DNA of 64,000 bases. Origin: Thermosynechococcus sp. HN-54 (GTDB taxonomy: Bacteria; Cyanobacteriota; Cyanobacteriia; Thermosynechococcales; Thermosynechococcaceae). This document shows positions 1-64,000 of the stretch, one piece after another. The first letter of the stretch is position 1; each line of letters starts with the position of its first letter. The notes under the pieces are model-generated. The model had not been told where the DNA came from and did not search any database. It was given only the letters and a program-made list of their open reading frames with translations. The DNA lies in the NCBI RefSeq assembly GCF_023650955.1, contig NZ_CP098039.1:1612001-1676000 (forward strand). The letters are read 5' to 3'. The position numbers and the translations under genes are program-made.

Positions 1-714
1 CTCTGCTTGGGCACGCAACACCACCACTTTTTGTTCCGCTTCGGCTGCGAGAATAGCTGCTTTTTGTTCCGCTTCAGCGGCTAGCACTTGGGCTTCCGCT
101 TTACCCCGAGCAGAGTTAATGGCCGCTTCCCGCTCCCCTTCAGAGGTGAGAATCGCAGCCCGTTTTTTGCGCTCAGCGGACATTTGCAGTTCCATCGAGT
201 CCTGAACAGCCTTCGAGGGGGCAATATCCCGCAGCTCCACACGGGTTACCTTCACGCCCCATGGATCTGTGGCAATATCGAGATCCCGCAGGAGATTCTC
301 ATTCACCTGAGTACGAGCGGTAAAGGTTTCATCCAGTTCCAGCTTCCCCATTTCCGCCCGAATTTGCGTTTGCACCAAATTCACCATCGCCATCTTCAGG
401 TTTTCCACCTTATAGTAGGCGCGCTCCATATCAATAATCCGCCAATAAACGACGGCATCCACCGTAATCGTCACATTGTCGCGGGTAATACACTGCTGCG
501 GCGGAATATCCAAGACCTTTTCGCGAATCGTTTCCTCAAAGACCACACGGTCAAGGACTGGCACTGTAAAGTTTAACCCTGGTTCCAAGCGACGGCTATA
601 GCTGCCCAAGCGCTCCACCAAGGCCATATTGCCCTGATTGACGATCCGCACGGAGTTGGCAACACCCCAGCCCCCAAACCCCAATAGCAATAGCAGGCCA
701 AAGAGTTCACCCAT
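1..714 (-). CDS. SPFH/Band 7 (stomatin-like) membrane protein, 3' end outside window
   Basis: The 238 visible residues begin with ATG at 714 and continue past the window edge, so the C-terminus is missing. Residues 3-20 are one hydrophobic anchor (run of Leu/Gly), followed by a prohibitin-homology domain with the typical phrases [17 protein letters not shown] and [16 protein letters not shown]. The visible end turns into Ala/Glu/Gln-rich repeats typical of the coiled coil that drives SPFH ring assembly. The family forms large oligomers on the membrane and often works with NfeD proteins or FtsH proteases; the only NfeD gene here lies 45 kb away. Its divergent upstream region holds a TGAAAA-GGGC-TGTA motif pointing toward this gene. 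Confidence 0.9.
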
Positions 715-828
715 AATTTCCGTTCCCAAACCAATTCACTACTACTCTAGTGGCTCGCAGCCTGAGCGTTATGCCCACCCGCAGTGAATTCATAATCTGT
801 TACCCATTCCCCTAGGGGTGCGTTGCTG

Positions 829-854
829 GTTACAGTACGATACAGCCCTTTTCA
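829..854 (-). promoter_or_regulatory. Three-half-site copy of TGAAAA-GGGC-TGTA motif
   Basis: On the minus strand the site reads TGAAAA, GGGC, TGTATC, GTAC, TGTAAC: three TG-starting half-sites exactly 10 bp apart. It lies 115 bp upstream of the SPFH gene start in the divergent gap 715-893. Similar sites occur at 10814, 10888, 58855 and 58943. The arrangement resembles the HLR1 element bound by RpaB (TGTAAM half-sites, 10-bp period), but the fixed GGGC spacer is not part of that consensus. Function is inferred only. Confidence 0.4.
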
Positions 855-893
855 GCAGATTAAGAAATACAGCAAAACCTTACACTGTAAAAA

Positions 894-2300
894 ATGGTTT
901 ATCTTCTTATTGATCTGGATAACAAACTACTGAGAACGGATGTTCTTCTAGAATTAACTTTTTTGTTTTTTAGTGGGCCTCTAATTCAATTATTCAAAAC
1001 AAGAAGCTTTAATCATGCCCAGATCAAAAGAAAATTAGCTACCTTTACTGACTTAGACGTTACCACATTACCCTACAACTCAGAAGTTATTCAGTATATC
1101 CAAGATTGGAAAGCAAAGGGGGGTAAGGTTGCCCTCGTTACTACCACTGATCAGCTCATTGCTGAGAAGATTGCTGCCCATTTAGGGCTTTTTGATGAGG
1201 TTTATGGGTCTGATGGCCAGCTTAATTTGAAGGGAGTGCGTAAGGCAAGGTTTATCGTAGAGCGTTTTGGTGAGAAGAATTTTATCTATATGGGAGATTC
1301 TGAGGCTGATTTACCTGTCTGGGCAGTTGCGGCCAAAGCAATTACGGTCAATGCGTCTCCTCGGCTGCGCAAAAAAGTCGAGCAAATCAACCCCAATGTG
1401 GAACATCTAGGCAGCACAAAACGGAGCATTAAGCCTTACTTAAAAGAAATTCGCCCCTATCAGTGGGTAAAAAATGTTTTGGTCTTTGTGCCTATGCTCG
1501 CGGGGCATCAGTTTAATTTGCCCACCTTTGGGATTTCGCTGGTGGCAGCGGTTGCTTTTAGTTTGACGGCGTCCAGTGTCTATGTCTTAAATGATCTTTT
1601 GGACTTGCACGCCGATCGCGCCCATCCCCGCAAGCGTTATCGTCCCTTTGCTGCTGGGGATCTTCCCCTCTTCCATGGAATCTGGATGATTTTAGTCCTC
1701 TTAGGACTGGGGATGGCGATCGCCACAACGATTCATTTACCCTTTCTTGGGATTCTACTGCTCTATTATGGTCTCACGACTGCCTACTCCTTTTACCTAA
1801 AGCGGCGGATTATTATTGACATTTGCACGCTGGCTGGCCTTTACACGATTCGTATCTTTGCGGGTGCGGTTGCCACAGGGATTGCCCTCAGTGTGTGGCT
1901 GTTGGCCTTCTCAATGTTTTTCTTCTTTTGTCTGGCAACGGTCAAGCGGCAAGCAGAACTGGTGGATCATCGCGATCGCAAACAGCTTAGAGCTAGTGGT
2001 CGGGGCTATCATATTGACGATTTACCTGTGCTCACAATGATGGCAATTGGGGCAGGGTATGTCTCTATTCTTGTCCTAGCCCTTTACATTAATTCTCCCC
2101 AAGTCCAGCTTCTTTACACAAGGCCACAGGTGCTCTGGGGCATTTGCTGTGTGCTTCTATACTGGATTACCCGAACTATCATGCTGGCCCATCGAGGTTT
2201 GATGCACTATGATCCAATCGTTTATGCAATTAAAGATCGACAAAGTCAAATCTGTTTCTTGATTTGTCTAGTTTGCTTTATTTTAGGTGGGATTTTATGA
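894..2300 (+). CDS. HAD-like domain fused to UbiA prenyltransferase (decaprenyl-phosphate phosphoribosyltransferase-like)
   Basis: 468 aa. Residues 1 to about 175 are a HAD-type phosphatase domain: motif I D7-L-D9 followed by N-K instead of the usual G-T, motif II around VTTTD, motif IV GDSEAD at 134-139. Residues from about 180 are a UbiA membrane prenyltransferase with the metal-binding NDLLD at 233-237, D241, and a second loop YSFYLKRRIIIDI. The phrase IRPYQWVKNVLVF is typical of the DPPR-synthase branch, which joins phosphoribosyl diphosphate to a polyprenyl phosphate. The next three genes are GtrA-, DprE1- and DprE2-like, which supports that reading. The HAD domain could remove the 5-phosphate of the product (inference). 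The first kilobase is AT-richer than its neighbours, which may indicate transfer. Confidence 0.85.
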   Translation: MVYLLIDLDNKLLRTDVLLELTFLFFSGPLIQLFKTRSFNHAQIKRKLATFTDLDVTTLPYNSEVIQYIQDWKAKGGKVALVTTTDQLIAEKIAAHLGLFDEVYGSDGQLNLKGVRKARFIVERFGEKNFIYMGDSEADLPVWAVAAKAITVNASPRLRKKVEQINPNVEHLGSTKRSIKPYLKEIRPYQWVKNVLVFVPMLAGHQFNLPTFGISLVAAVAFSLTASSVYVLNDLLDLHADRAHPRKRYRPFAAGDLPLFHGIWMILVLLGLGMAIATTIHLPFLGILLLYYGLTTAYSFYLKRRIIIDICTLAGLYTIRIFAGAVATGIALSVWLLAFSMFFFFCLATVKRQAELVDHRDRKQLRASGRGYHIDDLPVLTMMAIGAGYVSILVLALYINSPQVQLLYTRPQVLWGICCVLLYWITRTIMLAHRGLMHYDPIVYAIKDRQSQICFLICLVCFILGGIL

Positions 2301-2704
2301 CGTTACAAACCCTCATTCTTCGCTATGCGGCTTTTGCCGCTATTGCCACCTTTATGAATCTATTTTCTCAAAGAGTGATATTACTGATTGATAATCGCTT
2401 GCCTTACCTTATTGCTGCCGTTGCAGTCGGTACACTGGTGGGTTTAGTGGTGAAATATTATCTAGATAAACGCTGGATCTTTTTTGATCATAGAAAAGGC
2501 ATTTATCACGATAGTCGTCAATTTAGTCTCTATGCTTCGATGGGGATTTTCACAACTGCCATCTTTTGGGGATTTGAAACCGTCTTTTGGTTACTTTGGC
2601 AAAGCCATTTCATGCGAGAACTTGGGGCAATCATTGGTTTAACGATTGGCTATGTTGTCAAGTATCACCTAGATAAGCGATATGTCTTCTCCCATCACTC
2701 ATAG
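2297..2704 (+). CDS. GtrA-family small membrane protein
   Basis: 135 aa, four hydrophobic segments. The ATG at 2297 overlaps the stop of the upstream gene (ATGA) and follows AGGTGGG, so I prefer it to an upstream in-frame start at 2264. The protein is an internal duplication: VKYYLDKRWIFF near the middle is mirrored by VKYHLDKRYVFS at the end, a hallmark of GtrA proteins. The family moves or helps present polyprenyl-phosphate sugars across the membrane; in mycobacteria the GtrA protein Rv3789 sits beside dprE1 and dprE2, as here. A role with polyprenyl-phosphate pentose is therefore likely but inferred. Confidence 0.85.
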   Translation: MTLQTLILRYAAFAAIATFMNLFSQRVILLIDNRLPYLIAAVAVGTLVGLVVKYYLDKRWIFFDHRKGIYHDSRQFSLYASMGIFTTAIFWGFETVFWLLWQSHFMRELGAIIGLTIGYVVKYHLDKRYVFSHHS

Positions 2705-4040
2705 GGGCTATCTACAACAGCTCTGCGGCTGGGGACGTTATCCTGTACAGCCCTGTCATGTGTATTGCCCGCGCTCAGAATCCGAAATTCTCCAGCTGCT
2801 CAACAGCGGTTTGCCGCTCATTGCCCGCGGTAATGGCCGTGCCTATGGGGATAGCGCCCTCAATGGGAAAGCAACACTGCAAATGCGTCACTTCAACCGC
2901 CTCTTAGGATTTAATCCGCAAACCGGTCAATTAATTGCTGAGGCAGGGGTTCTGTTGGCAGACATTCTGGAGCTTTTCGTGCCGCGTGGTTGGTTTCCCT
3001 TGATTACCCCCGGTACGAAGTTTGTAACAGTGGGGGGCATGATTGCGGCTGATGTCCATGGTAAGAATCACCACAAAGAAGGAAGTTTTGTTCAGAGCTT
3101 GGACTGGTTGGATCTCCTAACCACGGGGGGTCAAATCCATCGCTGCTCCCCTTCCGAAAATCGGGATTTATTTTACTGGACGGTGGGGGGCATGGGTCTG
3201 ACAGGGGTGATCCTCAGGGCAGCCTTTCGATTACGCCCCATTGAAACCGCTTGGATTCGCCAAACCACCCGTATCGCCAAGAATTTAGACGAGGTCATTA
3301 ATCTCTTTGAAGCTGCTCAGGACGTGACCTACTCCGTGGCTTGGATTGATTGTCTGGCGGTTGGTTCGCAGTTAGGGCGGTCTGTGGTCATGCTAGGGGA
3401 ACACGCGACACGGGAGGAGTTGCCAGCCAAATATCGCCAAAGGCCACGGCGGACTCCGCGACGCCGCAAACTCTCGATTCCCGTGGATTTTCCCAATGGT
3501 GCCTTGAATGCATTGACCGTGCGTGCCTTTAATCAACTGTATTTTCTAAATCAGCAACGCAAAGCTGGGCAGTCCTTTGTTGATTGGGATACTTTCTTCT
3601 ATCCCCTTGATAGTCTGTTGGGATGGAATCGCATCTATGGGCGGCGCGGCTTTGTCCAGTTCCAATGCGTCTTGCCCTTGAGGACTGCCCGCGAAGGCCT
3701 GTCTGAGTTACTGCATTGCACGTCAGCGGCTGGGGCGGGGTCATTTCTGGCGGTCTTGAAACAGCTAGGGGATCAACAGGGCTATTTTTCCTTCCCGATG
3801 GCGGGCTATACCTTAGCCCTTGACTTTCCTGTGTCTCAGCGCACCTTCAAAGTTTTAGATCAACTGGAGGAAATCACCCTGCATTATGGGGGTCGGTTTT
3901 ACCTCGCCAAGGATAGCCATTTAACGCCGATGTGCTTACGCAAGTCCGATTCTCGGGTCGAGAGGTTTGTGCAAGTCAGGAACGCTCATCAGTGGAATGT
4001 CCACTTTGCTTCAGAACAGTCGAAGAGGCTAAATTTATGA
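2682..4040 (+). CDS. FAD-binding oxidase, DprE1-like (polyprenylphosphoryl-ribose 2'-oxidase)
   Basis: 452 aa, overlapping the GtrA gene by 23 bp. It has a vanillyl-alcohol-oxidase-type FAD domain: GRAYGDSAL at 52-60 for the pyrophosphate, PGTKFVTVGGMIAADVHGKNHH at about 110-131, and near the end GGRFYLAKDSH with K410 at the place of the DprE1 active-site lysine. DprE1 oxidises the ribose 2'-OH of decaprenylphosphoryl ribose to a keto intermediate that DprE2 reduces to arabinose. The neighbouring SDR gene makes this pairing convincing. Other FAD-linked sugar oxidases (alditol oxidase type) are the alternative, but gene order argues against them. Confidence 0.88.
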   Translation: MSSPITHRGYLQQLCGWGRYPVQPCHVYCPRSESEILQLLNSGLPLIARGNGRAYGDSALNGKATLQMRHFNRLLGFNPQTGQLIAEAGVLLADILELFVPRGWFPLITPGTKFVTVGGMIAADVHGKNHHKEGSFVQSLDWLDLLTTGGQIHRCSPSENRDLFYWTVGGMGLTGVILRAAFRLRPIETAWIRQTTRIAKNLDEVINLFEAAQDVTYSVAWIDCLAVGSQLGRSVVMLGEHATREELPAKYRQRPRRTPRRRKLSIPVDFPNGALNALTVRAFNQLYFLNQQRKAGQSFVDWDTFFYPLDSLLGWNRIYGRRGFVQFQCVLPLRTAREGLSELLHCTSAAGAGSFLAVLKQLGDQQGYFSFPMAGYTLALDFPVSQRTFKVLDQLEEITLHYGGRFYLAKDSHLTPMCLRKSDSRVERFVQVRNAHQWNVHFASEQSKRLNL

Positions 4041-4771
4041 CGGCTCCTGTGCTGATTTTGGGGGCAACTTCCGATATGGGGCGGGCGATCGCCCACCGCT
4101 TTGCGGCTCAGGGCTATCCAATTCAATTGGCGGCACGGCAGGTCAGTCGCCTAGAGGCAGATAAAGCGGATTTGCAAATCCGCTACGGTGTGGCCGTCAG
4201 TCTCCATGAATTTGATGTCTTGGCAGTGGAGACCCATGCAAGTTTTATCCAAGAACTCCCTGAGCAACCGGCGATTGTGATCTGCGTTGTCGGCTTCATG
4301 CCAGACCAAAAAGCCTGTGAGCAGGATTTGTCCCTTGCCCTTGAAGTGATGCGCACGAATTATGAAGGCCCAGCGGTCATTTTGAGTCTGTTTGCCAATG
4401 TATTTGAGCAACGGGGGTTTGGGACGTTGGTGGGGATTTCCTCTGTGGCTGGGGAACGGGGGCGGGCGAGTAATTACTTCTATGGCTCCGCCAAGGCGGG
4501 GTTCACAGCATTTTTGTCGGGGTTGCGGCATCGCCTTGCCCAATCGGGGGTGCAGACCTTAACGGTTTTGCCGGGCTATGTCCATACACGGATGACTGAA
4601 GGCATGAAGTTGCCCCCCCTACTCACTGCCCAGCCACAGGAAGTGGCCAATGCTATCTTCTCAGCGATAGAAAAAAAGAAAGACGTGATCTACGTGCGAC
4701 CCATTTGGCGCTGGATCATGGTGGTGATTCGTTGGCTTCCTGAACCCTTGTTTAAGCGACTGTCTCTGTGA
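4037..4771 (+). CDS. Short-chain dehydrogenase, DprE2-like (2-keto-pentofuranose reductase)
   Basis: 244 aa. ATG at 4037 overlaps the DprE1-like stop as ATGA and has GAAGAGG upstream; a longer reading from 3932 lies inside the preceding gene. The nucleotide-binding turn is LGATSDMG at 8-15, and the catalytic set is seen in GISSVAGERG and YFYGSAKAG (Tyr-x-x-x-Lys). The C-terminus ends in a basic, hydrophobic tail (WRWIMVVIRWLP) that could rest on the membrane. Coupled to the DprE1-like gene, it would complete ribose-to-arabinose epimerisation on a lipid carrier using NAD(P)H. The specific substrate is inferred from the neighbourhood. Confidence 0.88.
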   Translation: MTAPVLILGATSDMGRAIAHRFAAQGYPIQLAARQVSRLEADKADLQIRYGVAVSLHEFDVLAVETHASFIQELPEQPAIVICVVGFMPDQKACEQDLSLALEVMRTNYEGPAVILSLFANVFEQRGFGTLVGISSVAGERGRASNYFYGSAKAGFTAFLSGLRHRLAQSGVQTLTVLPGYVHTRMTEGMKLPPLLTAQPQEVANAIFSAIEKKKDVIYVRPIWRWIMVVIRWLPEPLFKRLSL

Positions 4772-4778
4772 ACTGCCC

Positions 4779-5555
4779 ATGACTCGTTGGATTACCCTGC
4801 TGACCGATTTTGGCCATCAGGATGTGTACGTGGGGGTGATGAAGGGGGTCATCTTAAGTATCCATCCCCAAGCTCAGATGATTGATCTATGCCATGAAAT
4901 TCCAGCCCAGGATTGCCGCACGGCCAGTTTTCAGCTACTGCAAGCGGTGCCCTATTTTCCTCCAGAAACGGTGCATTTGGTGGTGGTGGATCCGGGGGTG
5001 GGAACCAGTCGGCGAGCGATCGCCCTCGATCTCGGCAGTGGGTATTGCATTGGTCCAGATAATGGGGTCTTTACCCACGTGTGCGATCGCTATCCCCCCC
5101 GGCGAGTGGTTGAACTCACCCAGCCGCAGTTTTGGCGTACCCCCAACCCCAGTGCCACCTTCCATGGGCGGGATATTTTTGCCCCTGTGGCTGCCCATAT
5201 AGCGGCAGGAACAGATCTCGCGCGCCTTGGCTCTGCCATTGACCCAGACAGTTTGGTGCGGTTGCCCCATCTCACCTATGAGATCACGCCCCAAGGCGTC
5301 CAAGGCTGGATTCAAGCCATTGATCACTTTGGCAATGTGGTCACCACTCTCCCTGCGGCTCTTTTAGTCAAGGGCTACCAGCAGATCCAGATTCAGGGGC
5401 AGCAGATTCCCCTTGTGCAAACCTATGGCGAGGCTCCCCCCCAGCACCTAATTGCCTTGGTCGGCAGTCATGGGTTTATTGAGCTAGCGGTGAATGGCGG
5501 CAGTGCTCAGTCGGTCTTAGGCTGCCAGAATGGCGATGCCCTGTGGCTAGTTTGA
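4779..5555 (+). CDS. SAM hydroxide adenosyltransferase (DUF62 / SAM-hydrolase family)
   Basis: 258 aa, seven bases after the DprE2-like gene. It opens with the family signature ITLLTDFGHQDVYVGVMKG and carries VVDPGVGT, GPDNGVF and the FHGRDIF motif of the adenosyl-binding site. Members split S-adenosylmethionine into adenosine and methionine by attack of hydroxide; related enzymes are fluorinases and chlorinases, but these carry extra loop residues I do not see. The gene runs with the envelope cluster but has no obvious functional link to it. It ends 9 bp inside the 3' end of the convergent vWA gene. Confidence 0.88.
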   Translation: MTRWITLLTDFGHQDVYVGVMKGVILSIHPQAQMIDLCHEIPAQDCRTASFQLLQAVPYFPPETVHLVVVDPGVGTSRRAIALDLGSGYCIGPDNGVFTHVCDRYPPRRVVELTQPQFWRTPNPSATFHGRDIFAPVAAHIAAGTDLARLGSAIDPDSLVRLPHLTYEITPQGVQGWIQAIDHFGNVVTTLPAALLVKGYQQIQIQGQQIPLVQTYGEAPPQHLIALVGSHGFIELAVNGGSAQSVLGCQNGDALWLV

Positions 5556-6812
5556 GGGGGGATTGCTCAGGACGGTTTTTGAGGCAATGCGGGTGCGCTT
5601 GAGGGTGGATTCACTGAGGGTAGATTGTTGTTGTAGCTCTTGGGCTGAGGCTTCAAGGACTTTTGCCGCTTCCGTGTCCCCCATTTGCAGAGCCGTTTTG
5701 GCGGCACTCTGAAGAAAGGTGGCCGCGCCCACAGTGTCTCCCGCTTGCAGTTTCGTTTCCGCCAACTTGGTCTTGCGGTATTTTTCGAGGGTGAGAATGC
5801 TCTGCTGCACTTCTGGATCCACTTGGGGGATGTGGTCAGGTTCTGCCGTGAGGGTGAGGGGAATTTTTTCAGAGAAAAGACCCGTGGTCTGCTGCACGGG
5901 GTCATCATAGCGGACTTGCACAAAGCCAATCAGGTGAGACCCCGGCGGTAAGGGTTGGGTACTGAGGGTGATTAGGAGTGTCCGTTTGATGGTGGCAGAG
6001 ACATCGCCAACGCGAATCACATACTCATGGGGGCTGGGGCTTTCGTAGGTGAGTTCAATCGTATCGGGAGCCACTTGGTTCACTGGCTTGAAGTTTCCCA
6101 GTTGAGCGGCTTCACTAAGGGTGAGCAGGACATGGGCATTGGTGTAGTCCACCGTGCTGATGTGGCTAAAGAGGGATTGAAAACAGGCGATCGCCTGCTC
6201 CGCATATTCAATAAAGACTAAACGTCCAGCCGCAGCATCGGCAATTTGTTCAAGGACATCCTGATTCCAGTGGATGCCAAACCCCAAGGTATTAAAGGTG
6301 ATGTTATACTCCGCCGCCAGCTTGGCCAGTTCAAGGCAGCGTTGATTATCGCCATGTTCATTCTCGCCATCGGTGAGCAAAAAAGCTTGGGAGATGGTTC
6401 CCTGTTTAGCTTTGGCCAACTCTGTCAGGGCCAGTTTCATCCCTAGATCAATGGCGGTGCCGCCACTCGGCTCAAGGGTTGCAATTTGCGCTTTGATTGC
6501 AGCTTTGTTCTCGACAAATTGATTGGGCACTAGCACCTGAGCTTTGTGATCAAAGGCGACAACACTCAGGCGATCCGTCGGCAGTAACCGATCCACCAAG
6601 GACTGCGCAGCTCGTTTCACCGTTTCCAAAGGTTGCCCGGCCATTGAGCCACTGTGATCCAAAATCAAGCAGAGATTGAGGGGAGCGCGCTGTTGTTGTT
6701 GCCGCTGTGCCGTTAACGTCAGTTCGAGTTGGCGTTGTGTCCCTTGGCCTGCACTGACAATGGGATCGCTAAGTTTGGCAATGAGTTCAACCGTCATGAG
6801 GGCAAAGTGCAA
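5547..6812 (-). CDS. von Willebrand factor A domain protein
   Basis: 421 aa. A vWA domain fills residues of about 45-220 with a complete MIDAS metal site: LDHSGSMAG (D-x-S-x-S), the Thr in SGGTAID, and the Asp in LTDGENEHG. The C-terminal half (about 330-421) is Ala/Gln/Glu-rich and helical, with LQAGDTVGAATFLQSAAKTA-type repeats resembling tetratricopeptide helices. No signal peptide or membrane segment is seen, so it is probably cytoplasmic and works as a protein-interaction module. Cyanobacteria carry several such proteins of unknown target. It is convergent with the SAM-hydrolase gene. Confidence 0.85.
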   Translation of the reverse strand: MHFALMTVELIAKLSDPIVSAGQGTQRQLELTLTAQRQQQQRAPLNLCLILDHSGSMAGQPLETVKRAAQSLVDRLLPTDRLSVVAFDHKAQVLVPNQFVENKAAIKAQIATLEPSGGTAIDLGMKLALTELAKAKQGTISQAFLLTDGENEHGDNQRCLELAKLAAEYNITFNTLGFGIHWNQDVLEQIADAAAGRLVFIEYAEQAIACFQSLFSHISTVDYTNAHVLLTLSEAAQLGNFKPVNQVAPDTIELTYESPSPHEYVIRVGDVSATIKRTLLITLSTQPLPPGSHLIGFVQVRYDDPVQQTTGLFSEKIPLTLTAEPDHIPQVDPEVQQSILTLEKYRKTKLAETKLQAGDTVGAATFLQSAAKTALQMGDTEAAKVLEASAQELQQQSTLSESTLKRTRIASKTVLSNPPSN

Positions 6813-6867
6813 AGTGTGCTGTTGCTGACCCTACTCTATCATTTTGCCGAAAATGACTCCGACGGTT

Positions 6868-9800
6868 TTAAGTAATGATGTTCAGTTGCGAAGCTCCCGC
6901 TACTTTGGTGACTTCAATGCGGGTTTGAAAGGCTTCTTTGAGGGCAGGCACATGGGTAATGGCCAAAATGCAGTGAAATTCGGGGGCGATCGCGTTCAGG
7001 GCGGCAATCAGCCGTTCACAGCCCTGGGCATCTTGGGTACCGAATCCCTCATCAATAATGAGAAACTGGACATCACTCCCCGATCGCTGCGCCAACAGTC
7101 GCGCCAAGGCTAAGCGCAACGCAAAGTTGATCCGAAAGGCTTCACCGCCAGAATAACTTTCATAGGGGCGAGTCCCTTGGCAATCGGCAATGAGAATATC
7201 GAGGGTTTCAATGGGCTTGGTGTCTGTTCCACTGCGACGCCGACTGCGCTGGGTAATGAATTGGACATGGAGTTGATGGTTACTCAGGCGGCCTAGGATA
7301 TGGTTGGTTTCTGCCTCCAGATGGGGCAAGACGGTTTCAATGAGCATGGCGGGAATGCCATTTTTGCCCATCGCTTGGGCTAGCTCGCAGTAGAGACGGT
7401 ATTGATGGCGAAGGTGAGCAAGGGTTTGTTGTCCCTCTTTGTATTCCTGACCCAAGCGCTGGAGATGCTCCAATTCGGCGGTGAGTTTACCGTGGTGGGC
7501 TAGGTTGGTCTCTAGGCTCTGCTGTTGTGTGAGGAGTTCCTGTTGACGTTGGTTGAGATCGGCGGCAAGGCGGTTAGCGGTGCGAGCGGTTTCCTCGAGG
7601 GTGGCGAGTTTTTGGCTGAGGGTTTGCAGTTGCTCCTGTTGTTGCCGCAGCGTTTCCTCAAGGTGCTGGAGATCTTGGCGGAGTTGAGGCTGGCGAGATC
7701 GCCCCCGTTGCAGGGTCTGATAGGCCTCATAGTCCGGTTCTAATGCAGCCAGTTGAGCCTGAATTTGGGCATGGCGGTCAGGATCGTAAGCTAAGGCGGC
7801 CAACTGCTGATCAATGGTTGCAAGGGTCTGAGCAAGGGGGGAAGTGGTTTCGAGGGCGTTGAGGTGTCGTTGGAGATTCTCCTGTTGTGCCATCAGCGTA
7901 GGCAATTGCTCTTGGATTTGGCAATACTGCCGTTGGGCTTGGCGGAGTTCCTGTTCCTTGGTTTCGGCCCAGCGCCATTTTTCCACTTGCCCGCGGGCGA
8001 TCGCCAGATTTTTCTCGTCGTAGTTCAGGCGTGCTAGTTCGGCCTCAATGGCTTGCAATTCCCCTAGGGTCTCTCGATGGCCGTTTGCAAGCCGCCGCTC
8101 AATCTGCTGAATTTCTGCGGCCAAGCGATCCAGTTGGGGTTCTAAATCTTGGGTACTCTGGAGTTGCTGCTGGAGTTGCCCCCGTTGCTCAAACAGTTGC
8201 GTCAGTTGTGAGATTTCGTAGCCAACGGTGAGATATTCCCGTCGCAGAACTTGAATTTCCCGCTCCGTAACCGCCAATTGCTCGCGAATCACCCACAACT
8301 GATTCAGCAGTTCCTCTTTTTCAGCGGCATTGCGACGCAGGACGGTCTGATGGTGCTCGGCATCGAGGGGACGTTGACACAGGGGACAAATGGCTCCTGG
8401 CTGATTCAGTAACTCCAAGTGTTGCTCCAGTTGGTTGATTTGCCGCTCATACTCCCGCTGGCGGGCTTGCAGTTGTTCGAGGAAGCGGCGGCGCTCCAGT
8501 CCCTTGTCCCGCACATGGTCTTGATAGACGCGCTGTTTTTCAAGGGTTTCAATCTGGGCGGTAATCAGTATCACCGCCTCTTGGAGAGCGGGTTGCCGTT
8601 CTACCTGTTGGTGGAGATGCTGCCACAACTGCCGCAATTCATCGTGCCGGCTGCGGAGGCGTTCCTCCTGCTGTTGCCGTTCCAGTTCGAGGCGCTGTTT
8701 GGCTTGCAGGAGGGGAAAGACCCGTTGTTGAAGTTCCTCTTGGGCTTGGAGGTGAGCACGCGCTCGTTGTAACTGTTCAAAGGCTGCCACAATCTGATGT
8801 TCTTGGTTGAGGAGCTTTGCCAACTGCTGGCATTGTTCTTGGAGAAATTGCTGCTGGCTTTCCAATCCATGCAGGGCACGCAAGAGGTCTTGGCGCTGCT
8901 GCTCAAGGCTCTGTTGGTGGCGATCGCGCTCTTGGCGCAGACGCTGATATTCACCAAAACACTGCTGTAATTGGGCTTCGGCGGTTTTGAGGCGCTGCCA
9001 TTGGCTGACGGCGGCTTCTAAAAGTGGGGCACGGGCTTCCAAGTCCTGAATGGCGGCCTGTTCTTGGCGGAGGGTTCGGCACTGCTGCTCTAGGCGGGCA
9101 ATCGTTGTTGCAAGGGTGTCTCGCTGCTGTTGCAGGTGTTCATAGTCCCGCTGTTGCAGTTGATGGATGTGGTAGGCAGCCTGTTGCTCTTGGAGCCGTC
9201 GCTGACACTGCTCCACCTGCTGCCGTTGTTGTTGGATCTGCTGGCTCACCGCTGCCTGTTGGGCGCGCAAGTGTGGCTCTTGGGCCAGTTGATCCGCTAG
9301 GGTCTGGAGCCGTTGCTCAAGCATGCTGATTTGCGCTTTGTAATCACGGGCGCGATCGCGCGCCGCTTCCGCGAGGGTCTCGTATTGATCTAAGCCCAAA
9401 AGGCTGGCCAGCAGTTGCTTGCGCTCACTGGGGCGTTTGGCCATAAATTCATCGGCACGACCTTGGCGCAGATAGGCACTGTTGACGAAGGTGGCATAGT
9501 CAAGACGGAGAATTTGAGTGATTTTCTCTTGGGTTGCCCGTAGCGATCGCGCTGTTAGCGAGGTATAGCCTGCCGCCCTCTGAATCTGCAACTCCAAAAC
9601 CGTATGTTGCTCGCGGCGCCGCAATCGCACCACCCGATAGGTCTGCCCTTGGACACTGAACTCAAACGTCACTTGGGCTTCCATTTCGCCGTAGTAGATG
9701 ACATCATCCTCACGGCTTGCGCGGCTTTGCCCCCACAGTGCCCAGGCGATCGCCTCAAGGAGCGAGGACTTGCCCGCCCCATTGGCACCACAAATACAAG

Positions 9801-9879
9801 CCAGATGTAACCCCGCAAAGGAAAGGGTTGCTTGGCGATAACTGAGAAAATTGCGCAACACCAATTGACGTGGAATCAT
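6868..9879 (-). CDS. sbcC: SbcC/Rad50-type DNA repair ATPase
   Basis: 1003 aa from ATG at 9879; an in-frame start 39 bp upstream adds residues not typical of the family. The N-terminus MIPRQLVLRNFLSYR leads into Walker A GANGAGKSS; long Gln/Leu-rich coiled coils flank the zinc hook CPLC near residue 510; the C-terminal lobe carries the SYSGGEAFR signature and Walker B FLIIDEGFGTQD. With SbcD it forms a Mre11-Rad50-like nuclease that opens hairpins and trims blocked DNA ends. No sbcD lies next to it here. The reading frame is intact through both coiled coils. Confidence 0.93.
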   Translation of the reverse strand: MIPRQLVLRNFLSYRQATLSFAGLHLACICGANGAGKSSLLEAIAWALWGQSRASREDDVIYYGEMEAQVTFEFSVQGQTYRVVRLRRREQHTVLELQIQRAAGYTSLTARSLRATQEKITQILRLDYATFVNSAYLRQGRADEFMAKRPSERKQLLASLLGLDQYETLAEAARDRARDYKAQISMLEQRLQTLADQLAQEPHLRAQQAAVSQQIQQQRQQVEQCQRRLQEQQAAYHIHQLQQRDYEHLQQQRDTLATTIARLEQQCRTLRQEQAAIQDLEARAPLLEAAVSQWQRLKTAEAQLQQCFGEYQRLRQERDRHQQSLEQQRQDLLRALHGLESQQQFLQEQCQQLAKLLNQEHQIVAAFEQLQRARAHLQAQEELQQRVFPLLQAKQRLELERQQQEERLRSRHDELRQLWQHLHQQVERQPALQEAVILITAQIETLEKQRVYQDHVRDKGLERRRFLEQLQARQREYERQINQLEQHLELLNQPGAICPLCQRPLDAEHHQTVLRRNAAEKEELLNQLWVIREQLAVTEREIQVLRREYLTVGYEISQLTQLFEQRGQLQQQLQSTQDLEPQLDRLAAEIQQIERRLANGHRETLGELQAIEAELARLNYDEKNLAIARGQVEKWRWAETKEQELRQAQRQYCQIQEQLPTLMAQQENLQRHLNALETTSPLAQTLATIDQQLAALAYDPDRHAQIQAQLAALEPDYEAYQTLQRGRSRQPQLRQDLQHLEETLRQQQEQLQTLSQKLATLEETARTANRLAADLNQRQQELLTQQQSLETNLAHHGKLTAELEHLQRLGQEYKEGQQTLAHLRHQYRLYCELAQAMGKNGIPAMLIETVLPHLEAETNHILGRLSNHQLHVQFITQRSRRRSGTDTKPIETLDILIADCQGTRPYESYSGGEAFRINFALRLALARLLAQRSGSDVQFLIIDEGFGTQDAQGCERLIAALNAIAPEFHCILAITHVPALKEAFQTRIEVTKVAGASQLNIIT

Positions 9880-9980
9880 TCGCGCTGGTCGAGGGCACCA
9901 TACCCTTGATGGTTGCACAGTTTAGGGCATTCTCTAGCGAAGAATGCGTCACTCCTGAGAGTCTGCCTAAAATTAAGATC

Positions 9981-10590
9981 ATGATCACGACCACTTGCCA
10001 ACCCACTCCAACCCCCCAACCAGTGCGATTTACGGTGCAGGACTATCACCGTTTACTGGAACTTGGGTTTCTGAGGGAAGATGACCACATTGAGCTAATT
10101 CGGGGGGAACTGGTGCGAATGGCGGCCAAGGGAACAGCGCACGAAAGCTGTCTGCGGTGATTGTTGCGAATTTTACCGAAGATTGTGGGCGATCGCGCCA
10201 CGCTTCAGTGCCAGTTGCCTATTACGATTGCCTTTGATAGTGAGCCAGAACCCGATGTGGCGATCGTCAAAAATCGAGAAGATGACTATGCCTCAGCCTA
10301 TCCGACGTCTGCCGACGCGCTCCTTGTGATAAAAGTGGCGAATTCGTCCCTAGAGTACGATCGCACAGTGAAACTATACGCTTGATGCTGAAGCCAAGAT
10401 TCCCCATTACTGGCTGTTCAATGTCAGCGATCGCACGCTGGAAGTCTATAGCGAACCTGCTGAAATTACACCGCGGCAGGTTAGCTACCTCAGCAAAAGA
10501 ATTATTCCAACCAAGGGCGTTGTGCAACTGCCGCAGTTCCCTGAACAAGTGCTTGAGCTTGCTTCTATTTTCCCAAATAGTTCACAATGA
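9981..10590 (+). pseudogene. Decayed Uma2-family (DUF820) endonuclease-like gene
   Basis: From ATG 9981 the frame reads a normal Uma2 N-terminus (RFTVQDYHRLLELGF, DDHIELIRGELV), then meets TGA at 10158, resumes in the same frame with LLRILPKIVGDRATLQCQLP and EPEPDVAIVK, and stops at 10383. The family C-terminus (AEAKIPHYWLFNV, LEVYSEP) continues in another frame from 10384 to TGA at 10588, so there is also a frameshift. The usual catalytic VIEVA is VIKVA here, replacing the metal-binding Glu. One nonsense codon, one frameshift and one active-site loss make it a clear pseudogene unless the window carries sequencing errors. Confidence 0.9.
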
Positions 10591-10813
10591 TCAGCAGGCC
10601 AACTAAGGTTTGACACTCTTGGGCTTTTCCGCCTCTCACCGAAGCGACTGTTGTGAGCATATTCAATTCTTGCAAAAAGTGCCGTAAGTTTGATTAGCGT
10701 CATTTTCTGAAGGATAGAGCATCTATGGCTCTTTTCTTAAATATGGGATACATCAATGGTGACGAAAACCTCTTCATAATGGATTTTGCAGTGTTGAGTC
10801 TGTGCTACACCTG

Positions 10814-10829
10814 TGAAAAGGGCTGTAAA
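10814..10829 (+). promoter_or_regulatory. TGAAAA-GGGC-TGTAAA motif, copy 1 upstream of cyAbrB
   Basis: TGAAAA, GGGC, TGTAAA, with the two half-sites 10 bp apart. A TATACT box follows about 18 bp after the second half-site, so this copy could overlap the -35 position. HLR1/RpaB-like geometry; the protein that binds it is not known from the sequence. Confidence 0.45.
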
Positions 10830-10887
10830 AGAGGTGGCGTACTTTACTATACTAGCCCTCACCTTTTTTGAGCCTCTTGCGTTCCTG

Positions 10888-10903
10888 TGAAAAGGGGTGT
10901 AAA
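10888..10903 (+). promoter_or_regulatory. TGAAAA-GGGG-TGTAAA motif, copy 2 upstream of cyAbrB
   Basis: Second direct copy, 74 bp after the first, with one change in the spacer (GGGG for GGGC). It lies 186 bp before the cyAbrB start. No clear -10 box follows at the spacing seen for copy 1. Confidence 0.4.
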
Positions 10904-11088
10904 CGTAACTCTCTTAAAGGAAATGTAAAACCCTGATCCAAGGGAGATCGCAACTTGAATTCTGAAAAAAATTATGGTTTGCTAAAGATAGACACTCATT
11001 CATTACGAGTTCGCTGTCAGGCTTTGGCACTCTTTGATTGAATCGCCAATGAATAGACAGTATTTGATCATTGAAAAGGTAGGTTAAA

Positions 11089-11490
11089 ATGGGACGCAAA
11101 CAAGTAGAACCCTTGACAGGTGCTGCTTTATTAGAGAAGTACAAACAACTGGAACACCTCAGCCATGAGGAAAAAGCAAAGGCCTGTGGCTACTATACGG
11201 TCACCCAAAGTGGTAAGGAGCGCATCAGCAAACTGAAGTTTAATAAGGCACTTCTTGAAGCCTTGGGTATGAATATTGATACTAAGTCAGGACGTGGTGG
11301 CAGCCGAGGCGGTCGCAGTGCCAGTTATCGAATTACGGTACAAGCCAATGGCAATTTGCTCATTGGTTCAGCCTATACCAAGCAAATGAATCTCAAGCCG
11401 GGGGATGAGTTTGAAATTACCCTTGGCCGTAAGCACATCCACCTTAAACAAGTGAGCAGCAACGGTCAACCCACCGACGATGAAGATTAA
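11089..11490 (+). CDS. AbrB-like transcriptional regulator (cyAbrB family)
   Basis: 133 aa. The start MGRKQVEPLTGAALLEKYKQL and the phrase ACGYYTVTQSGKERI are typical of the cyanobacterial cyAbrB group; the C-terminal part (about 80-125: YRITVQANGNLLIGSAYTKQ, LKPGDEFEITLGRK) is the swapped-hairpin AbrB DNA-binding fold. Cyanobacterial AbrB proteins act as broad regulators of carbon and nitrogen genes. The C-terminus is acidic (DDED). The gene stands alone after a long regulatory gap and faces the convergent 5-oxoprolinase gene 28 bp away. Whether it is cyAbrB1 or cyAbrB2 cannot be settled here. Confidence 0.9.
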   Translation: MGRKQVEPLTGAALLEKYKQLEHLSHEEKAKACGYYTVTQSGKERISKLKFNKALLEALGMNIDTKSGRGGSRGGRSASYRITVQANGNLLIGSAYTKQMNLKPGDEFEITLGRKHIHLKQVSSNGQPTDDED

Positions 11491-11518
11491 TTTGATTTGA
11501 TATATCTAATCTGAGAGA

Positions 11519-14500
11519 TTAAGGTACCCCAAATCCACCACCACCAGGGGTACAAATGCGCAGGCGATCGCCCGCTTGGACATTGATTGTGGCGGTTCCT
11601 GCCAAGGGATGGGGGATTTGGCCGAGTTTCAGCCATTGATTTTCACCCACCGCACCACACTCACCACCAGCAAGGCCAAAAGGGGGGATTTTCCGCGACT
11701 GGCTGAGGAGGCTGACGGTCATGGGTTCACGAAACTCAAGGACACGAATTGCCCCATCTCCCCCCGCTTGCTGCCCTTTGCCCCCACTGCCCCGTCGACG
11801 GCAAAACTCCCAAACAATCACGGGGTAGCGGTTTTCGAGCACTTCGACATCGGTGAGCCGAGAGTTGGTCATGTGGGTTTGGACGGTACTGGCTCCCGCA
11901 AAGGTGGCTCCTGCCCCAGCGCCACCACAGATGGTTTCGTAGTATTGATAGCGATCGCTCCCAAAGCTGAGGTTATTCATCGTTCCCTGAGCCGCCGCCA
12001 TAATGCCGAGGGCACCGTAGAGGGCATTGGTCAGGGTTTGCGAGGTTTCGACATTGCCAGCGACAACCGCCGCCGGGAACTGAGGGTTTAACAGTGAGCC
12101 TTCCGGCACCCGCAGCTCAATGGGACGCAAACAGCCCGCATTCAGGGGAATGTCCTCTTGCACGAGGGTTCGGAAGACATACAGCACAGCCGCCTTAGTA
12201 ATGGCAAGGGGAGCATTGAAATTATCATTCGTTTGCTGGGAGGTGCCCTCAAAGTCGAGGCAAGCGGTACCGTCGTTGCTATCAATGGTAATTTGCACCT
12301 GAATTTGGCTGCCGTTGTCCATGGCAACCCAAAAGTGTCCCCCTTGGAGCGATCGCAGGCATTGGCGCACACACTCAGCGGCATTGGCTTGGCTAAATTC
12401 CATGTAGGCAGCGACAACCTCGCGACCATAGCGATCGCACAGGGTGATCAGTTCTTGTACCCCCCGCTGATTGGCGGCTATTTGGGCTTGCAGATCCGCC
12501 AGATTCTGCTCAGGATAGCGAGCCGGCCAAGGGGCTTGGGTTAACAGTTGATCAATGGCCGCCTCTTGAAACTCTCCCCCATCCACCAGCAGCACATTAT
12601 CAAAGAGAATTCCCTCTTGACGGACATCGGTACTATTGGCCGGCATTGATCCGGGACTGATCCCCCCAATGTCAGCATGGTGCCCCCGTGAGGCAACAAA
12701 GAAGGCGGGTTGGGCTTCCCCCTTGAGAAACACGGGGGTAATCACGGTAATATCCGGCAGATGGGTGCCACCGCGATAGGGGTTATTCGTGGCAAAGACT
12801 TGACCCGCCCGGAGGGTGCGACCTTTCTCGGCCAGTAGTGCCTTGACACTTTCGCTCATTGACCCCAAATGGACGGGGATATGGGGGGCATTGGCCACTA
12901 GGTTGCCGGCCGCATCAAACAGGGCACAGGAAAAATCCAAGCGCTCCTTAATGTTCACTGAAGCACTGGTCTGCTGGAGCCTTACCCCCATCTGCTCAGC
13001 AATGGCGCGAAATAACTGCTGAAAAATGGCAAGCTGCACTGGATCCGCAACGGTGGCGGCAATCTGCTTTGATGGTTTCGAGGATTCCTGAAGGGGACGC
13101 AACCACAGTCCCCCTTGATCATCCACTTCTGCCTGCCAGCCCGCCTCAACCACATTGGTGCCCGTAGCATCTAAGATTAAAGCCACCCCTTCAATGACGT
13201 GATGAGCCGGCAGGCGATCGCGCGCATAGACCGGCGCCTTGTGCCATTGGCCTTTGCTGTAAACCGGTACATGGGCAAGGGGCGTGAGTTCTGCGGCGGC
13301 ATGGGGTATCGTGACCGCTGGAACCGCCTGAACAGCAACGGCTTCAACCGCGATTTGACCGATGCGGAGCGATCGCCCCCCTATAGTAAACCCATAGCGA
13401 TCGCGATGCGCCTGAGCAAAGAACGCTGCCATCGTTTCCTGATCCGCCCAAGGCACCCACAGCGTCGTATCTGTACCGATATAGCCCAAGCCAACACGCA
13501 CCTGACTTTGAATTTGCCAGCGATCAATCCCTTGGGCAACCAGTTCAGCCACCGCTTGCTCTTTTAGGTGCTCAATTTGCCCTTGCAGGTCAGCCAGAAC
13601 CTCGGCGATCAAAGGTTGTTCAATGGTTTGCTCCTTCAGTACCCGCAACTCCGCCTGACCAATGCCGTAGGCCGAGAGCACCCCCGCATAGGGATGGAGA
13701 TACACCTGGGGCATTCCCAGCACCTCGGCAATTAAACAGGCATGCTGCCCGCCAGCACCGCCAAAACAGCAGAGGGTGTACTCGCGCACATCGTGCCCCT
13801 GCTCAAGAGAAATTTTCTTAATCGCCTGTGCCATCGTATTCACGGCAACCGCAATAAAGCCAGCCGCCACGTCGGCAATACTGCGGGCATCCCCTGTGCT
13901 CTCGTAGATCTCTTGGCGCAGTTGGCCAAATTTCTGTTCCACAATCTGGCGATCTAAGGGTTGTTGACCATCGGCACCAAAGACAGCGGGGAAGTAGGCC
14001 GGCTGAATTTTTCCTAGGAGGAGATTGGCATCGGTCACCGTGAGAGGTCCGCCACGACGATAGGCGGCAGGTCCAGGATTGGCACCGGCAGAGTCTGGCC
14101 CCACTTGGTAGCACCCCTGATCAAATCGCAAAATCGAGCCACCGCCGGCAGCGACGGTATGCACGGCTAAGAGGGGCGATCGCAACCGCACACCGGCAAT
14201 CGTCGTTTCCTGCCACCGCTCATACTCTGGCCAAGGAGCATCGGAATTGTGACGATAGTGGCAGACATCCGTGGAGGTGCCCCCCATGTCTAGACCAATT
14301 AGCCGCTCAATCCCTGCGGCTAAAGCAGTGCGCACCACCCCTACCATCCCCCCGGCAGGTCCGGAGAGGAGACTATCCTTACCGCGAAAGCAGGAAGCCG
14401 CCACCACACCGCCATTCGACTGCATACAGTACAGGGGGATTTCCCCTAGCTCCGCCTGCACTCCCTGAAGATAGCGATGGAGCACGGGGGACAAATAGGC

Positions 14501-15148
14501 ATCCACAACGGTGGTATCACCGCGGCTCACCAGTTTGATCAGACCACTCACTTCATGGGAAACGGACACTTGGGTAAAGCCCATCTCCCTTGCCAAGGCC
14601 GCCACCTGTTGTTCATGGTCAGGGTAACGGTAGCCATGCACGAGGACAATGGCACAGCTACGGATGCCTTGGGTATACACCGCTGCCAATTGCGGCTTCA
14701 GCGCCTCTAAATCAAGGGGAACCAGAATTTCTCCTTGGGCACTCACCCGCTCTTTGACTTCAATGATATGGCTGTAGAGGGGTGGCGGTTGCTGAATCGC
14801 TAAGGCAAAGAGATCCGGGCGGTTTTGGTAGCCAATGACGAGGGCATCCCCAAAGCCTTGGGTGATGAGGAGAACCGTTGGGTCGCCTTTGCGTTCCAAA
14901 AGGGCATTGGTGGCCACCGTTGTCCCCAGTTTGACAATTTCAACGGCTTCGCTGGGAATGGGTGCATCGGGTGCCAATCCCATGAGGGTACGAATTCCTG
15001 CTACTGCCGCATCGCGATACTGCTCTGGATTCTCTGAGAGCAGCTTGTGCACCACCATGCGACCATCAGGACGGCGGGCGACGATATCGGTAAACGTGCC
15101 ACCGCGATCGATCCAAAATTGCCATTTACCTTGGATCTCACTCTGCAT
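11519..15148 (-). CDS. oplAH: 5-oxoprolinase (HyuA-HyuB fused), ATP-dependent
   Basis: 1209 aa, the usual length of the fused enzyme. The N-terminal HyuA half begins with [18 protein letters not shown] and holds the actin-like ATPase signature [11 protein letters not shown] near residue 286; the HyuB half (from about 700) contains [29 protein letters not shown] and the Gly-rich end. It opens 5-oxo-L-proline to L-glutamate with ATP, completing glutathione turnover. It follows cphA on the same strand after 42 bp, so glutamate release here may be co-expressed with cyanophycin metabolism (inference). Hydantoinase/acetone carboxylase relatives are separate proteins, so the fusion favours 5-oxoprolinase. 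Confidence 0.93.
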
Positions 15149-15190
15149 TGATAGCCACTTTATCAGTGTTGGCAGTGGTCTAGGGATTAC

Positions 15191-17881
15191 TTAGTGAGAG
15201 ATGGAGGGGTTGAGATCACCACTGGTCGGCATTCCCTCACTGTGAAAGCCATTGGTTGTTTCCCCTTGCAGCCGTTGATGATGCTGGCGAATCAGTTGAA
15301 TCGTGCGGCTCACGTCAGCGGGGAAAATCACCACCAAGGAGCCTTGGGGAGCACGATCAAGAGCAAATTGAATCGCAGCCACCTCGTCATGGATGATGTC
15401 GTACTGCCGTTGGACACTGTGGTGATGTATCCCCCGTTCAATCCAATAGGCGGCATCGCCGCGAGGCCGGCCGCGGGTATCATCGTCTTCTTTGATAATG
15501 ATCCAGTCAAAGATTTTCGCCGAGAGTTCTCCTAGTTGCTCCAAGTCTTGATCGCGGCGATCGCCCGGCCCACCGACGACACCAATGCGCTGCCCCGGCC
15601 ATTTTTGGACAAATTCACCAATGGCCTCATATCCTGCCGGATTGTGGGCATAGTCCACCAAGACACTAAATTGCCCCAAATCAAAGAGGTTCATCCGACC
15701 GGGGGTTTGTTCTACGGAGGTGCGGAATGTCCTTAAGGCAGCGCGAATATGCTCAATACTGATGCCGTGGGCAAAGGCGGCTAGACTGGCAGCGAGGGCA
15801 TTGGCAATCATAAAGCTAGCGCGACCGCCAAGGGTAATGGGCACATTTTCTGCCTGTTCAATCCGTAGGGTCCAGTCCCCTTTCAAAATGGAGAGATAGC
15901 CATTTTCATAAACAGCGGCGAGTCCCCCCTGCTGAATGTGCTGTCGAATGAGTGGATTGTGGGGGTTCATCGAGAAATAGGCCACTTGGGCTTTGACTTG
16001 GCGTGCCATTCCCGCCACTAGGGGGTCATCGGCATTCAACACCGCATAGCCATTCGGCCAAGCGGATTCCACCACCACGGCCTTCAAATCGGCTAATTGT
16101 TCAACAGTGTCAATATCGCCAAGGCCAAGGTGGTCAGCCTGCACATTGAGCACCACCCCGACATCACAGTGGTCAAAGCCCAAGCCGGAGCGGAGAATAC
16201 CACCGCGTGCTGTTTCTAGGACAGCAATTTCAACCGTGGGGTCTTGCAGGATCAGTTGGGCACTTTGGGGGCCGGTGGTGTCTCCTTTTTCCACCAAATA
16301 GTCACCAATGTAGATGCCGTCTGTGGTGGTGTAGCCAACAGTTTGCCCCGTTTGTTTGCAGATATGGGCAATGAGGCGGGTGGTCGTTGTTTTACCATTG
16401 GTACCCGTAATCGCAAAGATGGGGATGCGGCAGGGGGTTCCCGGTGGAAAGAGCATATTCAACACCGGTTCAGCGACATTGCGGGCAATTCCTTGGCTGG
16501 GGTTCGTGTGCATGCGAAAGCCGGGAGCAGCATTGACCTCGACAATCACACCGCCAACTTTAGGCAGGGGCTGACTAATATCGGGGCTGACAACGTCAAT
16601 CCCCGCAATATCGAGACCAATGATCCGAGCCGCTCGCTGGCAAATCCAAACATTTTCGGGGTGAATTTCATCGGTGCGATCGACGGCAATGCCACCGGTA
16701 CTCAGGTTCGCCGTGGCGCGCAGATAGCAAATTTCCCCCGGCTGCAAGACCGTATTCAGGGTATAGCCCTGTTTTTCCAAGAGTGTCCAAGTGTCGTGAT
16801 TGACCTCAATGCGGGTGAGGATATTATCGTGACCATCTCCCCGCTGCGGGTCTTGGTTGGTTTTCTCAATGAGTTCTTCGATGGTGGAGCGGCCATCGCC
16901 AATGACATGGGCTGGTACCCGTTCAGCCACAGCAACTACTTTGCCATTGACCACTAGGACCCGAAAGTCGCGACCCGCATGATAGCGTTCGACAATCACT
17001 GATTTGGAGACGCTGCTGGCAATTTCAAAGGCTTCTTCGGCTTCTTCTAGGCTGTTGATGTCAATCGTAATCCCCCGACCGTGGTTGCCGTTGAGGGGTT
17101 TAATGACAATCGGGTAGCCACCGATGTCTTCAATGGCTTCGGGGAGGTCTTCAATGTAGCGGACGACGGTTCCCTTGGGCACAGGAATTCCGGCATCCTG
17201 AAGCAGTCGCTTTGCGCCTTCTTTGTCCCCTGCCAGTTCAACGGCCAAGATGCCACTGCGATCGCTTAAGGTGGCTTGCATGCGATGACTGCGGGCACCA
17301 TAACCCAATTGAATAATCGAGCGACTGCTCAACTCAAACCAAGGAATATTACGGGCTTCCGCCTCGCGGACAATCGCTTCCGTACTCGGGCCTAGGGAGG
17401 CTTTGGCTTTCAACTCGCGGAGATCGGCGAGATCCTGATCCAGTTCGCGCTGGGGATAGGTGCCCGTATCAATAATGCTCTGGCACAGTCGTACCGCTGC
17501 GCGGCCGGCATAGCGACCCGCTTCTTCCACTTGGTATTCATAGACTACTTGATACACCCCCGGCGTTGAGGTCTCGCGGGTGCGGCCAAAACCAACGGGC
17601 ATGCCTGCTAGTTCTTGCAGTTCAAGGGCGACATGCTCAACCACATGACCAAGGTAGGTGCCTTCGCGAAGGCGGGTGAGAAAGCCCCCTTCATAGTCAA
17701 GGGAACAGAAATGATTGTAGAGACTGGGTAAAACCCGCACCAAGCCATCCACAAAGCCGGGAATCTGATTGGAGGGGGTGTTGGCCACCTCTTCTAGATC
17801 TAAACGCATGACAATCAGCTTATGACGCCGAATGCTCCAGTAATTGGGACCCCGCAGCGTTTGTAATTTGAGAATCTTCAT
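15191..17881 (-). CDS. cphA: Cyanophycin synthetase
   Basis: 896 aa. Three parts are visible: an N-terminal domain starting MKILKLQTLRGPNYWSIRRHK (1-160), an ATP-grasp domain (about 220-480, GGYPIVIKPLNGNHGRGIT), and a Mur-ligase-like domain with P-loop GTNGKTTTT near residue 495 and LVDYAHNPAGYEA. It adds Asp to the backbone and Arg to the side chain of cyanophycin using two ATP per unit. Length and order match cyanobacterial CphA. It lies 93 bp after cphB and 42 bp before oplAH on the same strand, suggesting one transcription unit. Confidence 0.97.
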   Translation of the reverse strand: MKILKLQTLRGPNYWSIRRHKLIVMRLDLEEVANTPSNQIPGFVDGLVRVLPSLYNHFCSLDYEGGFLTRLREGTYLGHVVEHVALELQELAGMPVGFGRTRETSTPGVYQVVYEYQVEEAGRYAGRAAVRLCQSIIDTGTYPQRELDQDLADLRELKAKASLGPSTEAIVREAEARNIPWFELSSRSIIQLGYGARSHRMQATLSDRSGILAVELAGDKEGAKRLLQDAGIPVPKGTVVRYIEDLPEAIEDIGGYPIVIKPLNGNHGRGITIDINSLEEAEEAFEIASSVSKSVIVERYHAGRDFRVLVVNGKVVAVAERVPAHVIGDGRSTIEELIEKTNQDPQRGDGHDNILTRIEVNHDTWTLLEKQGYTLNTVLQPGEICYLRATANLSTGGIAVDRTDEIHPENVWICQRAARIIGLDIAGIDVVSPDISQPLPKVGGVIVEVNAAPGFRMHTNPSQGIARNVAEPVLNMLFPPGTPCRIPIFAITGTNGKTTTTRLIAHICKQTGQTVGYTTTDGIYIGDYLVEKGDTTGPQSAQLILQDPTVEIAVLETARGGILRSGLGFDHCDVGVVLNVQADHLGLGDIDTVEQLADLKAVVVESAWPNGYAVLNADDPLVAGMARQVKAQVAYFSMNPHNPLIRQHIQQGGLAAVYENGYLSILKGDWTLRIEQAENVPITLGGRASFMIANALAASLAAFAHGISIEHIRAALRTFRTSVEQTPGRMNLFDLGQFSVLVDYAHNPAGYEAIGEFVQKWPGQRIGVVGGPGDRRDQDLEQLGELSAKIFDWIIIKEDDDTRGRPRGDAAYWIERGIHHHSVQRQYDIIHDEVAAIQFALDRAPQGSLVVIFPADVSRTIQLIRQHHQRLQGETTNGFHSEGMPTSGDLNPSISH

Positions 17882-17974
17882 AGAAGAGTGGCTTTTTTAA
17901 GGACAGCTTACCATTTTTAGTTTTGAGGCGAGTGACGCAATAAACTGTATCTTAAGCAACACTTTCCTGAAAAC

Positions 17975-18841
17975 TTAATTGAGAGGAGGCAACATACATT
18001 TATGCTGCACTTGATGGGTGCGGAGATTGTAACAGTCACCATCACTGAGGATGTGCAGGCGCAAGTTGTAGATACTCAAGGGTTCGTTGACATCCACATG
18101 GGCATAATTCGTGTAGCTGACATCCCGCGGATCGACAATGGTGACAGAGCCACGACCAAGAACCCGCAGGGTGCCATCGGCTTCAAACATGGCGCAAGTA
18201 TCCTCGTCAATACCGACCCCTAGCTTATCAGGGTGACCGGAAATGGCACTAATGAGGCGAGCTAAACGATTGCGATTGTGGAAGTGCTGATCTACTATAA
18301 TGTCTGGTAAAATGCCTAAGCCTGTGGCCAAGTCCACTAAAGAGCGGTTTGGGGCTTCATTACTGCCCCCACTAGCAATCATGCACTCTCCCATCACAGC
18401 AGCACCAGCACTCGTACCCCCAAGAATTGATTTGCCTTCCCAGACTTGATGGCGCAATTGGTATAGGAGGGGGGTTTCATCCAGCAGCGCCGACAAACGC
18501 AGTTGATCACCCCCAGACATAAAAATGCCAGTACAGCGACTCAAGCGAGCGAGCATTTCTTCCTGCTCAGCGTCAGCGCGATCGCCCACCAATAGAACGT
18601 CCACTTCGCGCACACCTATTTCGCGGAAAATATCGTGGTAGAGCCGCCCCATGGCATCGGGTTCACGGGAAGCAGAGGGAATGACCCCAATGACGGCATC
18701 CAAGCCACCAGAGCGCTGGCAAAAGGTGGTAAGAATTTGTCGCCCACGGACTTTGTCTTCCGCTCCCCCGATCGCCATCACTAAACCTTTGTGACCAGAA
18801 TGTTGATTGGTCGTTTTGGAAATGGGGTCTAATTGCAACAT
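17975..18841 (-). CDS. cphB: Cyanophycinase
   Basis: 288 aa from ATG at 18841 (MLQLDPISK); an in-frame start at 18943 would add 34 residues without family features. This peptidase S51 enzyme cuts cyanophycin to beta-Asp-Arg dipeptides. The nucleophile elbow GGTSAGAAVMG is near residue 140, with GIFMSGGDQLRLS before it and VDQHFHNRNRLARL after it, all typical. It is upstream of cphA in the same direction, so the degradative and synthetic genes are probably co-transcribed. I saw no clear NtcA site in the 120 bp ahead of it. Confidence 0.96.
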   Translation of the reverse strand: MLQLDPISKTTNQHSGHKGLVMAIGGAEDKVRGRQILTTFCQRSGGLDAVIGVIPSASREPDAMGRLYHDIFREIGVREVDVLLVGDRADAEQEEMLARLSRCTGIFMSGGDQLRLSALLDETPLLYQLRHQVWEGKSILGGTSAGAAVMGECMIASGGSNEAPNRSLVDLATGLGILPDIIVDQHFHNRNRLARLISAISGHPDKLGVGIDEDTCAMFEADGTLRVLGRGSVTIVDPRDVSYTNYAHVDVNEPLSIYNLRLHILSDGDCYNLRTHQVQHKCMLPPLN

Positions 18842-18965
18842 AGGGCTATGGTGAATGAAACGTTCAATCGGCAGACAGAATCGATGCATTTGGCAAGGGC
18901 GATGCCAATACCCCCCTATTGACACGGGGATTCTATACAGCATAATGCCAGATCAGGGAAATTTT

Positions 18966-19637
18966 TTAAGTTTTGGTGAAGATTTGCACAAAGGCCTGAT
19001 GTTCAGGGGTGGCAATACCCGCTTGCAACACTCGCAAGACAGTACCGAGATCATGGGCGAGTAATGCCTCAGGGTCGAGCCAAAGTCCGGGGAATTGGCG
19101 ACTGCGAATCATCCCCTCAGCATCAGCAGTGAGTGGCTGGTATTCTCCTGCTTCAAGTGAGAACCAGTAAATCTGGCGATCGTAGGTACACCAGACGAGA
19201 TATTCCTGAACGCCATTGCGGCGGTACACCCTGAGCTTATCGTGTAGGTCGTAGGCGGCACTGCTGGCGGCAATCTCAACCACGAGTTCCGGTGCCCCCT
19301 CGATATAACCATCCTCACTAATGCGGGAGTTACCCCCGTTTTCAAGGCGGAGAACGGCATCGGGCTGCGGTTCATTATCGCCATCTAGGCGAACCGTTGG
19401 ATTGTCATACACAAGAACACCCGAAGTTGCTGCTCTGTAACAACCCAGCCACGTCATGATCTCGGCATGGGCTTGACTGTGACTGACACGAACGGGTGAA
19501 GCCACGTAAACAATTCCCTCAATCAGTTCTGCTTTTTTCAAGTGGGGCATGGCCGCGTAGCGCCGCTCGAATTCCGCTCGTGTCAGGCGATCGCCATTTT
19601 CGAGGGGGGGCAGTTTGACGGAATACTCCAGTGTCAT
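18966..19637 (-). CDS. Uma2-family (DUF820) PD-(D/E)xK endonuclease-like protein, copy 1
   Basis: 223 aa. I take ATG 19637, since AGGAG lies 8 bp before it and the copy starts in the same register as its neighbour; another ATG is two codons upstream. The restriction-endonuclease-like core shows EPQPDAVLRL and ELVVEIAASS, the metal-binding D and E of the family, then KLRVYRRNGVQEYLVW. The family is multiplied in cyanobacteria; the job is unknown. Residues of about 115-215 are almost identical to the next gene while 50-110 differ, which suggests duplication followed by gene conversion. Confidence 0.88.
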   Translation of the reverse strand: MTLEYSVKLPPLENGDRLTRAEFERRYAAMPHLKKAELIEGIVYVASPVRVSHSQAHAEIMTWLGCYRAATSGVLVYDNPTVRLDGDNEPQPDAVLRLENGGNSRISEDGYIEGAPELVVEIAASSAAYDLHDKLRVYRRNGVQEYLVWCTYDRQIYWFSLEAGEYQPLTADAEGMIRSRQFPGLWLDPEALLAHDLGTVLRVLQAGIATPEHQAFVQIFTKT

Positions 19638-19660
19638 GGCCATTCTCCTTAGGGCAAGTT

Positions 19661-20332
19661 CTATCGCTGCTGGCGAGCCACAAACGCTTGATGTTCAGGG
19701 GTAGCAATGCCCGCTTGCAACACTCGTAGGACAGTACCCAGATCATGGGCGAGTAATGCCTCAGCAGCAAGCCAAAGTCCGGGGAATTGGCGACTGCGAA
19801 TCATCCCCTCCGCATCGGGAGTAAGGGGCTGGTATTCTCCTGCTTCAAGTGAGAACCAGTAAATCTGGCGATCGTAGGCACACCAGACGAGATATTCCTG
19901 AACGCCATTGCGGCGGTACACCCTGAGCTTATCGTGTAGGTCGTAGGCGGCACTGCTGGCGGCAATTTCAGCGACCAGTTCTGGTGCGCCCTCAATATAG
20001 TCATCGGCAGTAATTCGCGATCGCCCCCCGTGGCTCAGGCGTAAAATTGCATCGGGTTGCGGTTCATTATCGCCATCTAGGCGAATAGTCGGGGCATCTG
20101 CCGCTTCAACACCGGGTGTGGCTGCACAGTAGGTGCCGAGCCAAGTGATTAGGAATAGGTGAGGTTGACCATGACTGCGGTAGCGCAGGGGAGAAGCCAC
20201 GTAAACAATTCCCTCAATCAGTTCTGCTTTTTTCAGGTGAGGCATGGCTGCATAGCGCCGCTCAAATTCGTCCCGCGTCAGGCGATCGCCATTTTCAAGG
20301 GGCGGCAGTTGCACTGGGTATTCAATTGTCAT
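19661..20332 (-). CDS. Uma2-family (DUF820) PD-(D/E)xK endonuclease-like protein, copy 2
   Basis: 223 aa, immediately upstream of copy 1 with 23 bp between them. The same core is present: EPQPDAILRL, ELVAEIAASS, KLRVYRRNGVQEYLVWC. The N-terminal 45 residues and the C-terminal 100 are nearly the same as copy 1; the middle (residues about 48-110) is more divergent, so the two may recognise different partners. Both frames are open with all likely catalytic residues, unlike the decayed relative at 9981-10590. Function is unknown. Confidence 0.88.
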   Translation of the reverse strand: MTIEYPVQLPPLENGDRLTRDEFERRYAAMPHLKKAELIEGIVYVASPLRYRSHGQPHLFLITWLGTYCAATPGVEAADAPTIRLDGDNEPQPDAILRLSHGGRSRITADDYIEGAPELVAEIAASSAAYDLHDKLRVYRRNGVQEYLVWCAYDRQIYWFSLEAGEYQPLTPDAEGMIRSRQFPGLWLAAEALLAHDLGTVLRVLQAGIATPEHQAFVARQQR

Positions 20333-20375
20333 CGCAGACTGTGGGGGATTCGCGTTCTGCTTTTATTTTCTGCTT

Positions 20376-21944
20376 TTATTTTAGTTGTTGCATTCTGCGG
20401 CTATATCGTCGCTGCTTAATTTGGGCAAGGGGGGCAACAAAGGCCGTGTTGGGAATGGTGTCTAGGGTGGCGATCGCCTCCTGCCACAAGGTTTTGGCCA
20501 CTGATGCTTGTTGTGCCTTAGCGGCAAGCGTTGCCTGCTCCGCCAATTTGAGAGCCGCTTGATATTGACGTTCAGCCCTCTTTTCAAAGGCCAGCCGTTG
20601 TTGCACCCAAGACAGTGCTGCCTGTTGCTCCCGTAGGGTGACCGCTAGGTACTCCCGTTCGGCGATCGCCCATGGGGGTGTGGTCTTTAGCTCTTTTTCT
20701 AAAGCTTGAATGCGGGTCTCCAGTTGAAGAATCAACTGCTGAAGCTGCTCCGTCTCTTGAATTGTCAGCCAAGAAGGGGGTTCTGGCCGAGGTGTTGGCT
20801 CTTTGGCATTGATTAACTCAGGGACAGTGACAAATTGATAGCCCTTAGCTCGCAGTTCGAAGATGATTCTGGGCAAGGCCGCAACCGTTGCGCGCCGAGA
20901 GCCACCCCCATCATGGAGTAGGACAATGGCACCGGGATGAGCCTGCTGGACAACCGTGTTGACAATGCGATCGCTCGCTTGCCGAGGTAACCAATCCTGC
21001 GGATCCACTGACCACATCACCACACCGTAGCCCTGTTGGCTGGCGCGACTCACCAGACCATTATGGAGACTTCCCCCCGGTGGTCGAAAGAGCTTGATAT
21101 TTGCCCCGGTGATGTCTTCTATCAATTGTTGGCTTTGATCCACCTCGTGCTGGGCAGCCGCAGGATTGAAGTAATGATAGCCGTGGCTCCAAGAGTGGTT
21201 GGCCAAGACATGACCTTCCCTAACAATGCGTTGCGCTAATGCTGGGCGCACTGCAACGGCTCTGGCAATGGCAAAAAATGTCCCTTTGACCTTTTCTTGG
21301 GCAAGAATGTCGAGAACTTGGGGCGTGTAGGTCGGATCAGGGCCATCATCAAAGGTCAGTGCCACCAGCTTTTGCTCAGGGGGTAACGCAACCCGATTAA
21401 ACACACGGCCACGGAAGGCCTCAGGGGGTGAGTAGTGGTGCCATAGGGGTGGGTGGGCGGGGGCAAGAGTGGCGGCAGCGTTGAGAATGACCGATCGCAC
21501 TTGTTCAACGGTGGGGTCTGGTGCCGCTGCCAACCAAACACTAGGAGACTGCCATTGGCCGACGGCTCCTAAACCAAAAATTGCTAAGACACTGGCCGCT
21601 AGGGCTAGGGGTTCAAGCTGGCGATCTGGAACTGTTGCGGGTGTGGGGGTTGCAACGGGTCGAGGCCGCAGACGTACCCCCCATGCAGGGCGCTGCCCTC
21701 CCAACTGTCGCCCATAGACATCAATGGATTGCGGTAGGACAGGACTTAAAAAAGCAACCAAGACATCAAGGCAGGTGCGTTGATCGGGAATTTGCTCTGC
21801 CTCCAGGAGTATTTTCCAGCCTGCCGTGGAATGAGCGACGCGGACGTAGGTGGATTGAGGCGCAAGGCGTAGGGCTAGTTCACGGGCGATCGCTTGGGGT
21901 GAAATCTCCTCTTCCCTTAGCGCCGCCTCCAAGGATGCCACCAT
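20376..21944 (-). CDS. Polysaccharide deacetylase (NodB domain) with membrane anchor
   Basis: 522 aa. A cytoplasmic N-terminal region of about 105 residues precedes one hydrophobic segment (LALAASVLAIFGLGAVG), then a NodB deacetylase domain (about 185-385): TFDDGPDPTYT for the catalytic Asp pair, HSWSHGYHYF for the zinc His pair, RPPGGS, WSVDPQDW and IVLLHDGGG. All five family motifs are intact. After it comes a Gln/Glu-rich coiled coil to the end. It probably removes N-acetyl groups from peptidoglycan or an exopolysaccharide outside the membrane. The N-terminal region before the anchor is one I do not recognise. Confidence 0.88.
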   Translation of the reverse strand: MVASLEAALREEEISPQAIARELALRLAPQSTYVRVAHSTAGWKILLEAEQIPDQRTCLDVLVAFLSPVLPQSIDVYGRQLGGQRPAWGVRLRPRPVATPTPATVPDRQLEPLALAASVLAIFGLGAVGQWQSPSVWLAAAPDPTVEQVRSVILNAAATLAPAHPPLWHHYSPPEAFRGRVFNRVALPPEQKLVALTFDDGPDPTYTPQVLDILAQEKVKGTFFAIARAVAVRPALAQRIVREGHVLANHSWSHGYHYFNPAAAQHEVDQSQQLIEDITGANIKLFRPPGGSLHNGLVSRASQQGYGVVMWSVDPQDWLPRQASDRIVNTVVQQAHPGAIVLLHDGGGSRRATVAALPRIIFELRAKGYQFVTVPELINAKEPTPRPEPPSWLTIQETEQLQQLILQLETRIQALEKELKTTPPWAIAEREYLAVTLREQQAALSWVQQRLAFEKRAERQYQAALKLAEQATLAAKAQQASVAKTLWQEAIATLDTIPNTAFVAPLAQIKQRRYSRRMQQLK

Positions 21945-22047
21945 GACTGTGCTCCGAGAGCTGAAACTAATGAATATTAGCTCTAGGCTCGCAGTCCATG
22001 CACCATTGTATATAGCCCCTCAAACCATATTCTCAACCGCACTCCCA

Positions 22048-22851
22048 TCAACCAAAGCGGCCACTGACGTAATCGGCAGTCTTCTGCTCCACAGGCTTTG
22101 TGAAAATGGACATGGTTTCGTTGTACTCAACGATTTCGCCCAAATACATAAAGGCGGTGAACTGGGAGATACGAATCGCCTGCTGCATATTGTGGGTCAC
22201 AATCAGGATCGTCACTTGATCCTTGAGTTCCACAATCAGGTTCTCAATACTCACTGTGGCAATCGGATCTAATGCCGATGTTGGTTCGTCAAAGAGAATA
22301 ATCTCTGGATCCGTTGCCAAGGCACGGGCAATACAGAGCCGCTGCTGCTGCCCCCCCGAAAGGGAGGTGCCGGGTTCCTTGAGGCGATCTTTGACTTCAT
22401 CCCACAGGGCTGCATTACGGAGCGATCGCTCTACCACCTCATCGAGAATGGCACGGTTCCTGATGCCCCGCACCCGCAACCCATAGGCAATGTTCTCGTA
22501 AATCGACTTGGGGAAGGGGTTGGGCTTTTGGAACACCATGCCAATCTGCATCCGTACCTCAATGGGATCCATCTGCAAAAGGTTACGGCGGTTTTCATCC
22601 CCTAGCCAGATTTCCCCTTCGTAGCGGTTGCCGGGGTAGAGATCATGCATACGATTAAAGCAGCGTAGCAAAGTGGTCTTCCCGCAACCCGATGGGCCAA
22701 TCAGTGCTGTAACTTTCTTTTCATACACCGGCAAGTTAATGTTTTTAAGAGCCTGCTTGCCACTGTAGTAAAAGTTTAGGTCACGCACTTCAGCCAGCTT
22801 TTTCAGTGGCTCATTTTCGGTGGCCACGACCCGATCCGTAGGTTTTACCAT
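22048..22851 (-). CDS. pstB: Phosphate ABC transporter ATP-binding protein
   Basis: 267 aa. Walker [10 protein letters not shown], the signature [15 protein letters not shown], Walker [13 protein letters not shown] and the switch His in VTHNMQQA are all present; [15 protein letters not shown] is typical of PstB. It powers high-affinity phosphate import with PstA and PstC. It overlaps pstA by 7 bp and is the last gene of the operon; no phoU follows. Control is through the Pho box and the terminator described for pstS. Confidence 0.97.
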
Positions 22852-23792
22852 TTGATACTCTTCCTAAAACGATAGCGTAGATAAATAGCCGTTCCATTCA
22901 CCGCCAGCGTCAACACCAGCAGGACAATCCCAGCCGCCGCGGCATTCACTTGAAAGGCCTCTTGGGGACGGGAAACCCAGTTAAACATTTGAATTGGCAG
23001 TACCGTAAAGGGCGACCAAATCCACTTAAACGAAATGTAGGGAAACTCGCTTTGAATGGGTGGATCGGGCAAGAAAGTGATAAAAGTCAAAGCACCAATG
23101 GTGATCAGGGGCGCCGTCTCACCAATTGCCCGAGAGATGCCCACAATAATCCCCGTGAGAATCCCACCCATTGAGTAGGGCAGCACATGATCGGCAATTA
23201 CTTGCCAGCGACTGGAACCAACCGCATAGGCGGCCTCCCGAATGCCTTGGGGGATGGCTCGCAACGACTCGCGGGTGGTCACGATCACCACGGGTAAAAT
23301 CAGCAATGCCAGTGTAAACCCGGCTGTGAGAATGCTCTCGCCCCAATTGAGGATATAGACAAAGAAACCGAGAGCCAGCAGACCATAGATAATCGAGGGC
23401 ACACCTGCCAGATTTGTGATATTCACCTCAATGAAATCCAACAGCCAGTTTTTGGGAGCGTATTCCTCGAGGTAAATGCCCGCTGCAATGCCCAAGGGAA
23501 TGGCTACGACGGCCGTTACTAAAATCACCAATAGACTCCCTACCCACGCCGTGAGAATCCCTGCCTCTTCGGGGTCACTACTCGGCGGCGAAGTAAAAAA
23601 TTTCCAGTTCAGCATGGGTAAGCCGCGCAGGAAGAGGTCACCCACTAGAAAAACAAGGGTGAGTAAGGCGACTAGCAGGGAGAACCAACCTAAAACTATA
23701 AAAAACTGTTCCCAGCGCTTGCGTTCCTGAATCGAGGCCGCGATCGCGATCGGGTTGCGAAGGTTATTGAGAATACTGCGTTGGCTACGCAT
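22845..23792 (-). CDS. pstA: Phosphate ABC transporter permease PstA
   Basis: 315 aa with six hydrophobic segments and the permease loop [26 protein letters not shown] (EAA motif) that contacts PstB. It begins with a short basic cytoplasmic part. Two bases separate it from pstC and it overlaps pstB by 7 bp, so translation is probably coupled. Length and motifs match PstA. Confidence 0.95.
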
Positions 23793-23794
23793 GG

Positions 23795-24808
23795 CTAGTA
23801 CACCTCACGATAACGGCGACTAAAGAAGTAGCCCAGCACGTTTAAGATCAACGTGGCAAAAAACAGCATGATCCCTGCGGCAAAAATCGACTGGTACTCT
23901 AGTGAACCGTGGGGCAAATCCCCCAAACTCACGGAGACAATAAAAGCAGTTGTGGTTGAAGCCCCCTCTAGGGGATTAAACGTAAACTTCGGCTGCAACC
24001 CCGCCGCCACCGCCACAATCATCGTTTCCCCAATTGCCCGTGCCAGCCCCAAAATATAGGCCGCCACAATGCCAGAGGCCGCAGCAGGCATCAGCACCTT
24101 AATCGCTGTTTGCAAACGAGTTGCCCCCATGGCATAGGAACCCTCCCGCAGTTCAACGGGAACTGCCTGTAACGCATCTTCTGTCAAACTTGTGACGTAG
24201 GGCAGCACCATCAGGCCAACCACAATCCCTGCCCCCAGCATGTTAAAACCGGGCAGTTCGTAGTACTCCCAAGGCTCTTTTCCGGGGTTAAAAAACTGCT
24301 GCACGCCAAGAATAATTTTCTGGAGGAAGGGAGTCACCACCAAGAGGGCGAAGTAACCATAAACCACAGTGGGAATCCCTGCCAGAATCTCCAGAATCGG
24401 CTTAAGAAGTTCCCGTGCTTTGGCAGGTGCAAACTCACTGAGGTAAATAGCCGCAATCGTACCAAGAGGAATAGCCACACAACTGGCCACAAAACAGGTT
24501 GTGAAGGTTCCAGAGAGCAACGGTAAGATGCCAATGCCGACAGGCTCAATCAGAGGTGACCAGTCCGTGCTCGTAAAGAACTCCACCAAGGCCTCAAAGA
24601 GGGACTCTTGATGCACCTCCATCACCTTTTCAAAGAAGATGGCCGTTTCGGCAAACAAGATATAGATGATGACAAGCGTGGTCACGACCGATGAGATCGC
24701 TGCCAAAAACAGAATGCTAGCAATGATCCGCTCACGCCAAATCCTGACGGTACGGGATGGCAAGGCAACAGATAACTTCGTGGAGTAGGGTAGGGGCTGC
24801 TCTACCAT
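23795..24808 (-). CDS. pstC: Phosphate ABC transporter permease PstC
   Basis: 337 aa from ATG 24808; a TTG seven codons upstream is in frame but lacks a better ribosome site. Six hydrophobic segments and the EAA-type loop REGSYAMGATRLQTAIKVLMPAAASG identify the PstC half of the phosphate channel. The segment after TM1 (AVMEVHQESLFEALVEFFTSTDW region) is the typical periplasmic loop. It follows the pstS terminator, so its level is probably below that of pstS. Confidence 0.95.
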   Translation of the reverse strand: MVEQPLPYSTKLSVALPSRTVRIWRERIIASILFLAAISSVVTTLVIIYILFAETAIFFEKVMEVHQESLFEALVEFFTSTDWSPLIEPVGIGILPLLSGTFTTCFVASCVAIPLGTIAAIYLSEFAPAKARELLKPILEILAGIPTVVYGYFALLVVTPFLQKIILGVQQFFNPGKEPWEYYELPGFNMLGAGIVVGLMVLPYVTSLTEDALQAVPVELREGSYAMGATRLQTAIKVLMPAAASGIVAAYILGLARAIGETMIVAVAAGLQPKFTFNPLEGASTTTAFIVSVSLGDLPHGSLEYQSIFAAGIMLFFATLILNVLGYFFSRRYREVY

Positions 24809-24888
24809 AGGTATTATTCCAGTAAGCAAAAATCTTTTAGTTGGAATTTATCTTTTAAGAGAATCAACAACCAAGGTTGACAAAATGG

Positions 24889-24924
24889 GAAAAAAAGGGT
24901 GGAGGGCTAATACCTCACACCCTT
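24889..24924 (-). terminator. Intrinsic terminator between pstS and pstC
   Basis: On the minus strand an 11-bp stem forms from AAGGGTG + GAGG and CCTC + CACCCTT (24895-24924, one bulged base, 7-nt loop) followed directly by a run of T (24889-24896). It lies 20 bp after the pstS stop and 80 bp before pstC, so it should stop part of the transcripts and keep pstS above pstCAB. Confidence 0.8.
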
Positions 24925-24944
24925 CATTACATCAAAATATCAAC

Positions 24945-25952
24945 CTATTGGGGTTGCATCCTCAGCAGTTGGTTGATCGTCAAGCCAATAGCCTCTTTGC
25001 CCCCAAAGACCGTACCCACACGGTTGCGGTTGAAGTTAGCCAGAATCGTGCGGTAGGCACTGGCTGGCAGAGGCACATACTTCACCTTTTTCACCATGGC
25101 CGGTGCATTATTTAGGTAGTAGGTGACAAACTGCCGTACTTCAGGCCGCTGCGCTGACTTAGCGTTGACATAGATAAAGATGGGACGGGAGAGGGGCTGG
25201 TAGGTCCCATTCAGCACGTTTTGCTCGGAGGGTTGGACAGGGCCTTTGCCGTTGTCAATAGCAACCGCTCTGAGCCGATTACGATTCTCCATGAAGTAGG
25301 CAAAGCCAAAGTACCCTAGGGCACCGCGATCGCGAGACACGCCTTGCACGAGCACGTTGTCATCTTCACTAGCGGTGAAGTCTTTGCGGCTCACTTTGGC
25401 TTTACCGTTAATCGCTTCCGTGAAGTAGTCAAAGGTTCCAGAGTCAGCACCTGGACCAAAGAGTTTTAGAGGGATATTGGGAAAGCCTTGGCGCACTTGG
25501 CTCCAGTTATTGATTTTGGAGTCTGGCCCCCAAATATTTTTCAGTTCAGCAACAGTTAGACTTCTTGCCCAAGTGTTTTGGGGATTCACTACCACAGTTA
25601 GGGCGTCGTAGGCCACCGGTAGCTCGATAAAGGTGATACCAGCAGCACGACAGTCGGCAATTTCTTTGGCCAGAATGGGGCGAGAGGCATTGGAGATATC
25701 GGTTTCACCTCGGCAGAACTTCTTGAAGCCACCGCCTGTACCCGAAACACCTACCGTAACGCGGACTTTGCCCCCTTGGGCTTTTTGGAAACCTTCAGCA
25801 ACAGCTTCTGTAATCGGGAAAACGGTGCTGGAGCCATCAATACGAATTGTGGGTGTCCCTTGGGACAAAGCAGCAGGAATCAGGCTGCCCGACAGAGCCG
25901 CGACGGCTGCAACTACTCCTAGGCGGGCATAGCTTTTTGCAGATGTAAACAT
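24945..25952 (-). CDS. pstS: Phosphate-binding protein PstS
   Basis: 335 aa from ATG 25952, preceded by TAGGAAAC; an in-frame start nine codons upstream is weaker. A signal peptide (basic start, hydrophobic [16 protein letters not shown], then ALSQ) sends it to the periplasm. The mature part opens with [20 protein letters not shown], has [24 protein letters not shown] for the phosphate pocket and [15 protein letters not shown], the classical second loop. It delivers phosphate to PstCAB. The leader holds a clear cyanobacterial Pho box. Confidence 0.96.
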
Positions 25953-26085
25953 GGTGATGTTTCCTAGCGGAGTAAACAACGTTTTGCAAGTAGAGTACCT
26001 TCAGGGTGATGGTTGCCCACGGTGTCAAAAAGGCAAACCAATCGAACCACCCTTTCGTCAGAATACGCAACGTATTCAAGGGATT

Positions 26086-26115
26086 AGGTTAAGGCAAGGG
26101 AAAAATTTGGTTAAA
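26086..26115 (-). promoter_or_regulatory. Pho box upstream of pstS
   Basis: On the minus strand three 8-bp units stand 11 bp apart: TTTAACCA, TTTTCCCT, CTTAACCT. This fits the cyanobacterial Pho box (tandem CTTAACCT-like repeats) bound by the PhoB/SphR-type regulator. The centre is about 148 bp ahead of the pstS start. The middle unit is weak, as is common. Confidence 0.8.
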
Positions 26116-26221
26116 ATTGCTACCGAATGTTAGGGATTGGCCATATTGTTGAGGGAGGTAACATCTCTGCTGGTTTCAGTGTTAAATCTGTGCTTGGGGA
26201 GACATTGAGGGGGCGTCCAGA

Positions 26222-27097
26222 ATGTCATTAGCTTCTAAAACCTATCAGTGGCAGGGCTTTTCCTGCGCCTATCGCCTCAGTTTCCAAGAAGGGCACCCCC
26301 CCATTCTGTTTATCCATCCCGTGGGCGTGGGTTTGTCGGGGCAGTTTTGGCAGCGCTGTGTCAGCTATTGGCAGTCGCAAGGGGGAAGCTATTCATTTTA
26401 CATCCCTGACTTGCTCGGCTGTGGCCAGAGCGCTCTACCTCACATTGCCTATTACCCCGAGGATTGGGCAGCTCAGTTACATTTCTTTATCATCTCTGAG
26501 ATTGGTCAGCCGGTGATCCTCGTTGTCCAAGGAGCATTGTTTCCGGTGGCGATCGAGCTGGTGCATCTTGATCCCCAAGTAGTAAGAGCAATGATCCTCA
26601 GTGGCCCTCCCGCCGCTGCTTTGGTGTCTGAAAACACTGATCCCACATGGCAAAAGGTGCGCTGGAATCTTTTTGATTCTCCTTTGGGTTGGGGCTTTTA
26701 TCTCTATGCCCGCCAAGAAAGTTTCCTGCGGCAGTTTTCAATCAATCAGCTTTTTGCCAAGCCTGAGGATGTGGATGATGAATGGCTAAAAATGCTGGCC
26801 GCCGGTTGTGCTGACCTTGAGAGTCGCCATGCGGTGTATTCATTCCTGTCAGGCTTTTGGCGGCGAGACTATCGTGAGAAAATGCAGCAGATTGGGCAGC
26901 CAGTGCTTGTGGTGATGGGAAATCAAGCCTCTAGTATCAGTCGGGATGGTGGGGCTGAATCGCCTGAAGAACGGTTGCAGTTTTATACCAAGACATTTCC
27001 CAATGCTGAGGGAGTTGTGATTCCGGGGCGCAATGTCCTGCCCTATGAGTCAACGGCTGCTTTTGTGGAGGCGTGTCAAGCATTTCTGGGTGCTTAG
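26222..27097 (+). CDS. Alpha/beta-hydrolase-fold protein, probably non-catalytic
   Basis: 291 aa. The fold is clear: ILFIHPVGVGLSGQFWQ for the oxyanion region, FYIPDLLGCGQSA for strand 4, VLVVMGNQAS late. The nucleophile elbow, normally G-x-S-x-G, reads VQGALFPV (Ala for Ser), and where a catalytic His is expected there is VVIPGRNVLPYES (Asn). The Asp region is SRDGGAESPEE. It may therefore bind rather than cleave, or use other residues. It is divergent from pstS and convergent with the YdcF-like gene. No signal peptide. Confidence 0.8.
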   Translation: MSLASKTYQWQGFSCAYRLSFQEGHPPILFIHPVGVGLSGQFWQRCVSYWQSQGGSYSFYIPDLLGCGQSALPHIAYYPEDWAAQLHFFIISEIGQPVILVVQGALFPVAIELVHLDPQVVRAMILSGPPAAALVSENTDPTWQKVRWNLFDSPLGWGFYLYARQESFLRQFSINQLFAKPEDVDDEWLKMLAAGCADLESRHAVYSFLSGFWRRDYREKMQQIGQPVLVVMGNQASSISRDGGAESPEERLQFYTKTFPNAEGVVIPGRNVLPYESTAAFVEACQAFLGA

Positions 27098-27102
27098 GGT
27101 CT

Positions 27103-27894
27103 CTAAAGCCAACCTCTGAGTTTATAGACGAGCAGACCTTGGTATTCCCGTAGGGCGATCGTGGTGATGTCCACGTTGTAGGGATTGGGGATCAAGCTTA
27201 GCAAGAGGTTTTGCCACGTGGGCGATCGCGCGATCGAGAGGTACCGATAGTCCGTGGGTGCTGGAATGACCTTCATCCCCAAACGGCGAAAAATGGCGAC
27301 GGAGCGGGGCATGTGGTAGGCGGATGTCACTAGCAGCAGATCCCCCTGAATTTGATGCTTCTCAAGAAGCGCTTTGACATTGACGGCATTTTCATAGGTA
27401 TTCAGTGAAGTGGTCTCTAGGAGAATCTTGTCCTTGGGCACGCCGCAGGTGGCAGCAATTTCCGCCATATCTGCCGCCTCTCCCCGCTGAAAGGTTTCGC
27501 CGAGCCACTCAATACGCCCGCCACTGAGAATGAGATAGGGGGCATAGCCCTGACGAAAGAGGTGGGCACCATAGAGGATGCGATCGCCCCCTTCAGTGAC
27601 TTCTACCCAAGGGCGGGGAGCAGTTTGCGGGACAACAGCACCGCCGAGAACAACGATGGCAGCAGCTTTGGGCATCGGATCAGGGGGTAAATACTGCCGC
27701 TCTAGGGAAGCAATGAGCGCTGTTGCTACATAGTCATTGCCGCTCAGGAGTAAAATGCTCAGGGCAATCACAAGGGCGATCGCTGCCTGTTTGGGGGCAC
27801 GCCAGAAGCGAACAATGGCAAAAATGAGTGCCCAACAAGCCAGAGGCAATGGATACAGCAGGGGTGGCAGTAATTTCGACAGCAGCAGATCCAT
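27103..27894 (-). CDS. YdcF/ElyC-like protein (DUF218)
   Basis: 263 aa. Two hydrophobic segments at the N-terminus (LLPPLLYPLPLACWALIFAIV and AAIALVIALSILLLSG) anchor a DUF218 domain: IVVLGGAVV, GDRILYGAHLFRQGYAPYLILSGG, ETTSLNTYENA and LLVTSAYHMPRS. Relatives ElyC and SanA influence envelope integrity and lipid-carrier use in proteobacteria, but the reaction is unknown. It is 5 bp downstream of the S4 gene on the same strand and likely co-transcribed with it. Confidence 0.85.
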   Translation of the reverse strand: MDLLLSKLLPPLLYPLPLACWALIFAIVRFWRAPKQAAIALVIALSILLLSGNDYVATALIASLERQYLPPDPMPKAAAIVVLGGAVVPQTAPRPWVEVTEGGDRILYGAHLFRQGYAPYLILSGGRIEWLGETFQRGEAADMAEIAATCGVPKDKILLETTSLNTYENAVNVKALLEKHQIQGDLLLVTSAYHMPRSVAIFRRLGMKVIPAPTDYRYLSIARSPTWQNLLLSLIPNPYNVDITTIALREYQGLLVYKLRGWL

Positions 27895-27898
27895 GGCT

Positions 27899-28630
27899 TT
27901 AGCGAATTCGCTCCATCTGAATGCGGTAGCGCTCTTTCTTCGTTACTTGAATGTCTTGAATCCGCAATCGCCCTTTGCCGCGAATGGCAATCAGGTCATT
28001 CACTTTGAGGAGATGCCGCGGTTGTTGCACCACCTGCCAGTTCACGCGCACGAGGCCTTGGCTAATCCACTCGCTCATTTTACTGCGGGAGACGCCGAAG
28101 CCAGCTGAAGCCACTGCATCTAAGCGCAATGACGCTTCAACAGTACTCAGGGATTTTGTTTGGGGCGGGGCTATGGCTAGCTCTGACCAGTCACACAGAT
28201 CAACGGTCACCGGTACGGTTCGCACCTGCTTTAAGCCTTCTTGTAGAGTAGGGACTTTTTCAGGGATAAGAATTACTTGTGCCCCCCGTTCTCCCAAGAG
28301 AATCACATCCCCATAATCTCCTTCATCGAGACCGGCATTAGCGATCGCTAGCTCAAAATCACTGTAGGTGGCGGGATCAAAGAGAAAGTTACCTGTGATT
28401 CGCACCAAAGCAAGGGGAGGCTGTTGCTCTTCAAGATTGAGTTCAATGGGCGCGATCGCCAGCCGACAGCGCTCCGCTTGGGGGTACCCTCCCCAGGCTA
28501 GACCATGAACATCTGCGCGTTGCTCAAGGGTATGCAGTGCTTGCCCAACCTGATCTGGGGGCAAAAACGGCGTGTAAACGACAGACCACGTTTTAATTGC
28601 TGCGTTAATGGCTGTCCCTAGGTCAAACAT
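27899..28630 (-). CDS. S4-domain RNA-binding protein (photosystem II S4 / YlmH family)
   Basis: 243 aa. The C-terminal third is an S4 RNA-binding fold: SKMSEWISQGLVRVNWQVVQQP followed by VNDLIAIRGKGRLRI. The N-terminal two thirds match the YlmH-type region seen in cyanobacterial and plastid photosystem II S4 proteins. These are thought to bind RNA, possibly rRNA, and related plant proteins affect photosystem accumulation. It is directly joined to the upstream gene (stop and start adjoin at 28630/28631). Confidence 0.85.
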   Translation of the reverse strand: MFDLGTAINAAIKTWSVVYTPFLPPDQVGQALHTLEQRADVHGLAWGGYPQAERCRLAIAPIELNLEEQQPPLALVRITGNFLFDPATYSDFELAIANAGLDEGDYGDVILLGERGAQVILIPEKVPTLQEGLKQVRTVPVTVDLCDWSELAIAPPQTKSLSTVEASLRLDAVASAGFGVSRSKMSEWISQGLVRVNWQVVQQPRHLLKVNDLIAIRGKGRLRIQDIQVTKKERYRIQMERIR

Positions 28631-29029
28631 TTAGGCCTCAAGCAATTCGGGTAAATCCAGCCACTGGGCTAAGTGGGCTTTCACCTGTTGGCAAAATTGG
28701 GGGCGATCGCCAAATTTCTCAGTGCGGATCGTTTTGCGCTGCGCATCCAATGTCCAGCCGTAGTCACTGCTAAGGCGGAGTTTTCCCTGCCAGTCGGCAA
28801 TTGAAAGCATTAACTGCGGCGCTGGGCTATTATCAACACCCTTGACACGAAAGACATAGTTAAAGGTGTTTTGCTTGCCAGCAGCAACGGTTGAGGCTTG
28901 ACCAAACCGCTCCTTCAAGCGCGATCGCACTCGCTCCACTAACGCCGCATCTCCCAAATCCTCAAGGGTGCGCATCGCCAACGTAAGGGCAAAATAAAAC
29001 TCTTCGACAGGAATAAACTCCAGTTCCAT
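28631..29029 (-). CDS. Conserved protein of unknown function
   Basis: 132 aa from ATG 29029 (MELEFIPVEEFYFAL); a TTG at 29053 is in frame. I do not recognise a domain. The sequence is soluble, with a helical N-terminal half (TLAMRTLEDLGDAALVERVRSRLKERFG) and a strand-rich second half (LMLSIADWQGKLRLSSDYGW). It is the first gene of a minus-strand trio with the S4 and YdcF-like genes and is divergent from rpmI with a 65-bp gap, which must hold promoters for both directions. Confidence 0.75.
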   Translation of the reverse strand: MELEFIPVEEFYFALTLAMRTLEDLGDAALVERVRSRLKERFGQASTVAAGKQNTFNYVFRVKGVDNSPAPQLMLSIADWQGKLRLSSDYGWTLDAQRKTIRTEKFGDRPQFCQQVKAHLAQWLDLPELLEA

Positions 29030-29094
29030 GCAGCTTGCCAAGACTCTCTTCAAAATAGTACACTAGTAAGCTGTGTCTAAAATAGGGCAAGGCT

Positions 29095-29292
29095 ATGCCA
29101 AAGCTAAAAACACGTCGTGCAGCTGCCAAACGATTTCGCACCACCGGCAGTGGTAAGTTCATTCGTCGCAAAGCCAATAAAAACCACCTCCTCGAACACA
29201 AGAGTAGCGATCGCAAGAATCGTCTCTCCCATAAAGCACTGGTGGACAAGCGAGACCTAGAACGAGTGTCGCTGATGCTTCCTTACGCTTAA
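29095..29292 (+). CDS. rpmI: Large ribosomal subunit protein bL35
   Basis: 65 aa, very basic: [33 protein letters not shown] and the [15 protein letters not shown] end are characteristic of bL35. It binds 23S rRNA. It is followed 41 bp later by rplT, the usual partner; infC, which often leads this operon, is not here. In many bacteria L20 represses this mRNA; I see no clear pseudoknot in the 65-bp leader. Confidence 0.97.
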
Positions 29293-29333
29293 CTTATAAA
29301 TTTTTAGTTTTTCATCAAGGGTGAAATTGAACT

Positions 29334-29684
29334 ATGGCAAGGGTCAAACGCGGTAACGTTGCCCGCAAACGGCGCAAAAAAATTCTCAAGCTCGCCAAGG
29401 GCTATCGTGCAGGGCACTCCAAGCTCTTCCGCACCGCTAATCAGGTGGTCATGAAGGCACTGTGCAATGCCTATCGCGATCGGCGGCGCCGCAAACGGGA
29501 CTTTCGGCGGCTCTGGATTGCACGGATTAACGCTGCTGCACGGCAACATGGCATGAGCTACAGCCAACTCATGGGTGCCCTCAAAAAGGCCGATATTCAG
29601 CTCAATCGCAAAATGCTCGCTCAATTGGCGGTGCTGGATACCGACGCCTTTGCCACCGTCATTCAGACTGCCCGTGCCGTTTAG
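29334..29684 (+). CDS. rplT: Large ribosomal subunit protein bL20
   Basis: 116 aa, highly basic: [29 protein letters not shown] and [23 protein letters not shown] are diagnostic. It is needed for early 50S assembly and acts as autoregulator of its own operon in other bacteria. It is 41 bp after rpmI and 14 bp before lgt, so the three are likely one transcript. Confidence 0.97.
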
Positions 29685-29698
29685 AACCCGTTCTAGGC

Positions 29699-30505
29699 AT
29701 GATCGCCACCTTCCAATCCCCCGGTGCCACCCTTGAGCTAGGGTTTATCACCCTGCGGTGGTATGGGCTACTGATTGCCGCAGCGGTCTTTATTGGCATT
29801 TGGCTGAGTCAGCGCTTGGCACGCCAGCGGCAGATCAATCCCGATTTGATTGCCGATCTCTCGATTTGGCTGGTTGTTGCGGCGATTCCTGCTGCGCGGC
29901 TCTACTATGTAGCATTTAACTGGGAATTTTATCAAAAACACTTGGATCAAGTGGTTCAAATTTGGCGAGGCGGCATTGCGATTCATGGTGCCATCCTTGG
30001 TGGCATGCTAGCCATGGCTATCTTTACCTATGTGCAGCGTCTCTCCTTTTGGCAAGTGGCGGATGTCATTGCCCCTTCCTTGATTCTGGGACAGGCGATT
30101 GGTCGCTGGGGTAATTTTTTTAACTCTGAAGCTTTTGGTGCCCCTACGGATTTGCCGTGGAAACTGTATATCCCTGTCCCGCAGCGTCCCCCTGAGCTGA
30201 TCAACGAAGCCTATTACCACCCCACGTTTCTCTATGAATCCCTCTGGAATCTAGGGGTTTTTGCCCTACTCCTCTGGCTCTTCCATCAACCTCGCTATCA
30301 AAAACCTGGCACCCTGCTGTTGGTCTATGCTATTGCCTACAGCTTGGGTCGCTTTTGGATTGAAGGACTGCGCATGGATAGCTTAATGCTAGGTCCGCTG
30401 CGAATTGCCCAAGTGGTTAGCTTGGTTGCGATCGCCCTAGGAGCTTGGGGACTCTTTCGCCTCTATTACCAAGGCAAACCGTTACCAGATTGGCAAACGG
30501 CCTAG
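29699..30505 (+). CDS. lgt: Prolipoprotein diacylglyceryl transferase
   Basis: 268 aa with about seven membrane segments. The Lgt signature [17 protein letters not shown] is complete, with the essential Arg and Asn, and the C-terminal [12 protein letters not shown] also matches. The enzyme transfers diacylglycerol from phosphatidylglycerol to the lipobox cysteine of preproteins. It is 14 bp downstream of rplT, an arrangement that couples membrane and ribosome genes. Its 3' end overlaps the convergent cpcT by 4 bp. Confidence 0.96.
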
Positions 30506-31092
30506 GCAATAATTTCATCAGCAAAGCTTTGCCAACGCACAAAGTGAAAGGGGCCTGCTACGGATCCCCAAACGTGCTCATCGGTCTCTGGATCCCGTCC
30601 GCGATCGTGGCTAATGAAGCGCTCACCATCAATTTCAAACGTGCTATCGAGATAGGTTTCCCGTCCTTTGCGCACCACTTTACAGGCCTTACCCGGCTCC
30701 ACTTCGCCACGAAAACTGTGCCCTGTCCAGTAGGTGATCATATTGCAGCCACAGAGGAGTTCCAGATCATCGGCAGTCATGGCCTCAAGCCGCTGGCGAT
30801 CGCGCGCTGCCCCAAAGAAGCGCTTTTCATCCTTGAGCACGTAATTTTTAATCACAATGTGATCATTGGCCGGCACCAGCTCAAGAACCCGTGTTCGGTA
30901 GGGCACCCCTAGCAAATAGTCGTAGGCCTGTTCCACATAAAGGGCAATGCCCTCCAGTAGCCCCCTGGGCAGGGGACGCATACACACTCGAATATGGGCG
31001 TAGAAGGGGGGATTTTCAAAGGCTTGGTCTTGGTTACTAAAATCCGCCGCCATCCAACGGCCAAGGGTCAACACATCGGTTGCGTGCGTCAT
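30502..31092 (-). CDS. cpcT: Chromophore lyase CpcT/CpeT
   Basis: 196 aa. The family signature is visible throughout: [65 protein letters not shown] and [20 protein letters not shown]. CpcT attaches phycocyanobilin to Cys153/155 of the phycocyanin beta subunit. A CpeT (phycoerythrin) role is unlikely in an organism with no phycoerythrin genes in view, but that is inference. It is a single gene, not next to cpc genes. Confidence 0.93.
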
Positions 31093-31138
31093 GGAGCCAC
31101 TGATTGTCCTAAAACAGTCCTTTTTTCAGAGTAGCGGA

Positions 31139-32683
31139 TTAGGGTACCCTCTCCCCCTTCAAAGACGAGGTGGCTTGCAATAATGCTTGAAGAAGTCCCT
31201 CAAGCGTATGTTCAGTAGCTTCAGCATCCACCCGCCCAAGCAGTTCGCGGCAAGTTTGCGACGTTTGTGGGCCAATACTGGCAATCTGAACATTTTGGAG
31301 TAAATCTGCGACCCTAGCTCCCAACAATTGGCAAAAATGTTTCACTGTTTTAGAGCTAGTAAATGTCACTATATCCACTTGGCCGGCTTCAAGCGCGGCT
31401 AGGACGTGAGCATCGGCCGCTTGGGGACAGCGAGAATCATAAGCAGGTACCTCAAGAACCTCAGCGCCAGCCGCCGTGAAGGCATCCACTAAAACAGGTC
31501 GTCCTCCCCTTTCAACCCGTGGGAAGAGAAAACGCAAGCCAGCAACGGGTTCAGGGAATTCAGCCACCAAGGCATCGGCCACAAATTCACTGGGGGTAAA
31601 GTCGGCCACTAAGCCGTAACTGCTGAGGGTTTGGGCAGTTTTTTCCCCAACAACAGCAATCTTCAGACCCGCCAAAGCCCGACTATCCTTGCCCTGACTG
31701 TGTAACCGTTCCATAAAAAAGGTGACGGCATTGTGGGAGGTGAGAATCAGCCAGTCAAAAGTGCTTAGTTCCGCCAAGGCCTGATCCAGTGGCTCCCAAG
31801 AACTAGGGGGGACAATTTCAAGGGTGGGCATCTCTAAAACCGTGGCACCAGCGGCCTTCAATTGCTCGCTAAAGGCACTGGCTTGACCCGCCGCACGGGT
31901 GACGAGAATGGTTTTGCCGTGGAGCCGAGACATGGAGGATGGGGATGTTCTCAAACAGTCAGGTAATGCCAAATCTAGACTAGTCAAAGGATAGCGTTTT
32001 TGGGCGATCGCGCCAATAACAACGACTGCAGGAGCCATCTCTGGAAAGTGAGGCGTATTCAGGTAGCTCTCCAAGGTGCCAAACCAGAACTGTTGCTGCG
32101 GCTGGCCGACCCATTGCAAAATTGCCAGTCCCTCAGCGGGCGATCGCCCCTGTTGCAGCAGTTCCTCAACAATTTGCCGCAGGGAACGGGTAGCCATCAA
32201 AAAAATCAGCGTCTCCATTTGGGCGATCGCTGCCCAAGGAAGGATTTCTGGCGCATGCCCCGACAGAATCGCTACGGACTGACTCACGTCCTTTGCTGTC
32301 ACACAGAGACCCGCCAATAAAGGTGCCGCTAGCGCTGAGGACACCCCCGCAATCACCACAGCCTCTAAACCTGCCCCCAAGACAACCTCAAGTTCCTGAT
32401 GTAAGCGGCCAAACAGCCCTGGATCGCCACTTTTGAGGCGGACAACCCGTTGATACTGCTGGCCGTAGTCCACTAAAAGGCGGTTGATTTCCGCTTGGGG
32501 AACTGGCTCGGCTCCCGCTCGTTTGCCCACCGCCACCCGCAAACAATCAGTGGGTGTAAGGTCTAGGAGGCTAGGAGAGACGAGGGCGTCGTAAAGAACT
32601 ACTTGCGCCTGCTGTAGGCAAGTCCAAGCTTCGAGGGTGAGAGTGCCAAGGGTACCCAAGCCCGCACCCACAAAATAGATCAT
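31139..32683 (-). CDS. cobA-hemD: Uroporphyrinogen-III methyltransferase / uroporphyrinogen-III synthase fusion
   Basis: 514 aa from ATG 32683; a TTG one codon earlier is in frame. Residues 1-245 are a SUMT (CobA) domain: IYFVGAGLG, VGKRAG, RLKSGDPGLFG, AGVSSALAAPLLAG. Residues of about 255-510 are HemD: LHGKTILVTRAAGQASAFSEQL, LILTSHNAVTFFMERL, FPRVERGG, IVTFTSSKTVKHF. One protein thus makes uroporphyrinogen III and methylates it toward sirohaem and cobalamin. The SUMT first loop lacks the common GPGDP, which I recall as normal in cyanobacterial fusions. It lies 6 bp after the M23 peptidase gene. Confidence 0.93.
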   Translation of the reverse strand: MIYFVGAGLGTLGTLTLEAWTCLQQAQVVLYDALVSPSLLDLTPTDCLRVAVGKRAGAEPVPQAEINRLLVDYGQQYQRVVRLKSGDPGLFGRLHQELEVVLGAGLEAVVIAGVSSALAAPLLAGLCVTAKDVSQSVAILSGHAPEILPWAAIAQMETLIFLMATRSLRQIVEELLQQGRSPAEGLAILQWVGQPQQQFWFGTLESYLNTPHFPEMAPAVVVIGAIAQKRYPLTSLDLALPDCLRTSPSSMSRLHGKTILVTRAAGQASAFSEQLKAAGATVLEMPTLEIVPPSSWEPLDQALAELSTFDWLILTSHNAVTFFMERLHSQGKDSRALAGLKIAVVGEKTAQTLSSYGLVADFTPSEFVADALVAEFPEPVAGLRFLFPRVERGGRPVLVDAFTAAGAEVLEVPAYDSRCPQAADAHVLAALEAGQVDIVTFTSSKTVKHFCQLLGARVADLLQNVQIASIGPQTSQTCRELLGRVDAEATEHTLEGLLQALLQATSSLKGERVP

Positions 32684-32689
32684 CAACGC

Positions 32690-34006
32690 TTAGCCTTGGC
32701 TGCGTTGTAGAAAAATCATTGGGTTGACCGCACCCCCCCCTTGGGGATGCACTTCAAAGTGGACATGGGGGCCTGTGCTACGGCCTGTACTGCCCATTTC
32801 GGCAATCTGCTGACCCTGCTCAACGTATTGACCCACACGCACCAAGTTGCGATGGTTGTGCGCATAGAGCGTCAGCGTCCCATCGGCGTGGCGAATTTCC
32901 ACAAGGTTGCCGAAACCGCCAGAATTCCATTGGGAGTAGGTAACCACACCAGCGGCAGCAGCATAGATGGGCGTGCCAATAGGCGCAGCAATATCGATGC
33001 CTCGGTGCATCCGTCCCCAACGTGGGCCAAAGCCAGAGGTCAAAACGCCTCGAGCCGGCCAGATAAAGTTCGTGGTCAGGCTAGGCAGGAAGCGATCAGA
33101 ATTGGGCAACGGTGGCAGCTCAAGACCGCTGGGTAAGGGCGGCGTCACAATAGACCGCGCCACTTTAACGGGCACAGGGGGGGCAATGGGCTGCACCGCT
33201 GCGGCGGTGGGGGCACTCACCGTTGTTGTTTGCGAACGACTGACGACGGCGGGTTGCGGCAAAGCAGGGCGGGCAGAGGGTTGGAGCGTAGAGCCAAGAC
33301 GACGCTGCCGCTCAGAAGCACGCCCAAAGGATACAGGAACGACGGTTGATGCAGAGGTGGACACGGATTGGGGGCTGACAAAGGCCACCCGCTGCGATAG
33401 TTGGGTTGTGTCAGCGGCAGTTGCTTGGGGTTCAATTTCGGCAGTGGTTTGCTCCAGCGACCCACCCATGGCAAAGGGCGGATCAATGGCCAAGGAGGCA
33501 ACAACAGAAGTGGTTGCTTGGGTCACGAGATCGGCCAAACTATCGGTGCGAACCCGACGATCCACCACTTTGAAGGTTGGCTCAGAAGGACGGCTGAGGC
33601 GCTCAAAGGCGGCAAAGGCAGATAGGGTAGGCGCAGGTGTTTTTAGGGATAATGGGGCAACGCTGACCTCAGGCTGAACCGTGCGTTGCCATGCCCCTTG
33701 GGCAACCCCCAAGAGTAAGTCAGTTTTATCGGTGGATAGCAGATTTTCAAACTCAGCAAGCGGGTCTTGGGTATCAGTGCTAAGTAGGGAGGACAGTTTC
33801 AGAGCGTCGGGCTGAATGTCCGTGGGACGGATTTGGTGATCGCCAGAGAGGGCAGCGAGGTCAAGGGCTTGGGTGGGCTGAATGAGTGCAAAGGTGCCCA
33901 ACAGTGGCAGACAGGAACAAAGGGAGCGCAGCGAACGACCAAGCATAGAAGCAGACGCAAGAGGTGCATCCTGAGAGGCGGTAGGGATACGACTATCGTT
34001 GCTCAA
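32690..34006 (-). CDS. M23-family peptidoglycan endopeptidase (LytM domain)
   Basis: 438 aa. A perfect AGGAGG lies 6 bp before TTG at 34006, which I take as the start; the next ATG is 20 codons in. A hydrophobic signal (LCSCLPLLGTFALIQPTQA) is followed by a long low-complexity Pro/Ala/Ser/Thr linker (about 60-310) and a LytM domain: FGPRWGRMHRGIDIAAPIGTPIYAAAAG, YAHNHRNLVRVGQYVEQGQQIA, STGRSTGPHVHFEVHP. The zinc ligands His, Asp and HxH are all present, so it should be active on peptide cross-links rather than an EnvC-type activator. Confidence 0.9.
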   Translation of the reverse strand: MSNDSRIPTASQDAPLASASMLGRSLRSLCSCLPLLGTFALIQPTQALDLAALSGDHQIRPTDIQPDALKLSSLLSTDTQDPLAEFENLLSTDKTDLLLGVAQGAWQRTVQPEVSVAPLSLKTPAPTLSAFAAFERLSRPSEPTFKVVDRRVRTDSLADLVTQATTSVVASLAIDPPFAMGGSLEQTTAEIEPQATAADTTQLSQRVAFVSPQSVSTSASTVVPVSFGRASERQRRLGSTLQPSARPALPQPAVVSRSQTTTVSAPTAAAVQPIAPPVPVKVARSIVTPPLPSGLELPPLPNSDRFLPSLTTNFIWPARGVLTSGFGPRWGRMHRGIDIAAPIGTPIYAAAAGVVTYSQWNSGGFGNLVEIRHADGTLTLYAHNHRNLVRVGQYVEQGQQIAEMGSTGRSTGPHVHFEVHPQGGGAVNPMIFLQRSQG

Positions 34007-34620
34007 GGTAATCCTCCTCGCACACAAAATTTACCGTGATTCGACAAAACAGGGAATTGGGAACACACAGCAGGAGCAGTCATCGAAAGTAGCCAGAGGC
34101 CACTCGCCGCGTCTATGCCTAAAACTGTCCCAATCTGTTGTTTATGCAAAGGGTGTTTTGGCACCACGACGAAACTTCTAGGTGACTTTACCCAATCCAC
34201 AACCAAATGACAACCCTCCCCCCTGCCTTGTCCTTGCATCTCAGGGGAGTGAATTATCTGCTTAAAAATAAAAATAAGAATTTTCTACCTACTTGTCAAT
34301 AATCAAAACACCTGAATTCATCACGACTTGGGCTTAATTACTGCCTATGAAAGAAAAATCATTATTCCGAATAAATGAATAAGTAGAGTAAAGTTAGCTA
34401 ATCAATGTGTATAGTTTTTTTTAATAATGTAAGTCAGTTTACATCCTTCTCATGGTTGGTCGTTACACCAAAATTGTCCTATAACACTTGTGCCAAATTG
34501 CGCTAAAAGTGGCACATATTTATCTTCACTCTCAGAGGCGATTAGAGCAAGCTTGCTTGGTAGAATAAACGAGTTTATGACGATTTTTGGCGATCGCCTT
34601 TCTGATGGAGCTTTGTCCCC
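34007..34620. other. 614-bp AT-rich intergenic region
   Basis: Between the divergent M23 peptidase gene and the next plus-strand gene. No convincing coding frame. The part from about 34255 to 34450 is strikingly AT-rich for this genome. It includes a GTA-N8-TAC palindrome at 34429-34442 (NtcA-type consensus) but without a well-placed -10 box on either side. No HIP1 site lies in the AT-rich core. A small RNA or a lost gene is possible; nothing in it proves either. Confidence 0.5.
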
Positions 34621-35091
34621 ATGACCTACCACAAGCTGTGGTTTCAACAAACAGCGAGCCACCTCAAGGTTTTGCGTCCTTTTCCACCCTTTAGTGTTGT
34701 CCAAAACTTCATTCGTGAATATCTCCCGAACCTGATTGACTACATGGATGGTCAAGGACTAGATCTCAGCGATCCACAGCACTGGTGGGAGAGTATTCAC
34801 ATTGACGGCATTTTGGAATTGGAAAATAGCGAGGGGGAAACCCTGCGGGTGGCGGCTGGAATTATTGAACAGTGGCGGAATGCCAACGCCGCCTTACGAC
34901 TGATTACCACACCGGCAATGGCCAAGCTGCGGCGAGAATCCCTCAATGTCAGTCAGCATTGGCTCTTTTATGTCTCTAGTCGCAAGCCCTACCCTGAGTC
35001 CCTGTGGATTGATTTGCTCTATGAGCAGGCGGATACGCCCCCCACAGAAACGGGCTGTACCATTATTGAGGTGACGGAACCGGAGGCCTAG
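34621..35091 (+). CDS. Conserved protein of unknown function
   Basis: 156 aa, soluble, Trp-rich. I do not recognise a domain. Visible phrases are TYHKLWFQQTASHLKVLRPFPPFSVVQNFIREYLP (given here only by its ends), PQHWWESIHIDGIL, and SQHWLFYVSSRKPYPESLWIDLLYE. No signal peptide or membrane segment. The start ATG at 34621 follows the long AT-rich gap. Its 3' end overlaps that of the convergent ribD by 29 bp. Codon use and HIP1 content look like neighbouring genes, so it seems real. Confidence 0.7.
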   Translation: MTYHKLWFQQTASHLKVLRPFPPFSVVQNFIREYLPNLIDYMDGQGLDLSDPQHWWESIHIDGILELENSEGETLRVAAGIIEQWRNANAALRLITTPAMAKLRRESLNVSQHWLFYVSSRKPYPESLWIDLLYEQADTPPTETGCTIIEVTEPEA

Positions 35092-36202
35092 GCGGTAGGT
35101 AGCCCACCACGAGAATATCCTCGCCCACGGTTTGCCAACTCACGTCCTCTAGGCACAGGGCCTCATTCATCTTGGTCAAGCCGAGATCGGCGACTGGGGC
35201 GGGGGCATCGGAGCCACCAATAATTTTTGGTGCAATAAACGCCCACACTTTCTGTACCATGCCCTCAGCGATCGCTGCCGCTGCAAGGGAACCGCCGCAC
35301 TCCCAAAGCACAGTCATGATGCCCCGTTGATCAAGCTCTGCCATAACAGTGGTCGGTGTTAGCGGCTCTCGGTGCACTACCTCCACGCCCCGTGCCTGCA
35401 ATTGGGGAATGAGGGGATGTTGGGGTGAAGCAGAGGTAACCACCAATGTCGGAGCCGTGGTCGTTTCCCACAAAGAGGCATTCGGCGGCAGATCAAGGGT
35501 ACGACTCATCACCACCCGTAGGGGATTGCGCTCATGGCGCGAGGTCAAAAGGGGATTATCCAGACGCACGGTATTGCCCCCCACAATCACGGCATCACAC
35601 TCAGAGCGCAGTTGATGCACCATTGCCCGCGCGGCTTCACCACTCACCCAGAGACTGTGGCCGGCACTGGAGGCAATTTTGCCATCCAAGGTCATGGCGT
35701 ATTTGAAAATGCCAAAGGGACGCTGATAGCGCACCCGATGAACAAACGCTTCGTTAAGGCGTTGACACTCTGCTTCCCGCACGCCGACGGTGACTTCTAT
35801 GCCCGCTGAGCGCAGTCGTTCTACCCCAGCCCCAGCCACTTGGGGATTTGGATCAATCATGCCCACCACCACCTTGGGAATACCCGCCGCTATAATCGCC
35901 TCGGTACAGGGGGGCGTGCGGCCATAGTGGTTGCAGGGTTCAAGATTGACGTAGAGGGTGGCCTTGCTAAGGAGAGGGCGATCGCTCTGGCTGACGCTGC
36001 GCAAGGCAAAAACCTCAGCATGGGGTTCCCCCGCCTTGGGATGAAACCCCTCCCCAATCACCCGCCCCTCCGCCACAATCACACAGCCCACGAGGGGATT
36101 CGGAGCCGTACAGCCTTTGGCACGAGCCGCTAACTCAAGGCAGCGCCCCATATATTGGGCATCAATCGTGGCTATCTCCTCCACAACGGGGGCTAAGCGC
36201 AT
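35063..36202 (-). CDS. ribD: Riboflavin biosynthesis deaminase/reductase
   Basis: 379 aa from ATG 36202. The N-terminal deaminase has the zinc set HAEVFAL and PCNHYGRTPPCTEAI (His, Cys, Cys) and starts MGRCLELAARAKGCTAPNPLVGCVIV. The C-terminal reductase shows FGIFKYAMTLDGKIAS, SECDAVIVGGNTVRLDNPLLT and VLWECGGSLAAAAI. It carries out the second and third steps of riboflavin synthesis from GTP. No FMN riboswitch was seen upstream, where the short gene at 36212 lies only 9 bp away. Confidence 0.95.
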   Translation of the reverse strand: MRLAPVVEEIATIDAQYMGRCLELAARAKGCTAPNPLVGCVIVAEGRVIGEGFHPKAGEPHAEVFALRSVSQSDRPLLSKATLYVNLEPCNHYGRTPPCTEAIIAAGIPKVVVGMIDPNPQVAGAGVERLRSAGIEVTVGVREAECQRLNEAFVHRVRYQRPFGIFKYAMTLDGKIASSAGHSLWVSGEAARAMVHQLRSECDAVIVGGNTVRLDNPLLTSRHERNPLRVVMSRTLDLPPNASLWETTTAPTLVVTSASPQHPLIPQLQARGVEVVHREPLTPTTVMAELDQRGIMTVLWECGGSLAAAAIAEGMVQKVWAFIAPKIIGGSDAPAPVADLGLTKMNEALCLEDVSWQTVGEDILVVGYLPPRPPVPSPQ

Positions 36203-36211
36203 GGGCAAGAA

Positions 36212-36526
36212 TCAACGCTCGTGTTCGGTTTCCGAGGAATGCTTCGGCAGTTGCTCCGCCTCTGGGCACTCATCCGCAATGGGTAACTCCGCATAGCCCC
36301 GGGGAACTGCTGCGAGCCGCCGTGAAATCGAGCCAATGCTTTCGATATTGACGATCTCTTCCCAAGCACACACTTCGTCGTCTTCCTCCGTTTCGTAGCG
36401 GATGGTAACAACATTCCCTTCGATGTCCACAATGCGTGCCCGGTCAATTAAGCGTTGTTGATCCCGCAAGTAAATCCAGACTTCTTGGCCGTCGGTATAG
36501 AGTTGATAAAGCTTGCGGTGTAACAT
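36212..36526 (-). CDS. Small conserved cyanobacterial protein
   Basis: 104 aa. The N-terminal 65 residues form a likely beta-barrel (MLHRKLYQLYTDGQEVWIYL, RARIVDIEGNVVTIRYETEEDDEVCAWEE), rather like an Sm- or KOW-type fold; the rest is charged and less ordered. I recall similar proteins annotated as DUF6679 in cyanobacteria, not certain. AGGAGA-like bases sit just ahead of the ATG. It is 9 bp upstream of ribD and probably co-transcribed. Confidence 0.75.
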   Translation of the reverse strand: MLHRKLYQLYTDGQEVWIYLRDQQRLIDRARIVDIEGNVVTIRYETEEDDEVCAWEEIVNIESIGSISRRLAAVPRGYAELPIADECPEAEQLPKHSSETEHER

Positions 36527-36815
36527 AGAACGGTCTCCTTCTCGGAATTGGGCGTAGCAACAGTTGATAAGCTGTGCTGCAACCTCTTGCCTGTCATCTT
36601 ACCGCTAGAATTCACAGATGAGCAGCGGTGAAGGTGAGGTGTGGGGACTGAGGGTGTCCATATCGTTGTAGCGATCGCGCAGCACAGGGGAAAGAGTGAT
36701 TCTCTGACGGTCTGGGGTAGATCTCGTACAATCGAATAAGCGTAACAAAGGGTAAATAATCCGTTACTATAACGCTATTCATTTATTCTAACCAGTGCGG
36801 AGTCGTTCAAACGGC

Positions 36816-38837
36816 ATGGGCAAAATTGTTGGCATTGATCTGGGAACAACCAATTCCGTCATCGCTGTGCTGGAAGGGGGAAAACCGGTGGTAATTGCCA
36901 ATGCGGAAGGCTCCCGCACCACCCCCTCCGTGGTTGCCTTTGGTAAAGAGGGAGAACGGCTTGTGGGTCAGTTGGCGCGGCGGCAGGCGGTGCTGAATCC
37001 CCAGAATACCTTTTACGCCGTCAAGCGCTTTATTGGTCGTGAATATAGCGAACTCAGTGCAGAGTCCAAACGGGTGCCCTACACCATTCGCCGTGATGAG
37101 TCCGGTAAAGTGCGCATCAAGTGCCCGCGGCTACAAAGAGAATTTGCGCCCGAAGAAATTTCAGCAATGGTTTTGCGCAAGCTGGTGGAGGATGCCAGCC
37201 GCTATTTGGGAGAACCAGTCACTGATGCGGTCATTACCGTACCCGCCTACTTTAATGACTCTCAGCGGCAGGCCACTCGTGATGCGGGGCGAATTGCCGG
37301 CTTGAATGTCCGCCGCATTATTAATGAACCCACTGCTGCTGCCCTTGCCTATGGCCTCGATCGCCAGAAGGAGCAGACGATTCTTGTGTTTGACCTTGGC
37401 GGTGGCACCTTTGATGTCTCCATTCTTGAGGTGGGGGATGGGGTTTTTGAGGTGAAGGCCACCAGCGGCGATACCCAATTGGGGGGCAATGACTTTGATA
37501 AGTTGATTGTGGACTGGCTGGCGGAGGACTTCTTGGCCAAGGAGGGCATTGACCTACGGCGCGATCGCCAGTCTCTCCAGCGGCTCACCGACGCAGCCGA
37601 AAAAGCAAAAATTGAGCTTTCTGGCCTACTGGAAACGAATATCGACCTGCCCTTTGTCACTGCCACTGCCGAGGGGCCTAAACACATTGAGACCACACTG
37701 AGTCGCCGCCAATTTGAAGACCTCAGCCAAGGGCTATTGCAGCGGCTGCGCTACCCGGTGGAGCAGGCCTTGATGGATGCCCACCTAACGCCAAGTGAGA
37801 TTGATGCGGTGGTTCTAGTGGGGGGTGCCACTCGCATGCCAATGGTGCAGGAGCTGGTGCGGCAGATGATTGGCCGTGAACCCAATCAAAACGTCAACCC
37901 CGACGAAGTGGTGGCGATCGGCGCTGCCATTCAAGCAGGCATTCTTGCGGGGGATATGAAGGATATCCTGCTGTTGGATGTAACCCCCCTTTCCTTGGGT
38001 GTGGAAACCATTGGCGGCGTGACGAAGGTACTGATTCCCCGCAATACAACGATTCCGGTGCGCCGCTCCGATATTTTTTCAACCTCAGAAAATAACCAAA
38101 GCCAGGTGGAAATCCACGTCGTTCAAGGGGAGCGGGAACTAGCAGAACACAACAAGTCCTTGGGACGCTTTAAGTTAACAGGTATTCCGCCAGCGCCTCG
38201 GGGGGTGCCCCAAATTCAAGTGTCCTTTGACTTGGATGCCAATGGCCTGCTCCAAGTGGTGGCCTTGGATCGTTTTAGTGGGCGTGAGCAAAGTGTGGTC
38301 ATCCAAGGGGCATCCACCCTGAGTGAAGAGGAAATTCAGCAGATGCTCTTGGATGCCGAGTCGAATGCCGCCAGCGATCGCCAGCGGCGCGCCCGTATTG
38401 AGAAGCGCAACCGTGCCCAAGATCTGATTAACCGCGCTGAACGCCAACTGCGCGAGGCGGCTCAGGAATTTGGCTATCAATTTGCCGCTGATCAACGCCG
38501 TGGCATTGAAGCCCTGGTGCGGCAATTGCAGGAGGCCATTCGCAATGAGGACGATCGCCAGATTGACCTTACCTATGCGGCCCTTGAAGAGCGGCTTTAC
38601 GACTTTGTCCGCCAACTGCGCCTCAGCGAAGAGGAATTGGAAGATGATGAGGATGTCTTTAAGCTGCCCAACCTCAAGGAAGCGGTGAATAAAGGCTTGG
38701 ATGCAGTGCGAGGTCGGGAGCGCCGCCGCGACTATGAGGATGAGTGGGATCAGCCGCCACGCACGCGGCGTTCTCGCGGCTATTCCCAACGCAGTGATTC
38801 AGCCGCATGGGATGATTGGGATGACGACGACTGGTAG
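36816..38837 (+). CDS. dnaK: Hsp70 chaperone DnaK (cyanobacterial DnaK3-like)
   Basis: 673 aa from ATG 36816 ([14 protein letters not shown]); a GTG seven codons earlier is in frame. ATPase motifs are complete: [44 protein letters not shown]. After the substrate domain the tail is long and acidic/basic, ending in a run of Asp and Trp rather than the EEVD-like end of classical DnaK. With a dnaJ gene 41 bp downstream this resembles the DnaK3-DnaJ pair of cyanobacteria, reported to be membrane-linked. TATAAC at 36766 could be the -10 box. No CIRCE element is seen. Confidence 0.93.
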
Positions 38838-38878
38838 AACTTTAGTTGCCGCAAATGTCAGTGTAGATAGGGTTGTCG

Positions 38879-39859
38879 ATGCGTAATTTTCGAGATTACT
38901 ACCAGCTTTTGGGCGTGGATCGCAGTGCCAGTACGGAAGAGATTAAACGCGCCTATCGGCGGCTGGCACGGCGGTATCATCCCGATATGAATCCGGGCGA
39001 TCGCGCGGCAGAGGAAAAGTTCAAAGACATTAGTGAGGCCTACCAAGTGTTGAGTGATCCCGCTCGCCGCGAGCAGTACGATCGCTACGGTGAATACTGG
39101 TCACAACCGGGCTTTCGCAGTCGCAGTCCCCAGCGAACCACCGTGGGCCGTCGCAATGGCACCAGTCTTAGGGAGGAACCCGATCTCAGTGAAGATAATT
39201 TTCAGGAGTTTTTGGATCAACTGTTGGGTCGGCGATCGCCCCGCACCTCGACAATTCCTGCGGATCCCCCCCGTCGCTCGCCTACGATAGAGACAGACTA
39301 CTTTCGCCCCGGCACGGTCAAAACCGCCTATACCGCTGTGAGCCGTCGCGACGCTGAAGCCACCTTAGAGATTCCCCTTGAAAAGGCCTACGAAGGGGGA
39401 CGAGAGCGGATTCGCCTTGGGGATGGGCGCTCTTTGGAAGTGACGCTGCCACCCGGAATCGTGACTGGTCAACGAATTCGGCTGCGGGGTCAAGGCACAG
39501 GCGGCGGCGATCTCTACTTGAAACTTCAGGTGATGCCCCATCCCCTCTTTCGCCTTGAGGACTATGACATTGTCTGTGAACTTCCTGTCACCCCCAGTGA
39601 GGCAGCTCTAGGGGGGCAAATTGAAGCCCCTACCCTCGATGGCTGGGTAAAAATGATGGTTCCGGCAGGGGTACGCACGGGGCAACGACTGAGACTGGCG
39701 GGCAAAGGCTATCCTCGACCCGATGGCGATCGCGGTGACCAACTGGTGGAAATCGTGATCACGCTGCCCCCTCAACTCAGCGATGCCGAGCGAGACCTCT
39801 ATCGGCAGCTTCAGGCAATTGAGTCCTACAATCCCCGTGCCCATTTGGCGTACTCCTAA
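38879..39859 (+). CDS. J-domain co-chaperone, CbpA-like (type II DnaJ)
   Basis: 326 aa from ATG 38879; a TTG two codons earlier is also in frame. The J domain (residues 4-70) has the essential HPD in [14 protein letters not shown] Gly/Arg/Ser-rich linker follows, then the two-part C-terminal substrate domain (about 160-320: [38 protein letters not shown]). No Cys-rich zinc finger is present, so it is type II. Placed right after dnaK, it is the likely partner for that Hsp70. Confidence 0.92.
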
Positions 39860-39862
39860 ACT

Positions 39863-40948
39863 ATGGATGCCTTGGCCTTTGCTGACCCCTCAGCGCAATC
39901 TACCCTAAAGGACATCCAGACCTATCTCAAGACCGTTGTTGCCACCAGTGCTAACCGCATTGATCAGCAAAAGTCCCTTTTATCCGAAAGTCTGCAAGCC
40001 CTAGGGAACTTGGGCATTTTTCGTTTGGGGGTACCCAAGGCAATGGGCGGATTGGGGTGCGATCGCCGCACGCTGTGGCATTTAAACTTGCAGCTGGCAC
40101 AAACCTCCGGTGCCCTTGCCTTTTTGGTGGCCCAACATCAGTCGGCTTTGGGAATGATTCTCGAACACACTGAAGGCAATGTTGCCCAAGCCTACTTAGC
40201 GGATTTGATGCAGGGGCAGGTGTTAATTGGTGTCAGCTTTTCCCACTTACGCCACAACCCAGTGGATCTGCAAGCTCAACCCACCAGTGGGGGCTATCTG
40301 CTGCGGGGAACACTGCCTTGGCTCAGTGGCTTTCAGCACATGACCATGTTTGTGGCCGCCGCGCCTTTGCCGGATCGGCGTATTCTCTTTGCTCTCATGC
40401 CCTTTATCAATGCCCAACAGGCCACTGGCGGAATTTTGCACCTCTCACTCCCCTTGCCCTTAGCGGCTGTGCCCTCAACGCAAACGGTTCAGGCAGAAGT
40501 GGTGAATTGGCTAGTGCCGCCCGAAGATGTGGTGGGGGTCAGTGAGGCGGATTGGATCACCGCCCGCGATCGCCAGCAACTGCTGCGGGGAAGCGCGGCT
40601 CCCATGGGCTGTGCCCATGCCAGTTTGCAGATTTTAGCTGCAATTCCCGAAGCCAAAGACCTCTACCACTATTTTCGCGATCGCTGGCAACAGCTCTACG
40701 CGCGGATTCAAGGGGAGTTGGACGACGTGAATCCTCCCTACCATGCCCAACTACGCGCCGCCGCCATTCACCTTGCCGTTCAAGCAGCTCAAGCAGCCCT
40801 AATTACCACCGGGGGCAGTGCCTTAGTACTCAATCACACCGTTCAGCGCCTCTATCGGGAAGCGATGCTCTACACTGTTTCAGGGTTGAATGCCCCCCTG
40901 CGCCACGCCTTGATTGAGGAGTTGCGTTTTGGACGCGGTTCGCATTGA
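39863..40948 (+). CDS. Acyl-CoA dehydrogenase-like flavoprotein
   Basis: 361 aa. The N-terminal helical domain (about 15-110: LGNLGIFRLGVPKAMGGLGCDRRTLWHL, GALAFLVAQHQSALGMI) and the middle beta domain (VLIGVSFSHLRH) follow the acyl-CoA dehydrogenase plan. The C-terminal helical domain is short, and I cannot place a catalytic Glu. Cyanobacteria generally lack a full beta-oxidation route, so the substrate is open; DszC-like flavin monooxygenases have the same fold and are an alternative. It begins 3 bp after dnaJ and overlaps the glycosylase start by 20 bp. Confidence 0.8.
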   Translation: MDALAFADPSAQSTLKDIQTYLKTVVATSANRIDQQKSLLSESLQALGNLGIFRLGVPKAMGGLGCDRRTLWHLNLQLAQTSGALAFLVAQHQSALGMILEHTEGNVAQAYLADLMQGQVLIGVSFSHLRHNPVDLQAQPTSGGYLLRGTLPWLSGFQHMTMFVAAAPLPDRRILFALMPFINAQQATGGILHLSLPLPLAAVPSTQTVQAEVVNWLVPPEDVVGVSEADWITARDRQQLLRGSAAPMGCAHASLQILAAIPEAKDLYHYFRDRWQQLYARIQGELDDVNPPYHAQLRAAAIHLAVQAAQAALITTGGSALVLNHTVQRLYREAMLYTVSGLNAPLRHALIEELRFGRGSH

Positions 40949-41507
40949 GCTAGATAACTGTCTGCCTCTTGAGTGGTTTGGCCGCCCTGCCCCTGTGGTG
41001 GCTCAAGAATTGCTGGGGTGTATTCTCGTGCGCCAGCAGGCCAATGGTCAAATTTACCGCGGCCGTATTGTGGAAACCGAGGCCTATATGGCCGGCGATC
41101 CTGCTTGCCATGGCTACCGCCGCCAAACCGCTCGCAATGCTCCCATGTTTGCAGCACCAGGCACGATTTATGTCTATCAAATCTATGGCATTCACCACTG
41201 CTTGAATATCGCGAGCGATCGCCCCAACTTTGCCAGTGCCGTTCTCATCCGTGCCCTTGAGATGATCAGCCCACCCTTGCCCCCCCGCAGTGCTGCTGGT
41301 CCAGGAAAGCTCTGCCAAGTCTTAGGGATCGATCGCCGGCTTTCGGGGTTAATGCTAGGGCAAGAGAGCGGCCTCTGGTTAGAAAAGCCGCCCCAACCCC
41401 TGACAGACCCTGTGGTACAAACCACTCGCATTGGTATTTCCCAAGGGCAGGAGATTCCTTGGCGGTGGTACGTGCAGGGCAACGCTGCCGTCTCTCGCTA
41501 TTCGTAG
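40929..41507 (+). CDS. DNA-3-methyladenine glycosylase (AAG/MPG type)
   Basis: 192 aa. The best start is TTG 40929, 7 bp after GAGGAG; it lies inside the end of the preceding gene. Family motifs are complete: LEWFGRPAPVVAQELLGCILVR, GRIVETEAYMAGDPACH, MFAAPGTIYVYQIYGIHHCLNI and GPGKLCQVLGI. The Glu in VETEAY is the catalytic base. It removes alkylated purines such as 3-methyladenine and hypoxanthine, starting base excision repair. Coupling to the acyl-CoA dehydrogenase-like gene is by overlap only. It ends 10 bp inside the convergent bicA. Confidence 0.93.
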   Translation: MDAVRIELDNCLPLEWFGRPAPVVAQELLGCILVRQQANGQIYRGRIVETEAYMAGDPACHGYRRQTARNAPMFAAPGTIYVYQIYGIHHCLNIASDRPNFASAVLIRALEMISPPLPPRSAAGPGKLCQVLGIDRRLSGLMLGQESGLWLEKPPQPLTDPVVQTTRIGISQGQEIPWRWYVQGNAAVSRYS

Positions 41508-43189
41508 CTGCCCGTCGTTACCTCCAGCAGGTCTTCCGGCTGGTTAAGAAATTGGATGGCTTTTTCGAGGGCTTGCCGGCGATCGCTCACCACATGGTCG
41601 GCAGGCAACCGATCCAAAATTCGGAAGCGTTGCAGTCGCTGTTGCACCTTATCCGCTGAGCCATTCACCAAGAAAATCGCCAAACGATGCTTTTGCGCCT
41701 CTTGGATCAAGGACTCAATCGCCAACGTTGCAGTGACTCCCAACAACGGTACACTGCTGACATCCAGAATCAGCACCCTATAGTCAGACATGATCGCCTG
41801 CCGTTGGGAAATCGCCCAAGCCGAACCAAAACTCATTGGCCCCCCAAGGTGCAGGAGTAGCAGTTGACCCTTAGCTTGGCGAAATAGCTCCTTTTCCTCC
41901 GGCGTGAGGGGGGTTTGATCATCAGCATGGGTAATCGCCTTCACATCCTCCGATTGCAGATCCGCCAAGCGCTTGATTGTCAGCATATTGGCAATAAAGA
42001 CACCCACGCCAACGGCCACAATCAGATCCACAAAGACCGTCAGCAGCATGACTCCGTACATGATGAAAGCAGCCCGCAGGGAGAGGACATGGGCGCGTTT
42101 GAGAAAATTCCAGTCAATAATGTCAATGCCCACCTTAATCAGAATCCCCGCCAACACGGCATTGGGAATTGGTTCTGTCAGAGGAGCGGCCCAGAGCACA
42201 ACCATCAGTAGAATCACGGCGTGGATCATGCCCGATAGGCAGGTACGTCCCCCCGCTTGGATATTGACCACTGTGCCCATCGTGGCACCCGCCCCAGGCA
42301 AACCGCCAAACAAGCCCGACACTAAGTTGCCAATGCCCTGACCAATCAGTTCCTTATCGGAATCGTGCTGGGTGCGAGTAATGCTATCAGCAATCACTGA
42401 AGTCAAGAGCGAATCAATACAGCCCAGCATTCCCAGCATTGCCCCATCCACCAGCATGGTTTTTAGCGCAGGCAGGGTAAAAGTGGGGGGGACAAATTCT
42501 GGCAGCCCCGTGGGAATGGTACCAATCCGCGTCAAACCGGCATCGGCAAAAAAGACGATTGAAAGAATCGTGCCCAAAACCAACGCTAAGAGCTGGGGTG
42601 GCACAAGCCGCCGAATTTTTTGGGGCGTGAAATAAATTAACCCAAGGGTGAATAACCCCAAAGCAAGGGCAGCCGGGTTCAGCGTTTGAATCCACTCTGG
42701 CAAGTGTTGCACTGCCCCCAGCACCCCCCCCTTACTGCTGTGCCCTAACAAAGGACCAATTTGCAGCAGGATCATGATCAGGCCAATGCCCGACATAAAG
42801 CCGGAAATGACGGTGTAGGGCATGAGGGTAATGTACTTGCCCAAGCGCAACAGCCCAAAGAGGATTTGAAAACAGCCTGCCAGCATGATGACCGTAAAGG
42901 CCATGTATAGTCCTTGTTCCGGATATTCACTGGTGAGGCGGGTAATCACTGCCGTAATCACCACCGTCATTGGCCCGGTGGGATTGGAAATCAGCGTCGG
43001 CGTGCCGCCAAAGAGGGCGGCAAAAAACCCGAGACAGATCACGCAGTAGAGTCCCGCCGTTGCACCAGCGCCAGAGGTGACACCAAAAGCCAAGGCCATC
43101 GGCAATGCCACAATGGCGGCGGTCAACCCGCCAAAAAGATCGCCGCGCCAATAGCGAAAGTCAATTCGATTAACTAAATTTGTCAGCAT
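41498..43189 (-). CDS. bicA: SulP-family bicarbonate transporter, BicA-like
   Basis: 563 aa from ATG 43189 (MLTNLVNRIDFRYWRGD), which follows AAAAGGGG at good spacing; another ATG at 43225 has no ribosome site. It has 12-14 membrane segments and a C-terminal STAS domain (about 440-560: LLLLHLGGPMSFGSA, LILDVSSVPLLGVTATLAIE). GGLTAAIVALPMALAFGVTSGAGA, NPTGPMTVV and GCIDSLLTSVIADSITRT match the BicA sodium/bicarbonate symporter as I recall it. This is a low-affinity, high-flux part of carbon concentration. A sulfate role is the alternative. Confidence 0.88.
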   Translation of the reverse strand: MLTNLVNRIDFRYWRGDLFGGLTAAIVALPMALAFGVTSGAGATAGLYCVICLGFFAALFGGTPTLISNPTGPMTVVITAVITRLTSEYPEQGLYMAFTVIMLAGCFQILFGLLRLGKYITLMPYTVISGFMSGIGLIMILLQIGPLLGHSSKGGVLGAVQHLPEWIQTLNPAALALGLFTLGLIYFTPQKIRRLVPPQLLALVLGTILSIVFFADAGLTRIGTIPTGLPEFVPPTFTLPALKTMLVDGAMLGMLGCIDSLLTSVIADSITRTQHDSDKELIGQGIGNLVSGLFGGLPGAGATMGTVVNIQAGGRTCLSGMIHAVILLMVVLWAAPLTEPIPNAVLAGILIKVGIDIIDWNFLKRAHVLSLRAAFIMYGVMLLTVFVDLIVAVGVGVFIANMLTIKRLADLQSEDVKAITHADDQTPLTPEEKELFRQAKGQLLLLHLGGPMSFGSAWAISQRQAIMSDYRVLILDVSSVPLLGVTATLAIESLIQEAQKHRLAIFLVNGSADKVQQRLQRFRILDRLPADHVVSDRRQALEKAIQFLNQPEDLLEVTTGSYE

Positions 43190-43474
43190 TTCTACCCCTT
43201 TTGGCGAATTTAGAGAGGGTGTCATAGCTCAATCGCTGTTAAGAGCACTCCCTATGGAAGCATTCTCATAACTTATAGCTATGATAAGAAAATATTTAAT
43301 TGAGATAATCCTATGCTTTAGGGGGGACAATCTGTCTAGAGAGCAGGTCAAAGATTTTTTTATCTGTTCTATAGGCAAAAAGGGGAGAATCAGCGGAGAA
43401 GAAGGCTTGCTCACTGTAAAACTTTGTTACACTCAGGGATTGAGAGAAGCAACTTACGAGGTCAGGACACTCCT

Positions 43475-43774
43475 ATGAGTCAATCGCCGCTGGATGCCTT
43501 TTTCCTTGGTCGAGCGACAGCAACGCTCCTGCGTGATCAGGCGCAGCATCTATTTGTGGAATTCCTGAGTCAGCTAGGGCGATTTGATGCTGAACAGCAG
43601 CAGCGGCTCCATCAATTCATGGAAGAGGTGCAAGCTCGCGCCCGCCAAGAAGCAGAAATGGTGGTTCCTCGGGGTAGCCAACGGGTAGATTGGCAAGCCC
43701 TGATTGATGATTTGCGCGCTGAAATTGCTGCCCTGCGCACGGAACTGCAACGCTACCGCAATCGCGACGGTTAG
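43475..43774 (+). CDS. Small conserved cyanobacterial protein
   Basis: 99 aa from ATG 43475 (MSQSPLDAFFLGRATATLL). Helical throughout: residues 20-60 (DQAQHLFVEFLSQLGRFDAEQQQ) and a C-terminal coiled coil (LIDDLRAEIAALRTELQRYR). I recall this pattern from a cyanobacterial family (DUF6825) but cannot confirm it. No membrane segment. It stands between divergent bicA and the convergent DUF429 gene, overlapping the latter by 4 bp. Confidence 0.75.
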   Translation: MSQSPLDAFFLGRATATLLRDQAQHLFVEFLSQLGRFDAEQQQRLHQFMEEVQARARQEAEMVVPRGSQRVDWQALIDDLRAEIAALRTELQRYRNRDG

Positions 43775-44526
43775 GGGCGGGGAACAACGATGTACCCTGT
43801 TTTTATGTAGGCGTCGGTGGCCGCTGGCTCTGGCGAAAACGACTCACTGCCCAAAACCCAGTGGCGATCGCGCCCCCAGTACCACCAGTAAGCCGCTGTA
43901 TAGGCACAGAGGATTGCATCGAGTTGATCTTCCAGTGCTTTGAGATCCCGCCCAGTAGTGGGCATGCCTGCCTCTATCTGCAACATTAAGGGTGGCTCAC
44001 AGTGGCGAAGATGCGCTGTCATCAAATCCCTGAGGCGAGCTAATTCCCTGATGCGCTCTGCAAGACGGCCTTTTTTGTACTGAATGATTTGGTCAAGCTG
44101 AAAGAGGGCGATCGCCGTGGCATGGGGGAAGACTTCAATTTGAAATCGCCCGCGTTCTTGGGGCGTGATTGTAGGCGCATGGTGAAATCCCCGTTGGCGG
44201 AGGGCTTGACTAAACCCCGTGGTGTGCTGCGCAAAGGGGGACTGCTGATTCGCAGGATAGCAGCCGGCATGATACCGCCCAAGGAGTTGGTGGGACTGGC
44301 GATCGCAGGTACGCATTCCCCGCAGATTAGGAATAATCAGGGGCGCATCCACCGCCACCATTGCTGCTTGTGAAAAGGGTGCATCGCGATCAATCCATGC
44401 CAAAAGTTCATCCGTATCACGGGAGCGATCCACACACACTATCTCTAGGTGCTGAGCCTGCCATTGCAAACAGCAGTACCCTGACGCCCCACCTTTCCAC
44501 GCCAGATCAATGCCGAGAAACCGCAT
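43771..44526 (-). CDS. DUF429 protein (RNase H-like fold)
   Basis: 251 aa. Opens with FLGIDLAWKGGASGYC and carries VAVDAPLIIPN and EVFPHATAIALF, the conserved acidic and His positions of DUF429, a family with an RNase H-like fold and no proven reaction. C-terminal ALEDQLDAILCAYTAAYWWYWG is also typical. It overlaps the upstream EI24 gene by 20 bp, so the two are likely co-translated. No signal or membrane segment. Confidence 0.85.
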   Translation of the reverse strand: MRFLGIDLAWKGGASGYCCLQWQAQHLEIVCVDRSRDTDELLAWIDRDAPFSQAAMVAVDAPLIIPNLRGMRTCDRQSHQLLGRYHAGCYPANQQSPFAQHTTGFSQALRQRGFHHAPTITPQERGRFQIEVFPHATAIALFQLDQIIQYKKGRLAERIRELARLRDLMTAHLRHCEPPLMLQIEAGMPTTGRDLKALEDQLDAILCAYTAAYWWYWGRDRHWVLGSESFSPEPAATDAYIKTGYIVVPRP

Positions 44527-45274
44527 TGGCTGCTGTCAACTGCTTTTGGGGTGGATACTCTTGAATGAGCAAAGCAGCAGCGACCACCCCCACTGGTGGT
44601 ACGAGCACTAACCCCACTAGGGGAATCAACAGAGCCAACAACTGCGCCAAACCAAGGCCATAAATCTGCGGCGTGTAGGCACGGGTCAGCCGTTTGCGCT
44701 CCCGAAGGGAGGTGCTGTGTTTCTCGAGGAGGTAGTCAAAGCTGCCGCGTCCCAGAAAGTAACTGTTGGCGATCGCCATCACAAGGGGTTGCAGCGGGCC
44801 TGCCAGAAACGAGAGGACAAGGAAAAGGACTTGTAAAATGGCATCTCGCACGGCAAACCAACCACCGACCATCGCATTCAATAGATCCCGTCGCCAGCCC
44901 ACCTCAATAGGTTGTCCCATCGTAATTTTTTCAACCCGGTTGAGCAGCGGACCAAGAAAAGGAATGACCACCAGGGGAATGAGCGTTTGATAACCAATGA
45001 GGGCTAAAAAGATAGCAATGAGGGTGGCTAAAACATCAATGACCCCTTGGTAAAGCCACTGCCATTGCTCGCCAACAGACCAGTAATCCCCAACCCCTTG
45101 AACAGCCCAGAAGGCAGCAATAATCAGCACTATCCCCAGAGCAAGGCTCAAAAAGGCAGGTAGTAGCAGATAACCCCACAGGCGATAACGGGCAATAAAG
45201 ACAAGGCCGCGACCAAAGGCAAAAAAACCTGCCTGAAACTGTTGTACTGCCGACCAAAACTGCCCGATCACCAA
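44507..45274 (-). CDS. EI24-domain membrane protein (CysZ-like)
   Basis: 255 aa with about five hydrophobic segments (LWGYLLLPAFLSLALGIVLII, LATLIAIFLALIGY, ILQVLFLVLSFLAGPL, LAQLLALLIPLVGLVLVPPVG). The order and the phrase FGRGLVFIARYRLW match EI24/CysZ proteins. CysZ imports sulfate in enterobacteria; the cyanobacterial relatives have no proven substrate. The start is TTG 45274 or GTG 45271; neither has a clear ribosome site. Confidence 0.82.
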   Translation of the reverse strand: MVIGQFWSAVQQFQAGFFAFGRGLVFIARYRLWGYLLLPAFLSLALGIVLIIAAFWAVQGVGDYWSVGEQWQWLYQGVIDVLATLIAIFLALIGYQTLIPLVVIPFLGPLLNRVEKITMGQPIEVGWRRDLLNAMVGGWFAVRDAILQVLFLVLSFLAGPLQPLVMAIANSYFLGRGSFDYLLEKHSTSLRERKRLTRAYTPQIYGLGLAQLLALLIPLVGLVLVPPVGVVAAALLIQEYPPQKQLTAANAVSRH

Positions 45275-45305
45275 TGGTTCTAGAATTCCCTAGGAAAATC
45301 CTAGC

Positions 45306-45485
45306 CTATCCACGGCGGGGTGGCGTGCCTTCATCATCTGGCGGCGGCGCATCGGCAACAAAATCAGGGGTATTCACCTGTTCGGCGCGGGAAACAGTGG
45401 TTGCTGTCGGTCGCCATAGCCAACTGGTCAACAGTCCAAGGGTGAGGAGTGCCACCAGTAGGGGAATGAATAGATCCGTCATCAT
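45306..45485 (-). CDS. Small single-span membrane protein
   Basis: 59 aa. I prefer ATG 45485, since GAGG lies 6 bp before it; another ATG is eight codons upstream. One hydrophobic helix ([17 protein letters not shown]) near the N-terminus is followed by a Thr/Ala segment and a charged, Pro-rich tail (DAPPPDDEGTPPRRG). Nothing I recognise. It sits 31 bp before the EI24 gene on the same strand. Good ribosome site and strong helix suggest it is real. Confidence 0.6.
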   Translation of the reverse strand: MMTDLFIPLLVALLTLGLLTSWLWRPTATTVSRAEQVNTPDFVADAPPPDDEGTPPRRG

Positions 45486-45678
45486 TGTTTGCCTCATTGA
45501 ATTCATCATTGTACAGAATCAGAGGAGTCTTTCTTGAGTGCTAGCTCCCCTGACGCAGTGCGACTTTTGTAAGTTCCAGTACAGATCCTTTCGCAAGAAT
45601 TGAACACCCTCAAAACGTTTAAGCTGGCTCGCTGTAGCCGCAGAGTTTGAGCTATCGTTGAATTGGCAGCCTTGGGTG

Positions 45679-46119
45679 ATGAGAGCGATGGCACTGTCCC
45701 CGTTTTGGATTTGGTTGATTGTTGCCGTCATTCTTTTTGTGATGGAGCTTGTCTTGCCGACGGCCTTTGTGGAAGCAACCCTCGGCCTCAGTGCCCTCAT
45801 TGTTGCCTTTCTATCGTTTTTGATTCCCAGCTTTTCGGTTCAAATTATCCTTTGGATGGTACTCTCCATCGTCGTGGTCTTTCTCCTGCGACGCTATCAG
45901 CCGAAACGTGTCCCTCCCGTGCTCAAGGAAGCCGCCGAGGCAGAAACGATTACGAAAATTCCCGCTGGCGAGACGGGGCGGGTGCTATACGAAGGGATTT
46001 CCTGGCAAGCTCGCTGTGATGACCCCCACTTGACCATTCCTGAACATCAACGGGTGATTATCATTGGCCGTCAGGGGACAACGCTGATTGTGATGCCCGA
46101 GGATGCTATTCAGTCCTAG
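45679..46119 (+). CDS. NfeD-family membrane protein
   Basis: 146 aa from ATG 45679, with ATG 45688 also possible. Two to three hydrophobic segments (FWIWLIVAVILFVMELVLPTAF, ALIVAFLSFLIPSF, IILWMVLSIVVVFLL) are followed by an OB-fold C-terminal domain (AGETGRVLYEGISWQARCDD, HQRVIIIGRQGTTLIVMPED). NfeD proteins work with SPFH proteins such as the one at the window start; here the genes are 45 kb apart. The C-terminal end overlaps the convergent ferredoxin gene by 14 bp. Confidence 0.85.
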   Translation: MRAMALSPFWIWLIVAVILFVMELVLPTAFVEATLGLSALIVAFLSFLIPSFSVQIILWMVLSIVVVFLLRRYQPKRVPPVLKEAAEAETITKIPAGETGRVLYEGISWQARCDDPHLTIPEHQRVIIIGRQGTTLIVMPEDAIQS

Positions 46120-46534
46120 GGGGCGATCGCCGTTTTCTACGGTAGGTTGTCGCAGGATCAATGGGAAAGCCGGCAAGGGGAACAACTTGCTCGAGGCGCT
46201 CTTTTTCAAGCCGCTTTAATTCCGTGTAATCCACCCAGTGGATACAATCAACCGGACAGGTGTCAATGGCTTCTTGGATCAGTTCGAGGGGATCACCATC
46301 TTGGCGCACCACGCGCGATCGCCCGTAGTTCGGCTCAATGTAGAAAGTATTGCGAGCCACATGGGCACAGTGCTTGCAGCCAATACAGGTAATCTCATCC
46401 ACATAGACACCACGCTGACGATGGGTGCCCCCCAGTTCGGGTTCGTAGCCGCTGCGAGGTTCACTTTGGCGAAGTTGGCCGCCAAGTTCTGGCTCTAAAC
46501 CAAGGGGTTGCCCCTCTGCCACGTGCCTCTCCAT
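46106..46534 (-). CDS. 4Fe-4S ferredoxin
   Basis: 142 aa. The cluster site is CIGCKHC near residues 50-56 and a distant CPVDCI near 93, with a typical VDEITC lead-in and IEPNYGRSRVV between. The N-terminal 40 residues are Gly/Glu/Arg-rich and probably flexible; the C-terminal 40 are basic. It carries electrons in the cytoplasm; the partner is unknown. It follows ycf35 and a DUF2997 gene on the same strand, a trio I recall as conserved in cyanobacteria. Confidence 0.9.
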   Translation of the reverse strand: MERHVAEGQPLGLEPELGGQLRQSEPRSGYEPELGGTHRQRGVYVDEITCIGCKHCAHVARNTFYIEPNYGRSRVVRQDGDPLELIQEAIDTCPVDCIHWVDYTELKRLEKERLEQVVPLAGFPIDPATTYRRKRRSPPRTE

Positions 46535-46556
46535 TATCTTGAATGATCGACAACGG

Positions 46557-46943
46557 CTAGGAACGCCAGCGTTGCAAGACTAGCTTGACACTTCCATCCG
46601 CCTGCTGTTCAGTGGTTTGCACTTGAAAGCCTTGCTCGGTAGCAGATTGCAACACTGCATGGTAGGCATAGCGTTGAGTGACTTTATTCAAGAAGCGATC
46701 CACAGACCATGCCTGCTGCCAAAACTCTAGATCAGCCACTAGCTCATACTCAGTGCCATTCCAGCGAAAGCCAATGTCGTAGCCATTTTCCTGAGGAATG
46801 ACCACTTGAGCCGTTTGGGTTTGACCACGAAACCCGCGCACTTCTTTAGAGCCAGATTGCCATGGCAAGCCCAAGTCCGTTAGGGCAGCTTCTAGGGCGG
46901 GTAAACTCCGAATTTGGGTTTTAATTTGGCTGAAGTGCGACAT
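46557..46943 (-). CDS. ycf35: Ycf35 / DUF1257 protein
   Basis: 128 aa. MSHFSQIKTQIRSLPALEAAL, the middle ENGYDIGFRWNGTEYELVADLEFW and the end RYAYHAVLQSATEQGFQV are typical of DUF1257, known as Ycf35 in red-algal plastids. The function is not established. It is 20 bp downstream of the DUF2997 gene and 22 bp upstream of the ferredoxin gene, probably one unit. Confidence 0.9.
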   Translation of the reverse strand: MSHFSQIKTQIRSLPALEAALTDLGLPWQSGSKEVRGFRGQTQTAQVVIPQENGYDIGFRWNGTEYELVADLEFWQQAWSVDRFLNKVTQRYAYHAVLQSATEQGFQVQTTEQQADGSVKLVLQRWRS

Positions 46944-46963
46944 GGATCACCAATCCTCAACGA

Positions 46964-47173
46964 TTACCACTGGGAGGGGACAGATTGAACAACCAACTGA
47001 TTTTCTTCCTCTTGGGGAGCGTAGTACTCTGCGGTGGGCTGTTGGCTAATGACACACCCTAGTTGTGCTTCAATGGCAGCAGTGACCTCCGCACAGGATG
47101 TCCCGGAAATTCCCGTGACAGTTTCAACCACCCGGCCATCGGGATAAATCACAAATTCAAGGGTTTCTAGCAT
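46964..47173 (-). CDS. DUF2997 small protein
   Basis: 69 aa from ATG 47173 (MLETLEFVIYPDGRVVETV); a GTG two codons upstream is in frame. The sequence YPDGRV-x-E-x-V-x-G-x-x-G-x-x-C followed by EVTAAIEAQLG matches DUF2997, including the conserved Cys. It is the first gene of the DUF2997-ycf35-ferredoxin set, with about 300 bp of non-coding DNA upstream, where the promoter must lie. Confidence 0.88.
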   Translation of the reverse strand: MLETLEFVIYPDGRVVETVTGISGTSCAEVTAAIEAQLGCVISQQPTAEYYAPQEEENQLVVQSVPSQW

Positions 47174-47481
47174 GGCCACAACCGACTCACTCGCAATTGT
47201 TACAAATTACCCCTGAGGATAAAATTTTGAGGCCTAACCTATGGAACTCATTGTGACGAAGGCTAACCAAAGGAGTCAAGGTCTTTAATAAACTTTACAC
47301 TCCGCAGCAGTTCCCTTGGAGGCCTCAGGAACCTAAGTGATCAGTCCATCTATAGAACCTTGTCTGCTCCGAGAATTGATAAGAGATATGCACATCCTAT
47401 TCTGGCGAGCCAGGGAGCAGTATTCCAACCACGATATTGCGTTCTAGTGAGCCATTCTGAAATCCCTTTGAAAAAGGCTGT
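47174..47481. other. 308-bp divergent intergenic region
   Basis: Lies between the DUF2997 operon (minus) and the secreted DUF3887-like gene (plus). No open frame of note, no repeat shared with other gaps, no strong hairpin with a T-run. It should hold two promoters; candidate -10 boxes such as TATAGA (around 47350) and GATAAG (around 47380) exist but are not decisive. Confidence 0.45.
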
Positions 47482-47982
47482 ATGATGTTTAGCAATCCAA
47501 ACACTAAAAAACTAAACAAAATGGTGGGACAGCTTTTTTCGCCGGCGGCATTCTTGGCGTTAGCATTCCTAGGGGGTCTTTCTTTGCCTCTGTGGCCGGC
47601 GATCGCCCGCGGCGAGTCCCAAGAATCCATCAATGTCAATCCCCAAGCGCAAGTACAAACTGCTGAACAATTTGTCGATGCCCTCTTTGGCAATAACTTC
47701 GATTTAGCGTGGAGCTACTTACACCCGCAACTGCAACAGGAGTTTTCGCCGACGAAATTGGAGCAACGCCAAGCTAGTTTTTTGAAACGGGTCGGGGTGT
47801 ACAAAAAGCGTCTTGGGAGTCGGATCAACGGCAATATTGTCAGTATCAAGGTAGCGTTTTCTAACGTTACGGATACATTGATTGTGATTATGGATAGCAA
47901 TGGTAAGATCACAGGTATTGATTTTCCAGCAATGTCTGACGACCTGTCTGCTCAGCCTCTGCCCTCGCGCTCTCGGCCTTGA
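47482..47982 (+). CDS. Secreted DUF3887-like protein
   Basis: 166 aa. A signal peptide (basic start NTKKLNK, hydrophobic FLALAFLGGLSLPLWPAIA) is followed by AEQFVDALFGNNFDLAWSYLHPQLQQEF and a strand-rich half (IVSIKVAFSNVTDTLIVIMDSNGKI TGIDF), the cystatin-like plan of DUF3887. It is probably periplasmic; the ligand is unknown. It overlaps or adjoins the CRP-type regulator gene (TTGA at its stop), so the two are co-transcribed. Confidence 0.75.
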   Translation: MMFSNPNTKKLNKMVGQLFSPAAFLALAFLGGLSLPLWPAIARGESQESINVNPQAQVQTAEQFVDALFGNNFDLAWSYLHPQLQQEFSPTKLEQRQASFLKRVGVYKKRLGSRINGNIVSIKVAFSNVTDTLIVIMDSNGKITGIDFPAMSDDLSAQPLPSRSRP

Positions 47983-47987
47983 CCTCT

Positions 47988-48683
47988 ATGCAAGAACGGC
48001 GTAGTTCTCCTGCTCCTGAATTATCTTTGCAAAATACTCCCTTTTTTCTGGACTTGCCGCAGGCGGTGGTGGAAAAGGCCCTAGCCCATGTGGTGACCCG
48101 TCAGCATCCTGCCAACCGAGTGATCTTGCTGGAGAATGACTGGGGGACATCGGTTTACTTTATCCTCAGTGGCTGGGTGAAGATTCGCACCTACAACATT
48201 GATGGCAAGGAGGTCACGCTCAATATCCTTGGCCCTGGGGAATTGTTTGGCGAAATGGCGCCCTTAGAGGAAGTCCCCCGCTCAACCGATGTGATCACGC
48301 TGACACCAACGGTAGTGGCGAATATGCCAGCCACGGATTTTGTCAACCTAGTGAATACGGAACCCCAAGCAGGAATACGCCTTGCAAAGTTGATGGCACG
48401 GCGGCTGCGACAACTGAATCGGCGATTGCGACTGCGGGAATCCGATAGTACCTCACGGGTGGCGGATATTTTGCTCTTTTTAGCTGATGGTCAAGGCCGC
48501 CAAGGAGCGGAGGGTCTAGAAATTCCGAATCTGCCCCACCGTGAACTGAGTAGTTTAAGTGGCATGGCGCGAGAGACAGTAACACGGGTGCTGGGGAAAC
48601 TGGAGCGCAAGGGGATTATTCGCCGCAGTCAAGATAGCCTATGCATTACCAATCTGCGCGCCCTAGAAAGCTTACTCCTCTAG
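47988..48683 (+). CDS. CRP/FNR-family regulator with cAMP-type pocket
   Basis: 231 aa from ATG 47988; TTG 47979 overlaps the previous stop. The cNMP-binding domain has GELFGEMAPLEEVPRSTDVITL, which keeps the Gly-Glu and Arg-Ser pairs that hold the cAMP phosphate in E. coli CRP. A dimer helix (LAKLMARRLRQLNRRLRLR) and a winged helix (LPHRELSSLSGMARETVTRVLGKLERKG) follow. The sequence is close to SyCRP1 of Synechocystis as I recall it. NtcA is the other family member but lacks this pocket. Confidence 0.9.
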   Translation: MQERRSSPAPELSLQNTPFFLDLPQAVVEKALAHVVTRQHPANRVILLENDWGTSVYFILSGWVKIRTYNIDGKEVTLNILGPGELFGEMAPLEEVPRSTDVITLTPTVVANMPATDFVNLVNTEPQAGIRLAKLMARRLRQLNRRLRLRESDSTSRVADILLFLADGQGRQGAEGLEIPNLPHRELSSLSGMARETVTRVLGKLERKGIIRRSQDSLCITNLRALESLLL

Positions 48684-48708
48684 AACTACCTTACTCCTCT
48701 AGAACTAC
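48671..48708. repeat. 19-bp perfect tandem duplication at a convergent gene junction
   Basis: Two adjacent copies of CTTACTCCTCTAGAACTAC (48671-48689 and 48690-48708). The first supplies the stop TAG of the CRP gene; the second supplies the stop (TTA on plus, TAA on minus) of the convergent membrane gene. It looks like a recent slip or local duplication. Confidence 0.9.
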
Positions 48709-49191
48709 GAACAAGGATACCGCTTCTGAAGAGGGTAGCAAGTAATGCCCAATGCTCCAACCAATGAACATCCCGAGAATCGCCATTTGAATCAGCACCA
48801 ACATAATTTGCCAATTCTGGTAGCCAGCGGCCTTCATTTCAATGCGCACCAGAATCTCTGTGCCAATGAGAATGGCAAGCACACTAAAGATGTGAAAGGC
48901 AATAATGGCAAGAGTAACGGTGGTACTCAGCACCAATACTGTAAAGAGACTGGGGGTACCCACCCGCATAATTAAACGACTAAAGATACTTTTAGGACTG
49001 CTCTGGCGCGATCGCAACAGGCTGGAGGTGCCACCCACAACAAATACCGTCAAAATTGCCGCAAAAAGAGAGGCGTAGGCTGACCACATCCAAGGGTAGG
49101 CGGACAAGTACCAGCCCACGAGGACATAGCCCAATACCACAAGTGAGAGTAAGGCTAAGGGAAACTTGGTATGGTCTGGCGATGAAGTCAT
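48691..49191 (-). CDS. Multi-span membrane protein of unknown function
   Basis: 166 aa from ATG 49191 (MTSSPDHTKF); a GTG 33 bp upstream overlaps the preceding gene. About five hydrophobic segments (LALLSLVVLGYVLVGWYL, AYASLFAAILTVFVVGG, LFTVLVLSTTVTLAIIAFHI, VLAILIGTEILV, IMLVLIQMAILGMFIGWSIGHY). It is the last gene of the glyA-to-gmhB run. I do not recognise the family. Its last codons come from the 19-bp duplication. Confidence 0.75.
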   Translation of the reverse strand: MTSSPDHTKFPLALLSLVVLGYVLVGWYLSAYPWMWSAYASLFAAILTVFVVGGTSSLLRSRQSSPKSIFSRLIMRVGTPSLFTVLVLSTTVTLAIIAFHIFSVLAILIGTEILVRIEMKAAGYQNWQIMLVLIQMAILGMFIGWSIGHYLLPSSEAVSLFVVLEE

Positions 49192-49193
49192 CG

Positions 49194-49784
49194 CTATCGG
49201 GGTACAAGGTGAGTACAAATCCACTCTACGGCAGCGGCTAAATCTTGGGCAATGTAATCGGGTTGACTGGCATGCTGGTAGCGGCCCTCAAGGACGCGAT
49301 CGCCAAACCCGGTTTGTACCAAGATGCCGTAGCACCCTGCATTCCGCGCCAGATCAATATCTGTGGCTTTGTCGCCGACCATAACACTGCGCCTCAGATC
49401 CAAATCATGATCCCAAGCAGCGGCCACCAGCATTCCCGTATTTGGCTTGCGCCACGTTGTCCAACCCGCGTAGGCGGCAACTACTCCCCCTTCAGGACGG
49501 CTGAGATCAGGACAGAAATAGACGGCATCCAACATCGCACCCGCACTCGCCGCCAGTAAGTCCTGTAGTCTTTGGTGGAGAGCATGGACATGATCAATGC
49601 TGTAGTAGTTCCGCGCGGGCCCCGATTGATTGGAAGCCAAGCAGCAAAACCACCCTGCCTCATTGAGCCGCCGTACGGCCTGCGCGACACCGGGAATTAA
49701 CTGCAAGTCCTCAAGGCGGTGAATATAGCCCACCTCTTGGTTGAGCACCCCATCCCGATCGAGGAAGACAGCGGCTCTAGCCAT
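49194..49784 (-). CDS. gmhB: D-glycero-D-manno-heptose 1,7-bisphosphate phosphatase (HAD-IIIA)
   Basis: 196 aa from ATG 49784. HAD motifs are complete: FLDRDGVLN (motif I with the two Asp), LASNQSGPAR (motif II), WRKPNTGMLV (Lys, motif III) and MVGDKATDIDLA (motif IV). FCPDLSRPEGG region lacks the full Cys4 zinc set of GmhB, so related histidinol-phosphatase or sugar phosphatase roles remain possible. It overlaps the upstream GT9 gene by 8 bp, which links it to heptose or other lipopolysaccharide sugar work. Confidence 0.82.
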   Translation of the reverse strand: MARAAVFLDRDGVLNQEVGYIHRLEDLQLIPGVAQAVRRLNEAGWFCCLASNQSGPARNYYSIDHVHALHQRLQDLLAASAGAMLDAVYFCPDLSRPEGGVVAAYAGWTTWRKPNTGMLVAAAWDHDLDLRRSVMVGDKATDIDLARNAGCYGILVQTGFGDRVLEGRYQHASQPDYIAQDLAAAVEWICTHLVPR

Positions 49785-50739
49785 GGCGAGCTGCCTCAAT
49801 CACTGCTGACACTGGGATATCGGCCATGTTGCCCGTAGGGGATTTGACAGCCCGAAAGCGCGGATCATCTGGCAGGAGTTTAGCGGGATCTGTTGGGCCA
49901 AAAAGCGCCACAAGGGGTGTCCCCACCGCCACGCCAATGTGCATCGGGCCACTGTCGGTACAGAGAATCTGTTGTGCCTGTTGCATTAGAGCCGCTAGTT
50001 TGCGCAAGTCTGGAGGACGGCTAATTTTAATCTCCGGTAGCGCCTGCGTTAGCGCACTCACCCATGCTTGATCTTCAGGCCCACAGACGACGATAAAGGG
50101 CAGGTGCGGCTCCTGCTGTTGCAGCCTCTGGATGACCTCAACCCAAGCGGCGGGGGGATAAATTTTGTGAATCCCCTTTGTCAGTGCCATTTGACTGGAG
50201 CCGCCGTGCAAAAGGCGATACCTACCGCTAATGCCTAAACGTTGCTGCTCTGCGGTTGCCCACTCGCGATCGCCCTCGGTCACCACTGCCTTGGGCAGGG
50301 GACAGGGGGTAGTGATACCAAAGGCTTTAAGTAAGTCGTGGTAGGTGGCAGCACTGTACTGATCAAGGTTGACGGGTACAGCATCGGTGAGAAATCCCAA
50401 GGGATTGAGTTTGGCAAAGCCGACTCGCTTGGGAATCCCCGTCAGCCACAGCAGAAAGCGCACTGCTTTACTCCGTCCCAAGGAGAGAATGGCATCGTAC
50501 TCCCCCTCCCGCAGTATGCCAATCAGGTTTGCCCAATCCGCTAGGGCATTGCGATCTTTGAAGTTAAAGGGAATGACTTGGTGGACACTGCCACTCAGTT
50601 GGTAGGCAGCAACGGCACGGGGTTCAACCACCACATCCAACTGCGCCTCGGGAAAACGGGCTTTGAGATCATCAAGGGTGGGAAAAAACAAAATTTGATC
50701 ACCGATACCGCCGGGTACCAGCGCTACGATATGTTTCAT
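49777..50739 (-). CDS. Glycosyltransferase family 9 (heptosyltransferase-like)
   Basis: 320 aa from ATG 50739; a longer reading to 50784 overlaps the upstream gene. GT9 features are ALVPGGIGDQILFFPTLDDLKARFP at the start, LLHGGSSQMALTKG for the nucleotide-sugar side, and CTDSGPMHIGVAVGTPLVALFGPTDP at the end. Such enzymes add ADP-heptose or similar sugars to lipopolysaccharide core. Coupled with gmhB, heptose is plausible; many cyanobacterial cores lack heptose, so the sugar is uncertain. Confidence 0.87.
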   Translation of the reverse strand: MKHIVALVPGGIGDQILFFPTLDDLKARFPEAQLDVVVEPRAVAAYQLSGSVHQVIPFNFKDRNALADWANLIGILREGEYDAILSLGRSKAVRFLLWLTGIPKRVGFAKLNPLGFLTDAVPVNLDQYSAATYHDLLKAFGITTPCPLPKAVVTEGDREWATAEQQRLGISGRYRLLHGGSSQMALTKGIHKIYPPAAWVEVIQRLQQQEPHLPFIVVCGPEDQAWVSALTQALPEIKISRPPDLRKLAALMQQAQQILCTDSGPMHIGVAVGTPLVALFGPTDPAKLLPDDPRFRAVKSPTGNMADIPVSAVIEAARHG

Positions 50740-50752
50740 AGCGGTTGAGCAC

Positions 50753-51181
50753 CTATGCAAACTCGCCCTCAATTTTACCCGCAAGTTTTGGTTGCAGGCG
50801 ATCGCGCCACGCCAAGGCTAGGGGAAGCTCCGTAAAGGGAATGCGATGGCCCTCTCCCGTGGGGGGTTGCAGCACAAGATGAATGGTTCCTTTGCTAGGA
50901 GTGGCTTCTGTCTCAAGCCGCTGGCCACTACTCTCGACCCAAACGCTCTGAATATGCCCTAAGTCACAGGTTTGCAAATTAACAATGCCCTGTCGGGTCG
51001 GTCGTCCCCATGTCAGGCGATCGCCCTGCAGACCGAGGACAGCGGCAATATCGTACTTGCTGGCTTCAAACTGCTGTGCCCACTGGCGATAGTGTTCCAG
51101 CTTGCGGTACTCGACCCAGCCCAACCATGCTAGGAGAATAAAAACAGCCAATAGCGGTAACCAGAGCAGAGCGTGACTCAT
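50753..51181 (-). CDS. Single-span membrane protein of unknown function
   Basis: 142 aa. ATG 51181 overlaps the cinA stop as ATGA. One N-terminal helix (LLWLPLLAVFILLAWLGWV) is followed by a soluble region with mixed strands (YDIAAVLGLQGDRLTWGRPTRQGIVNL, GTIHLVLQPPTGEGHRIPF). Not recognised; the domain might be a small PH-like or nucleotide-free beta fold. It is within the glyA operon and 13 bp ahead of the GT9 gene. Confidence 0.75.
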   Translation of the reverse strand: MSHALLWLPLLAVFILLAWLGWVEYRKLEHYRQWAQQFEASKYDIAAVLGLQGDRLTWGRPTRQGIVNLQTCDLGHIQSVWVESSGQRLETEATPSKGTIHLVLQPPTGEGHRIPFTELPLALAWRDRLQPKLAGKIEGEFA

Positions 51182-52428
51182 GGATTCATCAGTAACTGTC
51201 GCCGCAATACATCGAGGGCATTCATGGTACTGAGATGCCGCACCCAATCGCGTCCCCGCTGACCACTAAAGCGAAATTCACGGGTCATGACCTCACCGTT
51301 GGACAGTGCCACCCCAATATACACCAGTCCCACGGGTTTAGTGAGCGTCGCGCCGCCGGGGCCAGCAATCCCGGTAATACTGACGCCCCAATCACTGGCC
51401 AAACGTGTCTTTACCCCTAGCGCCATCTGGGCGGCCACCACGGCACTCACAGCGCCTTCTCGCTCTAAATCTTCAGGATTGACCCCCAGTAGAGTGACCT
51501 TAACCTCATTGGCGTAGGCAATCACGCCTCCCTTAAACGAGAGAGAACTCCCCGGCAGGCGGGTCAGCATCTCGCCAAGGCCACCGCCTGTACAGGACTC
51601 TGCCACGGCCACCGTTTGGTGTCGCTCTTGGAGAAGGCGAGCAACGGCACTGGCGAGGGTATCCTCATCGGCACCATAGCAGTCTAAACCCACAATTTGG
51701 CGAATCTCGGCTTCGACGGGCTGAATCAGTTGCTGAGCTTCCGCTTCATCCTTAGCGCGTACAGTAATGCGGAGGCGGGTTTCACCATTGCCGGCATAGG
51801 GGGCCACAGTGGGATGCTCACGGGCGATTTGGGCAGCCACTTTTTCCGCAAGCACGGATTCGGGAATGCCCCAGAAACGCAGCACACGGCTGTAAATGAC
51901 CTCTTTTCCCCAGCCTTGGGAACGCAAAAAGGGCACCGCAGTTTCTTGCCACATCTGCTTCATTTCAGCCGGGACACCGGGGAATGTGAGAATGATGAGA
52001 CCCGTGCGCGGCTGCCAGATCATGCCGGGGGCAGTCCCCAAGGGATTCGGGAGAATCTGTGCCCCCACGGGCAGGAGGGCTTGCTTGCGGTTACTGGGAC
52101 TAAAGCCACCGCGATGGGCATACTTGCGTTCTAGGTCAGCAATAATTTCCGGGCGTTCTTCAAGGGGGGCTTGAAAGAAATCCGCTAGGGTTTCAGTGGT
52201 AAGATCATCAGGTGTGGGGCCAAGGCCACCCGTGAAAATCAATAGGCGGGCGCGATCGCAGGCAATGGCCACAACTTTCTTAATCCGCGTGGGATTGTCG
52301 CCAACGACAGTTTGGTAATAGTGGGGGATGCCTAAGCTTGCCAGTTGTTGCGCTAAAAACTGGGCATTACTGTTGAGAATCTCCCCCAGCAGCAATTCCG
52401 TCCCCACGCAAATAATTTCTGCACTCAT
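51178..52428 (-). CDS. cinA: CinA-family protein / nicotinamide-nucleotide amidase
   Basis: 416 aa from ATG 52428 (MSAEIICVGTELLLG); ATG 52440 is the alternative. The N-terminal MoCF-like domain (1-170: FTGGLGPTPDDLTTETLADFF) hydrolyses ADP-ribose-type links in relatives; the C-terminal PncC domain (about 260-410: VAVAESCTGGGLGEMLTRLPGSSLSFKGGVIAYANEVK, GIAGPGG) deamidates nicotinamide mononucleotide, recycling NAD. Both domains look complete. It starts 4 bp after the wecA-like stop. Confidence 0.94.
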   Translation of the reverse strand: MSAEIICVGTELLLGEILNSNAQFLAQQLASLGIPHYYQTVVGDNPTRIKKVVAIACDRARLLIFTGGLGPTPDDLTTETLADFFQAPLEERPEIIADLERKYAHRGGFSPSNRKQALLPVGAQILPNPLGTAPGMIWQPRTGLIILTFPGVPAEMKQMWQETAVPFLRSQGWGKEVIYSRVLRFWGIPESVLAEKVAAQIAREHPTVAPYAGNGETRLRITVRAKDEAEAQQLIQPVEAEIRQIVGLDCYGADEDTLASAVARLLQERHQTVAVAESCTGGGLGEMLTRLPGSSLSFKGGVIAYANEVKVTLLGVNPEDLEREGAVSAVVAAQMALGVKTRLASDWGVSITGIAGPGGATLTKPVGLVYIGVALSNGEVMTREFRFSGQRGRDWVRHLSTMNALDVLRRQLLMNP

Positions 52429-52432
52429 TGTT

Positions 52433-53479
52433 TCAGTCATTTTCGCTGCTGCGCACCCGTTGCCAGACATACCACGAGGCAAAGCCCATCAGAAGAGACG
52501 CTGCCACGGCATAGCCCCATCCTCCCGGCAAACCCGCCAAAGCCAAGGCAAGACTGCCCACCCATAGTGTCAAGCAATAGATAAACAGCACCGTCACCCG
52601 TTGCGAAAGCCCCGCCTTGAGAAGGCGATGGTGCAAGTGTCTCTTATCGGGCGCAAAGGGAGACTGCCCTTTCAGGAGGCGGTTAAAAACGACCGTTGAC
52701 GTATCCACAATGGGCACAGCCAAAATTAATAGAGGCACGAGAATGGCCACCGCCGTATAGGCCTTGACGAGTCCAATCACGCCCAAACCTGCAAGGGTAA
52801 ATCCCATGAAATAGGCACCCCCGTCCCCCATAAAAATTTGGGCAGGATTGAAGTTGTAGCGTAGGAACCCCAGTGCCCCTCCCGCTAAGGCTGCGGCCAA
52901 GAGTCCTGCCTCTGGCTCCCCCATCAGCATACAGACGAAAAACATGGCGGAGGCGGCAATACCCGACACTCCCGCTGCTAGACCATCCACACCATCAATG
53001 AAGTTAATGGCATTGGCAATTCCCACCAGCCACACTGTGGTCAAGGGCAAACTGAGCCAGCCAAGGTCAACAATGCCCACAAAGGGTACGGTAATAATGC
53101 GAATTTTGACGCCGACAGACCAGACAATACCCGCCACGAGAAATTGCAGGACAAGGCGTAGGAGGGCTGGTAAAGTCAGCAGATCATCCGCTAAGCCAAT
53201 GAGGAAAAAGGCCACCCCCCCTAAGGTGACTCCCCAAATTTCATACTCCGCTGGCTGGGGTAGGACACCAAAACCGCCAGCATTCCAGACAATCAGCAGT
53301 GCCACCAGATTACCCAGAAAAATGGAGACGCCACCGAGGCGCACCATCGGACGGGTGTGAATCTTGCGTTCATTAGGTCGATCCACAAATCCTGCTTTAT
53401 GTCCAAGGTCATTGACAATGGGGGTGACCAACAGGACAACGGCAATGGCAGCTAGGAAGGCAATCAGGTGGTACAGCAT
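52433..53479 (-). CDS. Undecaprenyl-phosphate GlcNAc-1-phosphate transferase (WecA/TagO-like)
   Basis: 348 aa with about ten membrane segments. Family motifs are VDRPNERKIHTRPMVRLGGVSIF, the DD pair in IGLADDLLTLP, NAINFIDGVDGLAAG, and HLHHRLLKAG. It joins a sugar phosphate (probably GlcNAc-1-P) to the lipid carrier, the first step of many surface polysaccharides. It lies 28 bp after glyA and feeds the envelope genes downstream and the WecG-type transferase at 59 kb. Confidence 0.92.
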   Translation of the reverse strand: MLYHLIAFLAAIAVVLLVTPIVNDLGHKAGFVDRPNERKIHTRPMVRLGGVSIFLGNLVALLIVWNAGGFGVLPQPAEYEIWGVTLGGVAFFLIGLADDLLTLPALLRLVLQFLVAGIVWSVGVKIRIITVPFVGIVDLGWLSLPLTTVWLVGIANAINFIDGVDGLAAGVSGIAASAMFFVCMLMGEPEAGLLAAALAGGALGFLRYNFNPAQIFMGDGGAYFMGFTLAGLGVIGLVKAYTAVAILVPLLILAVPIVDTSTVVFNRLLKGQSPFAPDKRHLHHRLLKAGLSQRVTVLFIYCLTLWVGSLALALAGLPGGWGYAVAASLLMGFASWYVWQRVRSSEND

Positions 53480-53507
53480 CTGCTCAGGGTGTTGGCAGGA
53501 TTCCCCC

Positions 53508-54785
53508 TCAGGCTAGCACTGGTTGCGGCAATTGCAAGTGGGGATAGAGAGGAAATTGGGTGCAGAGGGCTGCCACCCGCTCGCGGCAGCGGTTTTTGAT
53601 GGTTTCATCCGCTGGAGCCTGCAGGCGATCGCTAATAATTTCGGCGATTTCCGTAAACTCAGCCTCAGTGAAGCCACGGGTTGTCAACGCCGGTGTCCCC
53701 AATCGCAGACCACTGGTGACAAAGGGAGAGGCGGGGTCAAAGGGAATCGTATTTTTGTTGGTGGTGATATTGATTTCCCCCATCAGGCGATCGGCCTCTT
53801 TGCCCGTTAGATTCACCGATCGCAGATCAATCAGCATCAAGTGGTTATCGGTGCCCCCAGAGACAAGGCGCAGTTGTCGTGCTTGCAGCCCCGCAGCGAG
53901 GGCTTGGGCATTGCGAATGACTTGGCCAGAATAGGCTTTGAACTCGGGCTTGAGGGCTTCACCAAAGGCCACAGCCTTAGCGGCAATGACGTGCTCCAAT
54001 GGTCCCCCTTGGGTACCGGGAAAGACCGCTTTGTCGAACTTTTTGCCCAACTCTGCATCGCGGGTGAGAATCAGGCCACCGCGAGGGCCACGCAGGGTTT
54101 TATGGGTCGTGGTGGTGACCACATCGCAAAGGGGCACGGGATTGGGATGGTGACCTGTGGCAACCAAACCAGCAATGTGGGCAATATCGGCCATGAGATA
54201 GGCACCCACCTCATCGGCAATTTGGCGAAATTCGGCAAAGGGAATGACGCGAGGATAGGCGGAATAGCCGCAGATGATGAGCTTGGGACGGTGCTGCCGT
54301 GCCAAATCCCGCACCTGATCCATATCAAGGCGTTCCGTTTCAGGATGGACACCGTAGTGAACAACGTTAAACCATTTACCGGAAACGTTGACGGGGGAAC
54401 CGTGGGTCAGATGGCCACCGTGGGACAAATCCATCCCCATAATGGTGTCGCCGGGATTGAGCAGTGCCAAGAAGACGGCAAAATTGGCTTGGGCACCGGA
54501 GTGGGGCTGAACATTGGCGTGGGCAGCGGCAAAGAGTTCCTTGGCGCGATCAATGGCCAGTTGCTCCACTTCATCCACAAATTCGCAGCCACCGTAGTAG
54601 CGTTTACCGGGCAATCCCTCGGCATATTTGTTGGTGAGAACTGTGCCTTGAGCGGCCATCACCGCAGGAGAAGTAAAGTTTTCGCTGGCAATCAGTTCAA
54701 GGTGTTGCTGCTGCCGCTGGACTTCCCGCTGTACCATTTCAGCAACCAAGGGATCCGTTTGCGCAAGCCAATCAATATGGGTCAT
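53508..54785 (-). CDS. glyA: Serine hydroxymethyltransferase
   Basis: 425 aa. PLP lysine lies in the motif [49 protein letters not shown] and [10 protein letters not shown] are typical. It interconverts serine and glycine and loads tetrahydrofolate with a one-carbon unit; in photosynthetic cells it also belongs to glycolate recycling. Head of the seven-gene minus-strand run to 48691. No glycine riboswitch is seen upstream. Confidence 0.97.
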
Positions 54786-54970
54786 TTTGTTGTCAATGGA
54801 GGGAGATGAACTGCTTTACTATCTTATCGCGGATCCCTCCTTGAGCCTTGGTTAGTTGCTCAGTTGTCAGGGCAAAAGCATACTCAGGCAGTAGCAAAGA
54901 GGCGAGGAGGCAGTCATCGTCGCTAACCGATGAATCAAGCCAAAGTTTTCAGGCGCATGGTTTTTGGGAA

Positions 54971-55063
54971 GATACAAGCCAGAATCTGGAGGGACAATAT
55001 CATTTAAGCTAACGTCTTTTGAAGGTGTCTAGTCTTGATATGATGCAAGCTAGAATCTGGTGG
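54971..55063 (+). repeat. Pair of 22-bp direct repeats ahead of rfbB
   Basis: GATACAAGCCAGAATCTGG-AGG at 54971-54992 and GATGCAAGCTAGAATCTGG-TGG at 55042-55063, three mismatches, 71 bp apart (about seven helical turns). The second ends 11 bp before the rfbB ATG and supplies its GGTGG. They could be operator sites or a leader duplication. Confidence 0.7.
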
Positions 55064-55074
55064 TGTCAGTGTCC

Positions 55075-56154
55075 ATGATCAAGTTTTTAGTAACTGGTGG
55101 GGGGGGGTTTATTGGCGCCAATTTTGTGCGATTAGCCCTTACGGAAGGCTGGGGAGCGGTACTCAACCTTGATAAAGTGACCTATGCCTGTCACCCCGGC
55201 ACCTTGGCCATGCTCGAGCAATTGCCCAATTATCAAGTTGTGAAGGGAGATGTGGGCGATCGCCCCCTTGTCCAAGAGCTATTGCAAACCTTTCAGCCCG
55301 ATGCTGTGATTCACTTTGCTGCCGAAAGCCATGTCGATCGCTCCATCAATACTCCCCAAGACTTTATTCAAACCAATGTTGTCGGTACAGCCAATCTCCT
55401 AGAAGAGGTCAAAAGCTACTGGCAACAGTTACCCACTGGGGCACAAGCGCAGTTTCGCTTTGTTCATATCTCCACTGATGAAGTCTATGGCAGTCTTGGC
55501 CCTGAGGATCCGCCCTTCCGGGAAGACACCCCCTATGCCCCCAACAGTCCCTATGCCGCCTCAAAGGCCGCCTCAGATCACCTTGTGCGTGCCTACCACC
55601 ACACCTACGGCCTACCCACCCTGACAACCAATTGCTCCAACAACTATGGCCCCTACCAGTTTCCTGAAAAACTGATTCCCCTGATGATCTGCCAAGCCTT
55701 GGCGGGACAACCGCTACCGATATATGGGGATGGGCAAAATGTACGGGATTGGCTCTACGTTGAAGATCACTGCCGCGCGGTTTATACCGTCTGGCAAAAG
55801 GGCCAAGTGGGGGAAACCTACAATATTGGTGGCAACTGCGAAAAGCCGAACCTTGAAGTGGTGCAAATCCTCTGTGATCTGCTGCAAACCCTTGTGCCCC
55901 GGTCTGATTTGAATTACCGCAGCTTGATTACCTTTGTCAGCGATCGCCCCGGCCACGATCGCCGCTACGCCATTGATGCCCGTAAAATTCAGCAGGAACT
56001 GGGGTGGCAGCCCCAAGAAACCTTCAGCAGTGGCCTCGAAAAAACGGTGCAGTGGTACCTTGCTCATCAAGATTGGGTGCAAGCAGCCCGCACCGCCGAC
56101 TACAGTGCTTGGTTAGCAACCAACTATGGCAGTCTCTTAACCCCTTGCCCATGA
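55075..56154 (+). CDS. rfbB: dTDP-glucose 4,6-dehydratase
   Basis: 359 aa from ATG 55075; GTG starts at 55060 and 55063 are in frame but lie in the repeat. NAD-binding [14 protein letters not shown], the Asp-Glu catalytic pair in [22 protein letters not shown] with the Tyr/Lys pair, and [17 protein letters not shown] are all present. It converts dTDP-glucose to the 4-keto-6-deoxy sugar, the second step to dTDP-rhamnose. It overlaps rfbA by ATGA. Confidence 0.95.
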
Positions 56155-57062
56155 AAGGAATTATTCTAGCCGGCGGGTCAGGGACGCGTCTCTATCCTCT
56201 GACGCAGGTGATCAGTAAACAACTGATGCCCATCTATGACAAACCCATGATTTACTATCCCCTCTCAATCTTGATGCTGGCGGGGATTCGGGAGATTCTC
56301 ATTATTTCCACCCCAGAGCACCTCTATCTTTTTGAAAAGCTTCTGGGGGATGGTCATCAGTGGGGTTTATCCCTCAGCTATTGTGTGCAGCCTCAGCCCA
56401 ATGGTCTAGCGGAAGCTTTTATTCTAGGGCGCGAATTTTTGCAGGGGGAACCCGTGTGCCTTACCCTTGGCGATAATCTTCTCTACGGCCATGATCTTTC
56501 GCAGAAGTTACAACGAGCCGCTCAACTCACCCAAGGGGCAATGATCTTTGGCTATCGGGTGGCCAATCCCCAGCAGTACGGTGTGATTGAGTTTGATGCC
56601 AGCGGTCGTGTTCTCAGCATTGAGGAAAAACCAGCCGTGCCCAAGTCCAACTATGCGGTGCCGGGCGTTTATTTCTATGACCATCAAGTGTGCGATCTCG
56701 CGGCTCAGCTGCAACCGTCAGCGCGAGGAGAACTGGAAATTACAGATCTCAACCGCCTCTACCTCGAAAAGGGACAACTGCGGGTGGAATTGCTTGGCCG
56801 CGGCTATGCATGGCTAGATACGGGTACCCATGATCTGCTGCAACAGGCCAGTAGCTTCATTCGCACCCTAGAGGAACGGCAGGGGGTGAAAATTGCCTGC
56901 TTAGAGGAAATTGCTTTGTATCAGGGCTACATTACCCCAGAGCAACTTTATGAACTCGCCCAACCCCTGCGCAAAAGTAGCTATGGCCAATATCTCTTGC
57001 AGGTGTGGGCAGAAGTGACAGGAGGAATTCATGCTCAAGGTGCAACCGCTCGCGATCGCTGA
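56151..57062 (+). CDS. rfbA: Glucose-1-phosphate thymidylyltransferase
   Basis: 303 aa from ATG 56151, overlapping the rfbB stop as ATGA. The nucleotide site [40 protein letters not shown] and [13 protein letters not shown] are diagnostic. It makes dTDP-glucose from dTTP and glucose-1-phosphate, the first step of the pathway. Its 3' end overlaps rfbC by 32 bp. Confidence 0.96.
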
Positions 57063-57579
57063 CGTTCTGCTGTTGGAACCCCCTGTCTTTCGCGATCAGC
57101 GGGGCTTTTTCCTAGAAAGCTTTAATCAACGGGCTTTTATGGCCGCCACAGGCTTAGACGTGACTTTTGTCCAAGACAATCACTCTGCCTCACAACAGGG
57201 CGTACTACGGGGCTTGCACTACCAGTACCAACACCCCCAAGGCAAACTCATTCGCGTGATTGAGGGGGAAATTTTCGATGTTGCAGTCGATTTGCGGCGT
57301 TCCTCGCCCACCTGTGGCCAATGGGTAGGGGCTTGGCTCAGTGCAGACACGTTCCAGCAACTGTGGATTCCCCCTGGCTTTGCCCACGGCTTCTGGGTGC
57401 AATCAGCCACCGCCCAAGTGCTCTACAAAACAACGGACTACTACAATCCGGGGGATGAATATACGCTGCTGTGGAATGATCCAACTGTCGGCATTCAATG
57501 GCCGATCGCTAGGGAACCCCTCCTTTCTGCCAAGGATCAGCAGGGCAAATCTTTTAACGAACTTCCCCTATTTGCTTGA
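57031..57579 (+). CDS. rfbC: dTDP-4-dehydrorhamnose 3,5-epimerase
   Basis: 182 aa. ATG 57031 has a perfect GGAGG 5 bp before it inside rfbA. The RmlC cupin shows [45 protein letters not shown] with the catalytic His, and [12 protein letters not shown]. It epimerises C3 and C5 to give dTDP-4-keto-L-rhamnose. The final reductase rfbD is not next in line; psbD follows on the other strand. Confidence 0.95.
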
Positions 57580-57581
57580 GA

Positions 57582-57610
57582 TAAAAAATCCCTCCCCAAT
57601 TGGAGAGGGA
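57582..57610 (-). terminator. Intrinsic terminator of psbD (also ends rfbC side)
   Basis: On the minus strand CCCTCTCC-AATT-GGGGAGGG forms an 8-bp stem (one G-T pair) with a 4-nt loop, followed by A and six T. It is 27 bp after the psbD stop. On the plus strand the same stem lacks a T-run, so it mainly ends psbD. Confidence 0.88.
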
Positions 57611-57636
57611 CACTCAGACGAGGATACGATCACGCC

Positions 57637-58695
57637 CTACAGAGCGTTACCACGGGGGAGTACCTCTTCTGGGAAGACAAAGTTTTCATGGGGTTGGTCT
57701 TGGGGCGCCATCCAAGCGCGAATGCCCTCGTTCAAGAGCAGGTTCTTCGTGTAGAACGTCTCAAACTCAGGGTCTTCCGCTGCTCGAATCTCCTGCGAAA
57801 TAAAGTCATAGGACCGCAGGTTCAACGCCAGACCCACGATGCCAATCGCACTCATCCACAGCCCCGTCACGGGCACAAACAACATGAAAAAGTGCAACCA
57901 GCGCTTGTTCGAGAAGGCAATCCCAAAAATTTGGCTCCAAAACCGGTTCGCCGTCACCATCGAGTAGGTCTCTTCCGATTGGGTGGGACTAAAGGCACGG
58001 AAGGTGCTCGCCGATTCCCCATCTTGGAAGAGGGTGTTTTCCACGGTGGCACCATGGATGGCACACAACAGGGCACCACCGAGCACACCGGCCACCCCCA
58101 TCATGTGAAAGGGATTCAAGGTCCAGTTGTGGAACCCTTGGAAGAACAGGAGGAAGCGGAAGATGGCGGCCACGCCAAAGCTGGGGGCAAAGAACCAACT
58201 GGATTGCCCCAAGGGGTAAATCAAGAAGACGCTGACAAAGACAGCAATGGGGGCACTGAAGGCAATGGCGTTGTAGGGACGGATGCCCACCAAGCGAGCA
58301 ATTTCAAACTGCCGCAGCATGAAGCCAATGAGGCCAAAGGCGCCGTGGAGGGCGATAAAGGTCCACAGACCCCCCAGTTGGCACCAGCGGGTGAAGTCCC
58401 CTTGGGCTTCGGGCCCCCAGAGGAGAAGGAGGGAGTGCCCCATGCTGTTGGCCGGGGTGGAAACGGCAACGGTGAGGAAGTTGCAGCCTTCGAGGTAGCT
58501 GGAAGCAAGGCCGTGGGTGTACCAAGAGGTAACAAAGGTGGTACCGGTCAGCCAGCCACCGAGGGCAAGGTAGGCACAGGGGAAAAGCAGGATGCCTGAC
58601 CAGCCGACAAAGACAAATCTGTCACGTTTGAGCCAGTCGTCAAGGATGTCAAACCATCCCCGTTCTGCTGGCGCTCGTCCAATCGCGATTGTCAT
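57637..58695 (-). CDS. psbD: Photosystem II D2 protein, copy without psbC
   Basis: 352 aa from ATG 58695 ([21 protein letters not shown]), the standard D2 length; a TTG three codons earlier is in frame. Five membrane helices with the ligands for chlorophyll ([19 protein letters not shown]), non-haem iron and plastoquinone QA ([28 protein letters not shown]). psbC normally overlaps the 3' end of psbD; here a terminator follows, so this is the single-gene psbD copy (psbD2-type). Such copies are induced by high light in other cyanobacteria. Confidence 0.97.
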
Positions 58696-58854
58696 AAAAC
58701 TCAACTCCGAAAGGAAGTGATAAAGGCAGATTCGTGAGGTAGCTCAGTGGGAGAATAAGAGCCAAGTTTACGAATCTTAATAACGACTCTAATCTAGCAA
58801 AGGCGTTTTGTGGTTTTCAACAAGGCATATCCCGTGAGATGACCTTGTATATCC

Positions 58855-58870
58855 GATATAGCCCTTTTCT
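58855..58870 (-). promoter_or_regulatory. Degenerate copy of the motif facing psbD
   Basis: On the minus strand: AGAAAA, GGGC, TATATC. It keeps the GAAAAGGGCT core but has lost both TG half-site starts. It lies 160 bp ahead of the psbD start in the same direction, and forms an inverted pair with the copy at 58943. Confidence 0.3.
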
Positions 58871-58942
58871 AGACGGTGGGGATCTACCACTGAAGCGTTC
58901 TCCTGCCCGTCAGGCTGTTTTGCGCAGAGTGTTCACTTGCCG

Positions 58943-58958
58943 TGAAAAGGGCTGTAAG
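58943..58958 (+). promoter_or_regulatory. TGAAAA-GGGC-TGTAAG motif facing the WecG-type gene
   Basis: TGAAAA, GGGC, TGTAAG with the 10-bp period. It would fall inside the reading frame if the GTG at 58942 were used as start; since identical sites are intergenic elsewhere, a downstream start (58990 or 59008) is more likely. TTAATT about 20 bp after it could be a -10 box. Confidence 0.4.
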
Positions 58959-59007
58959 ATACCCGGTGTTTCTTGTGCTTAATTTCCCTATGGGTTACCC
59001 CCTTTTG

Positions 59008-59766
59008 ATGCCCACCATTCCCGCAAAAGTCTCAGTTTTCGGATTTCCCCTCCATTTGGTGGACAATGCTCCCGAGTGGTTGCTGATGCAACAGCGGGAT
59101 GGTCGTGGCCAACATGTGATCACTCTCAACTCGGAGATGGTGATGTTGGCGGAGCGCTCACCAGAGTTTGCCGATGTTTTACACCGTGCCGATTTGGTGA
59201 TTCCCGATGGATCGGGGGTCATTCTCTACCTCAAGTTACATGGCCTCTCTGTGCGCCGTCTGCCGGGGATTGAATTTGCCGAAGCTCTCCTGCGACTTGC
59301 CAATGAGGCGCCCCAGCCGAAGCGGGTCTTTTTCTATGGGGCAGCACCGGGGGTGGCAGAAAAAGTGGCTGAACGCTGGCATCGAGAGTTGCCCAACCTA
59401 GACATTGTTGGCGTACAGTCAGGCTACCACGATGCCGATACGGAAATTGTCCTCATTGAGATGTTGAAAGAAACACAACCCCACATTATCTTTGTGGCTT
59501 TGGGGGTACCCCGGCAGGAATACTGGATCGATCGCCATCGCCACATTTGTCCAGAAGCAATTTGGGTGGGCGTGGGCGGTAGCTTTGACGTTTGGGCGGG
59601 GGTGAAAAAACGAGCACCCAAGCTCATGCAAAAACTCCATCTGGAGTGGCTCTACCGTCTTTATCAGGAACCGTGGCGTTGGCGGCGCATGTTGGCTCTC
59701 CCTCAATTTGCATGGAAAGCTCTCCTGAGTCGTTTCTATGGACGGCAGCGTTACTCTTCCCGATGA
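59008..59766 (+). CDS. WecG/TagA/CpsF-family glycosyltransferase
   Basis: 252 aa from ATG 59008 (MPTIPAKVSVFGFPLHLVDN), which fits family starts; ATG 58990 and GTG 58942 are alternatives. GT26 features are HVITLNSEMVMLAERSPEF, ADLVIPDGSGVIL, FFYGAAPGVAEK, FVALGVPRQEYWID and GVGGSFDVWAG. It adds the second sugar (often N-acetylmannosamine) to a WecA-type lipid-linked sugar at the cytoplasmic face. Overlaps ftsE by ATGA. Confidence 0.92.
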   Translation: MPTIPAKVSVFGFPLHLVDNAPEWLLMQQRDGRGQHVITLNSEMVMLAERSPEFADVLHRADLVIPDGSGVILYLKLHGLSVRRLPGIEFAEALLRLANEAPQPKRVFFYGAAPGVAEKVAERWHRELPNLDIVGVQSGYHDADTEIVLIEMLKETQPHIIFVALGVPRQEYWIDRHRHICPEAIWVGVGGSFDVWAGVKKRAPKLMQKLHLEWLYRLYQEPWRWRRMLALPQFAWKALLSRFYGRQRYSSR

Positions 59767-60485
59767 CGGCCGTAACCCCAGTGGCACCCGACCGTGAATT
59801 GATCTCTGACGGGTCTGTAGTTGCGGAACTGTGCCAAGTCACCAAGTCTTTTGGCGGAGCTTTGCCCTGTTTGCATCGGGTGAGCTTGCAACTGCGACGC
59901 GGAGACTTTTATTTTCTCACTGGCGCCTCAGGCTCAGGTAAATCGACCCTCTTAAAACTACTCTGTGGTCAGCTTCGTCCGGATCAGGGCACAGTTCGTC
60001 TGTTTGGTCAAGACGTGAATCCTCAACAGAACCGGCAGATGGCACAGTTGCGGCGGCGGCTAGGGGTGATTTTTCAGGATTTTAAGCTGCTTGGCGATCG
60101 CTCCGTGGCGGAGAATGTTGCCTTTGCTCTTTTAGTCCGCGGTACCCCAAAACGGGAAATTCAGCAGCGGGTACAAACGGCGCTCAAACTGGTGGGCCTG
60201 AGCCACAAAGCCAATGCCAATCCCCAATCTCTATCGGGGGGAGAGCAGCAGCGGGTGAGTATTGCGCGGGCGATTGTCGGTGGACCTGAGCTATTGCTGG
60301 CGGATGAACCCACGGGTAATCTGGATCCCCAAACCAGCCAGCAAATTCTTGCCCTGCTCCATCGCCTTCATCAACATGGGCTAACGGTTCTCTTTACTAC
60401 CCATGACCTCGCCTTGACTCGCTTAGTTCCCCATCGGATTCTCCATTTGCACCATGGCAAACTTGAGTCCCTTACCCACCCTTAA
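59763..60485 (+). CDS. ftsE: Cell-division ABC ATPase FtsE
   Basis: 240 aa from ATG 59763, overlapping the WecG-type stop. Walker [25 protein letters not shown], Walker [12 protein letters not shown] and [10 protein letters not shown] are complete, and [20 protein letters not shown] is typical of FtsE. With FtsX it transmits ATP energy to peptidoglycan hydrolases at the septum. The first 25 residues are longer than usual. It overlaps ftsX by 32 bp. Confidence 0.93.
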
Positions 60486-61362
60486 CTTTTTGCTTCCAGA
60501 AGTGCGCCGCAGTCTCTGGCGCGGTGGTTGGCTCAATGGCGCAGCCGTCATTGCTGTGGCCGTGACGCTCTTTATTTTTGGTTGGGGCTGGCAAATTTCG
60601 CACATTTTAGGCGCTAGTGTCGAGTCCTTGGGCAATCGCCTAGAAATTACGGCCTATGTCTCGCCTACTCTTCCCGCAGCCAAAGTGGCCAGCCTCAAGG
60701 AGCAGTTAGCAGCATTACCGGAGGTAGCCGACTTCACTTGGATTGATCGCGATCGCGCTTGGGCAGAATTGCAAGCTGATTTAGGCCTCAAAAGCGAACA
60801 GGGTGGCTTAGACCTCTTTGACACCAATCCCCTCAGCGATGAAATCAAGATCCGCGCCCAAAGCCTTGATCAGGTGGCTCCCCTAGCTAGCCAAATCGCC
60901 CAAAAAGAGGGCATTGAGTCCGTGCAGTACCTCGAACGGGCATTAACGGGTCTGCAAAGTGTGCAGCAGGTGGTGCGGGGAGTCACGTTCATTTTGGTGC
61001 TGCTCCTGAGTTTAACGGTCGTTGCTTTGGTGAGCGCTATTTTGCGGTTGATTATCCTTGTGCGCCAACCTGAAATTGAGATCATGACTCTCGTGGGCGC
61101 CACCCAAACATGGATTTATACGCCCCTATTTATTCAAGCCGCTAGCCTAGGGGGTGGGGGCGGTTTACTGGCATGGATGGTCGGCTGGGGTAGCAGTCAA
61201 CAACTTCAGCAGTGGTTAGCCCAACAGCCTAGCTTTCGTGCCCTTGCCAGTAATGTTTCCCTTGAATGGTCAGCGGGCTTGGGGGTCTTCCTGCTCCTCA
61301 TCGGTGTGATTTTGGGACTTGTGAGTACCCGATTGGCACTGCAAACGACATCTCAGCGGTAG
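60454..61362 (+). CDS. ftsX: Cell-division permease FtsX
   Basis: 302 aa, four membrane helices: one near residue 30-48 (AAVIAVAVTLFIFGWGW), a periplasmic loop of about 120 residues (ITAYVSPTLPAAKVASLKEQL), then three helices from about 175. The phrase LIILVRQPEIEIMTLVGATQTWI marks the FtsX coupling loop. It works with FtsE on septal hydrolases; the M23 peptidase at 32.7 kb is a possible client (inference). Confidence 0.93.
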   Translation: MANLSPLPTLNFLLPEVRRSLWRGGWLNGAAVIAVAVTLFIFGWGWQISHILGASVESLGNRLEITAYVSPTLPAAKVASLKEQLAALPEVADFTWIDRDRAWAELQADLGLKSEQGGLDLFDTNPLSDEIKIRAQSLDQVAPLASQIAQKEGIESVQYLERALTGLQSVQQVVRGVTFILVLLLSLTVVALVSAILRLIILVRQPEIEIMTLVGATQTWIYTPLFIQAASLGGGGGLLAWMVGWGSSQQLQQWLAQQPSFRALASNVSLEWSAGLGVFLLLIGVILGLVSTRLALQTTSQR

Positions 61363-61410
61363 GCGGCTATGCCACAATAAGTGGGGCAATGACGATTCAT
61401 TCCAAGGGCT

Positions 61411-62103
61411 ATGACAGAATCTACGGCTGACGAGAAAGCAATTGTTCAAAACTACTTCAACACGACCGGGTTCGATCGCTGGCGGCGCATCTATGGCACC
61501 GAACAGGTGAGTAAGGTGCAAGCGGATATCCGCATCGGACACCAGCAAACAATTGATACGGTGCTGGCATGGCTGAAGGCCGATGACTCCCTCAAGGGTA
61601 AACTGATTTGTGATGCGGGCTGTGGTGTCGGCAGTCTAAGTATTCCCCTTGCCAAGCTAGGAGCACGGGTCTATGCCAGTGACATTTCCGAGAAGATGGT
61701 GGCAGAAGCTCGCGATCGCGCCGCTGCTCAGTTGAATGGCCACCATGAATTGATCCTGAGTGTCAGTGATCTAGAAGCGTTGCGGGGACAATATCACACC
61801 GTCATCTGCCTTGATGTCCTCATCCACTATCCCGACAGCCAAATGGCAGGGATGCTAGCCCACTTGAGTTCCTTGGCCATGGAGCGGCTCATTCTCAGCT
61901 TTGCCCCCAAAACACCAAAATATATGCTGCTTAAGAAGATTGGTGAATTCTTCCCTGGCTCCAGCAAGGCCACCCGTGCCTATCTCCACAGCGAGGAATT
62001 TATTGTCGGCATTTTGCGGGACTTGGGTTGGCGGATTGAGCGCAATGCGATGACGAAAACCCGTTTTTACTTTTCGCGACTTCTAGAGGCAGTACGAGCC
62101 TAA
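61411..62103 (+). CDS. chlM: Magnesium-protoporphyrin IX O-methyltransferase
   Basis: 230 aa. The SAM site is DAGCGVGSLSIPLAKLG at 68-84, followed by VYASDISEKMVAEA and LDVLIHYPDSQM. Start VQNYFNTTGFDRWRRIYG and end MTKTRFYFSRLLEAVR match ChlM. It methylates the 13-propionate of Mg-protoporphyrin, a committed step to chlorophyll. It is 48 bp after ftsX and directly joins tsaE. Confidence 0.95.
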   Translation: MTESTADEKAIVQNYFNTTGFDRWRRIYGTEQVSKVQADIRIGHQQTIDTVLAWLKADDSLKGKLICDAGCGVGSLSIPLAKLGARVYASDISEKMVAEARDRAAAQLNGHHELILSVSDLEALRGQYHTVICLDVLIHYPDSQMAGMLAHLSSLAMERLILSFAPKTPKYMLLKKIGEFFPGSSKATRAYLHSEEFIVGILRDLGWRIERNAMTKTRFYFSRLLEAVRA

Positions 62104-62562
62104 ATGACGAACCTCAACCTAAGCTTGGCAGAACTGCAAGCCTTGGGGCGCCAGTGGGGAACATGGCTGCCGCCGGGGACGGTGCTCTTGTTAACGGGAG
62201 ATCTAGGGGCAGGGAAAACCACGTTTGTGCAAGCCTTGGGGGAGGGATTGGGTATTGCGGATGTCATTCAAAGCCCCACCTTCACCCTGATTCAGGAATA
62301 CCCTGAAGGGCGTGTGCCCCTCTATCACTTTGATCTCTATCGCCTTACCCCCGCTGAGGTGGCGGAACTGGCCCCGGAACGCTATTGGCTTGGGGAAGAA
62401 ATTGATCTAGGGATTGTTGCCATTGAGTGGCCCGATCGCTTGCCAACATTGCCCCTAGACTATCTTAGGCTCCAGCTTCAACGGCAGCAGGATCGCACCC
62501 ATCTAACCTTAGAGGCTGTAGGGGCAGCGACAGCGCTGTTGCCCAAGTGCTTAAATCTCTAA
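62104..62562 (+). CDS. tsaE: tRNA threonylcarbamoyladenosine ATPase TsaE
   Basis: 152 aa. Walker [10 protein letters not shown] at 32-40, [25 protein letters not shown] and [10 protein letters not shown] are diagnostic. With TsaB and TsaD it makes t6A37 in ANN-decoding tRNAs. It starts 2 bp after chlM. The last 98 bp overlap the 3' end of the convergent trmFO, an unusually long tail-to-tail overlap, so the two C-termini constrain each other. Confidence 0.94.
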
Positions 62563-63838
62563 GGGCGCGATCGCGATAGGCGGCATAGCGCAAGGCCTTT
62601 TGGCGAACTTTTTGTTCTAAGGGTGGCAAAATGCCAAAGTTAGGCGGCATTGGCTGAAAGGTTTTGCTGTCAGCGGTACTGATGTAGTGGAACAGCGCAC
62701 CAGCCATGGTTGTCGGTGGCAAGACAAGAGGCGCCAGACCCCGTGCCAAGCGAGCCGCATTTGTTCCTGCTAGCCAGCCCCCCGCTGCCGCCGCCGTATA
62801 ACCTTCAGTGCCCGTAATTTGACCTGCCGCCAAGAGGGTGGGGCGATCGCGAAACTGGAGACTCGGGGTCAGCAACTTCGGCGCATTTAGGAAGGTATTG
62901 CGGTGCATCACCCCCATGCGCACAAATTCCGCCTGCTCCAAACCCGGAATCATCCGAAAGACCCGCTGCTGCTCGCCCCAGCGCAGATTGGTTTGAAAAC
63001 CGACCAAGTTCCACAGCTGACCGTGGTGATCCTCTTGGCGCAGTTGTGCCACCGCATAGGGACGCTCTCCCGTATGGGGATCTCGCAAGCCCACAGGCTT
63101 CAAAGGCCCAAACCGCAGCGTATCCACCCCTCGCCGCGCCAACTCCTCTACGGGTAAGCAAGCCTCAAAAAATTGAGCATTCTCGCGCTCAAAGTCCTTC
63201 AAGGGTGCCTGCTCGGCTTCACAGAGCGCCTGCCAAAAGCGCTGATATTCTTCAGCAGTGAAGGGACAGTTGAGATAGGCCGCTTCCCCTCGGTCGTAGC
63301 GGGAGGCCAAAAAGGCCACCTCACGGTTAATGGACTCCCCAATCACAATTGGGCTGGCGGCATCAAAAAAGCTGAGGTAGTCCAGTCCGGTAAAGCGTTG
63401 GAGATCCGCACTCAGAGCCTCACTGGTGAGTGGCCCCGTGGCCAACACTACAATCCCGCTTTCTGGGAGGCGGGGTAGTTCTTCGCGCCGCAATGTCACA
63501 AGGGGATGGCTTTCGAGGGTTGCAGTCAACTCACGGCTAAATTGGGCGCGATCCACCGCTAGAGCACCCCCGGCGGGCACTTGATGGCGATCGGCAGTGG
63601 CAATAATCAACGACCCGAGGGCACGTAGTTCATAGTGTAATAACCCCGTGGCGCGATCGCTGGCCTTGGCACCAAAGGAATTACTGCACACCAACTCTGC
63701 CAACTCCGCCGTATGGTGAGCTGGACTGGCCACTTGGGGGCGCATTTCATACAGCACCACCGGCAGACCCGCACGGGCAATTTGCCAAGCCGCTTCGGTA
63801 CCGGCTAAACCACCGCCAATGACCGTAATCGGTTCCAT
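62465..63838 (-). CDS. trmFO: Methylenetetrahydrofolate-tRNA-(uracil-54-C5)-methyltransferase
   Basis: 457 aa. FAD site [21 protein letters not shown] at 4-24; the catalytic Cys51 in [37 protein letters not shown]-type region and [23 protein letters not shown] at the end. It methylates U54 of tRNA using folate instead of SAM. The last 33 codons or so lie over the tsaE end. It is 2 bp downstream of the partial antiporter stop. Confidence 0.94.
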
Positions 63839-63840
63839 TC

Positions 63841-64000
63841 CTATCCTTCTGGGGGAGACTCCACTGCAACGTCTGAGGTGGGTAACGCCTCTGCGGCCTC
63901 TGCTTCTGGCTTAAAGACCAAACGCAGCAGGGGTGGTGCAACGAACGTGGTCACAATCACCATCACGATAATGCCGGCATCTAGGGCCTTCGAGAGCACA
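63841..64000 (-). CDS. Cation:proton antiporter, C-terminal fragment
   Basis: Only the last 53 codons are in the window. The visible end has one hydrophobic helix ([23 protein letters not shown]) and a Glu/Ala/Pro-rich tail ending in PPEG before TAG at 63841. The phrase [11 protein letters not shown] is typical of the last helix of CPA2/NapA-type sodium/proton antiporters. The rest lies beyond the edge, so the subfamily cannot be given. It is the gene upstream of trmFO on the same strand. Confidence 0.7.

Follow-up and report, generated by a model that had tools for sequence, protein, structure and literature searches.

A putative operon for lipid-linked D-arabinofuranose in the cyanobacterium Thermosynechococcus sp. 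HN-54

The window, the whole stretch of DNA analysed here, covers 64,000 nucleotides of the Thermosynechococcus sp. HN-54 genome. Close to its start lies an operon of four genes, followed by a neighbour and preceded by a short intergenic stretch where two relatives (genomes G179 and G386) carry a gene for a membrane protein, designated RRG. The features are as follows.

717..893, no strand: intergenic stretch upstream of the operon, 177 bp, the empty RRG site by comparison with G179 and G386
894-2300, plus strand: HAD-UbiA protein, 468 aa
894..1418, plus strand: residues 1-175 of HAD-UbiA, the HAD phosphatase domain, which would take off the 5-phosphate
1419..2300, plus strand: UbiA domain of HAD-UbiA (residues 176-468), presumed polyprenyl-phosphate phosphoribosyltransferase
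2297-2704, plus strand: GtrA-family small membrane protein, 135 aa, presumed flippase of a lipid-linked pentose
2682-4040, plus strand: DprE1-like FAD oxidase, 452 aa, presumed 2'-oxidation of polyprenyl-phosphate ribose
4037-4771, plus strand: DprE2-like SDR, 244 aa when started at the ATG at 4037, presumed to reduce the 2'-keto group and so give arabinose
4779..5555, plus strand: neighbour of the SAM hydroxide adenosyltransferase family, 7 bp past the operon

A sequence-only reading of this DNA had described the four genes as lying in a row with ATGA or 23-bp overlaps, and both the coordinates and the family matches confirmed this: the HAD-UbiA/GtrA and DprE1-like/DprE2-like junctions are ATGA overlaps, and GtrA and the DprE1-like gene overlap by 23 bp. 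All four reading frames are intact. The arrangement is not due to chance, since the same four genes, with order and strand kept, were found in 24/80 related loci from other genomes. The SAM hydroxide adenosyltransferase-family gene is also present in two members of the genus having no DprE1 match and is therefore probably outside the pathway.

Family models matched the first two proteins above their cut-offs. The NCBIfam HAD-UbiA model PRK08238 was matched full-length (residues 2-465, 616.9 bits for a cut-off of 351), and the closest solved structure by sequence is the decaprenyl-phosphate phosphoribosyltransferase 8j8j. The residues N233, D234, D237, D241, R320, K351, R352, E355, and R370 of the UbiA domain are invariant in 92/92 aligned sequences, so that the NDxxDxxxD motif and the R/K/R/E/R residues are all present here. 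The roles that we give to aligned residues of UbiA, DprE1, and DprE2 are assumed. GtrA matched the NCBIfam model gtrA_1 with 167.3 bits (cut-off 50); in G211 a homologue with 46% identity forms a fusion with HAD-UbiA.

For the other two proteins the family assignment of the sequence-only reading fell short of the curated equivalog cut-offs. The oxidase scored 404.5 bits with the DprE1 model NF053785 (cut-off 500) and is for this reason named DprE1-like and not filed as an equivalog, its closest solved relative by sequence being DprE1. Among the Mtb DprE1 positions that we take to be active-site residues, eight are conserved: the equivalents of Y60, H132, K134, W230, Q334, Q336, and K367 are invariant in 69/69 sequences and that of K418 is identical in 68/69 (one gap). 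Three differ, Y314, N385, and C387 being replaced here by F, T, and A; these same residues are found in 67/69, 60/69, and 69/69 of the DprE1-type sequences, respectively. The fourth protein is best matched by the SDR model PRK07102 (365.4 bits, cut-off 267), which has no named function. The DprE2 equivalog NF053786 came second with 205.3 bits, under its curated cut-off of 250, and on both counts the protein is named DprE2-like only. Its closest solved relative by sequence is DprE2 (21gq_C), and the SDR triad is conserved, with Ser136 and Tyr149 in 66/66 sequences and Lys153 in 65/66 (one gap).

Taking DxDx[T/V] with an Asp nucleophile as the criterion for HAD motif I, the motif here reads DLDNK, with both Asp kept and Thr changed to Lys (1/92 sequences); in G179 the nucleophile Asp is changed to Asn. 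Across the genus the domain occurs as two recombining types, and within the type of the window the HAD dN/dS exceeds the UbiA dN/dS in 15/15 pairs. These motif changes and the two recombining types are new observations, and such natural variants bear on the need for a 5-phosphatase domain.

DprE1 is present in 9/11 Thermosynechococcus genomes. The operon genes are under purifying selection in the genus, with dN/dS against relatives of 0.06-0.18 for the four genes and of 0.10-0.18 for the SAM-hydrolase neighbour. Among sampled cyanobacteria the operon is not unique to this genus, DprE1 homologues being found in 16/386 genomes and 13/142 genera. The DprE1 tree puts the genus in a set of 33 rows marked by a star (95); of the 24 rows beside the genus, all but three are alphaproteobacterial (the exceptions are L042, a record titled Nocardioides; L065, a Granulosicoccus MAG; and L069, an unplaced proteobacterium). 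In the UbiA-domain tree, support is weak (SH-aLRT 28-85) for the branches that link the genus with Alphaproteobacteria. The operon was probably acquired by an ancestor of the genus from an alphaproteobacterium-like donor. HAD-UbiA was found on 103/72,556 plasmid records, every one with <60% identity. Carriage by phages was rejected, as none of 50,697 phage records matched the DprE1 query; an ORF15-type system in one phage, invisible to that query, is reported in the accessible text of PMC11127046.

The sequence-only reading had likened the cluster to that of mycobacteria. This held for the kinship of the proteins, the DPPR synthase, DprE1, and DprE2 being the best solved relatives by sequence and the same reaction series as for Rv3806c, DprE1, DprE2, and Rv3789 being expected. 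The HAD-UbiA fusion, the gene order, and the DprE1 tree all bring the cluster nearer to Proteobacteria than to mycobacteria. According to the excerpted text of PMC11127046, the mycobacterial UbiA is unfused and the phosphatase unrelated, whereas ORF15 of the three-component pentofuranose system of Citrobacter youngae O1/O2 likewise has a HAD phosphatase as the N-terminal fusion partner of its UbiA phosphoribosyltransferase. The same source reports the biochemistry of a HAD-UbiA protein, the N, D, D, and D of the NDxxDxxxD motif being essential to ORF15 activity. The Citrobacter system differs in having a MATE flippase in place of GtrA and an LPS side chain as its target; no GT-C was seen linked to the operon here. 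By description, the noeCHOP operon of Azorhizobium and Sesbania rhizobia also comprises mycobacteria-like D-Araf donor genes, but its proposed transferase, noeP, is inside the operon, its target is the Nod factor (D-arabinosylation), and in IRBG74 the proposed phosphatase is a separate noeN and not a fused HAD (PMC2443382 and PMC5080398, both in part). The pilin D-Araf genes PSPA7_6245-6251 of Pseudomonas paraeruginosa are described as genes for a lipid-linked D-Araf donor; the transferase, TfpW, is known there and belongs to the pilin locus (PMC12369383, in part), and the phosphatase is separate (PMC11127046, in part).

We consider it probable (about 0.82) that the operon serves to make polyprenyl-phosphate D-arabinofuranose and to export it, and that an unlinked GT-C would use this donor on a surface glycan or protein. 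The UbiA domain would catalyze the presumed polyprenyl-phosphate phosphoribosyltransferase step, and the 5-phosphate would be taken off by the HAD domain or by another phosphatase. The DprE1-like enzyme would then oxidize C2, and the DprE2-like enzyme would reduce it with inverted stereochemistry to give the arabinose epimer. GtrA would transfer the product across the inner membrane, where the unlinked transferase would consume it. We infer every reaction of this scheme, as well as which sugar, lipid, transferase, and acceptor take part and that flipping occurs. The support is computational and comes from what the genes are, their catalytic residues and order, the selection on them, and their likely origin. 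The part of the sequence-only reading that stood is the predicted donor half, synthesis and flipping of a polyprenyl-phosphate arabinofuranose, for which family matches, residues, gene order, and selection provide good support.

The sub-cut-off scores of the DprE1 and DprE2 homologues and the F, T, and A residues would also suit a redox pair that acts on lipid-linked ribose to give another pentofuranose (for example, the C3 epimer) or a keto sugar, all the more as it is the added epimerase that decides the pentofuranose in the systems described in the available part of PMC11127046. In that same text, one GalE-like SDR on its own accompanies xylofuranose, and DprE1/E2 homologues are the mark of arabinofuranose systems and their glycans; the majority of the active-site residues is also conserved, and we regard a product other than D-Araf as unlikely. 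Given the breadth of the UbiA and FAD oxidase superfamilies, a UbiA from another prenyltransferase branch and an alditol- or lactone-type oxidase of unrelated function had to be considered. Best matches of this kind, which would have spoken against the sequence-only reading, did not appear: HAD-UbiA gave E-values of 2e-185 and 4e-50 for the phosphoribosyltransferase group and 9e-12 for the best UbiA model outside it, and the oxidase gave 7.5e-121 for DprE1 and 7e-11 for the next-best FAD oxidase model. This alternative was rejected on the model scores and is the most improbable of those weighed.

The operon could instead be a relic whose transferase was lost and whose HAD domain is decaying, the donor being unused in this strain. 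The higher dN/dS of the HAD domain would fit such decay, as would the RRG gene, present in G179, broken in G386, and absent here, and a genome in which the four kinds of GT-C queried gave no match. The intact frames and the dN/dS values similar to those of the neighbour argue against it, and G089, G388, G389, and G390 keep the genes though no linked transferase was seen; we rate a relic slightly lower than a different pentofuranose.

The lipid-linked D-arabinofuranose route is best known from mycobacteria, where it serves cell-wall construction and is targeted by drugs. The HN-54 operon represents a system of a known kind, met here in a new host, and our preferred reading, synthesis and export of the D-arabinofuranose donor, would extend the route to the cyanobacterial genus Thermosynechococcus. 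Among the literature matches listed, judged by titles and abstract openings, no paper deals with cyanobacterial DprE1 or decaprenylphosphoryl arabinose and none with arabinose of Thermosynechococcus. Further candidate systems, in which cyanobacteria may figure, are given in figures S11 and S12 of PMC11127046, according to its excerpted text. The genus has a transformable laboratory strain, T. elongatus being described as naturally competent in the accessible part of PMC12288463, and the pathway could be tested outside pathogens.

The sequence-only reading had seen no arabinosyltransferase in the window, and a crude hydropathy scan of ORFs of at least 100 aa found no further GT-C-like protein there. 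Of the genome-wide look for GT-C enzymes that it had proposed, six queries over four GT-C kinds (PMT_2, TMEM260-like, RRG, and A4) were run, and all six were empty in the HN-54 genome. The PMT_2 model matches 11/14 control genomes, the RRG profile A2 matches G179 and G386, and PF11028 matches G247; the remaining queries (the G247 TMEM260-like protein, the G179 RRG protein, and the neighbour profile A4) matched in zero genomes.

From the comparison with the relatives, a family of membrane proteins that has no name emerges as a candidate arabinosyltransferase. RRG, a membrane protein of two relatives at a site empty in HN-54, is new here; it belongs to no Pfam or NCBIfam family and has the consensus [D/E]WLIN...RRG...RK[D/E]...DxGRW. 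In G179 and G386 its gene, broken in G386, lies within a 2.5-kb stretch whose two flanks correspond to 717..893 here, positions 6-111 and 154-177 of our stretch aligning to 8-114 and 2501-2524 of that of G179 (87% and 92%). Among cyanobacteria outside the genus, DprE1 is found in 3/6 genomes with RRG as against 12/382. Seven cyanobacterial genomes have an RRG match: three lack a DprE1 match, five matches are weak or partial (E 2e-13 to 7e-7), and that of G179 arises by construction, as G179 is a row of the profile. RRG is near HAD-UbiA in only 3/80 loci, including L050, where it lies on the opposite strand at a distance of 7.8 kb and DprE1/DprE2 were not detected in the locus, and on 1/103 HAD-UbiA plasmids.

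In a first fold model of RRG (pTM 0.60), the first 27 aligned rows were GT-C enzymes by title, with Z scores of 9.5-5.4 that, for helical models, may reflect a merely common arrangement, as the tool itself warns. This match was not reproduced by a second model (pTM 0.47; another first row, same three sequences), whose top rows were mostly designed or helical-repeat proteins. With Foldseek alone, neither model had a match at E 0.001, AftD ranking top for the first with E 0.46. RRG may be proposed as a candidate arabinosyltransferase, rare beside the operon. Just upstream of the operon, G179 has RRG, G386 a broken RRG, G247 a TMEM260-like protein, and HN-54 none of these. It is possible, if doubtful, that RRG is an undescribed GT-C family whose members, in Alphaproteobacteria as in cyanobacteria, use polyprenyl-phosphate D-arabinofuranose, and that the genus pairs a constant donor operon with exchangeable upstream transferases; if so, surface arabinosylation would vary between strains.

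The four genes that the sequence-only reading had placed in an overlapping row were borne out by the mapped frames and overlaps. Its claim that they direct lipid-linked arabinose synthesis is judged likely from family scores, conserved residues, gene order and selection. The organism is a new host for an already known kind of system.

Features of the window
894-4771, plus strand: four-gene operon (HAD-UbiA, GtrA, DprE1-like oxidase, DprE2-like SDR), successive overlaps ATGA, 23 bp and ATGA
57640-58704, minus strand: psbD, product near-identical over 352 residues to the photosystem II D2 protein (entries such as 1s5l and 2axt, which stem from Thermosynechococcus and make this the probable genus)

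The genome is a single contig of 2.7 Mb, of which the window takes up 64 kb. Relative to the GC content of the window (53.5%), HAD-UbiA (44.8%) and GtrA (40.4%) are AT-rich; the DprE1-like (52.5%) and DprE2-like (54.3%) genes are not.

HAD-UbiA scored 616.9 bits against the fused model PRK08238 (cut-off 351), followed by decaprenyl-phosphate phosphoribosyltransferase models (best E 4e-50), with other UbiA models far behind (E 9e-12), and the GtrA protein scored above its family cut-off. DprE1 was the top model for the oxidase, at 404.5 against a cut-off of 500; the SDR matched PRK07102 best and DprE2 second (205.3, cut-off 250). Since both scores fall under their cut-offs, we keep the names DprE1-like and DprE2-like. 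DPPR synthase, DprE1 and DprE2 are, by sequence, the nearest proteins of known structure. Nine checked UbiA residues, including NDxxDxxxD, are invariant in 92/92 sequences, and eight listed active-site positions are retained in the DprE1-like protein. M. tuberculosis Y314, N385 and C387 are replaced by F, T and A, the alanine being present in 69/69 sequences. C387 is the cysteine bound by covalent inhibitors of the mycobacterial enzyme; with alanine in its place, it is not available in the window's protein.

The four genes have dN/dS values of 0.06-0.18 (window against eight genus relatives, seven for DprE2), and the adjoining SAM-hydrolase gene 0.10-0.18. The HAD domain (894-1418) occurs as two diverged types within the genus, the UbiA domain being more alike. 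Between types, dS is 1.4-2.8 for HAD and 0.4-0.9 for UbiA of the same pairs, a sign of recombination within the HAD-UbiA gene. Motif I of the window's HAD domain reads DLDNK, with Thr replaced by Lys (1/92 sequences). In the relative G179, of the same HAD type, it reads NLDNT (locus L029, 9062-9100): Asn stands in place of the nucleophilic Asp, and the HAD-UbiA frame is otherwise open. In this type, dN/dS of HAD (0.15-0.44) exceeds that of UbiA (0.09-0.21) in 15/15 pairs; in the other type it is clearly higher in one of three. A weak phosphatase would still be compatible with the pathway, as the HAD nucleophile mutant of Citrobacter youngae ORF15 retained part of its activity (PMC11127046) and the IRBG74 noeN deletion is reported to lower arabinosylation without abolishing it (PMC5080398).

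Among 386 sampled cyanobacterial genomes, HAD-UbiA (E 1e-60 or better) was found in 6 (3/142 genera), and 16 (13/142 genera) hold DprE1 homologues at E 1e-40 or better. A separate count within the window's genus gives DprE1 in 9/11 genomes. Of 544 stretches confirmed in named genomes, the best 80 serve as the HAD-UbiA relatives; near relatives of the window may be missing from this set. The top 30 of these 80 (50-59% identity) are titled alphaproteobacterial except for Nocardioides (L042), Granulosicoccus (L065) and an unplaced proteobacterium (L069); the remaining 50 (43-48%) are taxonomically mixed. For the two other cyanobacterial fused proteins the identity is 45%. L042, titled Nocardioides marinus, carries an alphaproteobacterial-looking four-gene operon, and the assembly is perhaps mislabelled or contaminated. 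Within 8 kb of HAD-UbiA, at least 28 of these best 80 loci hold all three partner genes, at least 24 of them in the window's order and strand, 25 hold DprE1 and DprE2 without GtrA, 9 hold one or two partners and 18 none; partner counts are lower bounds, since 14/80 loci have less than 4 kb of downstream sequence.

In a quick DprE1 tree, excluding nine further DprE1-positive cyanobacteria, the genus fell inside a starred set whose other members are nearly all Alphaproteobacteria. Of the other cyanobacteria, G060 joined Pseudomonas massiliensis and Burkholderiaceae, G211 joined an Acidovorax MAG, and G286 stood on its own. These scattered places suggest that DprE1 entered cyanobacteria at least three times. 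The UbiA-domain tree again placed the genus beside Alphaproteobacteria, with weak support.

The most useful lead sits outside the window, in an unnamed membrane family (RRG) and the variable site beside the operon. No operon-linked GT-C glycosyltransferase was seen in the window's genome. Genus relatives carry differing membrane proteins directly upstream of HAD-UbiA: in G247 a TMEM260-like (PF11028) GT-C, the flank past the gene also differing, and in G179 the RRG protein (376 aa, no Pfam or NCBIfam match), whose copy in G386 is broken. The window's 177-bp gap aligns with both flanks of a 2.5-kb stretch of G179 and thus represents an empty site, produced either by gain in G179 or by loss in the window's genome.

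Homologues of the G179 protein (28-29% identity) occur in 3 of the best 80 of 544 HAD-UbiA loci, which, being chosen by HAD-UbiA, are no independent test:

Rhizobium terricola: directly after DprE2
L069, proteobacterial MAG: upstream of the operon
Litoreibacter: 7.8 kb off, opposite strand, at a locus with HAD-UbiA and GtrA, DprE1/DprE2 not being detected there

Among 72,556 plasmid records the sole match was Ruegeria conchae (1/103 HAD-UbiA plasmids), where the gene precedes a four-gene operon by 1.4 kb. In the 386 cyanobacterial genomes, the RRG profile matched 7, DprE1 16 and both 4; since the profile itself contains G179, a fair comparison has to omit the genus, giving DprE1 in 3/6 RRG genomes versus 12/382 (hypergeometric 5e-4, kinship ignored). 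In two of the three shared genomes (G264, G143), the RRG and DprE1 genes are separated by no more than about 1 kb. No DprE1 match came from the remaining three RRG genomes outside the genus, and RRG matches are weak or partial in 5/7 genomes, so the family probably extends beyond arabinose.

Twelve members compared all share an acidic residue directly before WL, then RRG, a Lys and DxxR. For a first fold model (three sequences; pLDDT 52, pTM 0.60), the top 27 aligned rows are titled GT-C enzymes, AftD, AftA, AftB and Emb among them, at Z 9.5 to 5.4 (first unrelated row 4.8), values that may mean little for helical models. A second model with a different first row (pLDDT 50, pTM 0.47) ranked mostly designed and helical-repeat proteins at the top, GT-C enzymes being confined to ranks 8 and 24 and to short aligned stretches. 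Given that caveat and this disagreement, a GT-C fold is suggestive only.

Two cyanobacterial loci outside the genus carry gene fusions:

L036 (G211), 230-2185: HAD-UbiA-GtrA fusion of 651 aa, then DprE1 and DprE2
L145 (G264), 4133-11639: unfused cluster of UbiA, HAD-LPG_synthase_TM, a second LPG_synthase_TM, DprE2, DprE1 and an RRG protein

Joining GtrA to HAD-UbiA in G211, and the HAD phosphatase to the flippase-like LPG_synthase_TM domain in G264, supports a functional link of these genes. In G286 (L037, 8001-13996), unfused UbiA, DprE1 and DprE2 lie near an exosortase (EpsH) gene, the RRG gene being elsewhere (L153). Finally, the genus relative G089 (L027) has two 98%-identical copies of a 1.3-kb element (6102-7400 and 9165-10463) between arabinose-operon genes; its ORF, without a Pfam match, may be an antisense reading of an insertion sequence.
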